The notes below the pieces were generated by a model, which saw only the letters and a list, made by a program, of their open reading frames with translations, had not been told where the DNA came from and searched no databases. Both the position numbers and the translations under genes were made by a program. Shown here piece by piece: positions 1 through 64,000 of a DNA stretch of 64,000 bases. Each line of letters starts with the position of its first letter. Within the stretch, counting starts at the first letter, position 1. Source of the DNA: Paenirhodobacter ferrireducens (GTDB lineage: Bacteria > Pseudomonadota > Alphaproteobacteria > Rhodobacterales > Rhodobacteraceae); NCBI RefSeq assembly GCF_004022265.1, contig NZ_SAVB01000001.1, positions 1-64,000 of the forward strand. The letters run 5' to 3'.

Positions 1-50
1 TGAAACACATTCTTCGCCAGATCGAGCCCGACCGTGATAATCTCCGACAT
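1..50 (-). CDS. IS110-family transposase, N-terminal end (cut by window edge)
   Basis: Reading leftwards from the ATG at 50, the first 16 residues are MSEIITVGLDLAKNVF, the conserved start of IS110-type DEDD transposases; the D in GLDLAKN is the first catalytic Asp of that family. An AAAGGAG ribosome-binding site lies about 8 bases before the ATG. The rest of the gene is outside the window, so its integrity cannot be judged. IS110 elements usually leave no terminal repeats, and none are visible here. Confidence 0.75.
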   Translation of the reverse strand, partial: MSEIITVGLDLAKNVF

Positions 51-129
51 GACCGCTCTCCTTTGTGGATCCTCGCAAACCCACCTTGGCACACAGATGC
101 CGTCGGGGGGCGGTTACAGCATCAAGGTC

Positions 130-435
130 GTGCTGCATGCAACGCTTACAAAGAAGAGCCGATTCAGCGAAGAGCAGATCATTGGCGTCCTGAAGGAACA
201 CCAGGCAGGGCTTGGGGCGAAGGAGCTGTGCCGCAAGCACGGGATCAGCGACGGGACGTTCTATAATTGGCGGTCGAAGTATGGCGGCATGGAAGTGTCG
301 GACGCCCGGCGACTGAAGGCGCTGGAGGCTGAGAACGCCAAGCTCAAGAAGATGCTGGCCGAGCAAATGCTCGATGTAGCCACGCTGAAGGAGATGCTGG
401 GAATGGGAGCAGGCGAACGCCATGCGTTCGAGTGA
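130..435 (+). CDS. IS3-family transposase OrfA (IS407-like)
   Basis: The product contains KKSRFSEEQIIGVLKEHQAG and AKELCRKHGISDGTFYNWRS, the helix-turn-helix region of IS3/IS407 OrfA proteins, then a leucine-zipper-like segment (ALEAENAKLKKMLAEQ). OrfA binds the inverted repeats and is joined to OrfB by programmed -1 frameshifting in this family. The expected ATG before KKSRF is replaced by ACA, so the start is uncertain; the GTG at 130 is the best available. The C-terminus (GMGAGERHAFE) also looks altered. It overlaps the broken OrfB by 4 bases. Confidence 0.7.
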   Translation: MLHATLTKKSRFSEEQIIGVLKEHQAGLGAKELCRKHGISDGTFYNWRSKYGGMEVSDARRLKALEAENAKLKKMLAEQMLDVATLKEMLGMGAGERHAFE

Positions 436-1299
436 GCCTGCGGACGCTTCTGAAGCCCAGTTCGAGGAGACGTGCCGTGGACTGGGCTATAAAAGAGAAG
501 AGCTATTCCCAAAGGCGGGCTTGTGCCCTGGCCGGGCCCGATCCGCGTGTGTATCGGCGCGAGCCGAAGATGGGCGAGGACAAGGCGCTGCGAGCTCGGT
601 TGCTCAAGCTGTCCAGTGAGCGCCGAAGGTTCGGCTGTCGACGCCTGCACATCTTGCTGCAGCGCGAGGGCTGGGCCGTGAACTGGAAGAAGCTCTACCG
701 GATCTACCGGGAAGAGGGGCTGACCGTGCGCAAGCGAGGCGGCTGCAAACGGGCGCTCGGGACACGGGCGCCGATGGCGATCCCGCAGGGGCCGAACCAG
801 CGCTGGTCGCTCGACTTTGTGTCCGACACGCTCTCCGAGGGGCGCCGGTTCCGCATCCTGAACGTGATCGACGACTTCAGCCGGGAATGCTTGGCCTCGG
901 TGGTCGACACCTCGCTGTCGGGCCACCGTGTTGCCCGAGAGTTGGACCGGATCGCCGAGATGCGGGGGATCCCTGCATGGTGGTCTCCGACAACGGCACT
1001 GAGCTCACCTCGAACGCGATCCTGAAGTGGCGAGAGGAGCGCCAGGTCGAGTGGCACTACATCGCGCCGGGCAAACCCATGCGAGACACGGCTTCGTGGA
1101 GAGCTTCAACGGCCGCCTGAGGGACGAGTGCCTCAACGAACACCTGTTTGCCAACCTACGCCACGCAAGGGCTCTGATCACTGCCTGGCGGGACGACTAC
1201 AACCATCATCGCCCACACTCGAGCCTCGACGGGCTCACCCCGTGGGAGTATCACCAACGGTCAAGAGAAGACCAAAACCTGAACAGAGCGAACTCATAA
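432..1299 (+). pseudogene. IS3-family transposase OrfB (DDE), broken by two frameshifts
   Basis: Three reading frames together make one IS407-type OrfB. The first (432 to about 970) covers LKPSSRRRAVDWAIKEKSYS through the first catalytic Asp in QRWSLDFVSD. The second (about 970 to 1085) has the second Asp in VVSDNGTELTSNAI. The third (about 1085 to 1299) has GFVESFNGRLRDECLNEH with the catalytic Glu, then HRPHSSLDGLTP. Single-base lesions near 970 and 1085 separate them. All DDE residues survive as sequence, but no continuous protein can be made. Confidence 0.85.
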
Positions 1300-1386
1300 A
1301 CGCGGACTCTCAGGGGGGCAGGTCACCTGGATTGGCAAGTGATGAGGAGGCGAGTTGCCACTGGTTCGAGGCCGATCCCGAACGCT

Positions 1387-1566
1387 ATGGTCGAGAAGAA
1401 CCAGCCCAGCCTGTCGGTCGGCGTGCAGTGCCGTCTGCTGGCGATCTCACGGTCGTCGTTCTACGACACCCCTCAGGGCGAGACGGAAATGAACCTCGAC
1501 CTCATGTTGCTGATCGACAAGCAGTTCCCGGACTCGCCGTTCTGTGGCGTCCGGCAGATGACCTAA
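1387..1566 (+). pseudogene. N-terminal remnant of a second IS3-type OrfB
   Basis: The fragment starts MVEKNQPSLSVGVQCRLLA, followed by ISRSSFYDTPQGETEMN and CGVRQMT and then a stop. This is the start of a different IS3 OrfB group from the one at 432-1299. The homologous proteins continue for about 200 more residues, so this is a truncated remnant whose break lies exactly where the unrelated small ORF at 1569-1748 begins. It marks a junction between two mobile-element debris blocks. Confidence 0.6.
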
Positions 1567-1568
1567 CG

Positions 1569-1748
1569 TCACTTTCTCTTCCTGATGTGCAGGAAGTGAA
1601 CCCCGAGGCCGAAGACCATCCAGAACAGCGCCGCCCCATAGCTCTGTGCGATGGTATCCGCTGGAAGCTGCACTCCGTACACCAGAGGCACGACCATTGC
1701 CATGATGCCGAGCAGCGCCCCAAGATAGAACAGGAACGTGCCCATCAT
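1569..1748 (-). CDS. small two-helix membrane protein (59 aa), unknown function
   Basis: This 59-residue ORF runs MMGTFLFYLGALLGIMAMVV...AALFWMVFGLGVHFLHIRKRK. It has two hydrophobic segments (about residues 4-26 and 37-53) and a positively charged tail, predicting a small inner-membrane protein with a cytoplasmic C-terminus. Its ATG overlaps the TGA of the upstream 102-aa ORF (ATGA), so the two are probably translationally coupled. I do not recognise the family; holin-like or plasmid/phage accessory proteins have this look, but that is inference. Confidence 0.5.
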   Translation of the reverse strand: MMGTFLFYLGALLGIMAMVVPLVYGVQLPADTIAQSYGAALFWMVFGLGVHFLHIRKRK

Positions 1749-2053
1749 TCACCATCCCCGCAACGGATCTCGAACCAGACGTCGGCGAATTGACGGTCTT
1801 CGCTGCGGGTGTTGAGCCGACAGCCCGCGCCCACAACAGCCTCATAGACACCAGCCACATTGAATTCGGCTGAGGAACCTCTGACGGTGACCTGTTTTCC
1901 CGGAACGCGGGTGCTCTTTTTGCCGAGGCGCGCCTCTTGCCCGATGATCGCGCTCAGCTCCGCCAGAACGGCGGGCGCCCGGAGCGCCGGATCAGGGGCG
2001 TTCGCTTCCCCGGCTGTGATCAGATCGGTAAAGTCCCCGATTTTATCGGTCAT
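1745..2053 (-). CDS. hypothetical protein, 102 aa
   Basis: The start MTDKIGDFTDLITAGEANAP is preceded by a good AGGAGAG ribosome-binding site 7 bases upstream. The protein continues with PAVLAELSAIIGQEARLGKK and ends FADVWFEIRCGDGE. It is soluble and unrecognised. The same frame stays open upstream through the ASCH-like fragment (2110-2275), but the ribosome-binding site favours an independent start here. It is coupled to the small membrane protein downstream. The context (IS debris, short overlapping ORFs) suggests plasmid or phage origin. Confidence 0.5.
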   Translation of the reverse strand: MTDKIGDFTDLITAGEANAPDPALRAPAVLAELSAIIGQEARLGKKSTRVPGKQVTVRGSSAEFNVAGVYEAVVGAGCRLNTRSEDRQFADVWFEIRCGDGE

Positions 2054-2109
2054 CGTCGTTCTCTCCTGAGGTCGCGGGCCGGCACCGGTCGTGCTCGTCC
2101 GCGTGGCAC

Positions 2110-2275
2110 GGGTTTTTCCAGCCTTCTGCCGGCCCCGTTCCCGGCGCATCAGCGCATCGATCATCGCGGCATGGACGCAGACCGGCCCTCGGAAGCTGGC
2201 GCTCCGGTTGCGGTTTTCCTCGCCTTTTCCGGCATGGAAGACGGCCCATGCCCACGGCTGGCGGATCGACTGCAC
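2110..2275 (-). pseudogene. ASCH-domain protein fragment
   Basis: The residues VQSIRQPWAWAVFHAGKGEE, then NRNRSASFRGPVCVHA, match the start of ASCH domains (an RNA-binding, PUA-like fold; the QPWAW motif is typical). After about 55 residues the match fades and the frame runs into the next gene. An ATG at 2309 that overlaps the stop of the preceding fragment is in a different frame, so a frameshift near 2280 probably separated the start from the domain. Function in mobile elements is unknown. Confidence 0.5.
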
Positions 2276-2305
2276 CCTGACTGGGGAGGTCCGGATATGA
2301 ACGGA

Positions 2306-2533
2306 TCATGCCGCGCTTCCGATCTCCGCCAAGCGTTCGGTGTCAATGTCATCGCGCCACTTCGCGGTGCGCCAGCCCTGCTTGTAGAGGTCATCGGGCG
2401 CGTCGACCTCACCCTGCGGTGGTATGTGGTGCGGGTTTTCATACTGCTTTCCAATTCGTAAATCGGCCTGACTTTGCGGAAACGGACGGAGAAGAGGGAA
2501 GAGCCCCGAGTTTCGCGGAGGTCTTCCTTGCCC
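2306..2533 (-). pseudogene. C-terminal fragment of an unknown protein
   Basis: An open frame without any usable start codon encodes a tail containing GKQYENPHHIPPQGEVDAPD and YKQGWRTAKWRDDIDTERLA before its TGA. The composition is convincingly protein-like and the TGA overlaps an ATG (ATGA at 2306-2309), as in compact operons. The 5' part is missing, with an in-frame stop just upstream of 2533. I do not recognise the family. Together with the two downstream ORFs it looks like the relic of a small plasmid or phage operon. Confidence 0.35.
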
Positions 2534-3284
2534 TTATGAGGCAAGGGGGCGATGACGGCCTTGCGCTCTGGCTGCGGCGCGCGCCATTGGGTGTTCTTCT
2601 CCGGCCAGATCAGCAGTGCCCCACGGTTTCGCTGCGGTATCGCAGGATTTCCGGATCGCGGTGGGGCCGGGCTCATCCTGGCCTCTCCCGTGCATGGCTC
2701 CGGACGGTGAGACGTGCCGGGAAAACCGTCGCCCCAACGCCGAGACGATGCGCGTAGAGCTGTGATAGTGCATTGGAAAACAAGGAGTCAACGATTGTTG
2801 ACATTTGACATTGCTGCTGTATCTTTCTCGGTGTTGCGACGGACGTGATGGAGCGCAGATCTCCGTCAGAGGGCGCGATCACGCCCGTCGCGGCGGCCTC
2901 CCCCGAGGCAAGCATCCCCCCTGCCGATCCGGTCTCCATGCCGGGTCGGCCTTTTGACGGGGGCCCGCTGCGATCACGGCCGGCATGGTCTTGTCATCCT
3001 TGGGGGCGCCGGGCCCCATGTTGCCAGCCGGTTGGCGTCGTGGTGCACCGACGGCACCGTGGCCGACGATCAGGCGCGGGGCATTTCTCAAAGGGGGCGG
3101 GGATCAAGGACACCGTCTGTGCGATCCGGCCCCGCCGTCCGTTCGGGGCCGCAGGCATACGGGGGCCGGGCAGTCCCTGCCGGCCGCGGCGGTGCGGGCG
3201 TCACGCGCATGTCGGCGTGGCAGGGCTTGGGCGTCGGGTGCGCCTCGCCGCAGGCAGACTGCACGGGGATGAGGGGTCTGCACC
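2534..3284. other. stretch without a convincing gene
   Basis: No frame in this 750-base stretch has good start signals plus a recognisable product. On the minus strand around 2570-2650 a short run reading RGALLIWPEKNTQWRAP vaguely resembles the start of IS5-type transposases, too little to call. The only clear signal is the palindrome at 2787-2802, with promoter-like elements on both sides. The right part lies downstream of the efflux operon end at 3285 and may be its 3' flank. Confidence 0.4.
2787..2802. promoter_or_regulatory. palindromic operator GTCAAC-N4-GTTGAC (second copy)
   Basis: GTCAACGATTGTTGAC has 6-base inverted arms and a 4-base spacer, exactly the architecture found at 8246-8261 in front of the TetR-type regulator and the efflux operon. 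Its right arm forms part of a plus-strand -35 (TTGACA 2798-2803) with TATCTT at 2820-2825, 16-base spacing. Its left arm gives a minus-strand TTGACT with TATCAC 18 bases on. A repressor bound here would cover either -35. No obvious target gene follows on either side. Confidence 0.55.
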
Positions 3285-4397
3285 TCATTGCAGGAATTTC
3301 CGGAACCGCCCGAGTGCCAGCCAGAACAGCACCGCGCCGATCGCCGCGAGCGCGGCGAACTGCGGCCAGACTACCGCAAACCCGGCGCCGCGGAACAGGA
3401 TTGACTGCGACAACATGATGAAATGCGTCGTCGGCGCCAGAAGCATGATGTTCTGGATCAGCTCAGGCATGCTTTCGCGCGGCGTCAGACCGCCCGACAG
3501 CACCTGCAGCGGCAGCATGACCAGCATCATCAGCAGGCCGAACTGCGGCATCGAGCCCGCGGCGGTGGCGAGGAAGATGCCGAGCGCCGTCATCGCGAAG
3601 AGCATCAGCACCGCCCCCGCCATGAACAGCCCGACCGAACCGAGGATCGGCACCGCCAGCAGCCCCTGCACCACGAAGGCAATCGCCAGACCGGAGGCGA
3701 TCAGCACCACAAGCCCCATCGACCAGACCTTGGAGAGCATGATCTCTCCGGCGGTGATCGGCATCACCAGCAGATGCTCGATCGTGCCATGTTCCTTCTC
3801 GCGGATCAGCGCGGCGCCGGTGAGCACGATCGACAGCATCATGATCGCCTGCACGACGTTGTTGATCGCGCCGAACCAGACCGGATCGAGGTTCTGGTTA
3901 TAGCGCGCCCGCAGCGTCAGGCCGACCTGCAGGCTGCCGGCCGCGCGGTAACGCGCGACATATTCGGAAATCTCGCTGGTCACGATCTGCTGGATGTAGC
4001 TGTTGCCGGTGAAGGCCTGGCTCATCCGTGTGGCATCGACGTTGAGCTGGATCGCGGGGACCTTGCCCGCCAGAACGTCGCGTTCGAAATCGGGCGGGAT
4101 GTCAAGCGCGAAGGTATCGAGCCCGGCATCCATCCGGCGGTCCATCTCCGAGGTGGTGATCCGGTTCGGGGGCACGAAATAGGGGGGGTAGAAGGCGTCG
4201 AAGATCCGTCCCGAGAGATGCGAACGGTCCTCGTCCACGATCGAGATCGCCGCGCTCGACAACGCATCCGGCATCGCCTTCGAGGAGGAATAGATCGACA
4301 GCGAGAAGGAATAGACGATCAGCACCAGCATGACCGGATCGCGGAGCAGGCCGCGCAACTCCTTCACCCCAAGCTGCCAGACATTGCGCAGGTCCAT
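3285..4397 (-). CDS. ABC-2 type transporter permease (YhhJ-like)
   Basis: This 370-residue membrane subunit has one N-terminal membrane segment (about 20-38), a large extracytoplasmic domain (about 40-170: ISIVDEDRSHLSGRIFDAFY...), and five hydrophobic segments towards the C-terminus (RYNQNLDPVWFGAINNVVQA onward), the ABC-2 exporter layout. EKEHGTIEHLLVMPITAGEI is a hallmark of this family. It is the last gene of a HlyD-RbbA-YhhJ operon and begins directly after the stop of the rbbA-like gene. With it, it probably forms an inner-membrane pump for a still unknown substrate. Length fits E. coli YhhJ (about 375). Confidence 0.88.
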   Translation of the reverse strand: MDLRNVWQLGVKELRGLLRDPVMLVLIVYSFSLSIYSSSKAMPDALSSAAISIVDEDRSHLSGRIFDAFYPPYFVPPNRITTSEMDRRMDAGLDTFALDIPPDFERDVLAGKVPAIQLNVDATRMSQAFTGNSYIQQIVTSEISEYVARYRAAGSLQVGLTLRARYNQNLDPVWFGAINNVVQAIMMLSIVLTGAALIREKEHGTIEHLLVMPITAGEIMLSKVWSMGLVVLIASGLAIAFVVQGLLAVPILGSVGLFMAGAVLMLFAMTALGIFLATAAGSMPQFGLLMMLVMLPLQVLSGGLTPRESMPELIQNIMLLAPTTHFIMLSQSILFRGAGFAVVWPQFAALAAIGAVLFWLALGRFRKFLQ

Positions 4398-7112
4398 TCA
4401 CCGCTCCTGTTTGCGCAGGAAGGTGGCGGCAAGGCCGATCAACACCGGCACAGCGACGGTGAGCATCAGCAACGCCTGGGTCAGATCTCCGATGCCCAAC
4501 CCCTTGGAGAAGGTGCCCCGCGCGGCGACGATGAACCAGGTCGTCGGATAGAGTTCGCCGATCATCCGCCCGGCGCCACTCAGTGCCGAGACCGGGTCTA
4601 TCAGGCCCGAATATTGCGCGCCGGGAATGATGGTGAAGAGCGCGGTGGCGAACAGAGCCGCCACCTGGCTCGAGATGAACACCGAAACCAACAGGCCGAT
4701 CGCCGTGGTGCTCAGCACGTACAGGAAGGCCGCCAGCGTCAGTGACGGCAGGCTGCCGCGGAATGGCACGCCGAACAATATTACTGACATCGCCATCAGC
4801 AGAGCGAAATTCAGCATCCCCAGAAAGACATAGGGAAGCTGTTTGCCCAGCAGGAATTCGAGCTGCGTCACCGGTGTGACATAGAAATTGGTGATCGAGC
4901 CGAGTTCCTTTTCGCGCGCGACGCTCAGCGTCGTCAGCATCGCCGGGATGATCAGCAGCAGCAGCGGCATCACCGCGGGGACGATGGCGACGATGCTCTT
5001 GATGTCGGGATTGTAGCGATAGCGGGTGACCAGTTCGAAATTGCCCTGCACCGCCGCGTCGCCGTAAAGCGCGCGCGCCTGGCGGGTCAGCCATGCCGCG
5101 TGGATGCCCTGCACATAGCCTACCACGGTATTGGCTCGCGTCGGGTTGGCGCCGTCGATCCAGGCCCCAACCTCGACGTCGCGCCCGCGCGCAATGTTCT
5201 CGGCGAAATGTGGCGGGATCTCGATCGCCAGACTGAGCTCGCCACTGCGCATGCGTGCATCCATTTCGTCGTAATTGCTGAGCGGTGGCTGTTCGGCGAA
5301 ATAGCGCGAACCGGAGATGTCGAGGATGTAATCGCGGCTGGTGTTGGTCTGGTCACGGTCGAGGACGGCGAAATTGAGGTTCTCGATATCCATGTTGATG
5401 CCGTAGCCGATGACGAACATCAGCAGGACCGAGCCGAGCAGCGCCATCGTCAGCCGGATCGGGTCGCGCCGAAGCTGCAACGATTCCAGTCGCGAATAGC
5501 TGAGCAGGCGGCGCAGGCTGAAGCTGCGCACGGAGGGAAGCGACGTCGTTTCGGGGGCGGCGACGGGCGCGGGGGCCGCCGCGCTTTCCCCCATCGCCTC
5601 TACGAGATAGGTGATGAAGGCCTCCTCCAGCGTCGTCGCCCCTCTTGAGGCGGTGATCGCCTGCGCCGTATCGCTCACCAGCACACGCCCGGCGTGCATC
5701 AGCGAGATCCGGTCGCACAGCGCCGCCTCGTTCATGAAATGGGTCGAGATGAAGATCGTCACGCCGTCCTGCCGCGACAGCGAGCCGAGGATCTGCCAAA
5801 AGCTGTCGCGCGCAACCGGATCGACGCCCGAGGTGGGTTCGTCGAGGATCAGGATTTCGGGGCCGTGGATCATCGCCACCGCAAGCGAAAGCCGCTGGCG
5901 GATGCCAAGCGGCAGTGCCCCGGGCAAGGTATCGGCCTCTTCTGCAAGTCCGAAACGCGCGATCATCTCTTCGACCCGCGCCGGGATGCGGTCCGGGTCG
6001 AGCTTGAACAGCCGGGCGTGGAGGTCGAGGTTCTGGCGGCAGGTCAGTTCGCCATAGAGCGAAAAGGCCTGGCTCATGAAGCCCACGCGGCGGCGCACGG
6101 CCATGTCGGTCGGATCGACCTCCTGGCCGAACAGTCTGGCGCGCCCTTCCGTCGGTTGCAGAAGGCCGGTGAGCATCTTCATCGTGGTGGTCTTGCCGCA
6201 GCCGTTCGAGCCGAGAAAGCCGAAGATCTCGCCTTTTTCGATACGGAAGCTGACGTCGTCGACCGCAGTGAAGGTGCCGAACCGCATGGTCAGGTGTTCG
6301 GCCTCGATCGCCACCTCACCGCTCGCCGCGCGCGGCGGGATGACGACGCGGCTGTGGCCGGCCTTCGCCTCCTCGGGCAGCAGCGCGATGAAGGCGTCAT
6401 CGAGGGTGGTCGCGCCGGTGCGCTGCAACAGCTCGGCCGTGGTGCCGGTCGCCAGCACCGCGCCCGCGTTCATCGCCACCAGCCAGTCGAAATCTGCCGC
6501 TTCTTCCATGTAGGCGGTGGCGACGATCACGCTCATCGTCGGGCGGGAGGCCCGGATGGTGTCGATCAGGTCCCAGAACTGGCGTCGCGACAGCGGATCG
6601 ACGCCGGTCGTCGGCTCGTCGAGGATCAGCAGATCGGGGTCGTGGATCAGCGCGCAGCACAGGCCGAGCTTCTGCTTCATCCCGCCCGAAAGTTTCGCCG
6701 CCGGCCGGTCGCGGAAAGCCGACATGCCGGTGGCTGCCAGCAGGCCGGAGATCCGCTGCTCGCGTTCCGCGGCGTCCTGACCGAACAGGCGGCCGAAGAA
6801 ATCGAGGTTCTCCTGCACCGACAGCGTCGGATAGAGGTTCCTCCCGAGGCCCTGCGGCATATAGGCGGTGCGCGGGCAGATCCGGCCGCGGTGGCCCTTG
6901 TCGGCCATGTCGCCGCCCAGAACGCTCACGCTCCCCTGCTGGATTTGCCGCGCACCGGCAAGCAGCGACAGCAGGCTCGACTTGCCGACCCCGTCGGGAC
7001 CGATCAGCCCGACCATCCGGCCGGCGGGAATGTCGAGTGTCACGCCGTCGAGCGCCGTCACCGCGCCGTAGCGCAGTGTCAGCCCCGCGACCGAGGCGAC
7101 CGGGGCGCTCAT
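4398..7112 (-). CDS. rbbA: RbbA-like ABC transporter: two ATPase domains fused to a permease
   Basis: The 904-residue protein begins with an ABC ATPase: Walker [10 protein letters not shown] at about 39-47, signature LSGGMKQK, and Walker [15 protein letters not shown] second ATPase follows, with [10 protein letters not shown], a degenerate signature LPLGIRQR, and [13 protein letters not shown]. The C-terminal third (about 535-904) is an ABC-2 permease with an outer loop and [20 protein letters not shown]. This is the architecture of E. coli RbbA/YhiH (911 aa), reported as ribosome-associated but encoded next to HlyD and YhhJ pump genes as here. It overlaps the HlyD gene by 4 bases (ATGA-type coupling). 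A pump role is inferred from context. Confidence 0.9.
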
Positions 7113-8179
7113 TTCACCACATTCGCAAGCGAGGCGGGCCAGTCCACCGACGGGTCAAGCCGGACATAGGCCATGCCTGGCAGGCCGGTCTTCACATAGT
7201 CGATGTATTCGCGCAGCAGCGCCGGGTCGATCCGGGCGCGGACCCGGAACATCAGCTTCTCGCGCTCCTCGGCGGTCTCGACCGTCTTCGGTGTGAACTG
7301 CGCCACATCGGCGACGTAGGACACCGTCGCGGGCAGGACGTAACCGGGCGCGGCATCCATCACCAGCCGCACCTCGGATCCTGCGCGCACCTTGCCCGCC
7401 TGCGAGGTCGGCAGGAAGAAGGTCATGTAGACATCGCTCAGATCGACGAGGTTGAGTACCCGCCCTCCGGCGGAGACCACCTCGCCCTCCTGCGCCACCA
7501 GATATTGCACGCGCCCGTCGCGCGGCGATTCCAGGGTGGCATCATCGAGTGAGGAGGTCACGGAATCGATCGTCGCCTGCGACGCATCGACCGCTGCCTC
7601 GGCGTCGACCACCTGCGCCTTCGCCGACCCGACCCCGGCCTCGGCGGCGGCCACTGAAGCCTGCGCCGAGGCGAGGCCGGCGCGCGCCTGACGTTCGCTG
7701 GCACGGTCGTCGTCCAGCGTCTGCTGCGACAGGGTGCTGTTCTTGACCAGCTGCTCCGAGCGGTTCAGCCGCAGCACTGCGGCATCCAGCACCGCCTGTG
7801 CCTGGTCGACCTGCGCGATTGCCGCGCGCAGCTGTGCCTCGGCCTGAGCGACCAGTGCCGTTGCCGTGTCCACGCCGATCCGGGCCCGGCGCAGCTGCGC
7901 CTCGGCCTGCCGCTTCTGTGCCAGAAGCTGGACCACATCCATCTGCACCAGCACGTCGTCGCGGTGCACGAAATCGCCCTCGCGCACCTTGATCGCGGCG
8001 ATCTTGCCGCTGGAGAGCGCGGCGATGTCGACCTCGGTCGCCTCGATCCGGCCGTTGCCAGAGGCGATCCCGGCGGGCAGGGGGGGCGTTTTTAAAGTTT
8101 GCCAGCCATACCAGCCCGCCCCGCAGACGGCGACAGCCAGCGCCGTCCAGATCCATTTCCTGTCGAGCTTCATCATCAT
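7109..8179 (-). CDS. HlyD-family membrane fusion protein (YhiI-like)
   Basis: The start chosen is the first of three adjacent ATGs ([20 protein letters not shown]), giving 356 residues with an N-terminal signal anchor. A lipoyl-like half ([20 protein letters not shown]), a long Ala/Gln-rich coiled coil (about 90-215) and the second half ([20 protein letters not shown]) follow, the periplasmic adaptor layout. It would link the ABC pump to an outer-membrane channel, which is not encoded nearby. It is the first gene of the operon; a -35/-10 pair overlapping the TetR operator lies 45-72 bases upstream. The longer frame back to 8374 would overlap the divergent regulator and is unlikely. Confidence 0.88.
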
Positions 8180-8222
8180 GCGCAACTCTGTTAATGCGGT
8201 GGCTGAAAAATCCACAGCTGGG

Positions 8223-8250
8223 ACCATAAGGGCGCGGCGGTCCTTGTCAA
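8223..8250 (-). promoter_or_regulatory. promoter of the efflux operon
   Basis: On the minus strand TTGACA (8250-8245) and TATGGT (8228-8223) are separated by 16 bases, a sigma70-type promoter driving the HlyD-RbbA-YhhJ operon. The -35 lies inside the left arm of the operator palindrome, so a bound repressor would block polymerase. Confidence 0.55.
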
Positions 8251-8261
8251 CTGATGTTGAC
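8246..8261. promoter_or_regulatory. operator GTCAAC-N4-GTTGAC between efflux operon and TetR regulator
   Basis: GTCAACTGATGTTGAC is a 6+4+6 palindrome in the divergent intergenic region, overlapping the -35 of the efflux promoter. It ends 28 bases before the regulator start. The position is what is expected for an autoregulating TetR-type repressor. An identical-arm copy sits at 2787-2802. Confidence 0.65.
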
Positions 8262-8289
8262 TGGCGGGATCGTGAAAAGGAGAGGACAG

Positions 8290-8853
8290 ATGGAGATGAA
8301 ACCGGGGCATGACGAACGTCCCGCGCGGCAGCGAATCCTCGACGTGGCGATCTCGCGGTTTTCGTGCCAGACATTCTCCGAGGTCAGCCTGCGCGACATC
8401 GCCCGGGACGCGCAGGTGGACGTCGCCTATGTGCACCGCGCCTTCGGTTCCAAGGTCGGTCTGTTCCGCCAGGCGCTGGAAGCGGGGTTCGACTTCGATG
8501 CGGTCTTCGCGGAGCCGGTCACGCGGGAAGGCGTGATCCGCCGCCTGTGCGAGCAGATGACGGCAAGAAACCCGCGCACCAACGGCGAGGCCGGGCCCAT
8601 TGACCTGGTCCTGCGCTCCTGCACCAATGCCGAGACCCGCGACATCCTGCGCGAGCTCAGCATCGCCCGGTTCCACGAACCGATGATCGCCAAGTTCGGG
8701 GGGGAGATGACGATGCGGGTGATGCTTGCGATCAGCCTGCTGTTCGGCACGGTGACGCAGCGCAATGCGCTCGGGATCGAGCCGCTCGCCTCGACCCCTG
8801 ATGAGGAACTGCGCGCGGCGGTTTACGACGCGATGATGCGGCTTTTGGCCTGA
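8290..8853 (+). CDS. TetR-family transcriptional regulator of the efflux operon
   Basis: This 187-residue protein has a TetR-type N-terminal helix-turn-helix (RQRILDVAISRFSCQTFSEV, then SLRDIARDAQVDVAYVHRAF). The C-terminal ligand domain is all-helical with no recognisable effector signature. The ATG at 8290 is preceded by AAAAGGAGAGG, much better than the upstream GTG/TTG options that would run into the operator. It is divergent from the HlyD-RbbA-YhhJ operon, and the palindrome at 8246-8261 lies between them, so it is very likely the local repressor. The DNA-binding helix VDVAYVHRAFGSK is unusual in having VAYVHRAF where most TetR proteins have TxYxHF. Confidence 0.88.
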   Translation: MEMKPGHDERPARQRILDVAISRFSCQTFSEVSLRDIARDAQVDVAYVHRAFGSKVGLFRQALEAGFDFDAVFAEPVTREGVIRRLCEQMTARNPRTNGEAGPIDLVLRSCTNAETRDILRELSIARFHEPMIAKFGGEMTMRVMLAISLLFGTVTQRNALGIEPLASTPDEELRAAVYDAMMRLLA

Positions 8854-8859
8854 GTGCCG

Positions 8860-9084
8860 GGCGGCGGTGAGGAGCGCCGGGCTGGTCGGGGTCCCGCCCA
8901 GGAACCGCGACAGCAGCAGATCGGCCCCGAAACCCATCCGGTTGCGGAGGTGGTGGAACAACGCGCGCCGCAAGAGACTGGCAAGCGGCAGAAGCTGTGC
9001 CGCGTTGAACATCTTGCGGGCAATCACCGCCCGGGCTGCGGAATCGAAGGTCCGGCCCGTCAGGATGAGAACGGGTCGTCTCAT
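8860..9084 (-). pseudogene. unknown gene, 5' fragment
   Basis: The frame starts MRRPVLILTGRTFDSAARAV at an ATG overlapping the stop of the upstream fragment (ATGA), and is protein-like for about 75 residues (FNAAQLLPLASLLRRALFHH). It then continues antisense through the whole TetR gene with no sensible composition. I read it as the 5' part of a gene whose 3' end was replaced. The family is not recognised. Confidence 0.35.
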
Positions 9085-9489
9085 GCCGGGTTTCCGGTCG
9101 TGTGGGGTGACGCGGGGGACTCCGGTCCCGGTTGGCAGGAGCGTAGCAGTGCCACCATTTGTTGCAGCCGCAGGTGTTCGTGCGGCCCGGCCTCGGCATC
9201 GAGCATCATGATCCCCATCTGCCGCCGCACGACGGTGCGGAAACTCCCGACCGGCAATGTCCGCCGCGCGGGCTTGAGCTCGAAGGCGAGATTGAACCGG
9301 CGCTCGTCAATCTGCTGCCGGCGCATGCTGATCCTCCAGGTCAGGGCGCGGATCACGGCTTCGAGCAGGCCGCCCCGGCCGATCTCCCCACGCAATGCGG
9401 CGATCTCGCGTGCGACGAGGTCGCGGTGTTCGGGCGTTGTGCCGGGCCCGGGGCAAACGGGGGTCTCGGGGTGGCTGTAGTGCCCGGCC
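9081..9489 (-). pseudogene. C-terminal fragment of an unrelated gene fused to the dehydrogenase relic
   Basis: From about 9489 the frame of the broken dehydrogenase continues but the sequence no longer fits that family. It reads GLLEAVIRALTWRISMRRQQ, then FRTVVRRQMGIMMLDAEA and ends SPHTTGNPA. It faintly recalls the C-terminal part of DUF3141 (PHA-depolymerase-like) proteins, but I cannot confirm this. The junction shows that a deletion or rearrangement joined two genes. Its TGA overlaps the ATG of the next fragment. Confidence 0.35.
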
Positions 9490-10289
9490 AGCGCCGCGAT
9501 CAGTGCGGGCTCGTCGACGCAGCCGCCGCGGGCGACGTTGATGAGTTGCGCGGTGGGTTTCATCAGGGCGATCGCCGCGGCATCGATCAGGTTCGCGGTT
9601 TCCTCGGTGAGCGGGCAGCTCAGCATGAGGCCATCGGCCTCGGGCAGCACTGCCTTCAGGTCACGGAAGCTGCGGATCTCGTCGGCCGGCCCTTGCCCTT
9701 GCCCTTGGCCGGGGCGCGGCGCAGACCGATCACCCGCATGTCGAAGGCCTTGGCGATGCGTGCGATCCGGTCGCCGATGCCGCCGGTGCCGAGGATCACC
9801 ATCACCTTGCCGGGCAGCTCCTCCTCGCGTGCCATCGGGTCGGTCTGCTCGGGGCGCCAGATCTTTGCCGACTGGTTGTCGCGGGCGAGCGCCAGGCGGC
9901 GGGTGAGCGAGAGCAGCAGCCCGATCGCATGTTCGGACACCGCATTCTTGTTCATCCCCTGACCCGAGGCAAGGCGGATACCGCGCTCGGCGAAGGCCGC
10001 CTTGTCGTTCTGGTTCGTCCCCGAGCTGACCGACTGGATGTATTTCAGCTTCGGCGCATGGGCGAGCAGGTCGTTCCTCCACAGGCCGGAGACGACGAGC
10101 ACATCCGCCTCTGGTAGCGCCGCGGCCAGATCGGCGTGGGGCGAGACCTTCGCCCGAGACCTTCGCCGTGGTGATGCCGCTGCCGCGGGCATCGAAGATC
10201 GGCTTCATGTCATAGGCGCCGTGGGCGAAAAGGATGTGCAGCCTGTCCTTGGCCGGCAGGAGGGAGGTCATCGTGTCATGTTTGGTCAT
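9490..10289 (-). pseudogene. D-2-hydroxyacid dehydrogenase, frameshifted and truncated
   Basis: The pieces read MTSLLPAKDRLHILFAHGAY (frame 1), then AIGLLLSLTRRLALARDNQS and VMVILGTGGIGDRIARIAKA with the Rossmann GxGxxG (frame 2), then DEIRSFRDLKAVLPEADGLM and ETANLIDAAAIALMKPTAQL with the catalytic-region Arg in INVARGG (frame 1 again). The first shift is explained by a perfect 13-base tandem duplication at 10142-10167, the second by slippage in a CCCTTG repeat near 9690-9710. The C-terminal catalytic His segment is missing. Its ATG overlaps the stop of the tail of the dadA relic, so it was the second gene of a dadA operon. Confidence 0.8.
10142..10167. repeat. 13-bp perfect tandem duplication causing a frameshift
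   Basis: CGAGACCTTCGCC occurs twice in direct succession (10142-10154 and 10155-10167). Thirteen extra bases shift the dehydrogenase frame exactly where its two reading frames exchange. Removing one copy would rejoin ...SGITTAKV to SPHADLAAALPEADVLVVSG. Confidence 0.85.
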
Positions 10290-10455
10290 GGCAATATCCT
10301 GGTCTCAGGGGTGAGGACACGGGCCGCGGGGAGGGCGGCCGGAGGCGGGGAAGGGGCGCGGAAGAAACGGGGTTCAGCCGAAGCGGCTGCCCGATCGAGC
10401 CTTGAACCGCTCCGGGTTTGCCGAAGGCTCCAACTCCTGAGCAGGATGGAGCATC

Positions 10456-11096
<641 letters not shown>

Positions 11097-11464
11097 TGAG
11101 CCCTTGTCCGCCATTGGTCCGAGGACAATGAGCGAATGGTATTCAAGTCATCATCCGGGGCAAGCCACACCGCACGACGATCCCCGACAAGAAGGCCTTG
11201 TGCCCGCTGGACAAGGTGAACCGGCAGTTCCGCGCGCCTGCGCCGAACATGCTCTGGGTCAGCGATTTCACTTACGTCGCCACCTGGAAGGGGTTTGTGT
11301 ATGTCGCCTTCGTCATCGATGCCTATGCCCGCAAGATCGTCGGCTGGCGGGCGAGCCAAACAGCCCACGCAGGCTTCGTGCTTGATGCCCTCGAACAGGC
11401 TGTTCACGATTGACGCACGGTCAAGGGCGCGGGGCTCGTCCACCATTCCGACCGCGGGTCGCAA

Positions 11465-11492
11465 GGCAGATTCAACCGGTCGTCGCAACACC
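11465..11492 (+). repeat. IS30 left inverted repeat
   Basis: The repeat starts GGCAGATTCAACCGGTCGTC and is identical over 28 bases to the reverse complement of 12896-12923. Confidence 0.93.
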
Positions 11493-11513
11493 CCGCTATT
11501 GGAGGTGTTGTTG

Positions 11514-12916
11514 ATGTCAGGAAGACGGAAGTCGGAGCGTTCGACGCGACGGAAATTATCCTCGCCAGGTCGGCCGCCAGTCTGGCGGCGTGAGCATCTG
11601 TACCGGTTCTGGCGGGAAATTGCAGCGGGGCTGTCCAGCGAAGAAGCCGCTGTTGCAGCGGGAGTTTCCGCTCCGGTCGGAACCCGATGGTTTCGGAGTT
11701 CTGGCGGAATGCCTCCTACACATCTCGCGCCATCGGCTCCTGTGCCGGAGCACCGTGGCCTTTCGTTCGTGGAACGCGAGGAGATAGCCCTCGAATGCGC
11801 TCGCGGCACCGGCGTGCGGGCAATCGCGCGCAAGCTGGGCCGGTCACCCAGCACGATCTCGCGTGAGATCAGGTGCAACTCGGCGACGCGCAGCGGAGAG
11901 TTCGACTATCGGGCCATTGCCGCGCAATGGCATGCGGATCGTGCGGCCAAGCGTCCAAAGATCAGCAGGCTCGCAGTCACCCCCGTCCTGCGCGACTACG
12001 TGCAGGAACGGCTCTCCGGCCTCATTGCCACACCGGACGGCATCGCCTTCGAAGGACCCGTCGTGGTATGGAAAGGACGGCGGGCCGTTCTCCGGCAAAG
12101 CCGACGCTGGTCATCTGCCTGGAGTCCGGAGCAGATCTCGCAGCGCCTGAAGGTGGACTTCCCCGGGGATCCGACCATGCGCATCAGCCATGAAGCCATC
12201 TATCAGGCGCTATACATTCAAGGACGTGGGGCACTGAGGCGAGAACTCTCAGCCTGTCTCCGCTCTGGCCGCGCCCTCAGGTTGCCTCGCGAACGAGCCC
12301 GGACCGCGGCAAGGCCTTCATTGCCGACGCGTTGATGATCAGCGACCGCCCGGCGGAGATCGATGACCGGGCTGTTCCTGGTCATTGGGAAGGCGACCTC
12401 ATTCTCGGTCTCGGCAGCTCGGCGATCGGCACGCTGGTCGAACGCACGACCCGCTTCACCATGCTCCTGCACGTGCCGCGCATGGAGGGACACGGGACGG
12501 GCAAGTCTGTCAAGAATGGGCCAGCCCTTGCCGGCCACGGTGCCGAGGCCGTCCGGGATGCCATCGCAGGGACGATCAGCAGCCTGCCTGCCCACCTGCG
12601 TCGCTCATTGACCTGGGACCAGGGGGCTGAGATGTCCCAACACGCGCAGCTTCGGATCGATACCGGTCTCGAGATCTACTTCTGCGACCCTCAGAGCCCG
12701 TGGCAACGCGGCAGCAACGAGAACACCAACGGTCTGCTCCGCCAATACTTCCCCAAGGGCACGGATCTCAGCCAGCATGGTGCCGAAGAGCTCAGCGCCG
12801 TTGCCCAAGCGCTGAACACGCGCCCCCGGAAAACGCTGGGGTGGCAAACACCGGCAGAGGCTCTCGACCGGCTGCTCAAACAGGATATGATCGAAGGTGT
12901 TGCGACGACCGGTTGA
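11514..12916 (+). pseudogene. IS30-family transposase, one frameshift
   Basis: The N-terminus has the IS30 helix-turn-helix (LSFVEREEIALECARGTGVR, AIARKLGRSPSTISREIR), and the catalytic core reads WSPEQISQRLKVDFPGDPTM, ISHEAIYQALYIQGRGALRR, then PGHWEGDLILG with the first Asp, TWDQGAEMSQHAQL with the second, and PWQRGSNENTNGLLRQYFPK with the Glu. A 1-base deletion near 12303 (RARTRGKAF changed to RARTAARP) moves the frame between 12290 and 12335. Otherwise it is full length, so loss of activity may be recent. Confidence 0.9.
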
Positions 12917-12923
12917 ATCTGCC
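12896..12923 (-). repeat. IS30 right inverted repeat
   Basis: This is the perfect 28-base mate of 11465-11492, and it contains the last codons of the transposase. It is followed by the CAA target duplication. Confidence 0.93.
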
Positions 12924-13259
12924 CAATACCTGTCCATGCGCTACACCGAGCGGTTGGGTGAGGCCAGCATCGAACCATCCGTGGGCAGCGTCGGCGACAG
13001 CTACGACAACGCCTTGGCGGAGACGATCAACGGTCTCTTCAAGGCGGAGGTCATCCATCGACGCGGGCCGTGGCGGAGCTTCGAGGCCGCTGAATATGCC
13101 ACCCTCGAATGGGGCGACTGGTTCAACAACCGCCGCCTGCTCGAACCGATCGGAACATCCCGCCGGCGGAAGCGGAGGCAAACTTCTACGCCGTTCTGGA
13201 AACTGAAGACATGGCCGCGTAACTCAACCCCAATCAGCCTCCGGCAAACCTGGCGCGGT

Positions 13260-14498
13260 TCAGGGGGCGATGTCGATCGGCGGCGCACGACCGTCGATCG
13301 GCGCGGCGATGATCTCGGCGGTCATCGGCGCGAAAGAGAGGCCGATATGGCCGTGGCCGAAGGCGTGGATGACCTGCAGGCAGTCCCGCGCGGCGCAGAT
13401 CACCGGCTTGCCGTCCGGGGTGGAGGGGCGGTTGCCCTGCCAGCGCCGCACCTTGCCGTCGGTCTCGGGGCGGGCCAGTCCGGGCCAGGTGCGCTTGAGA
13501 TGGCCAAGCAGGATGTCGGCGCGGCGCCAGTCCGGCGCGGCGTCGTCCGAGGCAAGCTCGACCTGACCCGAGGCCCGCAACCCGCCGCTGGTCATCACAT
13601 TCGCCATCTTGCCGTCTTGCGGATCACCGGCACCGCAAGATCGACGGCGGGATCGGCGATCTCGACGTAATAGCCGCGCTCGCTTTCCATCGGGATGCGG
13701 TCGCCCGCCGTCCGGGCAAGCGGTTTCGAGCACACGCCGGAGGCGATCACCGCGGCGTCGCAGGGGATCTCTCCCGCGGCGGTGCGCACCGCGCGCAGCC
13801 GGCCGTTCTCGATCGCAAGGCCGGTGGCCGCGGTGGGGCGCAGCGTTGCATCGCCGCCTCGACGAGCGCCGTGACATAGCCGCCCGGATCGGTGCAATGC
13901 CCACCCTCGCTCAGCTCGATCGCGAAGTGATAGGTGGGGGCGAGCGCCGGCAGGCGCCGGTGCAGCTCGGCCGCGTCAAGCTCGCGCATCTGCACGCCGA
14001 ACTTGCGCCGCAACCCCCAGCTCAGCGCTTCGGTCTCGAAGGCGGTGCGGTCGGCAAAGGCATAGATCAGCCCGTCGGGGCGGATCAGATCGGGCCGGCC
14101 GATCGCCTCGGCCTGTGCGGCATGGCGTGCGGGGGCGTCGCGCAGAAGCTGCGACAGCGCGGCGGCGGTGCGCTCGATCCGGGCCGCGGTGAAGCCCGAG
14201 AGCAGGAAGCGCCACAGCCAGGGCAGCCGCCGCGGCAGGTAACGCCAGCGGATCGTCAGCGCGCCGGTCGGGTCGAGCAGATAGCCCGGCACCTGCCTCC
14301 ACAGACCCGGGCCCGACATCGGGATGATCGACGCGGGGCTGAGAAAGGCGCCGTTGCCGTGGCTCGCGGCCTGGGTTCCGCCGGGCTGCCCGGCTCGATC
14401 AGGGGGACGCGGTGCCCTTCCTGCACGAGGCGAAGCGCGGTTGTGGCCCCGACGATGCTCGCGGCGATGGCGACGACATGTTTCGAGTTTGCAGCCAT
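13260..14498 (-). pseudogene. dadA: D-amino acid dehydrogenase (DadA-like FAD oxidoreductase), decayed
   Basis: Starting at MAANSKHVVAIAASIVGATT (good GGAGAGG upstream), three frames make a DadA-type protein: QAASHGNGAFLSPASIIPMS; FETEALSWGLRRKFGVQMRE; AAVIASGVCSKPLARTAGDR; RPSTPDGKPVICAARDCLQV; FGHGHIGLSFAPMTAEIIAA. Frameshifts lie near 14395, 13855 and 13610. The FAD-binding GxGxxG is damaged (AIAASIVGA). The C-terminus stops at PPIDIAP because the IS3 inverted repeat provides TGA; the DadA tail FRxDR continues as RLDRAAASAEPR on the other side of the IS3 (10402 leftwards). The enzyme would deaminate D-amino acids to keto acids for the respiratory chain. Confidence 0.82.
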
Positions 14499-14717
14499 CG
14501 CGCAACCCTCTCCGTGTTGGAATGATTTTCCCGCATGCCGGGCCGCGGAGCGCCTGAGCCGCGAGGGCCCGGAACGCAGCGCCATGCCGGAAGATCATCG
14601 TGTATTTCTTGCGCCATGCCCATGTTTTGGGCGTCGGCGGGCGGTGTTTTCCTGTCTCAGTCATGGCAGTGCGTTGCCCGACCGAAAATTCTTGAAAGCG
14701 TCACTCCGCCATGAGTT

Positions 14718-15383
14718 TTGGTCATGAGGAAGGCCATGATGCGCAGATTCCTTCCGTCCCTTTCCGCTCTGCTGGCCTTCGAGTCGGCCGGCCGCCACGG
14801 CAGCTTCACCAAGGCCGCCGAGGATCTGGCGATCACCCAGAGCGGGGTGAGCCGGCAGATCGGCAACCTCGAGACCTTCCTCGGCGTGCGACTGTTCGAG
14901 CGGATCGGCTCGCGCATCGTGCTGACCAATGCCGGTGGCGCCTATCTGAAGGAAATCTCGCGGCTTCTCGACGAGATCGAGCGGGCCTCGATCGACACGG
15001 TGCGCGGCCGCAAGCTCGACGACCGCTTGCTGATCTGCGCCCATCCGACGCTGTCCTCGCGCTGGCTGTCGCTGCGGCTGCAAGGCTTCCTCACCGCCAA
15101 CCCGGCGGTGCTGATCGAGATCCCCACCGCGACGCAGGGGCTCGATTTCGAGGCGACCGAGGTCGACATCGCGATCCTGCGCGGGTGCGACTCGTGGCGC
15201 GGCCTCTCTCCTCGGTCATCTTCCCGTCCGCGGCCGCCGTCGCGAAAAAGCAACAGTCCGGGCCGGATCGGAGTGCCGGTGCCGACCGTCGCGGGCGTGG
15301 CACGCAACGCTTTCCGTCTCGCCGGGGCGCAACTGCGGCTGCGCAACTTCGTACCGGATGCCCCGATTGTCACGTGCCTGTGA
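14718..15383 (+). pseudogene. LysR-family regulator, C-terminally destroyed
   Basis: The first 160 residues are a good LysR protein: winged helix FLPSLSALLAFESAGRHGSF, TKAAEDLAITQSGVSRQIGN, then FERIGSRIVLTNAGGAYLKE and the start of the co-inducer domain to VDIAILRG. After about 15190 the sequence turns into low-sense Arg/Ser-rich residues and ends at 221 residues instead of about 300. It is divergent from the dadA relic, the usual place for its regulator. The DNA-binding half could still be made. Confidence 0.75.
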
Positions 15384-15441
15384 TGCTTCGCCCCTAGTGG
15401 AACTGTCGGAAAACGGAATCGCCAACGTCTATGGGGCAATA

Positions 15442-17199
15442 ATGCACAAGCTTCTCTTCACCCTCGCCGCGACCACGATGCTCGCGGGTACGGCGCATGC
15501 CGGCGCCACGATCATGCCGCTCGACCGGGCCACGATCCTCGCCGGCTCGCCCTTCGACTTCAAGATCGAGCTCGACAAGGTCCATGCCGAGGCGGACATC
15601 GCCGTCACTGTGAACGGCAAGCCCTATGCCGAGGTGTTCGGCAAGCCGGCGGATTTCGTTGCCGAGGAAAAGGGCAAGGACGACACCGTGCTGGGCTCGG
15701 CGCTGATCCTGCGCGACCTCGTGCTCGCGACTCCGGGCGACTACGCCATCGAGGTCAAGGCCGGCGACGAGAGCAAGTCGGTCACCTGGACCGTCTTCGG
15801 CACGCCCGGAACACCGAAGGCGAAGAATATCCTCTTCTTCGTCGGCGACGGGCTTTCGGTTGCCCACCGCACCGCGGCCCGGATCATGTCTCACGGTATG
15901 CATGACGGCAAGGCCGACGGCCGGCTGGCGATGGACGATCTCGACCGTATGGCCTTCATCGGCACCTCTTCGACCCATTCGATCGCCACGGATTCGGCCA
16001 ACACGATGTCGGCCTACATGACCGGCCACAAGGCCCGGGTGAACGCGCTCGGCGTCTATGCCGACCGCACCCCGGACACTCAGGATGACCCGAAGGTCGA
16101 GACCATCGCCGAGGCGCTGCGCCGCACCACCAACAAGTCGATCGGTGTCGTCTCGACCGCCGAGATCGAGGATGCGACCCCGGCCGCTGTGGTCGCCCAC
16201 ACCCGCAAGCGCGCCGACAAGGCCGATATCGTCGGCATGTTCTATGATGTGCAGCCCGAGGTCATCCTCGGCGGCGGCTCGGCCTATTTCCTGAAAGCCG
16301 ACATTCCCGGCTCGAAGCGCAAGGATGACAAGGATTACATCGCGATGTTCCGGGACGCGGGCTATGCGCTCGCGACCAACGCGACCGAGCTGTCGGCCGC
16401 CGCCGGCGCGAACAGTGGCAAGGTGCTGGGCCTGTTCCACACCGGCAACATGGACAGCTGGCTCGACCGCAACCAGCTGAAGATGGGCACCGTCGGGAAA
16501 TTCCCCGATCAGCCGGGCCTCGTCGCGATGACCACGACCGCGCTCGATCAGCTTTCGAAGAACCCCGAGGGCTTCTTCCTGATGGTCGAAGGCGCCACGA
16601 TCGACAAGATGTCCCACCCGCTCGACTGGGATCGCGCCGTGGTCGACACGATCGAGTTCGATCAGGCGGTCGCCGCCGGGATGGAATTCGCCAAGACCCA
16701 TCCCGACACCCTCGTCGTGGTGACCGGCGACCACACCCATGGGGTTTCGGTGATCGGCACGATCGACGACGACAAGCCCGGTGAGGAGATGCGCGAGAAG
16801 GTCGGTACCTATGACGCCGCCGGCTATCCGAACTACACCGACGCCAATGGCGACGGTTTCCCGGACAAGATCGACGTCTCGAAGCGTCTCGCGATCTTCT
16901 CGAGCAACTTCCCGGACTATTACGAGACCTGGCGCCCGAAGATGGACGGCCCCTTCGAGCCGGCGGTGAAGACCGAAAACGGCACCTATGTCGCCAATGA
17001 GGCCTACAAGGATGTCCCCGGCGCGGTGCTGCGCATCGGCAACCTGCCGAAGGACGAGGATACCGGCGTGCACGCGGTCGATGACGTGGTGCTGCAATCG
17101 ACCGGGCCGGGCTCGGACGCATTCAAGGGCTATATGGAACAGTCGGACGTCTACAAGGTGCTGGCCGACGCCTTCGCCCTTGGCACTGTGCAGAAGTGA
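15442..17199 (+). CDS. phoA: alkaline phosphatase (PhoA type), periplasmic
   Basis: The 585-residue product begins with a signal peptide (MHKLLFTLAATTMLAGTAHA, cut before GATIMP). The metal and nucleophile sites are visible: NILFFVGDGLSVAHRTAAR, ATDSANTMSAYMTGHK with the Ser nucleophile, EGATIDKMSHPLDW and VVTGDHTHGVS. The enzyme hydrolyses phosphomonoesters with zinc and magnesium. About 90 extra N-terminal residues precede the catalytic domain (TVNGKPYAEVFGKPADFVAE), as in the long alphaproteobacterial forms. The ATG at 15442 gives the only good signal peptide. No convincing Pho box was found upstream. A strong terminator follows at 17217. Confidence 0.93.
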   Translation: MHKLLFTLAATTMLAGTAHAGATIMPLDRATILAGSPFDFKIELDKVHAEADIAVTVNGKPYAEVFGKPADFVAEEKGKDDTVLGSALILRDLVLATPGDYAIEVKAGDESKSVTWTVFGTPGTPKAKNILFFVGDGLSVAHRTAARIMSHGMHDGKADGRLAMDDLDRMAFIGTSSTHSIATDSANTMSAYMTGHKARVNALGVYADRTPDTQDDPKVETIAEALRRTTNKSIGVVSTAEIEDATPAAVVAHTRKRADKADIVGMFYDVQPEVILGGGSAYFLKADIPGSKRKDDKDYIAMFRDAGYALATNATELSAAAGANSGKVLGLFHTGNMDSWLDRNQLKMGTVGKFPDQPGLVAMTTTALDQLSKNPEGFFLMVEGATIDKMSHPLDWDRAVVDTIEFDQAVAAGMEFAKTHPDTLVVVTGDHTHGVSVIGTIDDDKPGEEMREKVGTYDAAGYPNYTDANGDGFPDKIDVSKRLAIFSSNFPDYYETWRPKMDGPFEPAVKTENGTYVANEAYKDVPGAVLRIGNLPKDEDTGVHAVDDVVLQSTGPGSDAFKGYMEQSDVYKVLADAFALGTVQK

Positions 17200-17216
17200 C
17201 CCGACGCGTAAGAACT

Positions 17217-17260
17217 GCCGGCCCGGAGCAACTGCTCCGGGCCGGCCCCGTCTTTTCCAA
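17217..17260 (+). terminator. rho-independent terminator after phoA
   Basis: A perfect 13-bp stem GCCGGCCCGGAGC / GCTCCGGGCCGGC with a 4-base loop (AACT) is followed by CCCGTCTTTT. It separates phoA from the next three genes. Confidence 0.85.
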
Positions 17261-17273
17261 CCGGGAGCACGCG

Positions 17274-17741
17274 ATGCACGGACCTTTCTCCTTGCGGCTG
17301 TCCCGCCGGGCCTGGCTGTCGGGCGTGGCGGCACTCGGGGCCACGCTGACCGCACGGCCGGCGCTCGCCGGCGCCGCAGCGCTGAGCTTTGACGAACTTT
17401 ATGCCAGCTTCAGCCCGCTCGGGCTCGAGTTCTCCGACAAGGTCAAGGCACTGACCGGCCAGGAGGTCCGCATCCGCGGCTTCATGGCGCCGCCGCTGCG
17501 GGCCGAGGCGAAGTTTTTCGTGCTGACGCAGATCCCGATGGCGCTGTGCCCGTTCTGCTCCTCGGATGCCGACTGGCCCGACAATATCGTCGTCGTCTAT
17601 CTCGACCATCGCCAGACCTTCACCCAGCCGAACCGGACGATCGAGGTGACGGGGGTGCTCGACCGTGGCGCCTGGGTCGATCCGGACACCGGTTTCGTCA
17701 GCCAGCTGCGCCTGCGCCAGGCGCAGTACGACGCGGTCTGA
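17274..17741 (+). CDS. Tat-exported DUF3299-like protein
   Basis: This 155-residue protein has a twin-arginine signal (RLSRRAWLSGVAALGATLTA, cleavage near ARPALA). The mature part contains VKALTGQEVRIRGFMAPPL and VLTQIPMALCPFCSSDADWP, an arrangement with a CPFC pair and a small beta-rich (OB-like) fold that I associate with DUF3299. Such proteins occur next to ABC transporters of the kind that follows, including zinc-responsive systems in gammaproteobacteria. The Cys pair could bind metal or be a redox site. The ABC ATPase gene starts 17 bases downstream. Family assignment is from memory, not a search. Confidence 0.65.
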   Translation: MHGPFSLRLSRRAWLSGVAALGATLTARPALAGAAALSFDELYASFSPLGLEFSDKVKALTGQEVRIRGFMAPPLRAEAKFFVLTQIPMALCPFCSSDADWPDNIVVVYLDHRQTFTQPNRTIEVTGVLDRGAWVDPDTGFVSQLRLRQAQYDAV

Positions 17742-17758
17742 ACGCGCAGGAGATCTCC

Positions 17759-18445
17759 ATGCTATCCCTCTCGCTGGCCGGGGTCGAAGTCCGGTTTCCC
17801 GGTCTCGAGACGCCGGGGCTGCGCATCGAGCGCCTCGAAATTCCGGCCGCGGCGCAGGTTGTGCTTTCCGGTCCCTCGGGTTCGGGCAAGTCGACACTGG
17901 TCAATGTCATCACCGGCCTGCTGCGTCCTGCGGCGGGGGCGGTGAGCTGGAACGGCACCGATCTCGCGGCGCTGTCCGAGCCGGTGCGGGACCGCTGGCG
18001 GGGGGCCAATGTCGGGCTGGTGATGCAGGATTTCCACCTGTTCCCCGGGCTTTCGGCGCGCGAGAACGTGCTTTTGCCGGCGCGGCTTGCACGTGTCGCC
18101 GGCAAGGAAACGGTCGCCCGCGCGGTGGCGCTGCTCGAGCGGGTCGGCCTGTCGCGCCCCGATCAGCCGATCGAGACCATGTCGCGCGGCGAGATGCAGC
18201 GCGTGGCCGTCGCCCGCGCCCTGCTGCGCGCGCCGGGGGTGATCGTCGCCGACGAGCCGACGGCGAGCCTCGACCCGGTGAACGGCGCCGCGATCGGCAC
18301 CTTGCTGCGCGATCTGGCGCGCCAGTCCGGTGCGACGCTGATCGTCGTCAGCCATGACCCGCGGCTGATTGCCGCCTTCCCGCGCCGGATCGCGCTGGCG
18401 GATGGCACGGTGAGTGCCGACGAAACCCTGTCGGAGGCGGGCTGA
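17759..18445 (+). CDS. ABC transporter ATP-binding protein (MacB/LolD type)
   Basis: The 228-residue ATPase has Walker A GPSGSGKSTLVN (about 40-51), Q-loop VMQDFHLFPGL, a weak signature MSRGEMQRVAVARALL, Walker B VIVADEPTASLD and the H-loop VVSHD. It is of the LolD/MacB type that pairs with FtsX-like permeases. The start is ATG 17759, behind GGAGA. Its stop overlaps the ATG of the permease (TGATG), indicating one transport complex. Confidence 0.9.
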   Translation: MLSLSLAGVEVRFPGLETPGLRIERLEIPAAAQVVLSGPSGSGKSTLVNVITGLLRPAAGAVSWNGTDLAALSEPVRDRWRGANVGLVMQDFHLFPGLSARENVLLPARLARVAGKETVARAVALLERVGLSRPDQPIETMSRGEMQRVAVARALLRAPGVIVADEPTASLDPVNGAAIGTLLRDLARQSGATLIVVSHDPRLIAAFPRRIALADGTVSADETLSEAG

Positions 18446-19710
18446 TGCTGCGTTTCATCTTCGCCGACCTGCGCCGGCTGTGGCCGGGGGCGGTCGTGGT
18501 GGTGGTGCTGGTGGCGCTGGCCGTCGCACTTGGCGCGACCGTCACGCTGCAGGAGCGCGCGCTGCGCCTTGGCAGCGCGCGGGCCTCCGACAAGTTCGAT
18601 CTGGTGATCGGCGCGCCGGGCAGCGAGACCCAGCTCGTGCTCTCCACCGTCTTCCTGCAGCCGGCGGCGCTGCCTCTGATGCACGGCGATATCCTGCAGC
18701 GGCTGAATGCCGATCCGCGTGTCGCCTGGGCCGCGCCGGTGGGCTTTGGCGATTCCTTCGATGGCTACCCGATCGTCGGCACCTCGCGCGCGCTGCTTCG
18801 CGACACTGCATCGGGGGTTTCGCTCGGGCGGATTTTCGCGGCCGAGGGCGAGGCCGTCGTCGGCGCGGCGGTGCCGCTTGCTCCCGGTGCGCATGTCGCC
18901 TCGATGCATGGCGAGGCCGATACCGGAGGGCAGATGCACGAGGGGGTGGGGTATCGCGTCGTCGGCCGGCTCGCGCCCACCGGAACGCCTTGGGATCGTG
19001 CGATCCTGGTGCCGATCCAGGCGGTCTGGCATGTGCATGACCTTGACGCCGGGCAGGATGGGGCGGCGGCGCAGGGGCACGATCAGGCTCCGGGCGGGGT
19101 GGCGGATCACGATCCTGCAGATGGTCTCTTCGAGCTCGATGCGCCGCTCGACGAGACCTGGGGCGAGATCCCGCCCGGCCTGCCCGCGATCCTGGTCAAA
19201 CCGAAGAGCATCGCCGATGCTTATGCGCTGCGCCGCGAATACCGGCTGCGGCCGGACACCGTCGGGGTGTTTCCCGCCGAGGTGCTGACCGGTCTTTACG
19301 CGATGATGGGGGATGCGCGCAGCGTGCTCTCGGCGATCGCGGTCGGCACGCAGGCGCTGGTTGCGGCGGCGCTGCTGCTCGTCGCGGTGATCCATGTCGG
19401 CCAGCGGCGGCGCCAGATCGGCGCCTTGCGCGCGCTCGGGGCGCCGCGCTGGGCGATCTTCGGGATCGTCTGGGGCGAGCTGTCGGTGCTGCTTCTGGCG
19501 GGGGCGGTGATCGGTCTCGGGCTGGGATACCTGGCGGCCAGTCTGATGGCGCAGGCCTTCAGCGCCCGACAGGGGTTCCCCTTGCCGGTGGAGTTCAGCC
19601 GCGACGATCTGGGCGGGCTTGCGCTGCTCGGTGCGGCAAGCGTGCTGATCCCGCTGATCCCGGCCGCGCTGGTCTGGCGGCAGCCGCCGCTTGCCGCGAT
19701 GCGGAGCTGA
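18445..19710 (+). CDS. FtsX-like ABC permease with a His-rich periplasmic loop
   Basis: The 421-residue permease has one N-terminal membrane helix (about 14-34), a large periplasmic domain and three C-terminal helices (about 303-325, 348-380, 385-412), the MacB/FtsX topology. The outer domain carries a His/Asp-rich patch: H150, H155, H165, VWHVHDLD (H196, H198), GHD (H212) and DHD (H222). This suggests metal contact. With the ATPase and the Cys-pair Tat protein it may be a zinc-handling ABC system, next to zinc-dependent PhoA. The substrate is inferred only; lipoprotein or peptide transport is the alternative. Confidence 0.8.
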   Translation: MLRFIFADLRRLWPGAVVVVVLVALAVALGATVTLQERALRLGSARASDKFDLVIGAPGSETQLVLSTVFLQPAALPLMHGDILQRLNADPRVAWAAPVGFGDSFDGYPIVGTSRALLRDTASGVSLGRIFAAEGEAVVGAAVPLAPGAHVASMHGEADTGGQMHEGVGYRVVGRLAPTGTPWDRAILVPIQAVWHVHDLDAGQDGAAAQGHDQAPGGVADHDPADGLFELDAPLDETWGEIPPGLPAILVKPKSIADAYALRREYRLRPDTVGVFPAEVLTGLYAMMGDARSVLSAIAVGTQALVAAALLLVAVIHVGQRRRQIGALRALGAPRWAIFGIVWGELSVLLLAGAVIGLGLGYLAASLMAQAFSARQGFPLPVEFSRDDLGGLALLGAASVLIPLIPAALVWRQPPLAAMRS

Positions 19711-19789
19711 ACGGTGCGGCGCCGATTGAGCTGCTGCCGGGGTCGTGGACACGAAGATAAGATCGTGACCAAGGCGCTGGAGAGCGGAT

Positions 19790-19912
19790 ATGAGGAGACG
19801 GAAGTTCAGCCGCGAGTTCAAGATCGAGGCGGTGAAGCTGCTGACCGAACGGGGTGTTTCGGTCTCGCAGGCGTGCCGGGATTCCACGGCATCAAGTGCG
19901 GCGTGTAATTAA
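19790..19912 (+). pseudogene. transposase OrfA remnant (IS3 type)
   Basis: MRRRKFSREFKIEAVKLLTE followed by RGVSVSQACRD is the start of an IS3-type OrfA. After 31 residues the sequence changes to DSTASSAACN and stops. The rest of the element is absent, so this is a solo 5' end joined to unrelated DNA. Confidence 0.7.
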
Positions 19913-20080
19913 GTGTGTTCATCTGCCGCTGATCCCGGCGGCAGGGATGGGCGGAGCCAACAGCCCGAGCACATAGACACGATGCAATAAATTTGCGCGG
20001 GAATGATCCCCGTGTCTCAGTGGCCTGAACGTCTCGCACCAACGCAAACGCGCTGGAGGCTCCCCATGTCGGACCGCGCG
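19913..20080. other. junction DNA without a gene
   Basis: The stretch has lower-GC patches (GCAATAAATTTGCGC) and no ORF with start signals. It joins the IS3 remnant to the 3' end of the NagZ-like gene. It may hold the end of another mobile element, but no inverted repeat was found. Confidence 0.35.
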
Positions 20081-21280
20081 TCAGGCCCTGTCCTGCCAGG
20101 CCTGCCGGCGAATCGCACGCACACGCGCGACCGCCGCGGTGATCTGCGCTTCGGTCAGTACCCCTTGGGCGATGGCCTTGCGAACCCAGCGCACCGCGCG
20201 GTCTGGCAGCAAGGGGTCGTAGCCAAACAGGTTCTTGATCATAATCAGATCATTTCCGGCGGCGAGCGCCTGCACGACGGCCTCCCTCCGGCTCATAAGA
20301 TGTCGGATGGCGTCCATATCGACATCATCCGTCATCACGACCCCCCGGTATCCGAGCTTCTGCCGCAGAAGATCTGTCACGATAGGGGCCGAGACAGTGG
20401 CCGGCCGGCCGTCAGGAGCCAAGTGTTCAAGACATAAATGGCCCGTCATCACTATGGCGGGGACGTGGGGCGAGACGAACAGTCGCGAGAAAGGCTCCAG
20501 TTCCGCCTCGGTCCAACGCGCGGAAATGTCGACGACCCCGCTATGGCTGTCACTCGTCGAGCGGCCATGGCCGGGAAAATGCTTGGCCGCGCAAAGAATA
20601 CCGGCGCTGGCAAAGCCGCTGGCAAAGGATTCGGCATAGGCGGCGATGCGTTCGGGATCGGTGCCATAGGAGCGCTTCGGCCTGCCGATCACCGGATTTT
20701 CCGGATCGTCGACATCCAGAACGGGACCAAGATTGATGTTGAAACCGAGTGCCGCGAGCTCCCGCCCCGCCTTGGCGTAAAGCTGGCGGGCCTCCGTCGG
20801 CGACAGCGTTTCCGCGACCGTCCGGGCGGCGGGAAGCCGTCTGACGCCGTGCGCCGGGGTCAGTCGCTGAACCACGCCGCCTTCATGATCAATGGCGATC
20901 AGCGGCTGATTATCGCCGGCGCGGAACAGGCGTATCAGATCGGCCAACTCATCGATCGTGCCAATGTTCTGAGTGACAAAGAACACCCCGCCAACCTGGC
21001 CGCGCTGGACCTGCCGGGCCAGGAGCCGCGCCGACGGGGACCGGGCATTCGCCCCATAGAACCCCACGACGAGCAGTTCTGCAACCGCAGCTGCAAGCTC
21101 GTCGCGCGGTCGGAACAGGCCGAACCAGGCGGCGGGATAGTCGAGCATGCCGCGTCCGAAGCCCCGAACCGCACGAACGGCGCGCCAGAGCCGTCGCAAG
21201 CTTGTGCGAGGGGCGCCGATTGCGCGGTTCGTCGTCTTGTGCAGTTGCTTCATGGCAGTGGCGATGCGGCGGGCTGCCAT
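20081..21280 (-). CDS. GH3 beta-N-acetylhexosaminidase, NagZ type
   Basis: The 399-residue protein has the NagZ signatures: LIAIDHEGGVVQRL (131-140), KHFPGHG (233-239) followed by the catalytic Asp/His pair DSH (244-246), and the nucleophile region VVMTDDVDMDAI (about 315-324). NagZ removes N-acetylglucosamine from muropeptides. Unlike cytosolic NagZ it has a 60-residue Arg-rich N-terminus; no clear signal peptide is seen. It starts 50 bases after the MurC-NRPS fusion on the same strand, so it is probably the third gene of that operon and may process the product or its peptidoglycan target. ATG 21253 is an alternative start. Confidence 0.85.
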   Translation of the reverse strand: MAARRIATAMKQLHKTTNRAIGAPRTSLRRLWRAVRAVRGFGRGMLDYPAAWFGLFRPRDELAAAVAELLVVGFYGANARSPSARLLARQVQRGQVGGVFFVTQNIGTIDELADLIRLFRAGDNQPLIAIDHEGGVVQRLTPAHGVRRLPAARTVAETLSPTEARQLYAKAGRELAALGFNINLGPVLDVDDPENPVIGRPKRSYGTDPERIAAYAESFASGFASAGILCAAKHFPGHGRSTSDSHSGVVDISARWTEAELEPFSRLFVSPHVPAIVMTGHLCLEHLAPDGRPATVSAPIVTDLLRQKLGYRGVVMTDDVDMDAIRHLMSRREAVVQALAAGNDLIMIKNLFGYDPLLPDRAVRWVRKAIAQGVLTEAQITAAVARVRAIRRQAWQDRA

Positions 21281-21329
21281 GATCAGACCGGATGAACGCA
21301 AACTTGCGCCTGTGTCAGGTGATGTGGCT

Positions 21330-24300
21330 TCACAACGCCCCTCCTCCGTTATGATGGCGGTCGATGTGGCGGAGGACCGTCGCGGCGAGGGCCTCGACAT
21401 TCCCCGGCCTGAAATAATGCCCATGCGCCCCGGGGATGATCTCGACATCATGGCCCGCAGGATAGGCGGTGCGGAATAACTGTTCCGGCGCAGCGATATG
21501 CCCATAGGGATTGAGATAGCTGCCCGCGCCGAAGAGAAGCAGGGTCGTGCCCGGATAATGGAAAAAGCGGCCCTGCTCCATGAGGATGGTTAGGGCGACA
21601 GTGCGGCCCTGACGCATCAGCTCCAGCCCGGCTTCGCGCATCACCAGTCCCCCCTGACAATTCCCGCCAAGGAACAGCGGGCCGGTCGGGGCGATGGACG
21701 TTATCTCGTCGGCATAGAGCCGGCCGAGCGCCGCCAGAGTTTCGGCCGTGTATTCGACGGCAAGATGTCCCGAGCGCATGCCGAACAGCGAGACCGCATC
21801 GTCCAGACACTCGCTCAGCCGTGCAAGCTCCTGTCCGGACTGGAAGCACCAGAAAAGCTTCGGAAGCGGCCGCTCTGCGCTCAGGCTCCGCACCAGTCCG
21901 GCCTTGCCAAGGCGCTGGCCGGGCCATGTCGCGAGATGGGGCAGGATCTTCGCGTTCAGCGCCTCCCCGATGTCGGGCGCGGTGGGGACATTCGGGGCCT
22001 TGAGACGGGCATCCACCATCAGGGCCAGAACCTCGACGGTGTCGAAACCCGCTTCGAGCCCGGTATCGAGCGTGATGCCGAAAGCCTCCTCGATCGCGAA
22101 CAGGAGGTTCGCCATCGTCAGAGAGTCGATCCCCGCATCGCGCAGGCTGTCCCGTGTGCCGGCGACGACACTGCCCCCGGCTTCCTTATCGATCAGCGCC
22201 ATGAGCTTCGCCTCGGTCGCGGTGCCGGTGGTGTGGGCATTGGGCGGCCGCGTCAGGTGGGGCGGGACCGGCAGCGCGCGGCGGTCACGCTTGCCATTGG
22301 CATTGCGCGGAATCTCGGGAACGGGAAGGAAGACTGAGGGCACCATGTAGGACGGCAGCTGCTGTCGCAGCCGGGCGCGCAGATCGACCGGATCGGGCGC
22401 GGGCACGTCGGGCATCATCACCACATGGGCGATCAGACGATCTGAGGAATGAGGAGAGGAGGCGAGCGAGACGGCCGCGTCGCTGACGCCGGGCAGGCTG
22501 CACAGGGCTGCCTCGACCTCGCCTGGCTCGATGCGGTAACCGTTGACCTTCAGCTGGCTGTCCATGCGTCCCAGACAGATGAACGCGCCGTCGGCACCGG
22601 CTTTTGCCCGGTCTCCGGTCCGATAGATGCGGGTGGGGCCCCGGCCGGGGAGGTCGACCACCGGGAAGCGCTGCGCGGTCAGCTCGGGCTGGTGGCGATA
22701 GCCCCGGGCCAGTCCGGACCCGAACAGGCAAAGCTCTCCCTCCTGTCCCGGTGCGACAAGCCGGAGGGTCTCGTCCATCAGACACGCCCCCATGTTGTCG
22801 AAGGGCCGCCCGATGGTGACCGGGCTGCCGGGCGTGCACGGGGCGAACAGCGCCTCGACCGTGGCTTCCGTCGGCCCATAGGCGTTGATGAAGCTGCGGC
22901 CCTTGCCCCAGCGTTCGACCAGCGCGGGCGAGCAGGCTTCGCCCGCCACGATCACATGGGTCAGATGCGGATGTTCTGCCGGCGGAATGATCGCCAGCGC
23001 CGAGGGCGTCAGCGACAGATGCGTCAGCCGGGCCTGCGCGATGAAGCGACCGACGGGCGGGCCGGGGACCGCCTGCAAATCGGTCGGATAGACAAGGCAG
23101 GCCCCGGCGGCCAGCGTCACGGCCAGATCCCCCACTGAGACATCGAAGCCGAATCCACTGATCTGCGAGACGCGCGCGCCGGGGGTAATCTGGAAGTGCC
23201 GCGACGCCGCGACCGCGTAATTGGCAAGCGCGCCGCGCGGGATCTCGACCGCCTTGGGCTGTCCGGTCGTGCCGGAGGTGAAGATCATATAGGCCAGCGC
23301 ATCCGCGGCGCTGTCCGCCGCGTGCCACCGGGGGGCAGGCCTGCCGTCAGGATCCGGCAACTGGCCGCAATTGACGAAACTGAGGCCAATGTCCGGCAAG
23401 GCAGGGCTTGCGGCATTCACGACGACCGTCCGCACGCCTGCGGTCTCCAGCATGTAGCGCAACCGTTCCTCCGGCAGAGCCGGGTCGAGCGGGACGAAGA
23501 TGCCGCCAAGCCGGAGAATGGCGAGGAATGCGCTCACCCGGTCGACCGTCCGGCCAAGACACACGCCCACGCTGTCGCCGGCGCTGACGCCGGCTGCGGC
23601 CAGGGCTGAAGCGAGATCATCGGTTCTGAGGACAAGATCCGCGTAGCTGAGACGGCGATGCCCCATTTCAACGGCGGGCGCCGTTGGCTGCCGGTCGGCG
23701 TGCCCGGCGACAAGGGACAGCAGATCGGGCGGCAACGGCCGGCTCTCTCCGATCAGGACGCTTGGCGTGGGGGCTGGTGGAGGCGGGCGCGCGGCCGGGT
23801 GCGACAGCGTCTCGGCAAGACGTGGGGCGAGGGCCGCGCCGCTGGCTCCGGCCATGACGACCACCGTGTCGTCGTCTCGCAGATCGTCCTGCAACCGCAG
23901 CAGCAGCTCTGACACGTCCGGGACGTGTTGGCACGAAAGCCCCGCGGCCCGGCAGGCATCGGCCAGCGCAGCATCTCCGTCCCCCGCCTGCACGCTCTCG
24001 CCGAGCGCCGCCACCGGCAGGATGAAGCTGCGGTCCGCCGCCGCCAGAGCCTGCGCGAAGCGCGCGGCCATGCGCGTGACCCGGCTGTGCAGCTGCGGCT
24101 CGAGGACCGCGATCAGCCGTCCCTGCGTCGTCTCGCGCAGGACGGCCAGCGCGGCCGCGATCTCGGTCGGGTGATGGGCGAAGTCGTCGAAGACGCGCGG
24201 CCGGCCTTCCGGAGATACGCGCTGCAACCGCCGCGCGATCCCGCGGAATGCGGCCAGGGCGCCGGCTGTGGTCTGAAAGTCGATGCCAAGGGTCATCGCC

Positions 24301-25160
24301 ATCCCCAGAGCGGCCATCGCATTGAGCAGGTTGTGGCGCCCCGGAACCGCCAGGCTCAGCGTGCCCAGTGCGTTTCCGTGCAGGAAGACGGTGGTCCCCT
24401 GCGACCCGTCGGGCACCGCCCGCAACGCATTCCCGTCGCCAAAGCCATATGTCAGGGCCGCACAGCGTGCTTGACCCAGGGCATCGACGACCGCCGGGTC
24501 GTCGCCGCAGACCACCGCCCGCCCCTCGGGCGGCAGCCGCGACAGGAAGTCCGCGAAGGCGCGCCGCACCCCGGTCAACCCGCCATAGTGATCGGCGTGA
24601 TCGTCATCGAGGTTGGTCAGAATGGCATATGTCGGTTGCCACTGCGCCAGAGCGCCATGGGCTTCGCAGGCTTCGGTCACGAAAGGCGCGCCGGGCGCAC
24701 CCAGCCGTGCGGGGGCAATGTCGGGATCGGCAAAGGACGCCCCCAACATATAACCGAAATCGTCTGGTCCCGCAGCGTGCAGGATCTCGACGAGCATCGC
24801 TGTCACCGTCGATTTGCCATGGCTGCCCGCCACGCAGATGCTGCGACGCCCCGAGATCAGCTCGGCCAGCATCCGGGCGCGGGTCTTGACGGGAATGCCA
24901 TCGCGCCGCGCCGCGCGCCGTTCCACATGGGTCTCGGGGATGGCCGGACTTGCCACGACACAATCCGCAGCCCGCGCAAGGGCCGGATCGGCGCCCGAAA
25001 GGACCGCGATCCCCTGTGCTTCCAGAATGGCAAGACGTGCAGGGGCGCAGAGCGTGTCGCTGCCGGTGACGGGGTGGCCCGCCTGCTTGAGCAGGAGCGC
25101 CAGAGGCAGCATGCCGCTTCCTCCGACCCCGATCAGGTGCAGCCGCGCTGGGTCAGACAT
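21330..25160 (-). CDS. MurC-type Mur ligase fused to an NRPS module (A-T-TE)
   Basis: The single 1276-residue frame has these parts. Mur ligase, about 1-455: LHLIGVGGSGM (7-17), P-loop GSHGKST (112-118), TNLDDDHADHYG, PGRHNLLNAMAALG, DDFAHHPTEI (325-334). Pro-rich linker about 456-476. Adenylation domain about 480-965: IFTSGTTGQPKAVEI, GFDVSVGD, NAYGPTEATV, YRTGDRAK, GRMDSQLKVNGYRIEPGE, NANGKRDR. Carrier domain about 980-1055 with AGIDSLTMANL (Ser1013). Thioesterase about 1095-1276 with GNCQG (Cys1168) and GAHGHYF (His1246). No condensation domain. The Mur part would activate a UDP-muramate carboxylate, the NRPS part an amino acid. Start ATG 25160 overlaps the upstream stop by 8 bases. The combination is unknown to me. 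Confidence 0.92.
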   Translation of the reverse strand: MSDPARLHLIGVGGSGMLPLALLLKQAGHPVTGSDTLCAPARLAILEAQGIAVLSGADPALARAADCVVASPAIPETHVERRAARRDGIPVKTRARMLAELISGRRSICVAGSHGKSTVTAMLVEILHAAGPDDFGYMLGASFADPDIAPARLGAPGAPFVTEACEAHGALAQWQPTYAILTNLDDDHADHYGGLTGVRRAFADFLSRLPPEGRAVVCGDDPAVVDALGQARCAALTYGFGDGNALRAVPDGSQGTTVFLHGNALGTLSLAVPGRHNLLNAMAALGMAMTLGIDFQTTAGALAAFRGIARRLQRVSPEGRPRVFDDFAHHPTEIAAALAVLRETTQGRLIAVLEPQLHSRVTRMAARFAQALAAADRSFILPVAALGESVQAGDGDAALADACRAAGLSCQHVPDVSELLLRLQDDLRDDDTVVVMAGASGAALAPRLAETLSHPAARPPPPAPTPSVLIGESRPLPPDLLSLVAGHADRQPTAPAVEMGHRRLSYADLVLRTDDLASALAAAGVSAGDSVGVCLGRTVDRVSAFLAILRLGGIFVPLDPALPEERLRYMLETAGVRTVVVNAASPALPDIGLSFVNCGQLPDPDGRPAPRWHAADSAADALAYMIFTSGTTGQPKAVEIPRGALANYAVAASRHFQITPGARVSQISGFGFDVSVGDLAVTLAAGACLVYPTDLQAVPGPPVGRFIAQARLTHLSLTPSALAIIPPAEHPHLTHVIVAGEACSPALVERWGKGRSFINAYGPTEATVEALFAPCTPGSPVTIGRPFDNMGACLMDETLRLVAPGQEGELCLFGSGLARGYRHQPELTAQRFPVVDLPGRGPTRIYRTGDRAKAGADGAFICLGRMDSQLKVNGYRIEPGEVEAALCSLPGVSDAAVSLASSPHSSDRLIAHVVMMPDVPAPDPVDLRARLRQQLPSYMVPSVFLPVPEIPRNANGKRDRRALPVPPHLTRPPNAHTTGTATEAKLMALIDKEAGGSVVAGTRDSLRDAGIDSLTMANLLFAIEEAFGITLDTGLEAGFDTVEVLALMVDARLKAPNVPTAPDIGEALNAKILPHLATWPGQRLGKAGLVRSLSAERPLPKLFWCFQSGQELARLSECLDDAVSLFGMRSGHLAVEYTAETLAALGRLYADEITSIAPTGPLFLGGNCQGGLVMREAGLELMRQGRTVALTILMEQGRFFHYPGTTLLLFGAGSYLNPYGHIAAPEQLFRTAYPAGHDVEIIPGAHGHYFRPGNVEALAATVLRHIDRHHNGGGAL

Positions 25161-25716
25161 CGCCCAGATCTCCCTTGAGGGCATACTCACTGATTTTTCC
25201 CAGCTCGGTGAAGATGCGCTGCCGGCCCCGCGCGGTCTGCCACCAGGTTTCCGCAGACAGATCGCCGGGATCGTCCGGGGGCTGAGCAATCAACCGTATA
25301 TCGGCCGGGATATGCCGGCGCAGGGTCATGATCGCGCGGCGCATGTGAAAGGGCTTGGCGCAGACGGCAAGGCTGCGGACCCGGTCCCAGCCCAGCTCCG
25401 TCTCGATCAGGGCTGCACCGAACGCCGCGTTCTCGGCGGTATTGCGGGCGGATTTCTCCAGCAGCAGCGCGCTTTCCGCCACGCCCGAGGCGAGCGCGTG
25501 ATCGCGGTAAAAGGACCATTCGGCCGATCCATCGACGGCAGTGCCTGCGCCCGAGACTAACAGTTTCGGGACCAGCCCCGCCTTGTAGAGAGCAATTGCC
25601 GGGTGGATGCTGCTGATCGTCGGGCTACAGAAAACGAATGCCAGATCCACGGCTTCCGGGCGGCATTTCTTGAACAGGAAGGCGCTGATGGCAGTGCGGC
25701 TGTCATATGTATCCAT
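25153..25716 (-). CDS. DUF218 (YdcF/ElyC/SanA-like) protein
   Basis: The 187-residue protein has DUF218 features: AVDLAFVFCSPTISSIHPAI, LVPKLLVSGAG, an acidic central motif, SARNTAENAAFGAALI (89-104) and AVCAKPFHMRRAIMTLRR (118-134). No signal peptide or membrane segment is present, so it resembles soluble YdcF more than membrane-anchored ElyC. Relatives are linked to cell-envelope precursor metabolism. It has a TTGAGGAAAG ribosome-binding site and is the first gene of the operon, overlapping the MurC-NRPS gene by 8 bases. Its chemistry is unknown. Confidence 0.8.
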   Translation of the reverse strand: MDTYDSRTAISAFLFKKCRPEAVDLAFVFCSPTISSIHPAIALYKAGLVPKLLVSGAGTAVDGSAEWSFYRDHALASGVAESALLLEKSARNTAENAAFGAALIETELGWDRVRSLAVCAKPFHMRRAIMTLRRHIPADIRLIAQPPDDPGDLSAETWWQTARGRQRIFTELGKISEYALKGDLGDV

Positions 25717-25816
25717 ACCGCTTTCCTCAATTTGCGCTCGCTTTTCAAGGGGCTGACTTTAAGCGATATCCACCTCGGGGCAATCGAAAACGGTTTGAGC
25801 ACTTTCTGGAAAAGAG

Positions 25817-26144
25817 TTGCGTGAGGCCATCGAGCTTTATGCCGAAGCTGAGGGATGTCCGAGCCGCCCAAGTTGGCGCAGCATCGAACTGGGCGCTCGG
25901 GAGCGGGCGATGATGCTGGGTGTGTCCGGCGCCGATTGGGACGCTGCGCGCGACAGCTTGGGAGAGACGCGCGCCTCGCTCTGCCTTCTCTTGGCCGACC
26001 GGAATTCCAAACGTACCGGCAAGTTTGGGGTTCGCAATCCCGTCGGGGCTTTCTTTGGGCTCGCCAGAAAGGAAAGCGCGAGGCGTCGCTGTGATGGAAA
26101 CGCTGATCGGTGAGCTGATGCAGTTCGTGCGAGAGAAGGCCTGA
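25817..26144 (+). pseudogene. plasmid replication protein C-terminus (RepC-like), frameshifted
   Basis: One frame reads MMLGVSGADWDAARDSLGET, RASLCLLLADRN and VRNPVGAFFGLARKESA, then shifts near 26085 to RGVAVMETLIGELMQFVREK. The pattern (WDxAxxxLG, then NP-GAFxxLxRK) is that of the C-terminal end of plasmid RepC-type replication initiators. Only the last third of the gene remains. Placed just before mob genes, it points to an integrated and eroded plasmid. Lower GC than the surroundings just upstream supports foreign origin. Confidence 0.5.
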
Positions 26145-26632
26145 TGCAGATATCCGATCAAGCAGGCATTGCGCAGGCTGAGCAAAGAGCAAGGCGACCC
26201 CTGTCATACGCGGACGCTTCTGACCGGGGACCTTGCGAGGGGCGGCAAGCCTCCCCTTCGAACCCCACCGGCGCGGGCGATGCCCCCGCCAAGGAGCGGC
26301 GGAGCGAAACCTTCGTCTTTCGCTGCACCCCGGCCGAAAAGGCCGCGCTTCGAGCCAAGGCTGAAGCGGCGGGCCTGTCGGCGGCTGATTTATTGCTCGA
26401 GGCTCTGAGGTTCACCGAGGCCCGCCGGCGCAAGCCGATCCCCCGTGCCGCGCCAGAGCTGGTGCGGGCGGTCGGGCGGATCGGCGGCAACCTCAACCAG
26501 ATCGCCCGCTGGCTCAACCGGGCCGCGCGTGCCGGCGAGAGCCGCCAGATCGACGCCTTGCAGGTCGCCCGGCAACTGGTTGCCATCGAGCGCCAGCTTG
26601 CCCCGCTGATCGCGGAGGTGGGCCGATGCTGA
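26144..26632 (+). CDS. mobilisation protein MobC-like (relaxosome)
   Basis: The C-terminal 110 residues are MobC-like: ETFVFRCTPAEKAALRAKAE, GLSAADLLLEALRF, then PELVRAVGRIGGNLNQIARW LNRA. This ribbon-helix-helix type protein helps the relaxase open oriT. The first 45 residues are low in sense, so the real start may lie nearer 26280. Its stop overlaps the relaxase start (ATGCTGA), as in intact mob operons. Confidence 0.72.
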   Translation: MQISDQAGIAQAEQRARRPLSYADASDRGPCEGRQASPSNPTGAGDAPAKERRSETFVFRCTPAEKAALRAKAEAAGLSAADLLLEALRFTEARRRKPIPRAAPELVRAVGRIGGNLNQIARWLNRAARAGESRQIDALQVARQLVAIERQLAPLIAEVGRC

Positions 26633-27180
26633 TCAAGTTCTTCCCGAACGGCAAGGGCGCGGGCGCCGGGCCAGTCGGCTATCTCGTCGCGCGCGAGGTG
26701 CTGGCCTATGACGAGAGCCGCGACAAGATCCGGGGCGACGACGGTCGGCCGACGACCGTGATCCGCGACACCTTGTCCGAGGTGCTGCGCGGTGATCCCA
26801 AGCGCACCGAGGCGCTGATCGACACTTGCCCGCATGACTGGAGCTACCGCGCCGGTGTCATCGCGTCACCGGCCGAGGACGCGCCGAGCGAGGCCGGGCA
26901 GCAGGAAGTCATGGATCGCTTTGAGGAGCTGGCCTTTGCGGGGCTCGATCCCGATGGCTACGACATGCTCCGGGTGCGCCACAGCCACGAGGGACGGATC
27001 GAGCTGCATTTCTGCACGCCGCGGATGGAGCTGGAAAGCGGCAAGAGCCTTCAACATCGCGCCGTCCGGCTATGAACGGGCCTTCGACAGCCTGCGCGAC
27101 CTGATGAACAAGACCCACGGCTGGGCCGATCCGATGGACATCGCGCACGCACAGGAGGTGCGGCGGGTGCTTTCACTTTC
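26626..27180 (+). pseudogene. MOB-type relaxase, N-terminal fragment with frameshift
   Basis: MLIKFFPNGKGAGAGPVGYL opens a relaxase of the MobA/MobL kind; YDMLRVRHSHEGRIELHFCT holds the His-rich metal site region (RHSHEGRIELHF). A frameshift near 27050 moves the frame to FNIAPSGYERAFDSLRDLMN, KTHGWADPMDIAHAQEVRR. The match ends near 27175, where integrase sequence begins. Full-length relaxases are several hundred residues longer. Confidence 0.72.
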
Positions 27181-27189
27181 CTTGAAACC

Positions 27190-27578
27190 GTGGCAGGGCG
27201 TGCCCGCACGGCCACGGGGCTCAGCTCCTCGATGCGGAAAGGGTGCGACAAAGCGGGACTGCCGCTCTGTTCGGCGCATGGACTCCGCAAGGCAATTTGC
27301 CGGCGTGTGGCCGAAATCGAGGGGGACGTCTTCAAGGTGATGGCGGTCAGTGGTCACACCGACATCAAGGAAGCGCAGAAATAGTGCGCACGTTCGGTCG
27401 CAAGAAGAAGGCCGACGCTGCGATTTCCAGCCTTCCGAGCGGGGGAAATGGGGAGCAGGGATTGACGAACCCTCTTGATGGGTTCGGCAAAAATGAAGGT
27501 AAGACTCTGAGAAAAAAGGGAAAATTATGGTATTTGGTAGGCCCGGAGGGATTCGAACCCCCAACCAAGGCGTTATGA
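27190..27578 (+). pseudogene. tyrosine recombinase (integrase), C-terminal fragment reading into the tRNA
   Basis: The fragment has KAGLPLCSAHGLRKAICRR (box II with HGLRK) and MAVSGHTDIKEAQ (box with GH). A frameshift at about 27382 then leads to FGRKKKADAAISSLPSGGNG and finally GPEGFEPPTKAL, which is the antisense of the tRNA 3' half. The tyrosine nucleophile codon region is at the shift. Ending inside a tRNA gene is typical of integrases that use it as attachment site. Confidence 0.8.
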
Positions 27579-27610
27579 GCGCCCTGCTCTGACCATTGAG
27601 CTACAGGCCC
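27535..27610 (-). tRNA. tRNA with CAT anticodon, probably tRNA-Ile2 (k2C), attachment site
   Basis: Read on the minus strand, GGGCCTGTAGCTCAATGGTC begins a full cloverleaf: D arm AGCTC, anticodon loop CTCATAA, T loop TTCGAAT and an encoded CCA. The anticodon is CAT. The acceptor and the CTCATAA loop fit the lysidine-modified isoleucine tRNA better than elongator Met, but Met is not excluded. The first acceptor pair is G-T, possibly because the 3' end was regenerated by an integrating element. The integrase fragment overlaps its 3' half. Confidence 0.9.
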
Positions 27611-27690
27611 AGCATGGTTTTCCGTCTATCATGGTGACTGCGAGCGTCAAGGAATGCCTGCACCGGGAGGCGCGGATTTGCGGCCGGCGA

Positions 27691-27939
27691 TCAGCTCCGG
27701 CACGCCGGCGTGCCGCGATCGAAGACCGAACTGCAGGAGGTGGCGGCCGAATCTCGTGCCGGCTGGCTGGCGCTTTCCGCGGTGGGGCCGCTTTGTGTGC
27801 CATCGGGCCGGTCGGGCGGTGTCGTCTCCTCCCGCACCACGGGGGAGGGCTCGCCCACGGGCGCGGTGACGCCGCCGGCAAGAACCGCGGAGCCGGTGCC
27901 CGCGATCACGAGCAGGGTTGCAACGGCGATGCGTTTCAT
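27691..27939 (-). CDS. small secreted protein, 82 aa
   Basis: MKRIAVATLLVIAGTGSAVL followed by AGGVTAPVGEPSPVV is a signal peptide plus a Pro/Glu-rich start seen in many small Rhodobacteraceae periplasmic proteins. The remainder is polar and low in complexity (RPDGTQSGPTAESASQPARD). A GAGGACAGG ribosome-binding site precedes the ATG. Function unknown. It is divergent from purM. Confidence 0.6.
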   Translation of the reverse strand: MKRIAVATLLVIAGTGSAVLAGGVTAPVGEPSPVVREETTPPDRPDGTQSGPTAESASQPARDSAATSCSSVFDRGTPACRS

Positions 27940-28150
27940 CCTGTCCTCGAAATGACGCGCGCATGGCGAGGCGGCTTTGAGCCCGCCCTGATGCGCTCTT
28001 GAAATCCCCGTGACTCTAGCGCCGGCGCGCCTTGCTGCGCAAGGTGGCACGGCGGCGGAGATTGTGCCGCAGGGGCGGGCGGGACGATTGCCCCTGCGCC
28101 GCGAACGCGATAAAGGCAGGGCGAAACCTGTCGCGAACCCGGAGCCTGCC

Positions 28151-29193
<1,043 letters not shown>

Positions 29194-29197
<4 letters not shown>

Positions 29198-29781
29198 AAC
29201 GCGTCGCGATCCTGATCTCGGGGGGCGGGTCGAACATGATCCGCCTCGTCGAGACGATGCAGGCCGAGGGCTATGCGGCGCCGGTGCTGGTCGCTTCGAA
29301 CGACCCCACGGCGGCGGGGCTTGCGAAGGCCGCGGTGAAGGGGGTTCCGACCGTCGCCGTCGACCATCGCCCCTTCGGCAAGGATCGCGCCGCCTTCGAG
29401 GCCGAGCTGCTGCAACCGCTGCTGGCGGCCGAGCCGGACGTGCTCTGCCTTGCGGGCTTCATGCGGGTGCTGACGCCCGGCTTCGTCACCCGCTTCTCGG
29501 GGCGGATGCTGAACATCCACCCCTCGCTCTTGCCGAAATACCCGGGGCTGCACACGCATCAGCGTGCCCTCGATGCCGGCGATGCCGAGGCCGGCTGCAC
29601 CGTGCACGAGGTCACGCCGGTGCTCGACGATGGCCCGATCCTCGGTCAGGCGCGGGTGCCGGTGCTGCCGGGCGACGATGCCGACACGCTCGCCGCGCGG
29701 GTGCTGACAATGGAACATCAGCTTTACCCCGCCGTGCTGCGCCGCTTCGTGGCGGGCGACCGGACGCCGGTTCTGCTCTGA
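29194..29781 (+). CDS. purN: phosphoribosylglycinamide formyltransferase
   Basis: The 195-residue GAR transformylase transfers a formyl group from 10-formyl-THF. Motifs: [41 protein letters not shown] with the catalytic Asn/His, and [17 protein letters not shown] with the Asp. The GTG start at 29194 lies in the stop of purM (GTGA) and fits the family N-terminus exactly. Terminator at 29850. Confidence 0.97.
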
Positions 29782-29818
29782 CGCCGCCGCGCCCGGCCGC
29801 AAGGTTGGCGCCTCCGGC

Positions 29819-29843
29819 GGAGGTATTTTCGGCAAGATGAAAG
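29819..29843 (+). repeat. intergenic repeat, GGAGGTATTTTCGGCAAGATG type
   Basis: One copy of a short dispersed intergenic element related to those at 37412, 44656, 49512, 52335 (twice) and 61581. It sits just before the purMN terminator hairpin. Confidence 0.65.
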
Positions 29844-29849
29844 CCGATG

Positions 29850-29877
29850 GCCCGGTCCTTTCGCGACCGGGCTTTTT
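29850..29877 (+). terminator. rho-independent terminator after purMN
   Basis: Stem GCCCGGTC / GACCGGGC with a 7-base loop, followed directly by TTTTT. Confidence 0.85.
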
Positions 29878-30039
29878 CTTGGGCCAAATCCTCCCGCCGG
29901 AGGCTTCCGGCCGCGCCGCGGGCCCTGCCGGAGCAGGTATTTGCACGCGCGGCCCCGCAAGCGGCTTTCCTTTCCGCCGGCGACTCCCTAAAGGTCGGAA
30001 AACAACGGAATGCGGGATGACCCCGCGGACAGGACGCCG

Positions 30040-31197
30040 ATGCAGACCATCACCACCACCGAAGCCCTCGCCGAATTCTGTGCGAAGGCGAAAGCCCAGC
30101 CCTACGTCACCGTCGACACCGAGTTCCTGCGCGAACGCACCTACTGGTCGAAGCTGTGCCTCGTGCAACTCGCGATCCCGCCGGCCAAGGACGGCGAGGC
30201 GGTGCTTCTCGACCCGCTGGCCGAGGGGCTCTCGCTCGAACCGCTCTACGACCTCTTCCGCCACGAGGCGACGGTGAAGGTCTTCCATGCCGCGCGTCAG
30301 GATCTCGAGATCTTCTTCGTCGACGCGGGCCTCTTCCCGAAGCCGCTCTTCGACACCCAGGTCGCCGCGATGGTGTGCGGCTTCGGCGAGCAGGTCGGCT
30401 ACGAGACGCTGGTGAAGAAGATCGCCCGCCAGGCGCTCGACAAGACCTCGCGCTTCACCGACTGGTCGCGCCGGCCGCTGACCGATGCGCAGAAGAATTA
30501 CGCCATCGCCGATGTCACCCATCTGCGGGTGATCTACGAGTTCCTGTCGAAGGAGCTGGAGAAATCGGGCCGCCACGTCTGGGTCGAGGAAGAGGAGGCG
30601 ATCTTGCTTTCGCCCGACACCTATACCACGCTGCCCGAAGACGCCTGGCTTCGGGTGAAGACCCGCACCACCTCGGGGCGGTTCCTCGCCGTGGTGCGCG
30701 AGCTTGCCCGCTTCCGCGAGGGCTATGCGCAGAACAAGAACATCCCGCGCTCGCGCATCTTCAAGGATGACGCATTGCTGGAACTGGCTTCGACCCGGCC
30801 CACCACGCTCGACGAGCTCGGCAAGTCGCGGCTTCTGCTGCGCGAGGCGCGGCGGGGCGACATCGCCGAGGGCATCATCACCGCGGTGAAGGCCGCGCTC
30901 GAGATGGAGCCGGAGAACTATCCGCATGTGCCCGACGAGCAGCACCAGCTGCAGGTGAACACGGCACTGGCCGACCTGCTGCGTGTGCTGCTGAAGGCGA
31001 AATCCGAGGAGACCGGGGTGGCGGCCAAGCTGATCGCCACCTCGTCCGATCTCGACCGCATCGCCGCGGGCAAGCGCGACGTGCCGGCGCTGACCGGCTG
31101 GCGCGCCGATGTCTTTGGCCGCGATGCGCTGCGTCTGGCGAAGGGCGAGATCGGCCTCACCGCCGCAGGTGGCGCGGTGCGCGTCGTCGTGGTGTAA
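30040..31197 (+). CDS. rnd: ribonuclease D
   Basis: The 385-residue 3'-5' exoribonuclease trims tRNA precursors. The DEDD exonuclease motifs are visible: YVTVDTEFLRERTYW (Asp, Glu), FHAARQDLEIF (Asp), and KNYAIADVTHL (Tyr, Asp). HRDC-type helical domains follow (RFLAVVRELARFREGYAQNK onward). ATG 30040 follows AGGACG; an upstream GTG/ATG at 30010 would add ten unconserved residues. A GC hairpin at 31205-31227 lies between it and convergent hisC. Confidence 0.95.
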   Translation: MQTITTTEALAEFCAKAKAQPYVTVDTEFLRERTYWSKLCLVQLAIPPAKDGEAVLLDPLAEGLSLEPLYDLFRHEATVKVFHAARQDLEIFFVDAGLFPKPLFDTQVAAMVCGFGEQVGYETLVKKIARQALDKTSRFTDWSRRPLTDAQKNYAIADVTHLRVIYEFLSKELEKSGRHVWVEEEEAILLSPDTYTTLPEDAWLRVKTRTTSGRFLAVVRELARFREGYAQNKNIPRSRIFKDDALLELASTRPTTLDELGKSRLLLREARRGDIAEGIITAVKAALEMEPENYPHVPDEQHQLQVNTALADLLRVLLKAKSEETGVAAKLIATSSDLDRIAAGKRDVPALTGWRADVFGRDALRLAKGEIGLTAAGGAVRVVVV

Positions 31198-31235
31198 GAC
31201 TTTTCGGGCCCGGCTTGTCCGGGCCCGAGTGCCGC

Positions 31236-32297
31236 TCAGGCGGCCTTGATCGCGTCGATCTCGGACAGCAGCCGGTCGCAGTCAGCGGCGGTGCCGATCG
31301 AGATCCGCAGCCAGTCCCGTGTCCGCCCCTTCGCGAAATGCCGCACCAGGATGCCGCGCTCGCGCAGCGCCTGCAGCATCTCGGCCGCGCCAAGGCCCGT
31401 TGGGGAGGCAAAGACGAAGTTCGCGGCCGAGGGCAGCACCGAAAAGCCGCGGGCCTGAAGCCCCGCGGTCAGCCGCGCACGGTCGGCCATCACCTTGTGC
31501 CGCGTCTCGTCGAACCAGGCCGTATCCTCCCAAGCTGCCAGCGCGCCAGCGAGCGCCAGCCGGTCGAGCGGGTAGGAGTTGAAACTGTCCTTGATCCGGG
31601 TGAGCCCCTCGATCAGCGCGGGCTGGCCAAGCGCAAAGCCCACCCGCAACCCGGCAAGGCTGCGCGATTTCGAGAAGGTCTGCACCACCAGCAGGTTGTC
31701 GTAGCGCGCGACCAGCGGCGCCATGCTGTCCGCGCCGAAATCGATATAGGCCTCGTCGACCAGCACCACGACATCGGGGTTCGCCTGCAGCACCCGCTCG
31801 ATCGCGGCCGGGGGCAGGGCGATGCCGGTCGGGGCATTGGGGTTGGCGATCACGATGCCGGCGCAGGGGCCCGCAAGCGCCTCGGTGTTCAGGCTGAAAT
31901 CGGCATCGAGCGGCACCTGCCGGAACGGGATGCCGTAAAGCGTGCAATAGGTCGGATAGAAGCTGTAGCTGACATCGGGGAACAGCAGTTCTCCCTTGCC
32001 GCGGAAGAAGGCGTGGAAGGCATGGGCCAGCACCTCGTCCGAGCCGTTGCCGGCAAAGACGTGATCCGCGCCGAGGCCGAAGCGCGCACCGATCGCGGTG
32101 CGCAGTGCCGCCGCCGTCGGGTCGGGGTAAAGCCGCAGCGCATCGCCGGTCGCGGCCCGGATCGCCTCGATGGCGCGGGGCGAGGGGCCATAGGGGTTCT
32201 CGTTGGTGTTGAGCTTGACGAAGGTGCGGTCCTTCGGCTGCTCGCCCGGCGTGTAGGGGGCAAGCGCCTCGACCCCCGGGCTCCAGAACCTGCTCAT
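31236..32297 (-). CDS. hisC: histidinol-phosphate aminotransferase
   Basis: This 353-residue class II PLP aminotransferase converts imidazole acetol phosphate to histidinol phosphate. Motifs: [12 protein letters not shown] near the N-terminus, [27 protein letters not shown] and the PLP lysine in [14 protein letters not shown] (Lys210), plus Arg in RDWLRISIG. It stands alone, away from other his genes. Such enzymes can also act on aromatic amino acids. Divergent-side neighbour is the lipoprotein gene, same strand, 76 bases upstream. Confidence 0.95.
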
Positions 32298-32373
32298 GCT
32301 GTGCCTCCGCTTGTGGCCGTTCCGGGCCGCAACCTAGCGCAGGCCCGGCACCGCGACCATCGCGAAACGGCGC

Positions 32374-32868
32374 TCAGCGGCTGATCGAGCGTTCGTTCTG
32401 CGCCCCGATCACCACGATCTTGCGGGTGTCGGCAAGGCGCACGTTGTTGATGAAGGCCGCTGCCGTCACCGTGCGCGAGCCTGCGTTCATCACCCGCTGC
32501 GAGGCGGGCGAGCCGGGCTCGGGCGGGGCGACGACGAAGCGGTAGGTGATGACGCCATCGACCGGGCGGGCGTCGTCATCGGCCTCGAGCGCGGCGCCCC
32601 ACCACCCTTGCGTCGGCGGCAGGCCGGTGACCGAGACGATGGCGCCGGTCGGCGTGCGCTTGATCTCGAGCGTGCTGACGTCGGCCACGAGGGTGCGGTG
32701 ATCGGCCTTGGCCTTGAGATAGCCGGTCTTCGGCTCGAGGGTCTGCACCTTTTCGGACTTGCCGAACCAGTTCCGCGGGTTCACCCGGCTTTCCTTCCAG
32801 CCGCCGCAGCCGGCGAGCGCGACGGAAAGGGCGAGCGGAAGGACAAGGGCGGGGCGAAGCGGTTTCAT
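32374..32868 (-). CDS. putative lipoprotein, 164 aa
   Basis: MKPLRPALVLPLALSVALAG followed by CGG is a lipoprotein signal with the lipobox ALAGC. The mature part reads WKESRVNPRNWFGKSEKVQT and later TPTGAIVSVTGLPPTQGWWG and ITYRFVVAPPEPGSPASQRV, a pattern conserved in Rhodobacteraceae hypothetical lipoproteins. Attachment to the inner or outer membrane cannot be decided (Gly at +2 favours outer). It lies divergently from sufE. Function unknown. Confidence 0.8.
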   Translation of the reverse strand: MKPLRPALVLPLALSVALAGCGGWKESRVNPRNWFGKSEKVQTLEPKTGYLKAKADHRTLVADVSTLEIKRTPTGAIVSVTGLPPTQGWWGAALEADDDARPVDGVITYRFVVAPPEPGSPASQRVMNAGSRTVTAAAFINNVRLADTRKIVVIGAQNERSISR

Positions 32869-33005
32869 GGCGTCTCCGGTCTGGTGCGCGCGGCAGGCGT
32901 GCGCTTTGCCCTTGGGTAGCCGATCGCGGGGCTTTTGAAAAGCCGCCACTGGACCCTTGCGGCGTGCGGGGGTAGGCAGGGGAAAACCCGTGCAAGGAGG
33001 GGACC

Positions 33006-33434
33006 ATGGCCAGCGCCGCCTTCGAGGAGATCGCCGAAACCTTCGACTTCCTGGATGACTGGGAAGACCGCTATCGCCACGTCATCGAGCTGGGAAAGGC
33101 GCTGCCGGACATGGACCCGGCGCTGAAAGTGCCGGCGACCAAGGTCGAGGGCTGTGCAAGCCAGGTCTGGCTCTTGCCGCGGATCGCGGGCACCGGCCCC
33201 GCCGCGCGCGTCGACTTCGAGGGCGAGTCGGATGCGATGATCGTCGAGGGGCTGATCGCGATCCTGCACGCGCTCTATTCCGGGCTGAGCGCGTCCGAGG
33301 TGCTGACCGTCGACGCCAAGGCCGAGCTTGGCCGGCTCGGTCTGAACGAGCACCTGAGCCAGCAGCGCTCGAACGGGCTTGCGGCGATGGTCGAACGGAT
33401 CCGCAAGCTCGCGGCCGAGGCTGCGGCGGGCTGA
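33006..33434 (+). CDS. sufE: SufE-type sulfur acceptor
   Basis: The 142-residue protein has the SufE core: FLDDWEDRYRHVIELGKALP, then KVEGCASQVWL with the active Cys that takes sulfane sulfur from SufS, then ILHALYSGLSASEVL and LSQQRSNGLAAMVERI. It serves Fe-S cluster assembly. An AAGGAGG ribosome-binding site precedes the ATG. bolA, also linked to Fe-S metabolism, lies nearby. Confidence 0.95.
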   Translation: MASAAFEEIAETFDFLDDWEDRYRHVIELGKALPDMDPALKVPATKVEGCASQVWLLPRIAGTGPAARVDFEGESDAMIVEGLIAILHALYSGLSASEVLTVDAKAELGRLGLNEHLSQQRSNGLAAMVERIRKLAAEAAAG

Positions 33435-33504
33435 GAGAGACGGGCAGGGGGCGTCGCCCCCGGCGAGCAGTGGACTGAAAACGGGGGGCTTGCGCCCCCC
33501 GGTC

Positions 33505-34128
33505 TCATTTGAAGTTGCGGCTGTCCTTGATCTGGTCCCAGGCCCAGACCACCTCCTGCAGCATTTCCTCCTGGCTGCGGTCGCCGCCGTTCATGTCCGG
33601 GTGCAACACCTTGATCAGCGCCTTGTAGCTCTTGCGGATCTCGGCCTTGGTCATGCTGTCCTTGGCGTCGAGAATGTCGAGCGCGCGGCGCTCGGTCGGC
33701 GGCAGCTTGCGCCCGACGACGGTGCGGCCGGGGTTCTGCGTGGCGTTCTCGCCCAGCAGCTCCTGCGGGTCCGAGATCCCGTGCCGGGCCCAGCCCATTT
33801 CCTCCTTCGAGCGCCCGAAGGGCTTCGTCGGCCGTTCCCAGACCGTTGCATTCTCGAGGAAGCGCTGGAACTCCTCTTCCGACTGTCCCTGGAAATAGTT
33901 CCAGTTCAGGTTGTACTCGCGCACATGGTCCTTGCAGAACCAGAAATAGTCGTCGAGCACCTTCGGGCTTTTCGGCGCCCGGTACTGGCCGGGCTCGGTG
34001 CAGCCCTCGTGGTCGCATTTGCGCGTCGAGGTCTCGAATGCGCCCGACATCCCGCGCTTGCCCTTGGTCCGACGCTTCTTGTCGGCGGCTGCCGAGATGT
34101 TGAAGCCGAAGGGATCGGTCCCGCTCAT
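33505..34128 (-). CDS. J-domain (DnaJ-like) protein
   Basis: The 207-residue protein begins MSGTDPFGFNISAAADKKRR and has an N-terminal Cys/His region (RKCDHEGCTEPGQYRAPK...FWFCKDHV) that may bind zinc. The J domain is at the C-terminus: ALDILDAKDSMTKAEIRKSY and KALIKVLHPDMNGGDRSQEE with the HPD tripeptide. Such C-terminal J proteins recruit DnaK, sometimes for a specific client. It is divergent from bolA. The start ATG 34128 was chosen because the longer frame overlaps the intergenic region. Confidence 0.88.
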   Translation of the reverse strand: MSGTDPFGFNISAAADKKRRTKGKRGMSGAFETSTRKCDHEGCTEPGQYRAPKSPKVLDDYFWFCKDHVREYNLNWNYFQGQSEEEFQRFLENATVWERPTKPFGRSKEEMGWARHGISDPQELLGENATQNPGRTVVGRKLPPTERRALDILDAKDSMTKAEIRKSYKALIKVLHPDMNGGDRSQEEMLQEVVWAWDQIKDSRNFK

Positions 34129-34240
34129 GTCTGCCTCTTGTCCTTTTCGCATTCCCGCGTGGCGGCCCGCTTGACGGGGCCGGCCGACTCGGGCCACGCA
34201 GTCTAAGCAATTTGCCACGAGGCGAAAGGGGCGCAGCACG

Positions 34241-34564
34241 ATGACGGGCGGAAATTCACCGGTGGCTGACGAGATCCGGGCGCGGCTTGCGGCGCTCGAA
34301 CCGAGCCATCTGGAAATCATCGACGAAAGCGCGCGTCACGCCGGCCATTCGGCCGCCGCCGTGGCCGGCGAAAGCCATTTCCGGCTGCGGCTTTGGGTGC
34401 CGTCTCTGGCGCAGGCCTCGCGGATCGCACGGCACCGGGCCGTCCATGCCGCACTCGGGCCCGGGCTGCTGGCCCGGGTTCATGCGCTGGCGATCGAGTT
34501 CGAGGATCAGACCTCTTCTTCCTCGGCCGGGCCGAGTCGCGGCGCCTTGCCCTCGGGCGCATAG
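34241..34564 (+). CDS. BolA-family protein
   Basis: The 107-residue product has the BolA fold: VADEIRARLAALEPSHLEII, DESARHAGHSAAAVAGESHF (His and Gly conserved), then ARHRAVHAALGPGLLARVHA LAIE. BolA proteins work with monothiol glutaredoxins in Fe-S and iron regulation. The last 58 bases overlap the 3' end of the convergent DUF4177 gene; BolA proper ends at about Glu90, so the Ser/Gly tail is a non-conserved extension into that overlap. Confidence 0.9.
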   Translation: MTGGNSPVADEIRARLAALEPSHLEIIDESARHAGHSAAAVAGESHFRLRLWVPSLAQASRIARHRAVHAALGPGLLARVHALAIEFEDQTSSSSAGPSRGALPSGA

Positions 34565-34875
34565 ACCGAGAGCATCCGCGCCCGCCGCTCGGCGGCGCTT
34601 TGCGCAGCCAGCGCGGGGGCCTCGCCCGAGATCCCCTCGCCGCGGAACGGGCGACGGAAGACGAGCAGGTTGTGGAACACCGTCGTCTTCGAGGTCAGGC
34701 CCGCGCGCTCCTCGGCCGGAAGCGCCTCGGCGCGCCAGTATTCCCAGCCCTCCGCCGCGAGTTCGTTCATCGTGAGCGTGAGCGCATGGGCGAAACGTTC
34801 CGCCCCGGTCTTCAGCCCGCGTTCCTTCTCGCCTCGTTGCGGGGCGGGGATCACCTTGTATTCATAAGCCTGCAT
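34507..34875 (-). CDS. DUF4177-like protein
   Basis: The 122-residue protein starts MQAYEYKVIPAPQRGEKERG and has LTMNELAAEGWEYWRAEALP followed by TTVFHNLLVFRRP, the short beta-alpha-beta pattern of DUF4177. The C-terminus is acidic (RLGPAEEEEV). Function unknown. The gene converges on bolA with a 58-base 3' overlap. A hairpin at about 34960-34983 lies upstream. Confidence 0.75.
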   Translation of the reverse strand: MQAYEYKVIPAPQRGEKERGLKTGAERFAHALTLTMNELAAEGWEYWRAEALPAEERAGLTSKTTVFHNLLVFRRPFRGEGISGEAPALAAQSAAERRARMLSVYAPEGKAPRLGPAEEEEV

Positions 34876-35122
34876 GACGCACCTCTTTGCGGGGCCGTTG
34901 TTACCGAGTTGTGCGGGACGGTCAAGGAACGAAGGGGTGAGCCGCGAAAAAGCGGGACTGCGGTGCAGTCCCGCCGCGGCGAACGCCGCGACCGTGGAGG
35001 GGCGGGGGGAAGAAAAAGTCGGGGTTGCGGGGGGCTGGCCTGCGTAAAGCGGTGGAAAACCCCACTTGCACATTTGTGGCCCGGGCGCTGTGCTGGGAGC
35101 AGCATGGCAAGGGAGACCGGTG

Positions 35123-35665
35123 ATGGAAGAGATGCCGCTGGGCAGGGCGTTCACCCTGCTCGAGCCCGGGCCGGTGATCTGGGTGGTGACCGACGACGGG
35201 ACGCGGGCGAATGTGATGACGATCAGCTGGACGATAGTGCTCGACTTCGATGCGCGTTTCGCGATCTGCACCGGGCCCTGGAACAGCTCCTATGCCGCGC
35301 TCGAGGAACAGCGCGACTGCGTGATCGCAATTCCGCCGGCCGAGATGATCGACACCGTGCTGGGGGTGGGGACCTGCTCGGGCAAGGTGGTGGACAAGAT
35401 CGCGCGCTTCGGCCTGCGCACCCAGCCCGCGCGCCACGTCCGCCCGCCGCTCCTTGCCGATTGCATCGCCGCTGTCGAATGCCGCGTCGTCGACATCGTC
35501 GAGGCGCACAGCATCGTGGTGCTGCAGGGCGTGGCGGCCTGGACCAACCCGGCGCTTTCGGGGGCGCGGATGCTGCATGCCGTGGGCGACGGCACCTTCA
35601 TCGCCGATGGCGAGCATTTCGACCGGCGCGCGCAGATGGCCTCGAAACTGCCGCCGGGGATCTGA
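35123..35665 (+). CDS. flavin reductase-like (FMN-binding split barrel) protein
   Basis: The 180-residue protein has the flavin-reductase-like pattern: GRAFTLLEPGPVIWVVTDDG, TRANVMTISWTIVLDFDARF, TGPWNSSYAALEEQRDCVIA and VVDKIARFGLRTQPARHVRP. Members bind FMN and reduce flavins or act as oxygenase partners; the real substrate is unknown. ATG 35123 with GGGAGACC before it. A bidirectional hairpin at 35673 separates it from convergent gatB. Confidence 0.82.
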   Translation: MEEMPLGRAFTLLEPGPVIWVVTDDGTRANVMTISWTIVLDFDARFAICTGPWNSSYAALEEQRDCVIAIPPAEMIDTVLGVGTCSGKVVDKIARFGLRTQPARHVRPPLLADCIAAVECRVVDIVEAHSIVVLQGVAAWTNPALSGARMLHAVGDGTFIADGEHFDRRAQMASKLPPGI

Positions 35666-35672
35666 ACGGAAC

Positions 35673-35692
35673 AGGGCGCCCGAAGGCGCCCT
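35673..35692. terminator. bidirectional hairpin between flavin reductase gene and gatB
   Basis: AGGGCGCC / GGCGCCCT with a CGAA tetraloop between two convergent genes; no long T run. Confidence 0.6.
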
Positions 35693-35716
35693 GACCCCTG
35701 TCGCGCGGCCCCGGGA

Positions 35717-37234
35717 TCAGATCCCGAGCTTCTGCGCCACGATTTCCTTCACCGCGGCCGGGTTCGCCTTGCCGCCCGAGGCCTTGATCACCTGGCCGAC
35801 GAACCAGCCCACCAGCTTCGGGTTGGCCTTCGCCTTCTCGACCTCGGCCGGGCTTTCCGCGATGATCTTGTCCACCGCAGCCTCGATCGCGCCAAGGTCG
35901 GTGACCTGCTTCATGCCGCGTGCGGTGACGATCTCGGCCGGATCGCCGCCCTCGGTATAGACGATCTCGAACAGGTCCTTGGCGATCTTGCCCGAGATGT
36001 CGCCCGACTTGATCAGGGTGATGATGCCGCCAAGCTGCGCGGGGCTCATCGGGCTTGCGTCGATCTCGGCACCGTCCTTCTTCAGCCGGCCGAAGAGCTC
36101 GTTGATGACCCAGTTCGCGGCCAGCTTGCCGTCGTCGCACACCGCCACGACCGCCTCGAAGTAATCGGCATTCTCGACCTCGGCGGTCAGCACCGAGGCG
36201 TCGTATTCGCTCAGCCCAAGCGCATCGACGAAGCGCGCCTTCTTCTCGTCCGGCAACTCCGGCATCGCCGCGGCGATGCCGTCGACCCAGCCCTGCTCGA
36301 TCTCGAGCGGCAGCAGGTCGGGGCAGGGGAAGTAGCGATAGTCATGCGCCTCTTCCTTCGAGCGCATCGAGCGCGTCTCGTTCTTGTCCGGATCGTAGAG
36401 GCGGGTTTCCTGCACCACCACGCCGCCATCCTCGAGAATCGCGATCTGGCGGCGCGCCTCGTAGTCGATCGCGGCCTGGATGAAGCGCATCGAGTTCATG
36501 TTCTTCAGCTCGCAGCGCGTGCCGAGATGGCTGAAATCCTGCGTTTCCTGGTATTTCTCGTATTGCCCGGGGCGGCAGACCGAGACGTTCACGTCGCAGC
36601 GCAGGTTGCCGTTTTGCATGTTGCCGTCACAGGTGCCCAGATAGCGCAGGATCTGGCGCAGCTTCACGACATAGGCAGCCGCCTCCTCAGGGCCGCGGAT
36701 GTCGGGGCGCGAGACGATCTCCATCAGCGCGACGCCGGTGCGGTTCAGGTCGACGAAGGACATGGTCGGGTCCATGTCGTGGATCGACTTGCCGGCGTCC
36801 TGCTCGAGGTGGATGCGCTCGATCCGCACCTTGCGGGCAACGCCCGGGCCCATGTCGACGAGGATCTCGCCCTCGCCCACGATCGGGTGGTAGAGCTGGC
36901 TGATCTGATAGCCCTGCGGCAGGTCGGGATAGAAGTAGTTCTTCCGGTCGAAGGCCGAGCGCAGGTTGATCGCCGCTTTCAGGCCAAGCCCGGTCTTCAC
37001 CGCCTGGGCGATGCAGAATTCGTTGATCACCGGCAGCATGCCGGGCATCGCGGCGTCGACGAAGGCGACGTGGCTGTTCGGTTCCGCGCCGAAGCCGGTC
37101 GAGGCGCCGGAGAAGAGCTTGGCGTTCGAGCTCACCTGCGCGTGCACCTCCATCCCGATCACCAGTTCCCAGTCGGCCTTTGCGCCGGCGATGACTTTCG
37201 GTTCGGGGGTCTTGTAGCTGAGATGGTCGAGCAT
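35717..37234 (-). CDS. gatB: aspartyl/glutamyl-tRNA amidotransferase subunit B
   Basis: The 505-residue subunit activates misacylated Glu-tRNA-Gln or Asp-tRNA-Asn with ATP before amidation. Motifs: [82 protein letters not shown] and [20 protein letters not shown]. The GatB/YqeY domain ends the protein ([20 protein letters not shown]). Full length. gatC and gatA are not in the window. Confidence 0.97.
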
Positions 37235-37411
37235 GGTCCGCTTCCGTATCAGGGTCTGGCTCGCGTTCTAGGACGTCGGCGCCGCCGGGGCAAGAACCCC
37301 GGGCGTTTCAAGCCCGGTTCCGTGCACAAGGGGGCGCGGCGCCCTCGGGCTTCGCCCTCACTCACGGGATATCGGGGGAAATTGGACGCAAAAACCCCTT
37401 CGCGCTTTCGC

Positions 37412-37470
37412 CTTGCCCGAAATACCTCGGGGGTGAATTGGCGCAGCCAAGAGGGGGCAGCGCCCCCTTC
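37412..37470. repeat. intergenic repeat plus GC hairpin
   Basis: CTTGCCCGAAATACCTCGGG, the reverse orientation of the dispersed repeat, is followed by a GAGGGGGCAGCGCCCCCTTC hairpin. The pair occupies most of the 249-base gap between gatB and dcd and may act as terminator of dcd. Confidence 0.6.
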
Positions 37471-37483
37471 TGCCCCGCCGGGT

Positions 37484-38563
37484 TCAGCCGGCGCGGAAAT
37501 GCTTGGCGAGTTTCAGCCCCTGCCCCTGATAGTTCGAGGCGATGCCGGTGCCGTAAAGCCGTTCCGGGCGCGCGGTCATCCGCTCGTAGACGAGCCGGCC
37601 CACGACCTGTCCGTGTTCCAGAACAAAGGGCGCCTCGTGACAGCGCACCTCAAGCACGCCGCGCGAGCCTGTGCCGCCCGCCGCACCATGGCCGAAGCCC
37701 GGGTCGAAGAAGCCGGCGTAATGCACCCGGAACTCGCCCACCATGGCGAGATAGGGCGCCATCTCGGCGGCGTAATCGGGCGGGATCGTCACCGCCTCGC
37801 GCGAGACGAGGATGTAGAAGGCGCCGGGGTCGAGGATGATGCGTCCCTCACGGGTGCGCAGCTCCTCCCAGAAATCGGCGGCGAGGTAATGGCCGATGCG
37901 GTCAAGGTCGATCACCCCGGTGTGCGGCTTCGCGCGGTAGCCGACGAGGTCGCCGGTCTCGGGCAGCAGGTCGACCGAGAAGCCGAGCCCGGCGTCGATC
38001 ACCGCCTCTCCGGTGACGAGCGGCTCGGCCGCGTGCAGCGCCTTCAGTTCCGGGTCGCTCAGCACGGCCTGACCGCGGCGGAAGCGGATCTGATTGAGCC
38101 GCATGCCGGGCCGCACCAGCACCGAGAAGGAGCGCGGGCAGATCTCGGCATAGAGCGGGCCGGCATAGCCCTCGGGGATGCGGTCGAATTCGGTGCCGCC
38201 GTCGGTGATCACCCGGGTCAGCAGGTCAAGCCGGCCGGTCGAGCTTTTTGCATTGGCGACGGCGGTGATGCCCTCGGGCAGCGCCAGCCCCTCCATCAGT
38301 GGCACGAGGTAGACGCAGCCCTTTTCCAGCACCGCCCCATGCGAGAGATCCATCCGGTGCATCTCGAAATCGGCGAGCTTGGTCTCGACGCGGGTGCCGC
38401 GGCCGGCGAGGAAGGAGGCGCGGATCCGGTAGGCGACGCTGCCGAGCCGCAGATCAAGGCTCGCGGGCTGGATCTGGCCGGGCACGAGGGGCAGGGCGGC
38501 AGTGATCTCGCCGTGCTCGACCATCGCGCGGATCGCGCTGTCGGGCAGAACGCCGTGGGTCAT
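37484..38563 (-). CDS. dcd: dCTP deaminase, long alphaproteobacterial form
   Basis: The 359-residue protein begins MTHGVLPDSAIRAMVEHGEI and carries QPASLDLRLGSVAYRIRAS, AVANAKSSTGRLDLLTRVIT, PRSFSVLVRPGMRLNQIRFR and, in the second half, GHGAAGGTGSRGVLEVRCHE. It is about twice the length of E. coli Dcd because it contains two dUTPase-like repeats, as is usual in alphaproteobacteria. It makes dUTP from dCTP. tRNA-Pro lies directly upstream. Confidence 0.93.
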   Translation of the reverse strand: MTHGVLPDSAIRAMVEHGEITAALPLVPGQIQPASLDLRLGSVAYRIRASFLAGRGTRVETKLADFEMHRMDLSHGAVLEKGCVYLVPLMEGLALPEGITAVANAKSSTGRLDLLTRVITDGGTEFDRIPEGYAGPLYAEICPRSFSVLVRPGMRLNQIRFRRGQAVLSDPELKALHAAEPLVTGEAVIDAGLGFSVDLLPETGDLVGYRAKPHTGVIDLDRIGHYLAADFWEELRTREGRIILDPGAFYILVSREAVTIPPDYAAEMAPYLAMVGEFRVHYAGFFDPGFGHGAAGGTGSRGVLEVRCHEAPFVLEHGQVVGRLVYERMTARPERLYGTGIASNYQGQGLKLAKHFRAG

Positions 38564-38586
38564 CGCAGCCTCCCTCGCATAGACGA

Positions 38587-38610
38587 ACGCCCACCCCGAA
38601 GGGTGGGCGT
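38587..38610 (-). terminator. terminator after tRNA-Pro
   Basis: A 10-bp stem ACGCCCACCC / GGGTGGGCGT with a tetraloop lies 10 bases downstream of the tRNA 3' end on the minus strand. Confidence 0.75.
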
Positions 38611-38619
38611 TTCTCGTGA

Positions 38620-38697
38620 TGGTCGGGCCGGAGAGATTCGAACTCTCGACCTTCCGCCCCCCAGACGGACGCGCTAACCAGGCTGCGCCACGGCCCG
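38620..38697 (-). tRNA. tRNA-Pro (GGG)
   Basis: On the minus strand, CGGGCCGTGGCGCAGCCTGG opens a cloverleaf with anticodon loop CTGGGGG (anticodon GGG), T loop TTCGAAT, acceptor CGGGCCG/CGGCCCG, A73 and an encoded CCA. No integrase lies beside it. Confidence 0.95.
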
Positions 38698-38808
38698 ACA
38701 CGAGGCGTGTATAGAGGTATCCGGGCGGCGGGTGCAAGCGGCAAAACGCAACTTTTTGCAACGGCCTGCCGGAAGCCCGCGCGGCGGTGCCCTGGCCTGC
38801 GCGCCAGC

Positions 38809-39642
38809 TCAGTGCGGCAGGGCACGCGGCGGCTGGCCCATCCGGGCCTGCAGCGCCGTGAGCCGGTCGCAGGCGGTCAGAAGCCGCATCCGCTCGACGG
38901 TGCCGAGACCCGCAAGATCGAGCCCGGTCAGGCCGCGCGACAGCACCGCAAGCGCGGGCTCCGGCGTGGGCGGCAGGGCGGGGGTGGTCTCGTCGGGGCG
39001 GGCGCTGCCGGCGACGAGCAGACTCACCACGTGGGCGAGTGCCTCGGGGGCTTCCGGCTCGACGTCGAGGGCAATCGGTGCCTCGGGCACCGGCTCGGGC
39101 TCGGGCGGCGAATCATCTGCATCTTCGATCTCGACGAGGGGCGCGGTCTCGATCTCGGCGACGATCCCGGCTCCCTCCGGCGCCGGCGCCTCAAAGAGCG
39201 AGGCCTGGCGCCAGGAGGCAACACGTGGGGTAAGCAGGGTGCCGGCCGGTGCATCGGGGCCGGGCGTCGCGTCTTCGGCGGGCAGGGCAGACGCGGCCTC
39301 GATCCCGTCGGCCTCGGTCCGGTCAGCTTCGGGCAGGGCGGCTTCGGACGTATCCTCGGCCGCGTCGAAGCTCAGCTCGCCCCGGGCCGCGACCTGTTTC
39401 GCGCCTTGTTCGCGCAGCAGCTTCTGCACGCCACGGATTGTCATCCCGTCATCGTGCAGGAGCTTCTTGATGCCGGCGAGCAGCTGCACGTCGTCGGGGC
39501 GGTAATAGCGCCGCCCGCCCGCGCCCTTGACCGGCTTTACCTGCGGAAAGCGGCTTTCCCAGAAACGCAGCACATGGGTGGGCGTTTCCAGAAGCTCGGC
39601 CACTTCGGAAATGGTGCGGAAGGCATGGGCGGACTTGTTCAT
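38809..39642 (-). CDS. MerR-family regulator with a long acidic C-terminus
   Basis: The 277-residue protein has a MerR helix-turn-helix ([40 protein letters not shown]) followed by [20 protein letters not shown]. The rest (about 90-240) is acidic, Pro/Ala/Glu rich and probably disordered; the end reads [20 protein letters not shown]. No metal-binding Cys is present. It always follows ihfA in this gene order in related genomes, so it may serve lipid or ribosomal-gene control; its ligand is unknown. Confidence 0.85.
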
Positions 39643-39668
39643 CTCGCGGTCCTGGTCGCGGCGGCGCG

Positions 39669-39971
39669 TCACTTCGCGTTGCCGGCCGCGACGCGATCCT
39701 TCATCAGGTGCGAGGGCCGGAACGAGAGCACGCGGCGCGGGCTGATCGGCACTTCCTCGCCGGTTTTCGGGTTGCGCCCCATGCGCGAGCTTTTCTCGCG
39801 CACCGAGAAGGTGCCGAAGGACGAGATCTTCACCGTCTCGCCATTGGCCAGCGCGTCGGACATGTGGCGCAGCACGCTTTCGACAAGCTGCGCGGATTCG
39901 TTGCGGCTCAGACCAACTTCGCGGAACACCGCTTCGCTCAGGTCCATGCGCGTCAGGGTCTTTTCGGACAT
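39669..39971 (-). CDS. ihfA: integration host factor alpha subunit
   Basis: The 100-residue DNA-bending protein reads [60 protein letters not shown] with the minor-groove-intercalating proline arm, then [18 protein letters not shown]. It works as heterodimer with IhfB in recombination and promoter architecture. It follows fabH and precedes the MerR gene by 26 bases. Confidence 0.95.
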
Positions 39972-40105
39972 CGTGTCATCCCCCCGGATGTGACTGCGCC
40001 CACGATGGGCGCAAATCCATGCCGGTGTCAATAAGAACGGCTTGTCAACGGCTTGCGCGGCGCTCTGCCGCAGGGGGATGCCCGCAACGCGGGCGGACGC
40101 GGCGC

Positions 40106-41080
40106 TTACCAGCGCAGCACCACCGAGCCCCAGGCAAGGCCGCCGCCGATCGCCTCGGTGACGAGCAGGTCGCCGGTCTTGATCTGGCCGCGCTGCTTGC
40201 CGACCGAGAGGGCGAGGGGAATCGATGCGGCCGAGGTGTTGCCGTGGTCCTGAACGGTCAGCACGACGCGTTCCATCGGCACCTGCATCCGCTCGGCCGT
40301 GGCCGAAATGATCCGCAGATTGGCCTGATGCGGCACGATCCAGTCGACATCCTCGCCGCTCATGCCGATCTTGTCGAGCGCGGTATGGGCGGTTTCGGCC
40401 AGCTTCTGCACGGCATGCTTGAAGACCGCGTTGCCCTGCATCCGCAGATGCCCGGCCACGCCCGTGGTCGAGACGCCGCCATCGACGTAAAGCAGCTCGC
40501 GATAGCGGCCGTCGGAATGCAGATCGGTCGAGAGCACGCCACGGTCGCTGTTCGTACCGCTGCCCTCGGCCGCCTCGAGCACCAGCGCGCCGGCTCCGTC
40601 GCCGAAGAGCACACAGGTGCCGCGGTCGGTCCAGTCCATGATGCGCGAGAAGGTCTCGGCCCCGATCACCAGCACGCGTTCGGCCTGACCCGAGACGATC
40701 AGCCCGTTCGCATTCGCCAGCGCATAGACGAAGCCCGCACAGACCGCCTGCACATCATAGGCGAAACCATGCGTCGAGCCGAGCCCGGCCTGCACCATGG
40801 TGGCGACGGAGGGGAAGGTGAAATCGGGGGTCGAGGTGGCGACAACGATCGCGTCGATGCGGTCCGCGGGGATGCCGGCATCCTCGAGCGCCGCCTGCGC
40901 CGCCTTGATCGCAAGCTGCGAGGTGGTTTCGCCCTCGGCGGCGAAGTGACGCCGCTCAATGCCGGTGCGGGCGCGGATCCATTCATCCGAGGTGTCGAGC
41001 GTGGCCTCGAACTCGCCGTTCTCGACGACGCGCGCCGGCAGGTAATGGCCGACGCCGCGGACGACGGATCTGATCTTCAT
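40106..41080 (-). CDS. fabH: beta-ketoacyl-ACP synthase III
   Basis: The 324-residue enzyme starts fatty-acid synthesis by condensing acetyl-CoA with malonyl-ACP. The catalytic residues are visible: Cys114 in [10 protein letters not shown], His in [10 protein letters not shown] and Asn in [10 protein letters not shown]; the C-terminus is [13 protein letters not shown]. Its ATG overlaps the stop of plsX (ATGA). Confidence 0.97.
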
Positions 41081-42240
41081 AGTTCGTTCTCGCTGGATGC
41101 CTCTCCCGAGGGCGCATCCTGCCTTGCCACTGACGCAGAGGCAACCCGTGCCGCGAGCCTTTCGACGAAACCGGAGCGGGCGAGGCGGGCGGCCAGCTCG
41201 ATCGCGGCGGCGACGCCGGTCGCATCGGCCGAGCCATGCGACTTCACCACGGTGCCGTTCAGCCCGAGGAAGACGCCGCCATTCGCCCGACGCGGGTCGA
41301 TCTGCGCGCTCATCCGCTTCAGCGGCCCCATCGCGAGGAAGGCGCCGAGCTTGCTGAGCGGCGTCGCGGTCAGCGCCCCGCGCAGTAGTTCGGCGGCGAA
41401 TTTCGCCGTGCCCTCGGCGGTTTTCAGCGCAACGTTGCCGGTGAAGCCGTCGGTGACGATCACGTCGACGCGGTCCGAGGGCAGGTCGTTGCCCTCGACG
41501 AAGCCGACGAAATCGAAGGCGCCGGCCTCTTGCGCCGCGCCGATCATCTCATGCGCGAGCCTTAGCTCGGCATGCCCCTTGTGTTCCTCGGTGCCGACAT
41601 TGAGCAACCCGACGCGGGGCCGGGCAAGGCCGAGTGCGTTGCGGGCGTAGGAGGTGCCCATCAGCGCATAGGTCAGCAGATCGGGGGCGTCGGCCTTCAC
41701 GTCGGCGCCCATGTCGAGCATGACGTTCCAGCCGGTCGGATTGCGCGACGGCCAGAACGAGGCGATGGCGGGGCGGTTCACCCCGGGCAGCTTGCGCAGC
41801 CGAAGCATCGACACCGCCATCAGCGCGCCAGTGTTGCCGCAGGAGACGGCAACCGCCGCCTCTCGCTCGCGCACCGACTCGATCGCCGACCACATCGAGG
41901 TGTCCTTGCCGCGCCGCATCACCTGCGACGGCTTGTCGTGCATTGTCACCACGCCCTCGGCATGGTGCAGCACTGCGCAGTCGGCAAGGCCGCGCGCAGC
42001 GATCAACGGAGCGAGCTCGTCCTCACGGCCGTGCAGGATGAAGCGCAGGGCAGGGTTGGCCCGATGGGCGATCTGCACGCCGTCGAGCACCGCAACCGGG
42101 CCGCGGTCGCTGCCCATGGCGTCGACAGAAATGACGAGGGCGCCGGACACGGCCGGCGCCTTGGCCGCGGTCTCGCGGCCATCCGTCTGCGCGGCATCGG
42201 CCCGGCCTTCGGCCCGCGTCTGCTCTTGTTCAGGCAGCAT
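41077..42240 (-). CDS. plsX: phosphate acyltransferase PlsX
   Basis: The 387-residue enzyme makes acyl-phosphate from acyl-ACP for phospholipid synthesis. Core motifs: [60 protein letters not shown] and [20 protein letters not shown]. The first 35 residues ([20 protein letters not shown]) are an unconserved extension, so the real start could be nearer [10 protein letters not shown]; no better ATG exists. Coupled to fabH. Confidence 0.96.
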
Positions 42241-42264
42241 GGATCAGAGGCTCGGGCGACGCGC

Positions 42265-42471
42265 TTACGCGGCGTCGTCGTCCAGATCGACTTCGACGGC
42301 CTGCGCAACGACTTCGCGGTCGTCATAGTGACCGCAGGCGCCGCAGACGTGGTGCGGACGCTTCAGTTCGCCACAGTTCGGGCATTCAGCCGGATTGGCG
42401 GCCACAAGGGCGTCATGCGCACGGCGCATGTTACGGCGGGAGCGCGTGACTCGGTTCTGCGGGACAGCCAT
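42265..42471 (-). CDS. rpmF: 50S ribosomal protein L32
   Basis: The 68-residue protein is [20 protein letters not shown]... with the zinc-ribbon pair [18 protein letters not shown]. It lies in the standard order DUF177-rpmF-plsX-fabH. A promoter-like pair is found at 42579-42606. Confidence 0.97.
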
Positions 42472-42578
42472 GTCTAATCCTCGATTGTTCGCGGGCACAG
42501 GGCCCTGATTTCCTTGAGTATCGTCACTGGCGCCGGAGAGCGGACCGGGTGCGAACCCAGACTTCGAATGAGGCCGGG

Positions 42579-42606
42579 AACATACTGCGATTCCGCTCCG
42601 TTGCAA
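42579..42606 (-). promoter_or_regulatory. putative promoter of rpmF-plsX-fabH
   Basis: On the minus strand TTGCAA (42606-42601) and TATGTT (42584-42579) are 16 bases apart, leaving a leader of about 105 bases before rpmF. Confidence 0.5.
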
Positions 42607-42679
42607 GCCCTTTCTTGCGCTGCCGCGCCGTGCAGGCGCCGATGTGCAAAAGCCGGGCAGGCGGCGCGTAAACGGGCGC

Positions 42680-43237
42680 TCACTCGTCGCCCGTCTCGTC
42701 CTTCTTCGCCATCAGGTCGCGCAGGTTGGCGAAGGGGCGGGTGTCCTCGTCGCGCATCGGCACGGCGCCCGGTTCGGTCACCACGGTCTCGTCGAGCTCG
42801 GCGCCCGGCGCCCGCGGATAGAGCGGCAGCGCAAGTTCGAGCACCTCGAGTGCCACTGCGGCAAGGTCGATCACCGCGGGCAGCGGCTCGCTCGTGTCGT
42901 CCTCGGGCATCTCGACCTCGTCACCCTCGGGTTCGGGCATGTCGGCGAGGTAGTGGCGCTGCACGCCCTCGCTCAGCCGGGTGGTGACTGGGGCAAGGGT
43001 GACGACGCAGGATTGGACCACCTCGGCCTCGAATTCCGCCTGCAACGTCCAGTCGCTGCGCCCCTGCGGGGTCAGCGTTCCGTTCAGTCGCAAAGAGTTG
43101 AGCGCCTCAACCCCGGCCCAGGTGGCGATCGCCGCGCGGGTCTCGGCATCGGGGCGCAGGTCGAAACGATTGGGTTTGCGGCCGGCAAGCTCGGCGGGGC
43201 GGAGCGGCACGCTCCAGGGAAGGGGGGCATCGGTCAT
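42680..43237 (-). CDS. DUF177 (YceD-like) protein
   Basis: The 185-residue protein reads [60 protein letters not shown] and a very acidic segment ([20 protein letters not shown]), the DUF177 pattern. E. coli YceD and plant relatives are linked to 23S rRNA accumulation, matching its fixed place before rpmF. C-terminus: [21 protein letters not shown] 43237 chosen because the longer frame enters the bamE promoter region. Confidence 0.88.
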
Positions 43238-43349
43238 GGCAGCTCCTGGGTCTCGGGGCCGGCGGTCGCCGCATCGTGCTTGAGGGCCGGGCCGGGTTGT
43301 TGTAAGCGGGATAAAAGGCCGCAGGCCATGAGGCAAGAGGGGGTAACAG

Positions 43350-43811
43350 GTGAGCACCGGAACCGTGACGCGGCGCATTGCGCTGGCGATGGCCCTTGGC
43401 GCGAGCCTCTTGGCGGCTGGCTGTACGGCGATTTACCAGAATCACGGCTATGTCCCGACCGAGGAGGATCTGGCGCAGGTCCAGGTTGGCAAGAGTTCGC
43501 GCGATGACGTGGCGGCGGCCGTGGGCCGTCCTTCGGCCTCGGGCGTGCTCGAGGGCTCGGCGTGGTATTACGTCGGCTCGCGCTGGAAATACTATGGCGC
43601 CCGGGCGCCGCAGGAGATCGACCGCCAGGTCGTCGCGGTCAGCTTCGACAAGGCCGGCACCGTCGCCAATGTCGAGCGCTTCGGCCTTGAGCGCGGCGAG
43701 GTGGTGGTGCTGTCGCGGCGCGTCACCAAGTCGAACATCAAGGGCATCAGTGTCGTGCGGCAGCTTCTGGGCAGCCTCGGCCGGGTGTCGGCGACGCAAC
43801 TCACGCAGTGA
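43350..43811 (+). CDS. bamE: outer membrane assembly lipoprotein BamE (SmpA/OmlA)
   Basis: The 153-residue lipoprotein starts at GTG 43350 with signal IALAMALGASLLAAG before the lipobox Cys (LAAGC). The SmpA/OmlA fold is visible: HGYVPTEEDLAQVQVGKSSR, DDVAAAVGRPSASGVLEGSA, WYYVGSRWKYYGARAPQEID. BamE helps the BAM complex fold outer-membrane proteins. It is divergent from the DUF177 gene. Confidence 0.85.
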   Translation: MSTGTVTRRIALAMALGASLLAAGCTAIYQNHGYVPTEEDLAQVQVGKSSRDDVAAAVGRPSASGVLEGSAWYYVGSRWKYYGARAPQEIDRQVVAVSFDKAGTVANVERFGLERGEVVVLSRRVTKSNIKGISVVRQLLGSLGRVSATQLTQ

Positions 43812-43898
43812 GCTTTGCCGCGCCGCGGCGGTTTTTCTTCCGTCGCGGTGCCGAGTCGCCTATGATCGCTCCCGTTCGGGCCAACCCGGGGAGCCACC

Positions 43899-44657
43899 AT
43901 GTTTTCGCTCGCGAGGGGACGTTACGGCGCGCGTTTCGCCGCGACCCCGTCCGACCTTCGCGCCGCGCAGGCGCTGCGCTGGCGCAGCTTCGTCGGCGCC
44001 CGTGGCGGCATCGCTGCCGATGCGGTGCCACTCGATGCCGATGAGTTTGATGCCGTCTGCCGGCATGTGCTGGTCGAGGAGGTGGCGACGGGGCGGCTGG
44101 TGTGCTGCTTCCGGCTGCTGCCGCTGAAAGATGGCAGCGAGATTGGTCGCAGCTATTCCGCACGATATTACGAGCTTTCGGCGCTGCGCGGATTTTCCGG
44201 GCCGATGGTCGAGATGGGGCGCTTCTGCATGGAGCCCGGCCTGCACGATCCCGACATCCTGCGCCTGGCCTGGGGCGCGATGACGCGCTTCGTCGATGCC
44301 GGGAAGGTCGAGATGCTGTTCGGCTGTTCGTCTTTCACCGGTACCGACTGGGAATATTTCGCCGATGCCTTCGCAGTGCTGGCTGAGCGTCACCTTGCGC
44401 CGCGGCGCTGGTGGCCGCGGGTGAAGGCGCCGAAGGTGGTGCGCTATGCCCGCGCGCTGATCGGCCGGCCGGGGGACCCGAAACAGGCGATGCTGCGGAT
44501 GCCGCCGCTGTTGCGCAGCTATCTGACGATGGGGGGGTGGGTCAGCGATCATGCCGTGGTCGACGAGGATCTGGGCACGCTCCATGTCTTCACCGGGCTC
44601 GAGATCGGCGCGATTCCGCCGGCCCGGGCGCGGGCGCTGCGGATGGTAGCGGGGTAG
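43899..44657 (+). CDS. olsB: ornithine N-acyltransferase OlsB (ornithine lipid synthesis)
   Basis: The 252-residue GNAT-type acyltransferase has AAQALRWRSFVGARGGIAAD near the start, then LVCCFRLLPLKDGSEIGRSY, MVEMGRFCMEPGLHDPDIL and MLFGCSSFTGTDWEYFADAF, all typical of OlsB. It joins a 3-hydroxyacyl chain to ornithine to give lyso-ornithine lipid. The O-acyltransferase olsA is not adjacent. A repeat plus hairpin follows immediately. Confidence 0.88.
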   Translation: MFSLARGRYGARFAATPSDLRAAQALRWRSFVGARGGIAADAVPLDADEFDAVCRHVLVEEVATGRLVCCFRLLPLKDGSEIGRSYSARYYELSALRGFSGPMVEMGRFCMEPGLHDPDILRLAWGAMTRFVDAGKVEMLFGCSSFTGTDWEYFADAFAVLAERHLAPRRWWPRVKAPKVVRYARALIGRPGDPKQAMLRMPPLLRSYLTMGGWVSDHAVVDEDLGTLHVFTGLEIGAIPPARARALRMVAG

Positions 44658-44725
44658 GGGGCGCCGCCCCCTCTTTTGCCTGACGGCAAAATTCACCCCC
44701 GGGATATTTGGAGCAGTTGGAAGCG
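44656..44725. repeat. GC hairpin plus divergent intergenic repeat
   Basis: AGGGGGCGCCGCCCCCT (44656-44672) forms a hairpin, followed by TTTTGCCTGACGGCAAAA and ATTCACCCCCGGGATATTTG. The combination of a GC hairpin and a CCCC(G)GGxATTT core recurs at 37412 and 61581, suggesting related elements downstream of genes. Confidence 0.5.
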
Positions 44726-44866
44726 GGGAGGGGCGCGCATGTCGGGGCGATTCTCCGCGTGCTTCAGGGGGCGGTTTCGCGGCGTGGAACGCTTTATGGC
44801 CGCGGCTTCCGGGGGGTGGAAGAATATCCCTAAAACCCGACAAATTTTAGCGTGATTGTTTGCTTG

Positions 44867-44938
44867 AACCCGGCGCGCGGATCTGGCGTAACACCCGGGA
44901 CGGGGCGCATCGGGTGTCCCGGGCCCCGGCGCGGGGTT
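44867..44938 (+). promoter_or_regulatory. structured leader of metNIQ with alternative hairpins
   Basis: AACCCGGCGC (44867-44876) can pair with GCGCGGGGTT (44929-44938) around a core. In the core two hairpins exclude each other: ACACCC (44891-44896) with GGGTGT (44912-44917), and CCCGGGAC (44894-44901) with GTCCCGGG (44916-44923). Mutually exclusive pairing in front of a methionine-uptake operon suggests attenuation or a riboswitch. It does not match the SAM-II, SAM/SAH or SAH consensus as I know them. Confidence 0.4.
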
Positions 44939-45004
44939 GTATCTGCCGGCCGCTTCCCCTTTATGGGCGGTCAAATCGAGTCCACAGCCATATCGGACAC
45001 AGGG

Positions 45005-46066
45005 ATGCAACGGGATATCACCAGCGGCGCGGCCATCACCTTCGACGGGGTCGGCAAGAGCTATCCGAAGACGGGCGGCGGCAGCGTCACGGCGCTCGAG
45101 GGGATTTCCTTCGAGGTGCCGGCCGGTTCGATCACCGGAATCATCGGGCGGTCCGGTGCGGGCAAGTCCACGTTGCTGCGGATGGTCAACGGGCTCGAGC
45201 AGCCGACGGCGGGCACGATCACCGTGGCCGGGCGCGACGTCGGCCGGGCCCGCGGTGCGGCGCTGCGCGAGATCCGGCGCGAGGTCGGGATGATCTTCCA
45301 GCACTTCAACCTGCTCTCGTCGCGCACGGTCGAGGACAATGTGGCGCTGCCGATGGAGATTGCCGGCATTCCCGCGGCGAAGATCCGCCCGCGGGTGCGC
45401 GATCTGATCGCCCGTGTCGGCCTTGAACAGCTGGCCGGGCGCTATCCGGCCGAGCTGTCGGGCGGGCAGAAGCAGCGCGTCGGCATCGCCCGCGCGCTCG
45501 CCACCGATCCGAAGGTGCTGCTGTCGGACGAGGCGACCTCGGCGCTCGACCCCGAGACGACGCGGACGGTGCTGCGGCTTCTGGCCGACATCAACCGCGA
45601 CCTCGGGCTGACGATTCTTCTCATCACCCACGAGATGGCGGTGGTGCGCGACATCGCGAGCCATGTCGCGGTGATCGAGGGCGGGCGGATCGTCGAGCAG
45701 GGGCTCACCTATGACGTCTTCACCGCGCCGCAGCACCCGACGACGCGCAGCTTCCTTGCCGGCGTCACCGGCGTCACCCTGCCGCGCTTCATCGCCGACA
45801 GGCTGCAGACCGACCGCCCCGCCGGGCCGGCGCGCGAGGTAATCCGCATCACCTTCCTGGGCGACAACGCGACCGACCCGCTGCTCGCGCGGATGAGCGC
45901 GACGCTGGGGCTCGATGTCAACATCCTCGCCGGCGCCATCGAGGAGATCGGGCCGCGCCCCTTCGGCAACCTGCTGGTCTCGATCGACGCAGCGCGGGCG
46001 GCCGAGGCGCGGGCCTATCTCGAAAGCCATCAGCAGCGCACGGAGGTGCTGGGCTATGTCCTCTAA
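45005..46066 (+). CDS. metN: methionine ABC transporter ATP-binding protein
   Basis: The 353-residue ATPase has Walker A IGRSGAGKSTLL, Q-loop MIFQHFNLLSSRTV, signature LSGGQKQRVGIARAL, Walker B VLLSDEATSALD and the C-terminal NIL domain (about 270-353: REVIRITFLGDNATDPLLAR, IEEIGPRPFGNLLVSI) that senses methionine. ATG 45005 matches the family start; ATG 44963 would add 14 residues. It overlaps metI by 11 bases. Confidence 0.95.
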   Translation: MQRDITSGAAITFDGVGKSYPKTGGGSVTALEGISFEVPAGSITGIIGRSGAGKSTLLRMVNGLEQPTAGTITVAGRDVGRARGAALREIRREVGMIFQHFNLLSSRTVEDNVALPMEIAGIPAAKIRPRVRDLIARVGLEQLAGRYPAELSGGQKQRVGIARALATDPKVLLSDEATSALDPETTRTVLRLLADINRDLGLTILLITHEMAVVRDIASHVAVIEGGRIVEQGLTYDVFTAPQHPTTRSFLAGVTGVTLPRFIADRLQTDRPAGPAREVIRITFLGDNATDPLLARMSATLGLDVNILAGAIEEIGPRPFGNLLVSIDAARAAEARAYLESHQQRTEVLGYVL

Positions 46067-46730
46067 TCTGATCAACCTGCTGATCTCGGCCACCTGGCAG
46101 ACGCTCTACATGGTCTTCCTGTCGACGCTGATCGGCGCGTTGATCGGCCTGCCGATCGGCGTGTTCCTTGCCTGTTCGCGGCGCGGCGAGCTGTTGTCGG
46201 CGCCGGCGGTGAACAAGGTGCTGGGCATCGTCGTCAACGCGACCCGCTCGATCCCCTTCATCATCCTCGTCGTGGCGATCATCCCCTTCACCCGGCTGAT
46301 CGCCGGCACTTCGATCGGCACCACCGCCGCGATCGTGCCGCTGACCATCGCCGCCGTGCCCTTCATCGCGCGGCTGATCGAGAATGCGATCCGCGAGGTC
46401 GATGCGGGGCTGATCGAGGCGGCGCGGTCGATGGGCGCGACGCCCTTGCAGATCATCCGCAAGGTGCTGATCCCCGAGGCGCTGCCGGGCATCACGCTTG
46501 GCCTCACCCTCGCCGTCGTCAGCCTGATCGGCTATTCGGCGATGGTGGGCGCTGTCGGCGGCGAGGGGCTGGGCGACCTTGGCATCCGCTATGGCTACCA
46601 GCGCTTCATGCCCGACGTGATGGCGGTGGTGGTGGTCATCCTGATCGTTCTCGTCCAGCTCGTGCAGACCATCGGCGAATGGATCGCACGGCGGGTGGAC
46701 AAACGCGCGCCCGGCAACCGTGGCGCATAA
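46056..46730 (+). CDS. metI: methionine ABC transporter permease
   Basis: The 224-residue permease has five membrane segments and the EAA loop AIREVDAGLIEAARSMGATP with QIIRKVLIPEALPGI. ATRSIPFIILVVAIIPFTRL and GAVGGEGLGDLGIRYGYQRF are MetI hallmarks. It forms the channel for D/L-methionine uptake with MetN and MetQ. Confidence 0.95.
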   Translation: MSSNLINLLISATWQTLYMVFLSTLIGALIGLPIGVFLACSRRGELLSAPAVNKVLGIVVNATRSIPFIILVVAIIPFTRLIAGTSIGTTAAIVPLTIAAVPFIARLIENAIREVDAGLIEAARSMGATPLQIIRKVLIPEALPGITLGLTLAVVSLIGYSAMVGAVGGEGLGDLGIRYGYQRFMPDVMAVVVVILIVLVQLVQTIGEWIARRVDKRAPGNRGA

Positions 46731-46757
46731 CTTTTCAAGCTCAGAGGGAAAATTCCG

Positions 46758-47534
46758 ATGAAAAAGCTGATGACGCTGATCTCCGTGCTCGCGCTCACGG
46801 CCGGGACCGCGATGGCCGAGGACATCAAGGTCGGGGTCTCGCCGGGCGAGCATGCCGAGATCATGGAAGAGGTGGCGAAGGTCGCCAAGCCGATGGGCCT
46901 TGATATCAAGGTGATCGAGTTCTCGGATTACGTGGTGCCGAACCAGGCGCTGGCCGATGGCGACATCGAGGCGAACTCGTTCCAGCACAAGCCCTATCTC
47001 GACAACCAGATCAAGGACCGCGGCTTCAAGCTGGTGCCGGTGGGGACCACGATCACCACGCCGATGGGGCTCTATTCGAACAAGGTGAAGTCGCCGGCCG
47101 AGCTGAAGGACGGCGATACCGTCGGCATCCCGAACGACCCGACGAATGGCGGCCGCGCGCTTCTGGTGCTGCAGGACTTCGGCCTGATCAAGCTTGCCGA
47201 CGGCACCGGCCTGACCCCGACCGTGCTCGACGTCACCGAGAATCCGAAGAACCTGAAGTTCCAGGAACTCGACGCCGCGCAGCTGCCGCGCTCGCTCGCC
47301 GATCTCGACGCGGCGATGATCAACACGAACTATGCCATCGCCGCCGGTCTGAATCCGAAGACCGACACCATCGCGATGGAAAAGGCCGACAACCCCTATG
47401 TGAACATCATCGTGGTGCGCGAAGGCGACGAGACCGCGCCCTGGGTGAAGACGCTGGTTTCGGCCTACCACTCGGACGAGGTGAAGAAATTCATCGAGGA
47501 CAAGTATCACGGCACGGTGCTGACCTCCTGGTGA
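46758..47534 (+). CDS. metQ: methionine-binding protein MetQ (NlpA family)
   Basis: The 258-residue binding protein starts with a signal peptide (MKKLMTLISVLALTAGTAMA) and no lipobox Cys, so it is periplasmic rather than anchored. Ligand-binding family motifs: VIEFSDYVVPNQALADGDIE, ANSFQHKPYLDNQI, VPVGTTITTPMGLYS, GIPNDPTNGGRALLVLQ and TNYAIAAGLNPKTD. It is 27 bases after metI and is followed by a terminator. Confidence 0.95.
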   Translation: MKKLMTLISVLALTAGTAMAEDIKVGVSPGEHAEIMEEVAKVAKPMGLDIKVIEFSDYVVPNQALADGDIEANSFQHKPYLDNQIKDRGFKLVPVGTTITTPMGLYSNKVKSPAELKDGDTVGIPNDPTNGGRALLVLQDFGLIKLADGTGLTPTVLDVTENPKNLKFQELDAAQLPRSLADLDAAMINTNYAIAAGLNPKTDTIAMEKADNPYVNIIVVREGDETAPWVKTLVSAYHSDEVKKFIEDKYHGTVLTSW

Positions 47535-47555
47535 GCCGTTCCGGGATCCAATCGG

Positions 47556-47580
47556 CGGGCGCCCCTTCGGGCGCCCGTTT
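47556..47580 (+). terminator. terminator after metNIQ
   Basis: Stem CGGGCGCCC / GGGCGCCCG around a short CTTC-type loop, followed by TTT. Confidence 0.75.
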
Positions 47581-47642
47581 GCATGTGCGGCCCCCTGCAC
47601 GCCCCCGTTGACCTTTCGCCGCCGCCCGGCTAGCGGAGAGCC

Positions 47643-49466
47643 ATGGCACGCGCACCCCTTCTCCAGCTTTCCGGCATCTCCCTCACCTTCGGCGGCGACC
47701 CCGTCTTCGAGGGGCTCGATCTCACCGTTCAGGAGGGCGACCGCATCGCGCTCGTGGGCCGCAACGGCTCGGGCAAGTCGACGCTGATGAAGGTGATGGC
47801 GGGGCTGGTCGAGCCCGACCACGGATCGCGCGTGGTGCCGAGCGGCACGCGCGTGGGCTACATGGAGCAGGAGCCCGACCTCTCGGGCTTTGCGACGCTT
47901 GGCGATTTCGCCGGATCGGGCCTCTCCGAGGCCGAACACTACCGCGTCGAGATGGTGGCCGAGGGGCTGAAGTTCCGCCCCGAGACCCCGGTCGCCACCG
48001 CCTCGGGCGGCGAGCGGCGGCGCGCGGCGCTGGCCAAGCTTCTGGCCGAGGCGCCCGAACTCATGCTGCTCGACGAACCCACCAACCACCTCGACATCGA
48101 GGCGATCGGCTGGCTGGAAAACGAGCTGAAGACCACCCGCACCGCCTTCGTGCTGATCTCGCATGACCGCGCCTTCCTGCGCAACCTGACGCGGGCCACG
48201 CTCTGGCTCGACCGCGGCGCGCTGCGCCGGCAGGAGCGCGGCTTCGAGGCCTTCGAGGACTGGCGCGAACAGATCTGGACCGAAGAGGACGAGGCCCGCC
48301 ACAAGCTCGACCGCAAGATCAAGGCCGAGGCGAAATGGGCGGTCGAGGGGATCTCGGCGCGGCGCAAGCGCAACATGGGCCGGGTGCGGGCGCTCGAGGC
48401 GCTGCGCGCCGAACGCGCAGGCCAGATCCGCCGGCAGGGCACCGCGGCGATGGAACTTGAAAGCTCGGGCACCTCGGGCAAGCGGGTGATCGAGGCGAAG
48501 GGCCTCACCAAGTCCTTCGGCGACAAGGCGATCGTGAAGAATTTCGACCTGCGCGTGCTGCGCGGCGACCGCGTCGCCTTCGTCGGCCCGAACGGCGTGG
48601 GCAAGACCACGCTGCTGAAGATGCTGACCGGCGAGATCGCGCCCGATGCGGGCACGGTGACGCTCGGCACCAATCTCGAGATCGCGGTCTTCGATCAGGC
48701 GCGCGCCACGCTCGACCTCGACCAGACGCTGTGGGGCGGGATGGTGAACGACCCCGACATGCGGGTCTCGGGCCAGTCCGATCAGGTGATGGTGCGCGGC
48801 CGGCCGAAGCATGTGGTGGCCTATCTCAAGGATTTCCTCTTCGACGAGAGCCAGGCGCGGGCGCCGATCGGCTCGCTCTCGGGCGGCGAACGGGCACGGC
48901 TGCTGCTTGCGCGGATCATGGCGAAGCCCTCGAACCTGCTGATCCTCGACGAACCGACGAACGATCTCGACGTCGAGACGCTCGATCTGCTGCAGGACAT
49001 CCTCGGCGAGTATGACGGCACGGTGCTGCTGGTCAGCCACGACCGCGATTTCATCGACCGCGTCGCGACGACGACGATCGCGATGGAGGGCGACGGCCGC
49101 GCCACGGTCTATGCCGGCGGCTGGAGCGACTATCAGGCGCAAAAGGCGCTGAGCGCCCCCGCGGCGCCGGCCGCCGCGACCGCCCCCGCCGCGAAGAGGG
49201 CCGAGCCCGCCGCCGCCCCGAAGGCCGCGCCGAAGAAGCCGGGCCTCAGCTTCACCGAGAAGCACCGGCTCGAGGAGCTGCCCGGTGTCATCGACAAGCT
49301 CGAGCGCGAGATCGGCAAGCTCTCCGAGCTCCTCTCCGATCCCGAGCTCTTCACCCGCGAGCCGGTGAAGTTCAGGAAGGCCACCGAGATGCTGGGCGAG
49401 CGTCAGGCAGCGCTGAGTGCGGCCGAGGAGGAATGGCTGACGCTCGAGGAAAAGGCGCAGGGCTGA
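47643..49466 (+). CDS. uup: ABC-F ATPase, Uup type
   Basis: The 607-residue protein has two ABC domains without membrane parts: GRNGSGKSTLMK with LLDEPTNHLD in the first, GPNGVGKTTLLK with LILDEPTNDLD in the second, and a Uup-type charged coiled-coil tail (about 510-607: FTEKHRLEELPGVIDKLERE). ABC-F proteins act on ribosomes or branched DNA; Uup is linked to DNA-junction and ribosome function. An Ala/Pro-rich linker (SAPAAPAAATAPAAKRAEPA) joins the tail. Confidence 0.92.
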   Translation: MARAPLLQLSGISLTFGGDPVFEGLDLTVQEGDRIALVGRNGSGKSTLMKVMAGLVEPDHGSRVVPSGTRVGYMEQEPDLSGFATLGDFAGSGLSEAEHYRVEMVAEGLKFRPETPVATASGGERRRAALAKLLAEAPELMLLDEPTNHLDIEAIGWLENELKTTRTAFVLISHDRAFLRNLTRATLWLDRGALRRQERGFEAFEDWREQIWTEEDEARHKLDRKIKAEAKWAVEGISARRKRNMGRVRALEALRAERAGQIRRQGTAAMELESSGTSGKRVIEAKGLTKSFGDKAIVKNFDLRVLRGDRVAFVGPNGVGKTTLLKMLTGEIAPDAGTVTLGTNLEIAVFDQARATLDLDQTLWGGMVNDPDMRVSGQSDQVMVRGRPKHVVAYLKDFLFDESQARAPIGSLSGGERARLLLARIMAKPSNLLILDEPTNDLDVETLDLLQDILGEYDGTVLLVSHDRDFIDRVATTTIAMEGDGRATVYAGGWSDYQAQKALSAPAAPAAATAPAAKRAEPAAAPKAAPKKPGLSFTEKHRLEELPGVIDKLEREIGKLSELLSDPELFTREPVKFRKATEMLGERQAALSAAEEEWLTLEEKAQG

Positions 49467-49511
49467 CTCCCGGGCGCAGTGACGCCGCGTCACGCTGCCA
49501 CAGCCTTTACC

Positions 49512-49542
49512 CTTTCATCTTGCCGGAAATACCTTGCGGGGG
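49512..49542. repeat. intergenic repeat, reverse orientation
   Basis: CTTTCATCTTGCCGGAAATA followed by CCTTGCGGGGG is a copy of the dispersed repeat, between uup and the CaiB-type gene. Confidence 0.65.
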
Positions 49543-49596
49543 TCCGGGGGTGCAAAACCCCCGGCCGCGCCGGACCGTGCGCCTGAGGGAGGACAG

Positions 49597-50706
49597 ATGA
49601 CCACATCGCCGCAAGGCCCGCTCGCCGGGCTCCGCATCGTCGAGATTTCGGGCCTCGGCCCCACGCCCTTCACCGTGCAGCTCTTCGCCGACATGGGGGC
49701 CGAGGTGATCCGCATCGCGCGGCCGAACTCGGGTGGCGCGGCGAACCACGTGCTCGGCATCGCGAACGACCCGATCGAGCGCGGCCGCGACGTGCTGGAG
49801 CTTGACCTCAAGGCGACCGAAGATCTCGCCATCGCGCGGCGGCTGATCGCCAAGGCCGACGCTCTGGTCGAGGGGATGCGCCCGGGCGTGATGGAGCGCC
49901 TCGGCCTCGGCCCTGCCGACTTCCCCGAGAACCCGCGCCTCGTCTATGGCCGGATGACCGGCTGGGGGCAGAGCGGCCCGCTCGCCCAGACCGCGGGGCA
50001 CGACATCAACTTCGTCGCGCTCTCGGGCGCGCTCGGCGCGATTGGCACGCCCGAGACGCCGGTGATCCCGCTCAATCTGGTGGGCGATTTCGGCGGCGGC
50101 TCGATGTGGCTCGCCTTCGGGATCATGGCGGCGCTGTGGCATGCGAAGGCGACGGGGCAGGGGCAGGTCGTCGATGCTGCGATCACCGACGGCATCGCCG
50201 GGCTTCTGGGCATGGTGCACGGGCTTGCGGCGAGCGGGCTCTGGTCCGACCGGCGCGGCGAGAACCTGCTCGACGGCGGCGTGCCCTATTACGGGGTCTA
50301 TCCCTGCAAGGCGGGCGGCCATTTCGCCATCGGCCCGATCGAGGAGAAATTCTGGGCCGAGTTCCAGCACCTGATGGGCTTTGCCCCGGGCGAGCTGCCC
50401 GACCGCGCCGACCGTACCCTCTGGCCCGAGCTGCGTGCGCGCATCGGTGCGCGCTTCCTCGAGAAGAGCCGCGCCGAGTGGGAGGCGATCTTCGAGGGCA
50501 CCGACGCCTGTGCGACGCCGGTTCTGACGGTGTCGGAGGCGGTGAGCCACCCGCATAACGTCGCCCGCGGCGCCTATCTGCGCCACGAGGGCATCGTGCA
50601 GCCCGCCCCCGCGCCGAAGCTGAGCCGCACCCCGGGCGCGATCGGGCCGGGCTCGACCCTTGCCCGGATCGGGCGCGAGGATGCGCTCGCCCGCTGGAGC
50701 GCCTGA
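49597..50706 (+). CDS. CoA-transferase family III, alpha-methylacyl-CoA racemase-like
   Basis: The 369-residue CaiB/BaiF-type protein reads GPLAGLRIVEISGLGPTPFT, DVLELDLKATEDLAIARRLI, GLGPADFPENPRLVYGRMTG, GQSGPLAQTAGHDINFVALS and GVPYYGVYPCKAGGHFAIGP. GHDINFVALSG with the catalytic Asp in GD(F)GGGS fits AMACR, which epimerises 2-methylacyl-CoA. The strong GAGGGAGG site fixes ATG 49597. No other beta-oxidation gene is adjacent. Confidence 0.88.
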   Translation: MTTSPQGPLAGLRIVEISGLGPTPFTVQLFADMGAEVIRIARPNSGGAANHVLGIANDPIERGRDVLELDLKATEDLAIARRLIAKADALVEGMRPGVMERLGLGPADFPENPRLVYGRMTGWGQSGPLAQTAGHDINFVALSGALGAIGTPETPVIPLNLVGDFGGGSMWLAFGIMAALWHAKATGQGQVVDAAITDGIAGLLGMVHGLAASGLWSDRRGENLLDGGVPYYGVYPCKAGGHFAIGPIEEKFWAEFQHLMGFAPGELPDRADRTLWPELRARIGARFLEKSRAEWEAIFEGTDACATPVLTVSEAVSHPHNVARGAYLRHEGIVQPAPAPKLSRTPGAIGPGSTLARIGREDALARWSA

Positions 50707-50725
50707 GCGGCGGCGCGCAAGAGCC

Positions 50726-50754
50726 TTGACTTGCACCCCCCGATCTCCGATAAG
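50726..50754 (+). promoter_or_regulatory. promoter of rplU-rpmA
   Basis: TTGACT (50726-50731) and GATAAG (50749-50754) are separated by exactly 17 bases, 146 bases before rplU. Confidence 0.65.
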
Positions 50755-50761
50755 CCGCCAA

Positions 50762-50899
50762 CCCGGCAGAGGACACCCTCTTGCGGGGGGAATCATGTGC
50801 AACAACGCCCCGGGAGGGGCGCGCTGCCCGAGGCGGGCCCGCAAGGGCCGTGAAACTCCGCAAGGGGCCACAGGGCGCGGCTTGGAAAAGGAAGAACGC
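50762..50899 (+). promoter_or_regulatory. GC-rich structured leader of rplU
   Basis: The roughly 138-base leader has several inverted pairs, for example GCCCCGGGAGGGGCGC and GGCGGGCCCGCAAGGGCC. No credible ORF lies in it. Ribosomal-protein leaders of this kind often bind their own product, but I do not recognise a named L21-leader class here. Confidence 0.35.
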
Positions 50900-51286
50900 A
50901 TGTTTGCGGTCCTCAAGACTGGCGGCAAGCAATACAAGGTCCAGGCGGGCGACGTGCTCCGCGTGGAACTGATCGCTGCCGTTGCTGGCGACAAGGTCCA
51001 GTTCAACGAGATTCTGATGGTTGGCGGCGACACCCTGACCGTTGGCGCCCCGCTCGTCGAAGGCGCTGCGGTCGTCGCGGAAGTCATCGACACCATCAAG
51101 GCCGACAAGGTCATCACCTATCACAAGCGCCGCCGCAAGCATTCGTCGCAGCGTACCCGTGGCCACCGTCAGAAGCTGACGCTGGTGCGCGTGACCGAGG
51201 TTCTCGCCTCGGGCGCCGCTGCCTCGGGCGTGAAGGAAGCCGTCGGCACCGCTGCTGCGCGCGTCGCCGCGCACGAAGCGAAGTAA
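50900..51286 (+). CDS. rplU: 50S ribosomal protein L21
   Basis: MFAVLKTGGKQYKVQAGDVL, then HKRRRKHSSQRTRGHRQKLT, is bacterial L21. The 128-residue form has a C-terminal Ala-rich extension (GTAAARVAAHEAK) common in alphaproteobacteria. rpmA follows after 14 bases. Confidence 0.98.
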   Translation: MFAVLKTGGKQYKVQAGDVLRVELIAAVAGDKVQFNEILMVGGDTLTVGAPLVEGAAVVAEVIDTIKADKVITYHKRRRKHSSQRTRGHRQKLTLVRVTEVLASGAAASGVKEAVGTAAARVAAHEAK

Positions 51287-51300
51287 GAGGAGACTGACAG

Positions 51301-51570
51301 ATGGCTCACAAGAAAGCAGGCGGTTCGTCCCGCAACGGCCGCGACTCTGCCGGTCGTCGTCTTGGCGTCAAGCTCTACGGCGGTCAGGCTGCGGTTTCGG
51401 GCAACATCATCGTGCGTCAGCGCGGCACCACCTGGTGGCCGGGCGAAGGCGTGATGATGGGCAAGGACCACACCATTTTCGCCGTCACCGAGGGCAAGGT
51501 CACCTTCAAGAAAGGCCTCAAAGGCCGGACCTTCATCTCGGTTCTTCCCGTTGCGGAGGCGGCCGAGTAA
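51301..51570 (+). CDS. rpmA: 50S ribosomal protein L27
   Basis: The 89-residue L27 starts [20 protein letters not shown], with [17 protein letters not shown] following. The N-terminus reaches the peptidyl transferase centre. Standard partner of rplU. Confidence 0.98.
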
Positions 51571-51596
51571 GCCGAACCGCAATCCGGACAGGAACA

Positions 51597-51630
51597 GGGG
51601 GATCGGCTGCAAGGCCGGTCCCCTTTGTCT
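51597..51630 (+). terminator. terminator after rplU-rpmA
   Basis: GGGGATCGGC pairs with GCCGGTCCCC around TGCAAG, followed by TTTGTCTTT. Confidence 0.85.
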
Positions 51631-51760
51631 TTGCTGCGATGCGGCATGGTGATCTCGAAGAATTCATCGAATTTTCAAACGGGTAGGGTTCAAATTGTCA
51701 TCGTCCCGCCCCATTTTCAGGACCAAAGTGAACAGGCCCGCGTTTCGAGGAGGAGCGCAG

Positions 51761-52300
51761 ATGTTTCAGGAAACCCTCACCGCTCAACCCGTGATCGAGG
51801 CCGGCCGCTTCGTGCTGCGCCCGCTGCGCCGCTCGGACGCCGGGCTGATCTCGATGTACACGGCCGATCGCCGCGTCGCCGAGGGCACCCGCGCCATCCC
51901 GCATCCGCTGCCGCCCGGGGCCGCCGAGAACTTCGTCGCCCGCGCCATGGCCGAGAAGCGGACGGAGGATGTCTGGGCGATGGACGGCTCGACGCACGGT
52001 CTGGCCGAGGTGCTGGGCATCGTCTCGCTGACCCGGGTCGAGCCCGACCAGTCCGAGGTCGGCTTCTGGGTCGGGCCGGGGTTCTGGAACACCGGCTTCG
52101 CTTCCGAGGCGGTGGCCGCGCTCGTCGCGGCGAACCCGCACAATTCGCGCACTCTCTTTGCCGAGGTGTTCCAGGATAACCCGGGTTCGGCCCGTGTCCT
52201 GACGAACTCGGGCTTCGAATATCTGGGCGATGCCGAAAGCTGGTCGGTGGCGCGGGGCGGCCGGGTGCCGACCTGGACCTATCTGCGCAAGATGGGCTGA
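51761..52300 (+). CDS. GNAT acetyltransferase (RimJ/RimL-like)
   Basis: The 179-residue protein has AGRFVLRPLRRSDAGLISMY, then EVGFWVGPGFWNTGFASEAV with the acetyl-CoA loop and ARVLTNSGFEYLGDAESWSV, typical of RimJ/RimL-type N-acetyltransferases. The substrate is unknown; its fixed place between rpmA and obgE in Rhodobacteraceae suggests a ribosomal protein, an inference from context. A perfect AGGAGG lies 8 bases before the ATG. Confidence 0.88.
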   Translation: MFQETLTAQPVIEAGRFVLRPLRRSDAGLISMYTADRRVAEGTRAIPHPLPPGAAENFVARAMAEKRTEDVWAMDGSTHGLAEVLGIVSLTRVEPDQSEVGFWVGPGFWNTGFASEAVAALVAANPHNSRTLFAEVFQDNPGSARVLTNSGFEYLGDAESWSVARGGRVPTWTYLRKMG

Positions 52301-52334
52301 GGGCAGACGGGAGGGCGCTGCCCTCCCGGACCCT

Positions 52335-54611
<2,277 letters not shown>

Positions 54612-54629
54612 TCCGGCCCCGCCGGCCGC

Positions 54630-54690
54630 GAGGGGCGATGACGCGCCCCTCTCCCGAGCGTGATTTGCAGCGCCCGCCCCGGTGGCGGGC
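54630..54690 (+). terminator. two hairpins after proB
   Basis: GAGGGGCG / CGCCCCTC (54630-54651), then GCCCGCC / GGCGGGC (54672-54690) followed by GTTT. The remaining bases to 54972 hold no recognisable gene; only a GC-rich region upstream of the next ORF. Confidence 0.6.
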
Positions 54691-54972
54691 GTTTCGCTGT
54701 CAGGGCCTTGGCGCGGCACGAAATCCGGCCCGCGGTGCAGCCGGGGGATGCCGCGCAACGCACCGAAATCACGTGGAATTCATCGCTTTCACCAGGGTCG
54801 ATCACGGCCGATCAAATGGCGAGGCCCCCCCTGCCGGCACGGCCGGAGGACGGCTAATCTGATCTCCGAAGCCTGGGTCTGTCGGGTGGCGCCGTGCCAT
54901 TGACGCGACCGGCCATGAAGGTTTCGTCCCACCGGCCCGCCGCACACAGGGGCCGGCTTCACGGAGCAGATC

Positions 54973-55239
54973 ATGCGTTCCATCCTTCTTCCCGTCGTCA
55001 CCGCTCTCGCGCTCGGCTCGGCCTCGCTTGCCATGGCCGCGGGCGCGACCACGACCGACGGCACGATCAAGTCGATCGACAAGAAAGCGCATTCCGTCAC
55101 GCTGTCGGATGGCAGCACCTACAGCATGCCGAAGACGGTCAAGCTGAAGGCGTTCAAGGTCGGCGAGAAGGTCGCCGTCACCTGGGAACAGAAGGGCAAG
55201 GTGAACGAGGCCACGGCGCTCGTCGCCGTCAAGGGCTGA
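54973..55239 (+). CDS. small periplasmic DUF1344-like protein
   Basis: The 88-residue protein has a signal peptide ([20 protein letters not shown], cut near AMA) and a small beta-barrel-like mature part: [40 protein letters not shown] and [16 protein letters not shown]. This fits DUF1344. Function unknown. A long bidirectional terminator follows. Confidence 0.85.
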
Positions 55240-55248
55240 GGCCCGGAG

Positions 55249-55278
55249 GGGGGCGGAGGCCGCGCGGCCTCCGCCCCC
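55249..55278. terminator. bidirectional terminator
   Basis: A perfect 13-bp stem GGGGGCGGAGGCC / GGCCTCCGCCCCC with a GCGC loop and TTT after it, between convergent genes. Confidence 0.85.
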
Positions 55279-55283
55279 TTTGC

Positions 55284-56660
55284 TCACTTGGCGATGCGGT
55301 CGAGCACGCGGGCCCAGCTGCGGATGCCCTTGTGGAACGACTTCACGTCGTATTTCTCGTTCGGCGAATGGATCGCGTCATCGTCATTGGCATAGCCGAT
55401 CAGCATCGCGTCCATGCCGAGGATCGACTTGAAGTAATAGGCGATCGGGATCGAGCCGCCCATGCCGACGATCACCGCCTCGCGGTTCCACTCGTCCGAC
55501 AGCGCCTGACGCGCCGCCTCGAACTCGGGGCGGGCGGTGTTCATCACCGCGGCCGGCGCACCGTCGAGATCGCTGTCCCAGGTGACGCGGGCATCGACCG
55601 GCAGATGCGCCTCGACATGGCGGCGGACCGCCGCGCGGACCTTCGCCGGGTCCATGTCGCCCACCAGCCGGCAGGTGATCTTGCAATGCGCCTCGGCCGG
55701 GATCACGGTTTTCGAGCCTGCGCCCTGATAGCCCCCCCAGAGGCCGTTGATCTCGAGCGTCGGGCGCGCCCATTGCTGTTCGAGGGTCGAATAGCCCGCC
55801 TCGCCATGGGCGACGGTCATGCCGGCATGGGCGAGATACTCGGCCTCGTCGAAGCCGCAGTTTTCCCACTGCCGTTTCAGCTCCTCGGGAACCTCGTGCA
55901 CGCCCTCGTAGAAGCCTTCGACCGCGACGCGGCCGTCCTCGTCGTGGAAGCTCGCGATCAGCTTCGAGATCTCGCGCAGCGGGTTCAGCGCCGGGCCGCC
56001 GTAATGACCCGAATGCAGGTCGATGCGCGGGCCGTGCAGGGTGAACTCTTCCTTCAGCATACCGCGCAGCTGGCCGGCGATCGAGGGCACGCCGGGCGAG
56101 ACCATCGAGGTGTCGCAAATGAGCGCAAGGTCGCAGCTCAGCTCGTCCTTGTTCGCCTGCAGGAAGGGGATGAGCGAGGGCGAACCCGATTCCTCTTCGC
56201 CCTCGAAGAAGATCGTCAGGTTGCCGGGCAGGGTGCCGTTCACGTCCTTGTAAGCGCGGCAGGCCTCGAGGAAGGTCATCAGCTGCCCCTTGTCGTCCGA
56301 GGAGCCGCGGCCGCGGATCACCGGGCCGTTCGCGGTTTCCTCGATCGCCGGGTCGAAGGGCTCGCGCGTCCACAGGTTCAGCGGGTCGACCGGCTGCACG
56401 TCATAATGGCCGTAGAACAGCAGGTGCGGGCCCGGGCCCTCGTGCCGCGCCACCACCATCGGGTGGCCGGGGGTGGGCCGGATCTCGGCCTTGAAACCGA
56501 GCGAGGTCAATTCCTTGACCAGCCAGTCGGCGGCGCGGGCGCAATCGCCCTTCCACGCCGGATCGGTCGAGATCGAGGGGATGCGCAGAAGCTCCATCAG
56601 GCGGTCGATCGCCTGCGGCAGCTCTGCGTCGATGCGGGTGAGAACGGCGTCAATGGTCAT
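55284..56660 (-). CDS. M20-family dipeptidase/metallopeptidase
   Basis: The 458-residue M20 peptidase has the metal ligands in [11 protein letters not shown] (His, Asp) and [12 protein letters not shown] (bridging Asp), the general base in [13 protein letters not shown] (Glu), and [13 protein letters not shown] near the end. The insertion (about 190-360) is the dimerisation domain. It probably cleaves dipeptides or N-acyl amino acids in the cytosol; no signal peptide. It is divergent from hemA. Confidence 0.9.
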
Positions 56661-56805
56661 GCGTGCCTCCTGTATCGGCGCACCCTAGCACCGGGGGCGG
56701 CACTGTCCAGTGCGCCCGGGCAGGAGTGGAGGCATCTGCACCTTTGGTCGGGCTTGGCCGGGCGGGGCAGGGTGCGCGACAATTTTTCGCTCCCATCCGG
56801 GCCGT

Positions 56806-56819
56806 TTGACCTCTATCAA
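56806..56819. promoter_or_regulatory. FNR/FnrL-type box upstream of hemA
   Basis: TTGACCTCTATCAA matches the FNR consensus TTGAT-N4-ATCAA in 9 of 10 positions, centred about 68 bases before the hemA ATG. FnrL control of hemA is known from Rhodobacter species, so an oxygen response is likely. Confidence 0.7.
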
Positions 56820-56879
56820 TGCGGCCACGCGACACAGGCCGCTAAGGCAGACCCAGCGAACCAGGCAAGGGAAACGGAA

Positions 56880-58109
56880 ATGGACTACGATCTCGCGCTC
56901 GATCAGGCGATCCAGAAGCTGCACGACGAGGGCCGCTACCGGGTCTTCATCGACATCGAGCGCGAAAAGGGCGCCTTCCCGAAGGCGATGTGGACGCGCC
57001 CCGACGGCTCGAAGAAAGAGATCACCATCTGGTGTGGCAACGATTATCTCGGCATGGGCCAGCACCCGGTGGTGCTTGCGGCGATGCACGAGGCGCTTGA
57101 TGCCACCGGCGCGGGCTCGGGCGGCACGCGCAACATCTCGGGCACCACGGTCTATCACAAGCAGCTCGAGGCGGAGCTTGCCGACCTGCATCAGAAGGAA
57201 GCGGCGCTGGTGTTCTCGAGCGCCTATATCGCCAATGACGCGACGCTCTCGACGCTGCGGGTGCTGTTCCCCGGCCTGATCATCTATTCGGACGCGCTCA
57301 ACCACGCCTCGATGATCGAGGGGATCAAGCGCAACGCCGGCCCGAAGCGGATCTTCCGCCACAATGACGTCGCCCATCTGCGCGAGCTGCTGGCCGCCGA
57401 CGATCCGGCGGTGCCGAAGCTGATCGCCTTTGAATCGGTCTATTCGATGGATGGCGATTTCGGCAAGATCACCGAGATCTGCGATCTCGCCAAGGAATTC
57501 AACGCGCTGACCTATCTCGACGAGGTGCATGCGGTCGGCATGTATGGCCCGCGCGGCGCCGGTATCGCCGAGAAGCTGGGCGAGATGGGCCGCATCGACA
57601 TCTTCAACGGCACGCTCGGCAAGGCCTTCGGCGTCTTCGGCGGCTATGTCGCGGGCACGGCGAAGATGATGGACGCGCTGCGCTCCTATGCGCCGGGCTT
57701 CATCTTCACCACCTCGCTGCCGCCAGTGATCGCCGCGGGCGCCGCCGCCTCGATCGCCTTCCTGAAGACCGCCGCCGGGCAGGAGCTGCGCGACAAGCAG
57801 CAGCTGCATGCCAAGATCCTGAAGATGCGGCTGAAAGCGCTCGGCATGCCGATCATCGACCATGGCAGCCACATCGTGCCGGTGGTGATTGGCGACCCGA
57901 AGCACACCAAGGCGCTCTCGGACATGCTGCTCGAGGAATTCGGCGTCTACGTGCAGCCGATCAACTTCCCGACCGTCCCGCGCGGCACCGAGCGGCTGCG
58001 TTTCACCCCCTCGCCGGTGCACGATCTGCAGCAGATCGACCACCTTGTGCGCGGGATGGACATGCTGTGGTCGCGTTGTGCGCTGAATCGCGCTGAGGCG
58101 AGTGCCTGA
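56880..58109 (+). CDS. hemA: 5-aminolevulinate synthase
   Basis: The 409-residue PLP enzyme condenses glycine and succinyl-CoA, the C4 route to tetrapyrroles used by alphaproteobacteria. Motifs: [49 protein letters not shown] and the PLP lysine Lys248 in [14 protein letters not shown]. Length and start ([15 protein letters not shown]) match Rhodobacter HemA exactly. An FnrL-like box lies upstream. Confidence 0.97.
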
Positions 58110-58220
58110 GGCATTTTCTGCGTGTGCACGGCTCTCCGCCTTGTGATAGGAAATGACCATGAATCGCGGACGGGGATCGCGATTCGAGAAACTCAGGAAC
58201 TTGAAGGCAGGATCGGGCAC

Positions 58221-59477
58221 ATGATCGGGCGGAGGATTGCTCCTTCGACGCAGGAAGAGGACAAGCCGAAAGGCTTCGATGACTTCGAGCTGCGGCTTGG
58301 CGACGTGATGCGGGGCGAGCGCGCGACGCTCGCCAAGTCGTTGCTTGACGTGCAGCGCGAGCTGCGCATCAAGGCGGCCTATATCGCCGCGATCGAGAGC
58401 GGCGATGTCGCGGCCTTCGAGACGCCCTCCTTCATCGCGGGCTATGTGCGCTCCTATGCGCGCTATCTGGGCCTCGACCCGGACTGGGCCTTCCGCCGCT
58501 TCTGCGCCGAGGCGGGCTTCCAGCCGACGCATGGCATGGCCGCCGCCGCCTCCGGTCCCAAACCGCAGCGCCGCCCGGCCGATGTGGCCGAGGCGCTGGC
58601 CAATCCGAACGCCACCTTCGTGCCGAAGACCGAGGCGTTCTGGACCAAGATCGAACCGCGGGCCGTGGGCTCGGTGCTGGTTCTGGCGCTGGTCGCCGGC
58701 GGCATCGGCTATGGCGGCTGGACCGTGCTGCAGGAAGTGCAGCGCGTGCATCTCGCCCCGGTCGACCAGACCCCCGGCGTGGTCGCCGAAATCGACCCGC
58801 TGCAATCGGTGACCCCGGTGCAGACCGCAGACAACGACATGCCGCCCTCCGCCCCGGCGCCCGAGGCGCTCGACCGGATCTACCGGCCGCAGACGCTCGA
58901 CGTGCCGGTGCTGATCGCCCGTGACGGCCCGATCGCCGCGATCGACCCGAATCAGGTTGGCGTGCTGGCGGGCACCGGCGTCGCGCCGGCGCAGACCGCC
59001 GTGGCCCAGGTTCAGGCGGGCACCGTGCCCGCCGGGCAGGGCGTGCAGATGGCCGCCGCGACCCCAGTGCAGCCCGGCCCCGATGGCGCCGTGGTGCGCA
59101 CGCTCGGCGCCGATGTGCCGGCGGTCGAGGTGCTGGCGGTGCGGCCCTCCTGGGTGCGGATCTCGGCGGCGGATGGCTCGGTTCTGTTCGAGAAGGTGAT
59201 GGACGCCGGCGAGCGCTACATCGTGCCGAAGCTGGAAGAGGCGCCGGTGATGCGCGCGGGCGAGTCGGGGGCGATCTATTTCGCGGTGAACGGCATCGCG
59301 CATGGCCCGGTGGGCAAGCGTGGCGAGGTGACGAAGAACATCGTGCTCTCGCCCGAGGCGCTCGATCAGAAATACGCCGTGGCTGACATCACCGCGGATG
59401 GCGATCTGGCGAAGATGACCGCCGTTGCCGATGCGAGCGCCCTGGTGCCCGCCGCCGCGGAGCAGGCGGGCGAGTAA
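58221..59477 (+). CDS. RodZ-like membrane protein (HTH-TM-DUF4115)
   Basis: The 418-residue protein has an N-terminal cytoplasmic helix-turn-helix (GDVMRGERATLAKSLLDVQR, KAAYIAAIESGDVAAFETPS), one membrane segment (about 152-172: SVLVLALVAGGIGYGGWTVL), a Pro/Ala-rich linker and a C-terminal DUF4115 beta domain (VRPSWVRISAADGSVLFEKV, AGERYIVPKLEEAPVMRAGE). RodZ ties MreB to the cell wall machinery in rod-shaped cells. It is followed 85 bases later by ispG, an order seen widely. Confidence 0.85.
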   Translation: MIGRRIAPSTQEEDKPKGFDDFELRLGDVMRGERATLAKSLLDVQRELRIKAAYIAAIESGDVAAFETPSFIAGYVRSYARYLGLDPDWAFRRFCAEAGFQPTHGMAAAASGPKPQRRPADVAEALANPNATFVPKTEAFWTKIEPRAVGSVLVLALVAGGIGYGGWTVLQEVQRVHLAPVDQTPGVVAEIDPLQSVTPVQTADNDMPPSAPAPEALDRIYRPQTLDVPVLIARDGPIAAIDPNQVGVLAGTGVAPAQTAVAQVQAGTVPAGQGVQMAAATPVQPGPDGAVVRTLGADVPAVEVLAVRPSWVRISAADGSVLFEKVMDAGERYIVPKLEEAPVMRAGESGAIYFAVNGIAHGPVGKRGEVTKNIVLSPEALDQKYAVADITADGDLAKMTAVADASALVPAAAEQAGE

Positions 59478-59562
59478 GCGCCGCGCATGATGCGAAATCC
59501 CTTCGGCCGTTGCCCTCGGGCAGCGGCCGCTCTATGTCTGGGGCAGCAATCGGAGGCCCGAC

Positions 59563-60696
59563 ATGTCGCTCAATCCCATCCGTCCCTGGCGCAACATTGA
59601 ACGCCGCAAATCGCGGCAGATCATGGTGGGCAAGGTCCCGGTAGGGGGCGATGCGCCGATCTCGGTGCAGACGATGACCAATACCGACACCTCGGATGTG
59701 AAGGCGACGCTCGATCAGGTGCTGCGCGCGGCCGAGGTCGGCGCCGACATCGTCCGCGTCTCGACCCCGGACGAGGCCTCGACCCGGGCGCTGAAGGAGA
59801 TCTGCCGCGAAAGCCCGGTGCCGATCGTCGCCGACATCCATTTCCACTATCGCCGCGCGATCGAGGCCGCCGAGGCCGGCGCCGCCTGCCTGCGCATAAA
59901 CCCGGGCAACATCGGCGACGAGCGTCGGGTCAGGGAAGTGATCCGCGCCGCCAAGGACCATGGCTGCTCGATCCGGATCGGGGTGAATGCCGGCTCGCTC
60001 GAGAAGCATCTGCTCGAGAAATACGGCGAGCCGTGCCCCGACGCGATGGTCGAAAGCGCGCTCGAACATATCCGCATCCTCGAGGACAACGACTTCCGCG
60101 AGTACAAGGTCTCGGTGAAGGCCTCGGACGTGTTCCTTGCCGCCGCCGCCTATCAGGGCCTCGCCGAGGCGACCGACGCGCCCATCCACCTTGGCATCAC
60201 CGAGGCGGGCGGGATGATTGCCGGCACGGTGAAATCGGCGATCGGGCTGGGCAACCTCTTGTGGATGGGCATCGGCGACACGATCCGCGTCAGCCTCTCG
60301 GCCGATCCGGTCGAGGAGGTGAAGGTCGGCTTCGAGATCCTGAAGTCGCTCGGCCTGCGCACCCGCGGCGTGCAGATCATCTCCTGCCCGAGCTGCGCGC
60401 GGCAGGGCTTCGACGTGATCAAGACGGTCGAGGTCCTTGAGAAGCGGCTTGAACACATCAAGACGCCGATGAGCCTCAGCATCATCGGCTGCGTGGTGAA
60501 CGGGCCCGGCGAGGCGCTGATGACCGATATCGGCTTCACCGGCGGCGGCGCGGGGGCGGGCATGGTCTACATGGCCGGCAAGCAGAGCCACAAGCTGTCG
60601 AACGAGCAGATGGTCGACGAGATCGTGCGCCTCGTCGAGGAGCGCGCGGCACGGCTCGAGGCCGAGGCTCAGGCGGCCGAGGCTGCGGCCCAGTAA
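59563..60696 (+). CDS. ispG: 4-hydroxy-3-methylbut-2-enyl diphosphate synthase
   Basis: The 377-residue Fe-S enzyme acts in the MEP isoprenoid pathway. Motifs: [60 protein letters not shown], and the cluster cysteines in [15 protein letters not shown] and [20 protein letters not shown]. Full length. Confidence 0.97.
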
Positions 60697-60841
60697 AGGC
60701 CGCAGGGGACGGCAAATCCCCGCCGGTTCCCGCGAAGCACCTGAAATCATTGTGACGGCCGTCTCCGGAACGGGGGCGGCCGTTTCCCGTTTCTCCTTCA
60801 CATCGCGGCGCGCACAGCCGCCGCCACAAGGAGGACAGCAG

Positions 60842-61516
60842 ATGTTCAACCGTTCGACCAGGATCTTCGCCCTTGCGGGTCTCGGCCTCGTCACCGCCGC
60901 CGGGTCGGCCGCGGCGCTGCAGGCCGTCGTTGCCGCGCCCGTCACCCTTTACGCCGCCCCCGCCCCGGGGGCGCAGGCGGTGGCCGATGCGCCGGCTGCC
61001 ACCGCGCTCACCGTCGAGGGCTGTCTCGCCGACGCGCCCTGGTGCGAGGTCACCTATAACGGCGTCGCGGGCTGGGCCCCGGCGGGCCAGCTCGGCGTGC
61101 AGAGCGGCGACAAGATGGTGATGCTGTCCGAGCGTCCGGCGGGCGTCACGGTGAAGACCGTGACCTATCAGACCGGCACCAAGGAAGGGCAGGGCGCCGC
61201 GGCACTTGCCGGGGTCGGCTCGGGGGCTGCCGCGGGGGCGGCGATCGGCGGGCCGGCGGGCGCCGTGGTCGGGGCGCTTCTCGGCGGCGTCGCCTTCGGC
61301 GAGGCGGCGAAACCCACGACCGAGACCGAGACCTTCGTCGAGAAGAACCCGGTGCCGCCGGTCTATCTCTCGGGCGATCTCGCCCCGGGCGCGGTGCTGC
61401 CCGACACCGTCACGCTCGTCCCGGTGCCCGACAGCCCCTATGCCTATGTGAACGTGAACGATCACCCGGTGCTGGTGACCCCCGACAACCGCCAGATCGT
61501 CTATATCGTGAACTGA
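60842..61516 (+). CDS. periplasmic protein with SH3-like and glycine-zipper segments (DUF1236-like)
   Basis: The 224-residue protein has a signal peptide (RIFALAGLGLVTAAGSAAA). An SH3-like part follows (VTLYAAPAPGAQAVADAPAA, VEGCLADAPWCEVTYNGVAG WAPA), then a glycine zipper (AGVGSGAAAGAAIGGPAGAV), then a DUF1236-like end (YLSGDLAPGAVLPDTVTLVP, VTPDNRQIVYIVN). Such proteins may bind the envelope; no precise function. Confidence 0.75.
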   Translation: MFNRSTRIFALAGLGLVTAAGSAAALQAVVAAPVTLYAAPAPGAQAVADAPAATALTVEGCLADAPWCEVTYNGVAGWAPAGQLGVQSGDKMVMLSERPAGVTVKTVTYQTGTKEGQGAAALAGVGSGAAAGAAIGGPAGAVVGALLGGVAFGEAAKPTTETETFVEKNPVPPVYLSGDLAPGAVLPDTVTLVPVPDSPYAYVNVNDHPVLVTPDNRQIVYIVN

Positions 61517-61545
61517 CCGCAGGCCTCCCCCGGCATGGCATGACA

Positions 61546-61569
61546 AAGGGGCGCAAACCTGCGCCCCTT
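61546..61569 (+). terminator. terminator after the SH3-like gene
   Basis: AAGGGGCGC / GCGCCCCTT with a 6-base loop. Confidence 0.7.
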
Positions 61570-61580
61570 CTGCCTGCGTC

Positions 61581-61645
61581 CAGTTGCCCCAAATATCCCG
61601 GGGGGAGCCCGGGACACGGGCGGGGGGCAGCGCCCCCCCCCCTTC
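61581..61645. repeat. intergenic repeat with GC hairpin
   Basis: CAGTTGCCCCAAATATCCCG followed by GGGGGG, then CGGGGGGCAGCGCCCCCCC. It is the same combination of a CCCGGGxATxT core and a GGGGGCAGCGCCCCC hairpin as at 37412 and 44656. Confidence 0.55.
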
Positions 61646-61651
61646 GCCGTC

Positions 61652-62398
61652 TCAGCCGCGCTGCTCGGCGACGATCTTCGCCATCGCCTCCTCGGGGGCA
61701 TAGCCGCGCAGCATCTCGTTGCCGATGATGAAGGTCGGCGTGCCCGAGATGTTCATCCGCTCGGCGAGCTGGTGGTTCGCACGCAGCACCGCCGTCACCT
61801 CCTCGGTGTTCATCTTCTTGATGATCGCGTCGGCGTCGAACTTGTTGTCCTCGGCCAGACGCTTCAGCCCCTCGAGGCTGATGTCGCCGCGCATCCCGAT
61901 CAGCGCGTCATGCACGGTCTTGTAGGCCGCATCGCCCGCCACCTGCTTCGTCGCCACCGCAAAGCGGGCGCCCAGTTCCGACTGCTGGCTCAGGATCGGG
62001 AATTCCTTCACGATCAGGCGGATGTTGCCATCCTTCTTGAGCAGGTCCTCGACCTCGGGGAAGGCCTTCTTGCAGTAGGTGCACTTGTAATCCATGAACT
62101 CGACGATGGTCACGTCGCCCTCGGGATTGCCGCCGACCCAGCTGAAGCCATCCTCGAAGATGTCCTTGGCATTGGTGTCGACGAGGGTCTTGTCGTTCTC
62201 GACCGCGGCAGCCTGCTGACGCTCCTCGAGCACGTTGATCGCCTCGACCAGAACCTCGGGGTTCTGCATCAGATAGTCCTTCACCGCCTCGCCGAAGGCG
62301 GCCTTCTCCTCGGTCGTCATCTTCGACAGATCGAGCGCGCCCGCCGGTGCGGCAAGCGCCGTGGAGAGGGCAAGGGCGGACAGCAGCGTGCGGGTCAT
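61652..62398 (-). CDS. DsbA-family thioredoxin-like periplasmic protein
   Basis: The 248-residue protein has a signal peptide (MTRTLLSALALSTALAAPAG, cut near AGA) and the thioredoxin fold with VTIVEFMDYKCTYCKKAFPE (CTYC active site) and ISGTPTFIIGNEMLRGYAPE with the cis-Pro. The N-terminal segment (MTTEEKAAFGEAVKDYLMQN, PEVLVEAINVLEE) is typical of the ScsC/Com1-like DsbA group. It oxidises or isomerises disulfides in the periplasm. Confidence 0.9.
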   Translation of the reverse strand: MTRTLLSALALSTALAAPAGALDLSKMTTEEKAAFGEAVKDYLMQNPEVLVEAINVLEERQQAAAVENDKTLVDTNAKDIFEDGFSWVGGNPEGDVTIVEFMDYKCTYCKKAFPEVEDLLKKDGNIRLIVKEFPILSQQSELGARFAVATKQVAGDAAYKTVHDALIGMRGDISLEGLKRLAEDNKFDADAIIKKMNTEEVTAVLRANHQLAERMNISGTPTFIIGNEMLRGYAPEEAMAKIVAEQRG

Positions 62399-62587
62399 CG
62401 GATCATCCTTTGTGTCGCCCCGGGGAAGCGGGGCAGGTCGCGGCCACACTGGCCAATCGGGCGGGCAGGCGCAAGGGGGCGGGCGCGCCGGTGCAGGGAG
62501 CAAGGCCAGACCCCGAGGCACCGACCATTGACCCCGGGCCCGGGCCGTCCTATCGCCCCTTAAGGATTTTCAGGATGGAGCAGGGAC

Positions 62588-63727
62588 ATGCGCTTCTCAA
62601 CCCGTGGTCAGGTCGATCCCTTTATTGTGATGGACGTGATGGAAGCCGCCCGCGCCGCCGAGGCCGCCGGCCGGCGCATCATCCACATGGAGGTGGGCCA
62701 GCCCTCGACGCCCGCGCCCGCTGCGGCGCGCAAGGCGCTTGCCGCGGCGCTCGATGAGAACCCGCTCGGCTATACCGTCGCGCTCGGCCTGCCCGATCTG
62801 CGCGCGGGCATCGCGGCGCTTTATGCCCGCTGGTATGGTGTCGATCTCGACCCCGGCCGGGTGATCGTCACCGCGGGCTCCTCGGGCGCCTTCCTGCTCG
62901 CCTTCTCGGCGCTTTTCGATGCGGGCGACCGCGTCGCGCTTGGCGAGCCGGGCTATCCGAGCTATCGCCAGATCCTGCGCGCGATGTCGGTGACCCCGGT
63001 GGGCATGCCCACCAGCGCCGAAAACCGCTATCAGCCGGTGCCTGCCGACATCCCCGAAAACGTGCAGGGGCTGATTGTCGCCTCGCCCGGCAACCCCTCG
63101 GGCACGATGCTCGGCAAGCCGGAGCTTTCCGCGCTGATGCAGGCGGCCTCGGCGCGCGACATCGCCTTCGTCTCCGACGAGATCTATCACGGCCTCGATT
63201 ACGAGGGCCGCGCGATCAGCGCGCTCGAGGTCTCGGACGAGGCCTATGTGATCAACTCCTTCTCGAAATACTTCTCGATGACGGGCTGGCGCGTCGGCTG
63301 GATGGTGGTGCCCGAGGACCACGTCCGCACCGTCGAGCGGCTGGCGCAGAACATGTTCATCTGCCCGCCGCATGCGAGCCAGGTGGCGGCGCTTGCCGCT
63401 CTTGGCGCGATCGACGAGCTCGAGGCGAACCGCGCCGTCTATGCCGCGAACCGGCGGCTGATGCTCGAGGGGCTGCCGAAGGCGGGCTTCACCGAGATCG
63501 CCCCGCCCGATGGCGCCTTCTACATCTATGCCGACGTGTCCGATCTGACCGGGGACAGCCGCGCTTTCGCCGCCGAGATCCTCGACAAGGCCGGTGTCGC
63601 CGTCACCCCGGGGCTCGACTTCGATCCGGCGCGCGGCCACCGCACGCTGCGCTTCTCCTATGCGCAGGGCACCGCCGAGATCGAGGAGGGGCTCGCCCGC
63701 CTCACCGCCTTCATGGCGGCGCGCTGA
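62588..63727 (+). CDS. class I/II pyridoxal-phosphate aminotransferase
   Basis: The 379-residue enzyme reads RIIHMEVGQPSTPAPAAARK, GLPDLRAGIAALYARWYGVD, VTAGSSGAFLLAFSALFDAG, VASPGNPSGTMLGKPELSAL, VSDEIYHGLDYEG, the PLP lysine in NSFSKYFSMTGWRVGWMV, and RTLRFSYAQGTAEI with the substrate-binding Arg. Specificity (aspartate, aromatic or alanine) cannot be read from the sequence. It is followed by the amidase gene. Confidence 0.92.
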   Translation: MRFSTRGQVDPFIVMDVMEAARAAEAAGRRIIHMEVGQPSTPAPAAARKALAAALDENPLGYTVALGLPDLRAGIAALYARWYGVDLDPGRVIVTAGSSGAFLLAFSALFDAGDRVALGEPGYPSYRQILRAMSVTPVGMPTSAENRYQPVPADIPENVQGLIVASPGNPSGTMLGKPELSALMQAASARDIAFVSDEIYHGLDYEGRAISALEVSDEAYVINSFSKYFSMTGWRVGWMVVPEDHVRTVERLAQNMFICPPHASQVAALAALGAIDELEANRAVYAANRRLMLEGLPKAGFTEIAPPDGAFYIYADVSDLTGDSRAFAAEILDKAGVAVTPGLDFDPARGHRTLRFSYAQGTAEIEEGLARLTAFMAAR

Positions 63728-63781
63728 GCGGTTTCGCGCCGCATCGGCCCGCGCTATAGTCGCCCGAAAAACGGAGCAGGC

Positions 63782-64000
63782 ATGACACGCATCCTTCGGC
63801 TTTTCGCGGCGCTCTGGCTCGGGCTCGCGGGGCTCGCCACGGCGCAGGAGACCGGGCTTTCGGCGCTGGCCCGGCTCGAGCCCGGGCGCAGTTCGGTCAC
63901 CACGTCCGGTCAGGCGACCGAGGTCGCGCTCGGCCTGACCCAGGCGGTGCCGTTCCGCGCCTTCCTGCTCGACGCGCCGCCGCGCCTTGTCGTCGATTTC
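63782..64000 (+). CDS. N-acetylmuramoyl-L-alanine amidase, AmiC type (N-terminal part, cut by window edge)
   Basis: MTRILRLFAALWLGLAGLAT is a signal peptide (cut near ATAQE), followed by the start of an AMIN domain (VALGLTQAVPFRAFLLDAPP, RLVVDF), the septal-targeting domain of AmiC-type amidases. The Amidase_3 catalytic domain would lie beyond the window, so the name is an inference from the AMIN part. Confidence 0.7.
   Translation, partial: MTRILRLFAALWLGLAGLATAQETGLSALARLEPGRSSVTTSGQATEVALGLTQAVPFRAFLLDAPPRLVVDF

Follow-up and report, generated by a model that had tools for sequence, protein, structure and literature searches.

Background

Nonribosomal peptide synthetase (NRPS) modules form amide bonds via condensation (C) domains or take up ready-made acyl groups. 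We describe here a protein in which a Mur ligase precedes adenylation (A), carrier (T) and thioesterase (TE) domains. No description of this architecture was found in the open-licence literature searched, in line with the preliminary description of this DNA, which knew of no such system. In H. influenzae MurC, His376, Arg377, Arg380, Tyr346 and His348 bind the incoming amino acid (PMC3060825). The TEs of the NRPSs ObiF1 and SulM have a cysteine nucleophile (PMC6668435, PMC11298585), and a Thr-His-Glu triad is reported for SanA (PMC12176290).

A Mur ligase is fused to A, T and TE domains in one conserved protein

We analysed a 64,000-nucleotide stretch of Paenirhodobacter ferrireducens DNA (the window). 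The fusion gene and its parts are as follows.

21330..25160, minus strand: Mur ligase-A-T-TE fusion, 1276 aa, a single open frame from ATG to stop
23811..25160, minus strand: MurC-like ligase region, residues 1-450 (Pfam 7-437)
22266..23723, minus strand: adenylation domain, about residues 480-965, from Pfam and NCBIfam profiles
22011..22208, minus strand: carrier domain, about residues 985-1050, with Ser1013
21330..22007, minus strand: thioesterase domain, residues 1052-1276 plus the stop, with Cys1168 in GGNCQGG, Glu1195 and His1246

The preliminary description had proposed this one-protein architecture and suggested a domain search. Pfam matches above the cut-offs were obtained for Mur_ligase (7-105), Mur_ligase_M (110-288), Mur_ligase_C (310-437), AMP-binding (487-821), AMP-binding_C (881-957) and PP-binding (1002-1045). 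The Thioesterase match at 1135-1193 reached 21.6 bits, short of the 26.4 required, but the predicted fold matches, so that the open frame, the Pfam domains and an AlphaFold2 model of the TE together bear the architecture out. All motifs quoted earlier are present in the translation, the carrier serine being S1013. The same Pfam search showed no condensation domain in the fusion protein.

A survey of genomes, also suggested earlier, recovered the same fusion in 17 relatives, giving 18 members with the window, mostly Rhodobacterales judging by their record titles. The full frame was uninterrupted in 13 of the 18, one of them on a finished plasmid, and broken in three (L004, L011 and L013). Because the fusion recurs in 17 relatives, chance and the assembly error considered in the preliminary description are excluded, and the Mur-A-T-TE fusion is real and conserved.

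The fusion gene sits in the middle of a cassette

The fusion gene has two neighbours on the same strand.

25153..25716, minus strand: DUF218 (YdcF-type) gene, 187 aa, its end overlapping the fusion start by 8 bases (ATGTCTGA)
20081..21283, minus strand: NagZ-like GH3 gene with KHFPGHG and DSH motifs; exact start uncertain, about 21283

The cassette, which the preliminary description did not mention, runs DUF218, Mur-A-T-TE and, usually, NagZ-like GH3. It is carried by some environmental bacteria and is apparently mobile. The DUF218 Pfam match scored 62.1 bits against a cut-off of 27.6. The Thr-His-Glu residues reported for SanA were present, with positions placed by eye, in 17 of 18 members, and L003 has Ser for Thr. 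DUF218 is fused onto the synthetase in two divergent members and elsewhere overlaps the fusion gene. The cassette GH3 shares the KHFPGHG, DSH and TD motifs of NagZ-type enzymes, but its score of about 171 bits lies under the PRK05337 cut-off of 207, as does that of the other GH3 copy in the same genome (201 bits). No GH3 was found adjoining the fusion in L001 or L004, and the available DNA around the divergent members L012, L093 and L095 likewise showed none. A methyltransferase gene lies beside the fusion in divergent members, and L012 also has a flavin monooxygenase gene there.

We also considered other identities for the locus. An anti-phage defence system was rejected, as no PADLOC model matched at E 0.001, and a phage origin was rejected, as none of the phage records reached 80% coverage of the query. 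No repeat marking a tRNA-bordered island was reported at the tRNA end in 17500-28500 of the window.

The Mur domain retains the catalytic residues and differs from MurC and Mpl in its amino-acid motif

The alignment showed that K116, E166, H188, N277, N280, R310 and D326 are kept in all 18 members; these map to the Lys, Glu, His, Asn, Asn, Arg and Asp that we take to be the catalytic invariants of Mur ligases. The UDP-site signature, GxGGxGM plus GSD, is also retained. Judged by these residues, the Mur part appears to keep its ATP and metal sites as well as its UDP site, the loss of which would have spoken against the preliminary proposal. The fusion scored 321.6 bits with the NCBIfam murC profile, just under the cut-off of 335.1 (325.3 in the genome search), and 173.5 bits with the mpl profile, whose cut-off is 388.7. 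A second MurC with a full score (516 bits) lies on another contig of the same genome, and the fusion was therefore rejected as the housekeeping MurC.

We then compared the amino-acid-binding sites of H. influenzae MurC with the fusion. Gln356, Leu357, Arg360, Phe327 and His329 occupy the places of His376, Arg377, Arg380, Tyr346 and His348, so that two of the five L-Ala-binding residues are kept. Of the three changes, Leu in place of Arg377 and Phe in place of Tyr346 are also seen in ordinary MurC rows, and the Gln alone is distinctive; the comparison loci were fetched with patterns, one holding DDFAHH, and this favours Phe at the Tyr346 site. A Gln in place of His376 was present in 13 of 14 fusion rows (the exception being L095) and in none of the 23 other rows compared. 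By this Gln, the aligned amino-acid-binding motif sets the fusions apart from the MurC and Mpl-like rows in the comparison. With the counterparts of Arg380 and His348 retained, the fusion Mur domain may still be able to bind a free amino acid.

For the Mur tree, 28 of the 66 non-fusion loci retrieved were tried, together with the genome's own MurC and without L014 and L015; L025, L030, L038 and L060 were left out because of stops in their rows, and 17 rows first named MurC were read as Mpl-like from their motif. The results showed that the fusion Mur domains form one clade (support 100/100), with a long branch to the MurC rows. The fusions resemble MurC in the order of the three Mur domains, in the P-loop, metal and nucleotide residues and UDP-site signature, and in grouping with five of the six Q-P-H (MurC-type) rows; they differ from it in being joined to A-T-TE, in the altered amino-acid motif, in the score under the murC cut-off and in the presence of a separate MurC in the genome. 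With Mpl, the wall-recycling Mur ligase, they share the Glu that opens the same motif, but that motif is E-P-R in 13 of the 17 Mpl-like rows and E-P-Q-L or E-P-Q-M in the fusions (E-P-L-S in L095). The mpl score and the Mur tree led us to reject the fusion as Mpl.

The adenylation domain is of the amino-acid type and varies among fusions

The A domain matched the amino-acid type profile TIGR01733 with 369 bits (cut-off 317.4). Its ten-residue code was read as DVGSIAAVEK, with positions placed by eye from what we take to be the GrsA motifs. In the A tree, whose outside rows were 11 NRPSs picked from plasmid matches (a narrow sample), the A domains of the fusions fell into two groups with different codes; the backbone was weak, so these A domains may yet have a single origin. 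One Mur clade against two A groups suggests a constant Mur domain ahead of a variable amino-acid module.

The carrier domain scored 24.7 bits with PP-binding (cut-off 20.8), and DS at 1012-1013 was present in 17 of 18 members, L006 ending at a contig end. The genome contains one phosphopantetheinyl transferase match, of 135 aa, which resembles AcpS. As to an Sfp-type transferase as a candidate partner, 9 of 11 cassette genomes have a second such match, compared with 28 of the 60 other genomes examined from the order; this difference is weak.

The thioesterase has a cysteine nucleophile and an acid in position I

Cys1168 takes the place of a serine as the TE nucleophile, a point missed in the preliminary description. 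The AlphaFold2 model of residues 1052-1276 had a mean pLDDT of 89.6 and matched NRPS/PKS thioesterases; by this model and fold match, although Pfam is under its cut-off, the domain is a type I thioesterase. Cys, Glu and His were present in 16 of 18 members, while L006 and L008 end at contig ends. The invariant Glu1195 directly follows predicted strand 137-143 of the model (position I), and no acid directly follows predicted strand 155-160 (position II). The ObiF1 and SulM TEs share the cysteine nucleophile but carry their acid in position II, whereas Glu1195 is placed as in AB3403, judged from sequence and predicted strands. On that comparison, the acid place does not support a ring-forming cysteine TE of the ObiF/SulM (beta-lactone/beta-lactam) type. 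The TE tree was indecisive, with the Mur-linked TEs joining in 49% of bootstrap trees.

Related synthetases carry a condensation domain in place of the Mur ligase

An NRPS on a plasmid of Rhodobacter sp. CZR27 is 35% identical to the fusion over A-T-TE, has the same GGNCQGG TE, and carries a condensation domain where the Mur ligase sits in the fusion. Together with a C-A-T-TE protein from a Methylomagnum plasmid, it shares the A-T-TE order (33-35% identity), the GGNCQG cysteine TE and a Glu at the Glu1195 place. Both begin with a condensation domain and the fusion with a Mur ligase; the Methylomagnum protein further differs in having Tyr at the His1246 place. Polysaccharide genes share a plasmid stretch with a related C-A-T-TE.

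No condensation domain was found in the window's own genome or in 9 of the 11 other cassette genomes tested; the other two have C domains. The earlier suggestion that the Mur domain stands in for a condensation domain thus gained circumstantial support from the CZR27 relative and these nine genomes.

A possible route to muramyl products and its alternatives

Starting from the domains, catalytic residues, cassette, conservation and separate housekeeping MurC read from the DNA, we infer the substrate, coupling order, release, product and neighbour roles as follows. The A domain would adenylate an amino acid and load it onto the phosphopantetheine of Ser1013, and the Mur domain would phosphorylate the lactyl carboxylate of UDP-MurNAc or a close nucleotide sugar. 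The aminoacyl group on the carrier may then attack the acyl phosphate through its free amine, giving muramoyl-aminoacyl-S-carrier, from which Cys1168 would take the acyl group for release by cyclisation, transfer or hydrolysis. The neighbouring DUF218 could act before or after the synthetase, as could the NagZ-like GH3 present in most of the window's branch, by providing MurNAc units or by removing a GlcNAc or the nucleotide. The product would be a small muramyl-amino-acid metabolite outside normal wall synthesis; the preliminary description had suggested a modified cell-wall precursor, an antibiotic or an immunity factor as possible products.

We consider the chances about even that the protein is such a synthetase of one module, with a MurC-like ligase standing where a condensation domain would be, activating UDP-MurNAc (or an analogue) and joining it to the aminoacyl-carrier before release by the cysteine TE. 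More tentatively, the Mur ligase may act as the opening, condensation-like domain of an NRPS, joining activated UDP-MurNAc to an amino acid on the carrier and so passing wall-precursor chemistry straight into thiotemplated assembly; this would yield a so far undescribed family of muramyl-peptide metabolites whose genes spread as a mobile cassette. If true, NRPS chains could be started in a new manner, and the metabolism of wall precursors would be tied to thiotemplate biosynthesis; it would also predict a family of muramyl metabolites, possibly with antibiotic, signalling or immune-active properties.

The Mur-A-T model of the fusion was poor (pLDDT 69.6, pTM 0.39), the linker queried earlier (456-476) falling in one of its lowest-confidence stretches (455-477), and it therefore gives no geometry for the carrier reaching the Mur site. 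The two halves might instead work separately, the Mur domain ligating a free amino acid to UDP-MurNAc while A-T-TE activates its own and the TE transfers it to that product or to a sugar hydroxyl or amine. The retained R360 and H329, the polysaccharide genes near the related C-A-T-TE and a TE acid placed as in AB3403/EntF rather than as in the ring-forming TEs fit such a division, but the Mur domain sits in the C-domain place and its Gln is unlike any other row compared, and we regard it as unlikely.

Use of another carboxylic acid by the Mur domain, whether a nucleotide sugar or a small acid, would make the product unrelated to the cell wall. This would accord with the murC score below its cut-off, the long branch to the MurC rows, and the methyltransferase and flavin monooxygenase genes of divergent members; the intact UDP-site signature and seven Mur residues, and the adjoining GH3 and DUF218 that also point to wall sugars, argue against it, and we regard it as slightly less likely still. 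Least credible by far is a decaying or artefactual join with no concerted function, which the three broken frames might suggest. The 13 uninterrupted frames and the kept catalytic residues oppose it, as does a dN/dS of 0.09-0.52, well under 1, in each domain compared between the window and nine relatives (L006 covering Mur and A only, and L012 near saturation).

Domain organization and distribution of the fusion protein

The open frame, the Pfam and NCBIfam domains and a thioesterase model bore out the preliminary description of a Mur ligase joined to an adenylation-carrier-thioesterase (A-T-TE) module in one protein. The gene and its Pfam domains were as follows:

25160 to 21330, minus strand: fusion gene, single open frame, 1276 residues
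residues 7-437: Mur ligase, three domains
residues 487-957: AMP-binding domain with its C-terminal part
residues 1002-1045: carrier domain

By NCBIfam, the amino-acid adenylation domain scored 369 bits (cut-off 317.4) and the murC profile 321.6 bits, under its cut-off of 335.1. The Pfam match of the thioesterase was also under its cut-off; residues 1052-1276 gave a confident predicted structure (mean pLDDT 89.6) resembling NRPS and PKS thioesterases.

We surveyed genomes for the same fusion. A scan of GTDB genome contigs kept 79 loci of 513 matching stretches, 13 of them fusions (L001-L013) and the remaining 66 matching the Mur part alone. The finished record of Paracoccus aminophilus plasmid pAMI4 held one further fusion, and whole-genome searches added three (G086, G139, G929); G114 and G186 were taken as L001 and L002 and each counted once. 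The survey thus gave 18 members including the window, 13 with an uninterrupted frame; L006 and L008 were cut by contig ends, and L004, L011 and L013 had frame breaks. In L011 (9417-15086, Paracoccus cavernae) the fusion was spread over several frames, through sequencing error or decay. Since no more than two candidates were scored per genome, the counts in the taxonomic draws are lower bounds: at least 5 of the 390 genomes from the order, counting the own genome (E 1e-200), at least 1 of 385 in the class draw, the own genome (E 1e-170), and at least 2 of 398 in the phylum draw, one being the own genome (E 1e-170). The fusion is rare among the genomes drawn. Between the window and nine relatives, dN/dS was 0.09-0.52 per domain compared, with L012 near saturation.

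Mur ligase domain

Seven residues, which we take to be the Mur invariants, were kept in 18/18 members in an alignment including a solved MurC. The own genome has a second, separate MurC (516 bits). PMC3060825 lists His376, Arg377, Arg380, Tyr346 and His348 as the presumed residues with which H. influenzae MurC binds the incoming amino acid; the equivalent residues in the fusion are Gln356, Leu357, Arg360, Phe327 and His329. At the Arg377 place, three MurC rows also had Leu, and at the Tyr346 place Phe was found in 22 of the 23 non-fusion rows (the fetching of rows favoured Phe), indicating that the informative change is Gln356. Of the 14 fusion rows, 13 carried the motif E-P-Q-L or E-P-Q-M, and L095 carried E-P-L-S. 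Six non-fusion rows had Q-P-H, and the other 17 started with E; 13 of these had E-P-R, in agreement with the Mpl motif Glu402, Pro403, Arg404 and Ser405 reported in PMC3060825. In a tree of 37 Mur rows, the 14 fusion rows formed one clade (100/100), which joined five of the six Q-P-H rows (97/91), separate from the Mpl-like rows; the sixth, L019, lay outside that group.

Adenylation, carrier and thioesterase domains

The adenylation code of the window was DVGSIAAVEK, and within its branch the other codes departed from it at one or two positions (Val to Thr, Ile to Val, Val to Ile). This code resembles that of ornithine, a weak lead towards a diamino acid as substrate. The codes of the divergent members were DAHGNGIMVK (L012), DAHGNGIM-K (L093) and DAHGMGFIYK (L095). 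In a tree of 26 adenylation domains the two branches joined in 0 of 200 bootstrap trees, with no strong branch forbidding joining, whereas the Mur domains of both branches did join. The thioesterase domains joined in 49%, so the TE tree does not decide.

By eye, the carrier looks like an acyl carrier protein, and AcpS might serve it. In the own genome PF01648 matched a single protein, AcpS-like and 135 aa long. Among the other cassette genomes, 9 of 11 had two matches, a weak difference from the order at large, where 28 of 60 other genomes had at least two.

Cys1168, Glu1195 and His1246 were present in all 16 members reaching the thioesterase. ObiF1 and SulM are cysteine thioesterases that close beta-lactone and beta-lactam rings, and their acid occupies position II (PMC6668435, PMC11298585). 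The fusion shares the cysteine, but, judged from the sequence and the predicted strands, its invariant acid occupies position I, the position reported for the uncharacterised AB3403; therefore, ring closure is not readable from the motif. Distant GGNC-type cysteine thioesterases occurred within an A-T-TE protein in Gemmobacter (L100, 7186-9807) and free-standing in Phaeobacter (L099, 9133-14309), where an AMP ligase, a P450-like protein and a carrier protein are encoded nearby.

Cassette neighbours and mobility

A DUF218 gene or domain lay directly upstream of the Mur part in 18/18 members, and in the window the end of the DUF218 gene overlaps the first 8 bases of the fusion gene; in L012 and L093 DUF218 was fused at the front of the synthetase, giving 1459 and 1446 residues. 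PMC12176290 describes the E. coli DUF218 proteins SanA and ElyC as influencing how envelope precursors are balanced, and YdcF as a SAM-binding protein; the triad named there was kept in 17/18 members.

A GH3 gene lay downstream in 11/18, the L013 copy being cut by a contig end; contig ends hide the position in L006 and L008. No GH3 was found downstream in L001 (2.6 kb examined), L004 (10 kb), L012 (3.1 kb), L093 (1.1 kb) or L095 (8.3 kb). A methyltransferase gene followed the fusion in L012 and L093, with a flavin monooxygenase gene as well in L012, and in L095 a methyltransferase-like gene was oriented oppositely. The cassette GH3 kept NagZ-type motifs. The own genome has two more GH3 copies, one scoring above the cassette copy and a third weaker, indicating that the cassette GH3 is an extra copy. 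The GH3 of the MAG locus L009 (13858-15054) has TGD at the presumed nucleophile, versus TDD in three others compared. With its DUF218 and NagZ-type genes, the cassette thus combines an NRPS module with enzymes related to those acting on wall sugars. The product is most likely a putative muramyl-amino-acid compound.

Comparison of L001-L013 and the window showed three upstream genes common to L009 and L010; other flanks had single weak matches alone (29-45%). An IS3 transposase lay near the fusion in pAMI4, and an integrase core in L001. Two features lay upstream of the cassette in the window:

26144-26632, plus strand: NikA/MobC-type mobilisation protein
27535-27610: tRNA-Met, beyond the NikA/MobC gene

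These are perhaps the remnant of a mobilisable element. From the mobility genes near the cassette in the window, pAMI4 and L001, we infer that the cassette spread by transfer.

Possible replacement of a condensation domain by the Mur ligase

The preliminary description proposed that the Mur domain may stand in for a condensation (C) domain. No condensation domain was found in the own genome or in 9 of 11 other cassette genomes (11 of 17 relatives searched), indicating that none is to hand in most of these genomes; the L001 and L013 genomes have them. On this evidence and that of the plasmid NRPSs described below, all of it circumstantial, the Mur ligase may replace the condensation domain. No description of a Mur ligase-NRPS fusion was found in open-licence papers, which is weak evidence of absence.

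Rhodobacter sp. CZR27 carries a plasmid NRPS that starts with a C domain instead (C-A-T-TE), with 35% identity to the fusion over A-T-TE and the same GGNCQGG. This lone C-A-T-TE protein with a cysteine thioesterase has glycosyltransferase, pyruvyl transferase and flippase genes as neighbours (L087, 4651-8538; L101, 29895-43098), a setting that may point to an amino-acylated polysaccharide. A Methylomagnum plasmid NRPS also starts C-A-T-TE, with GGNCQGT and Tyr at the place of the thioesterase histidine; this 2018-residue protein (L088, 4591-10647) continues with a sulfotransferase and TPR repeats.
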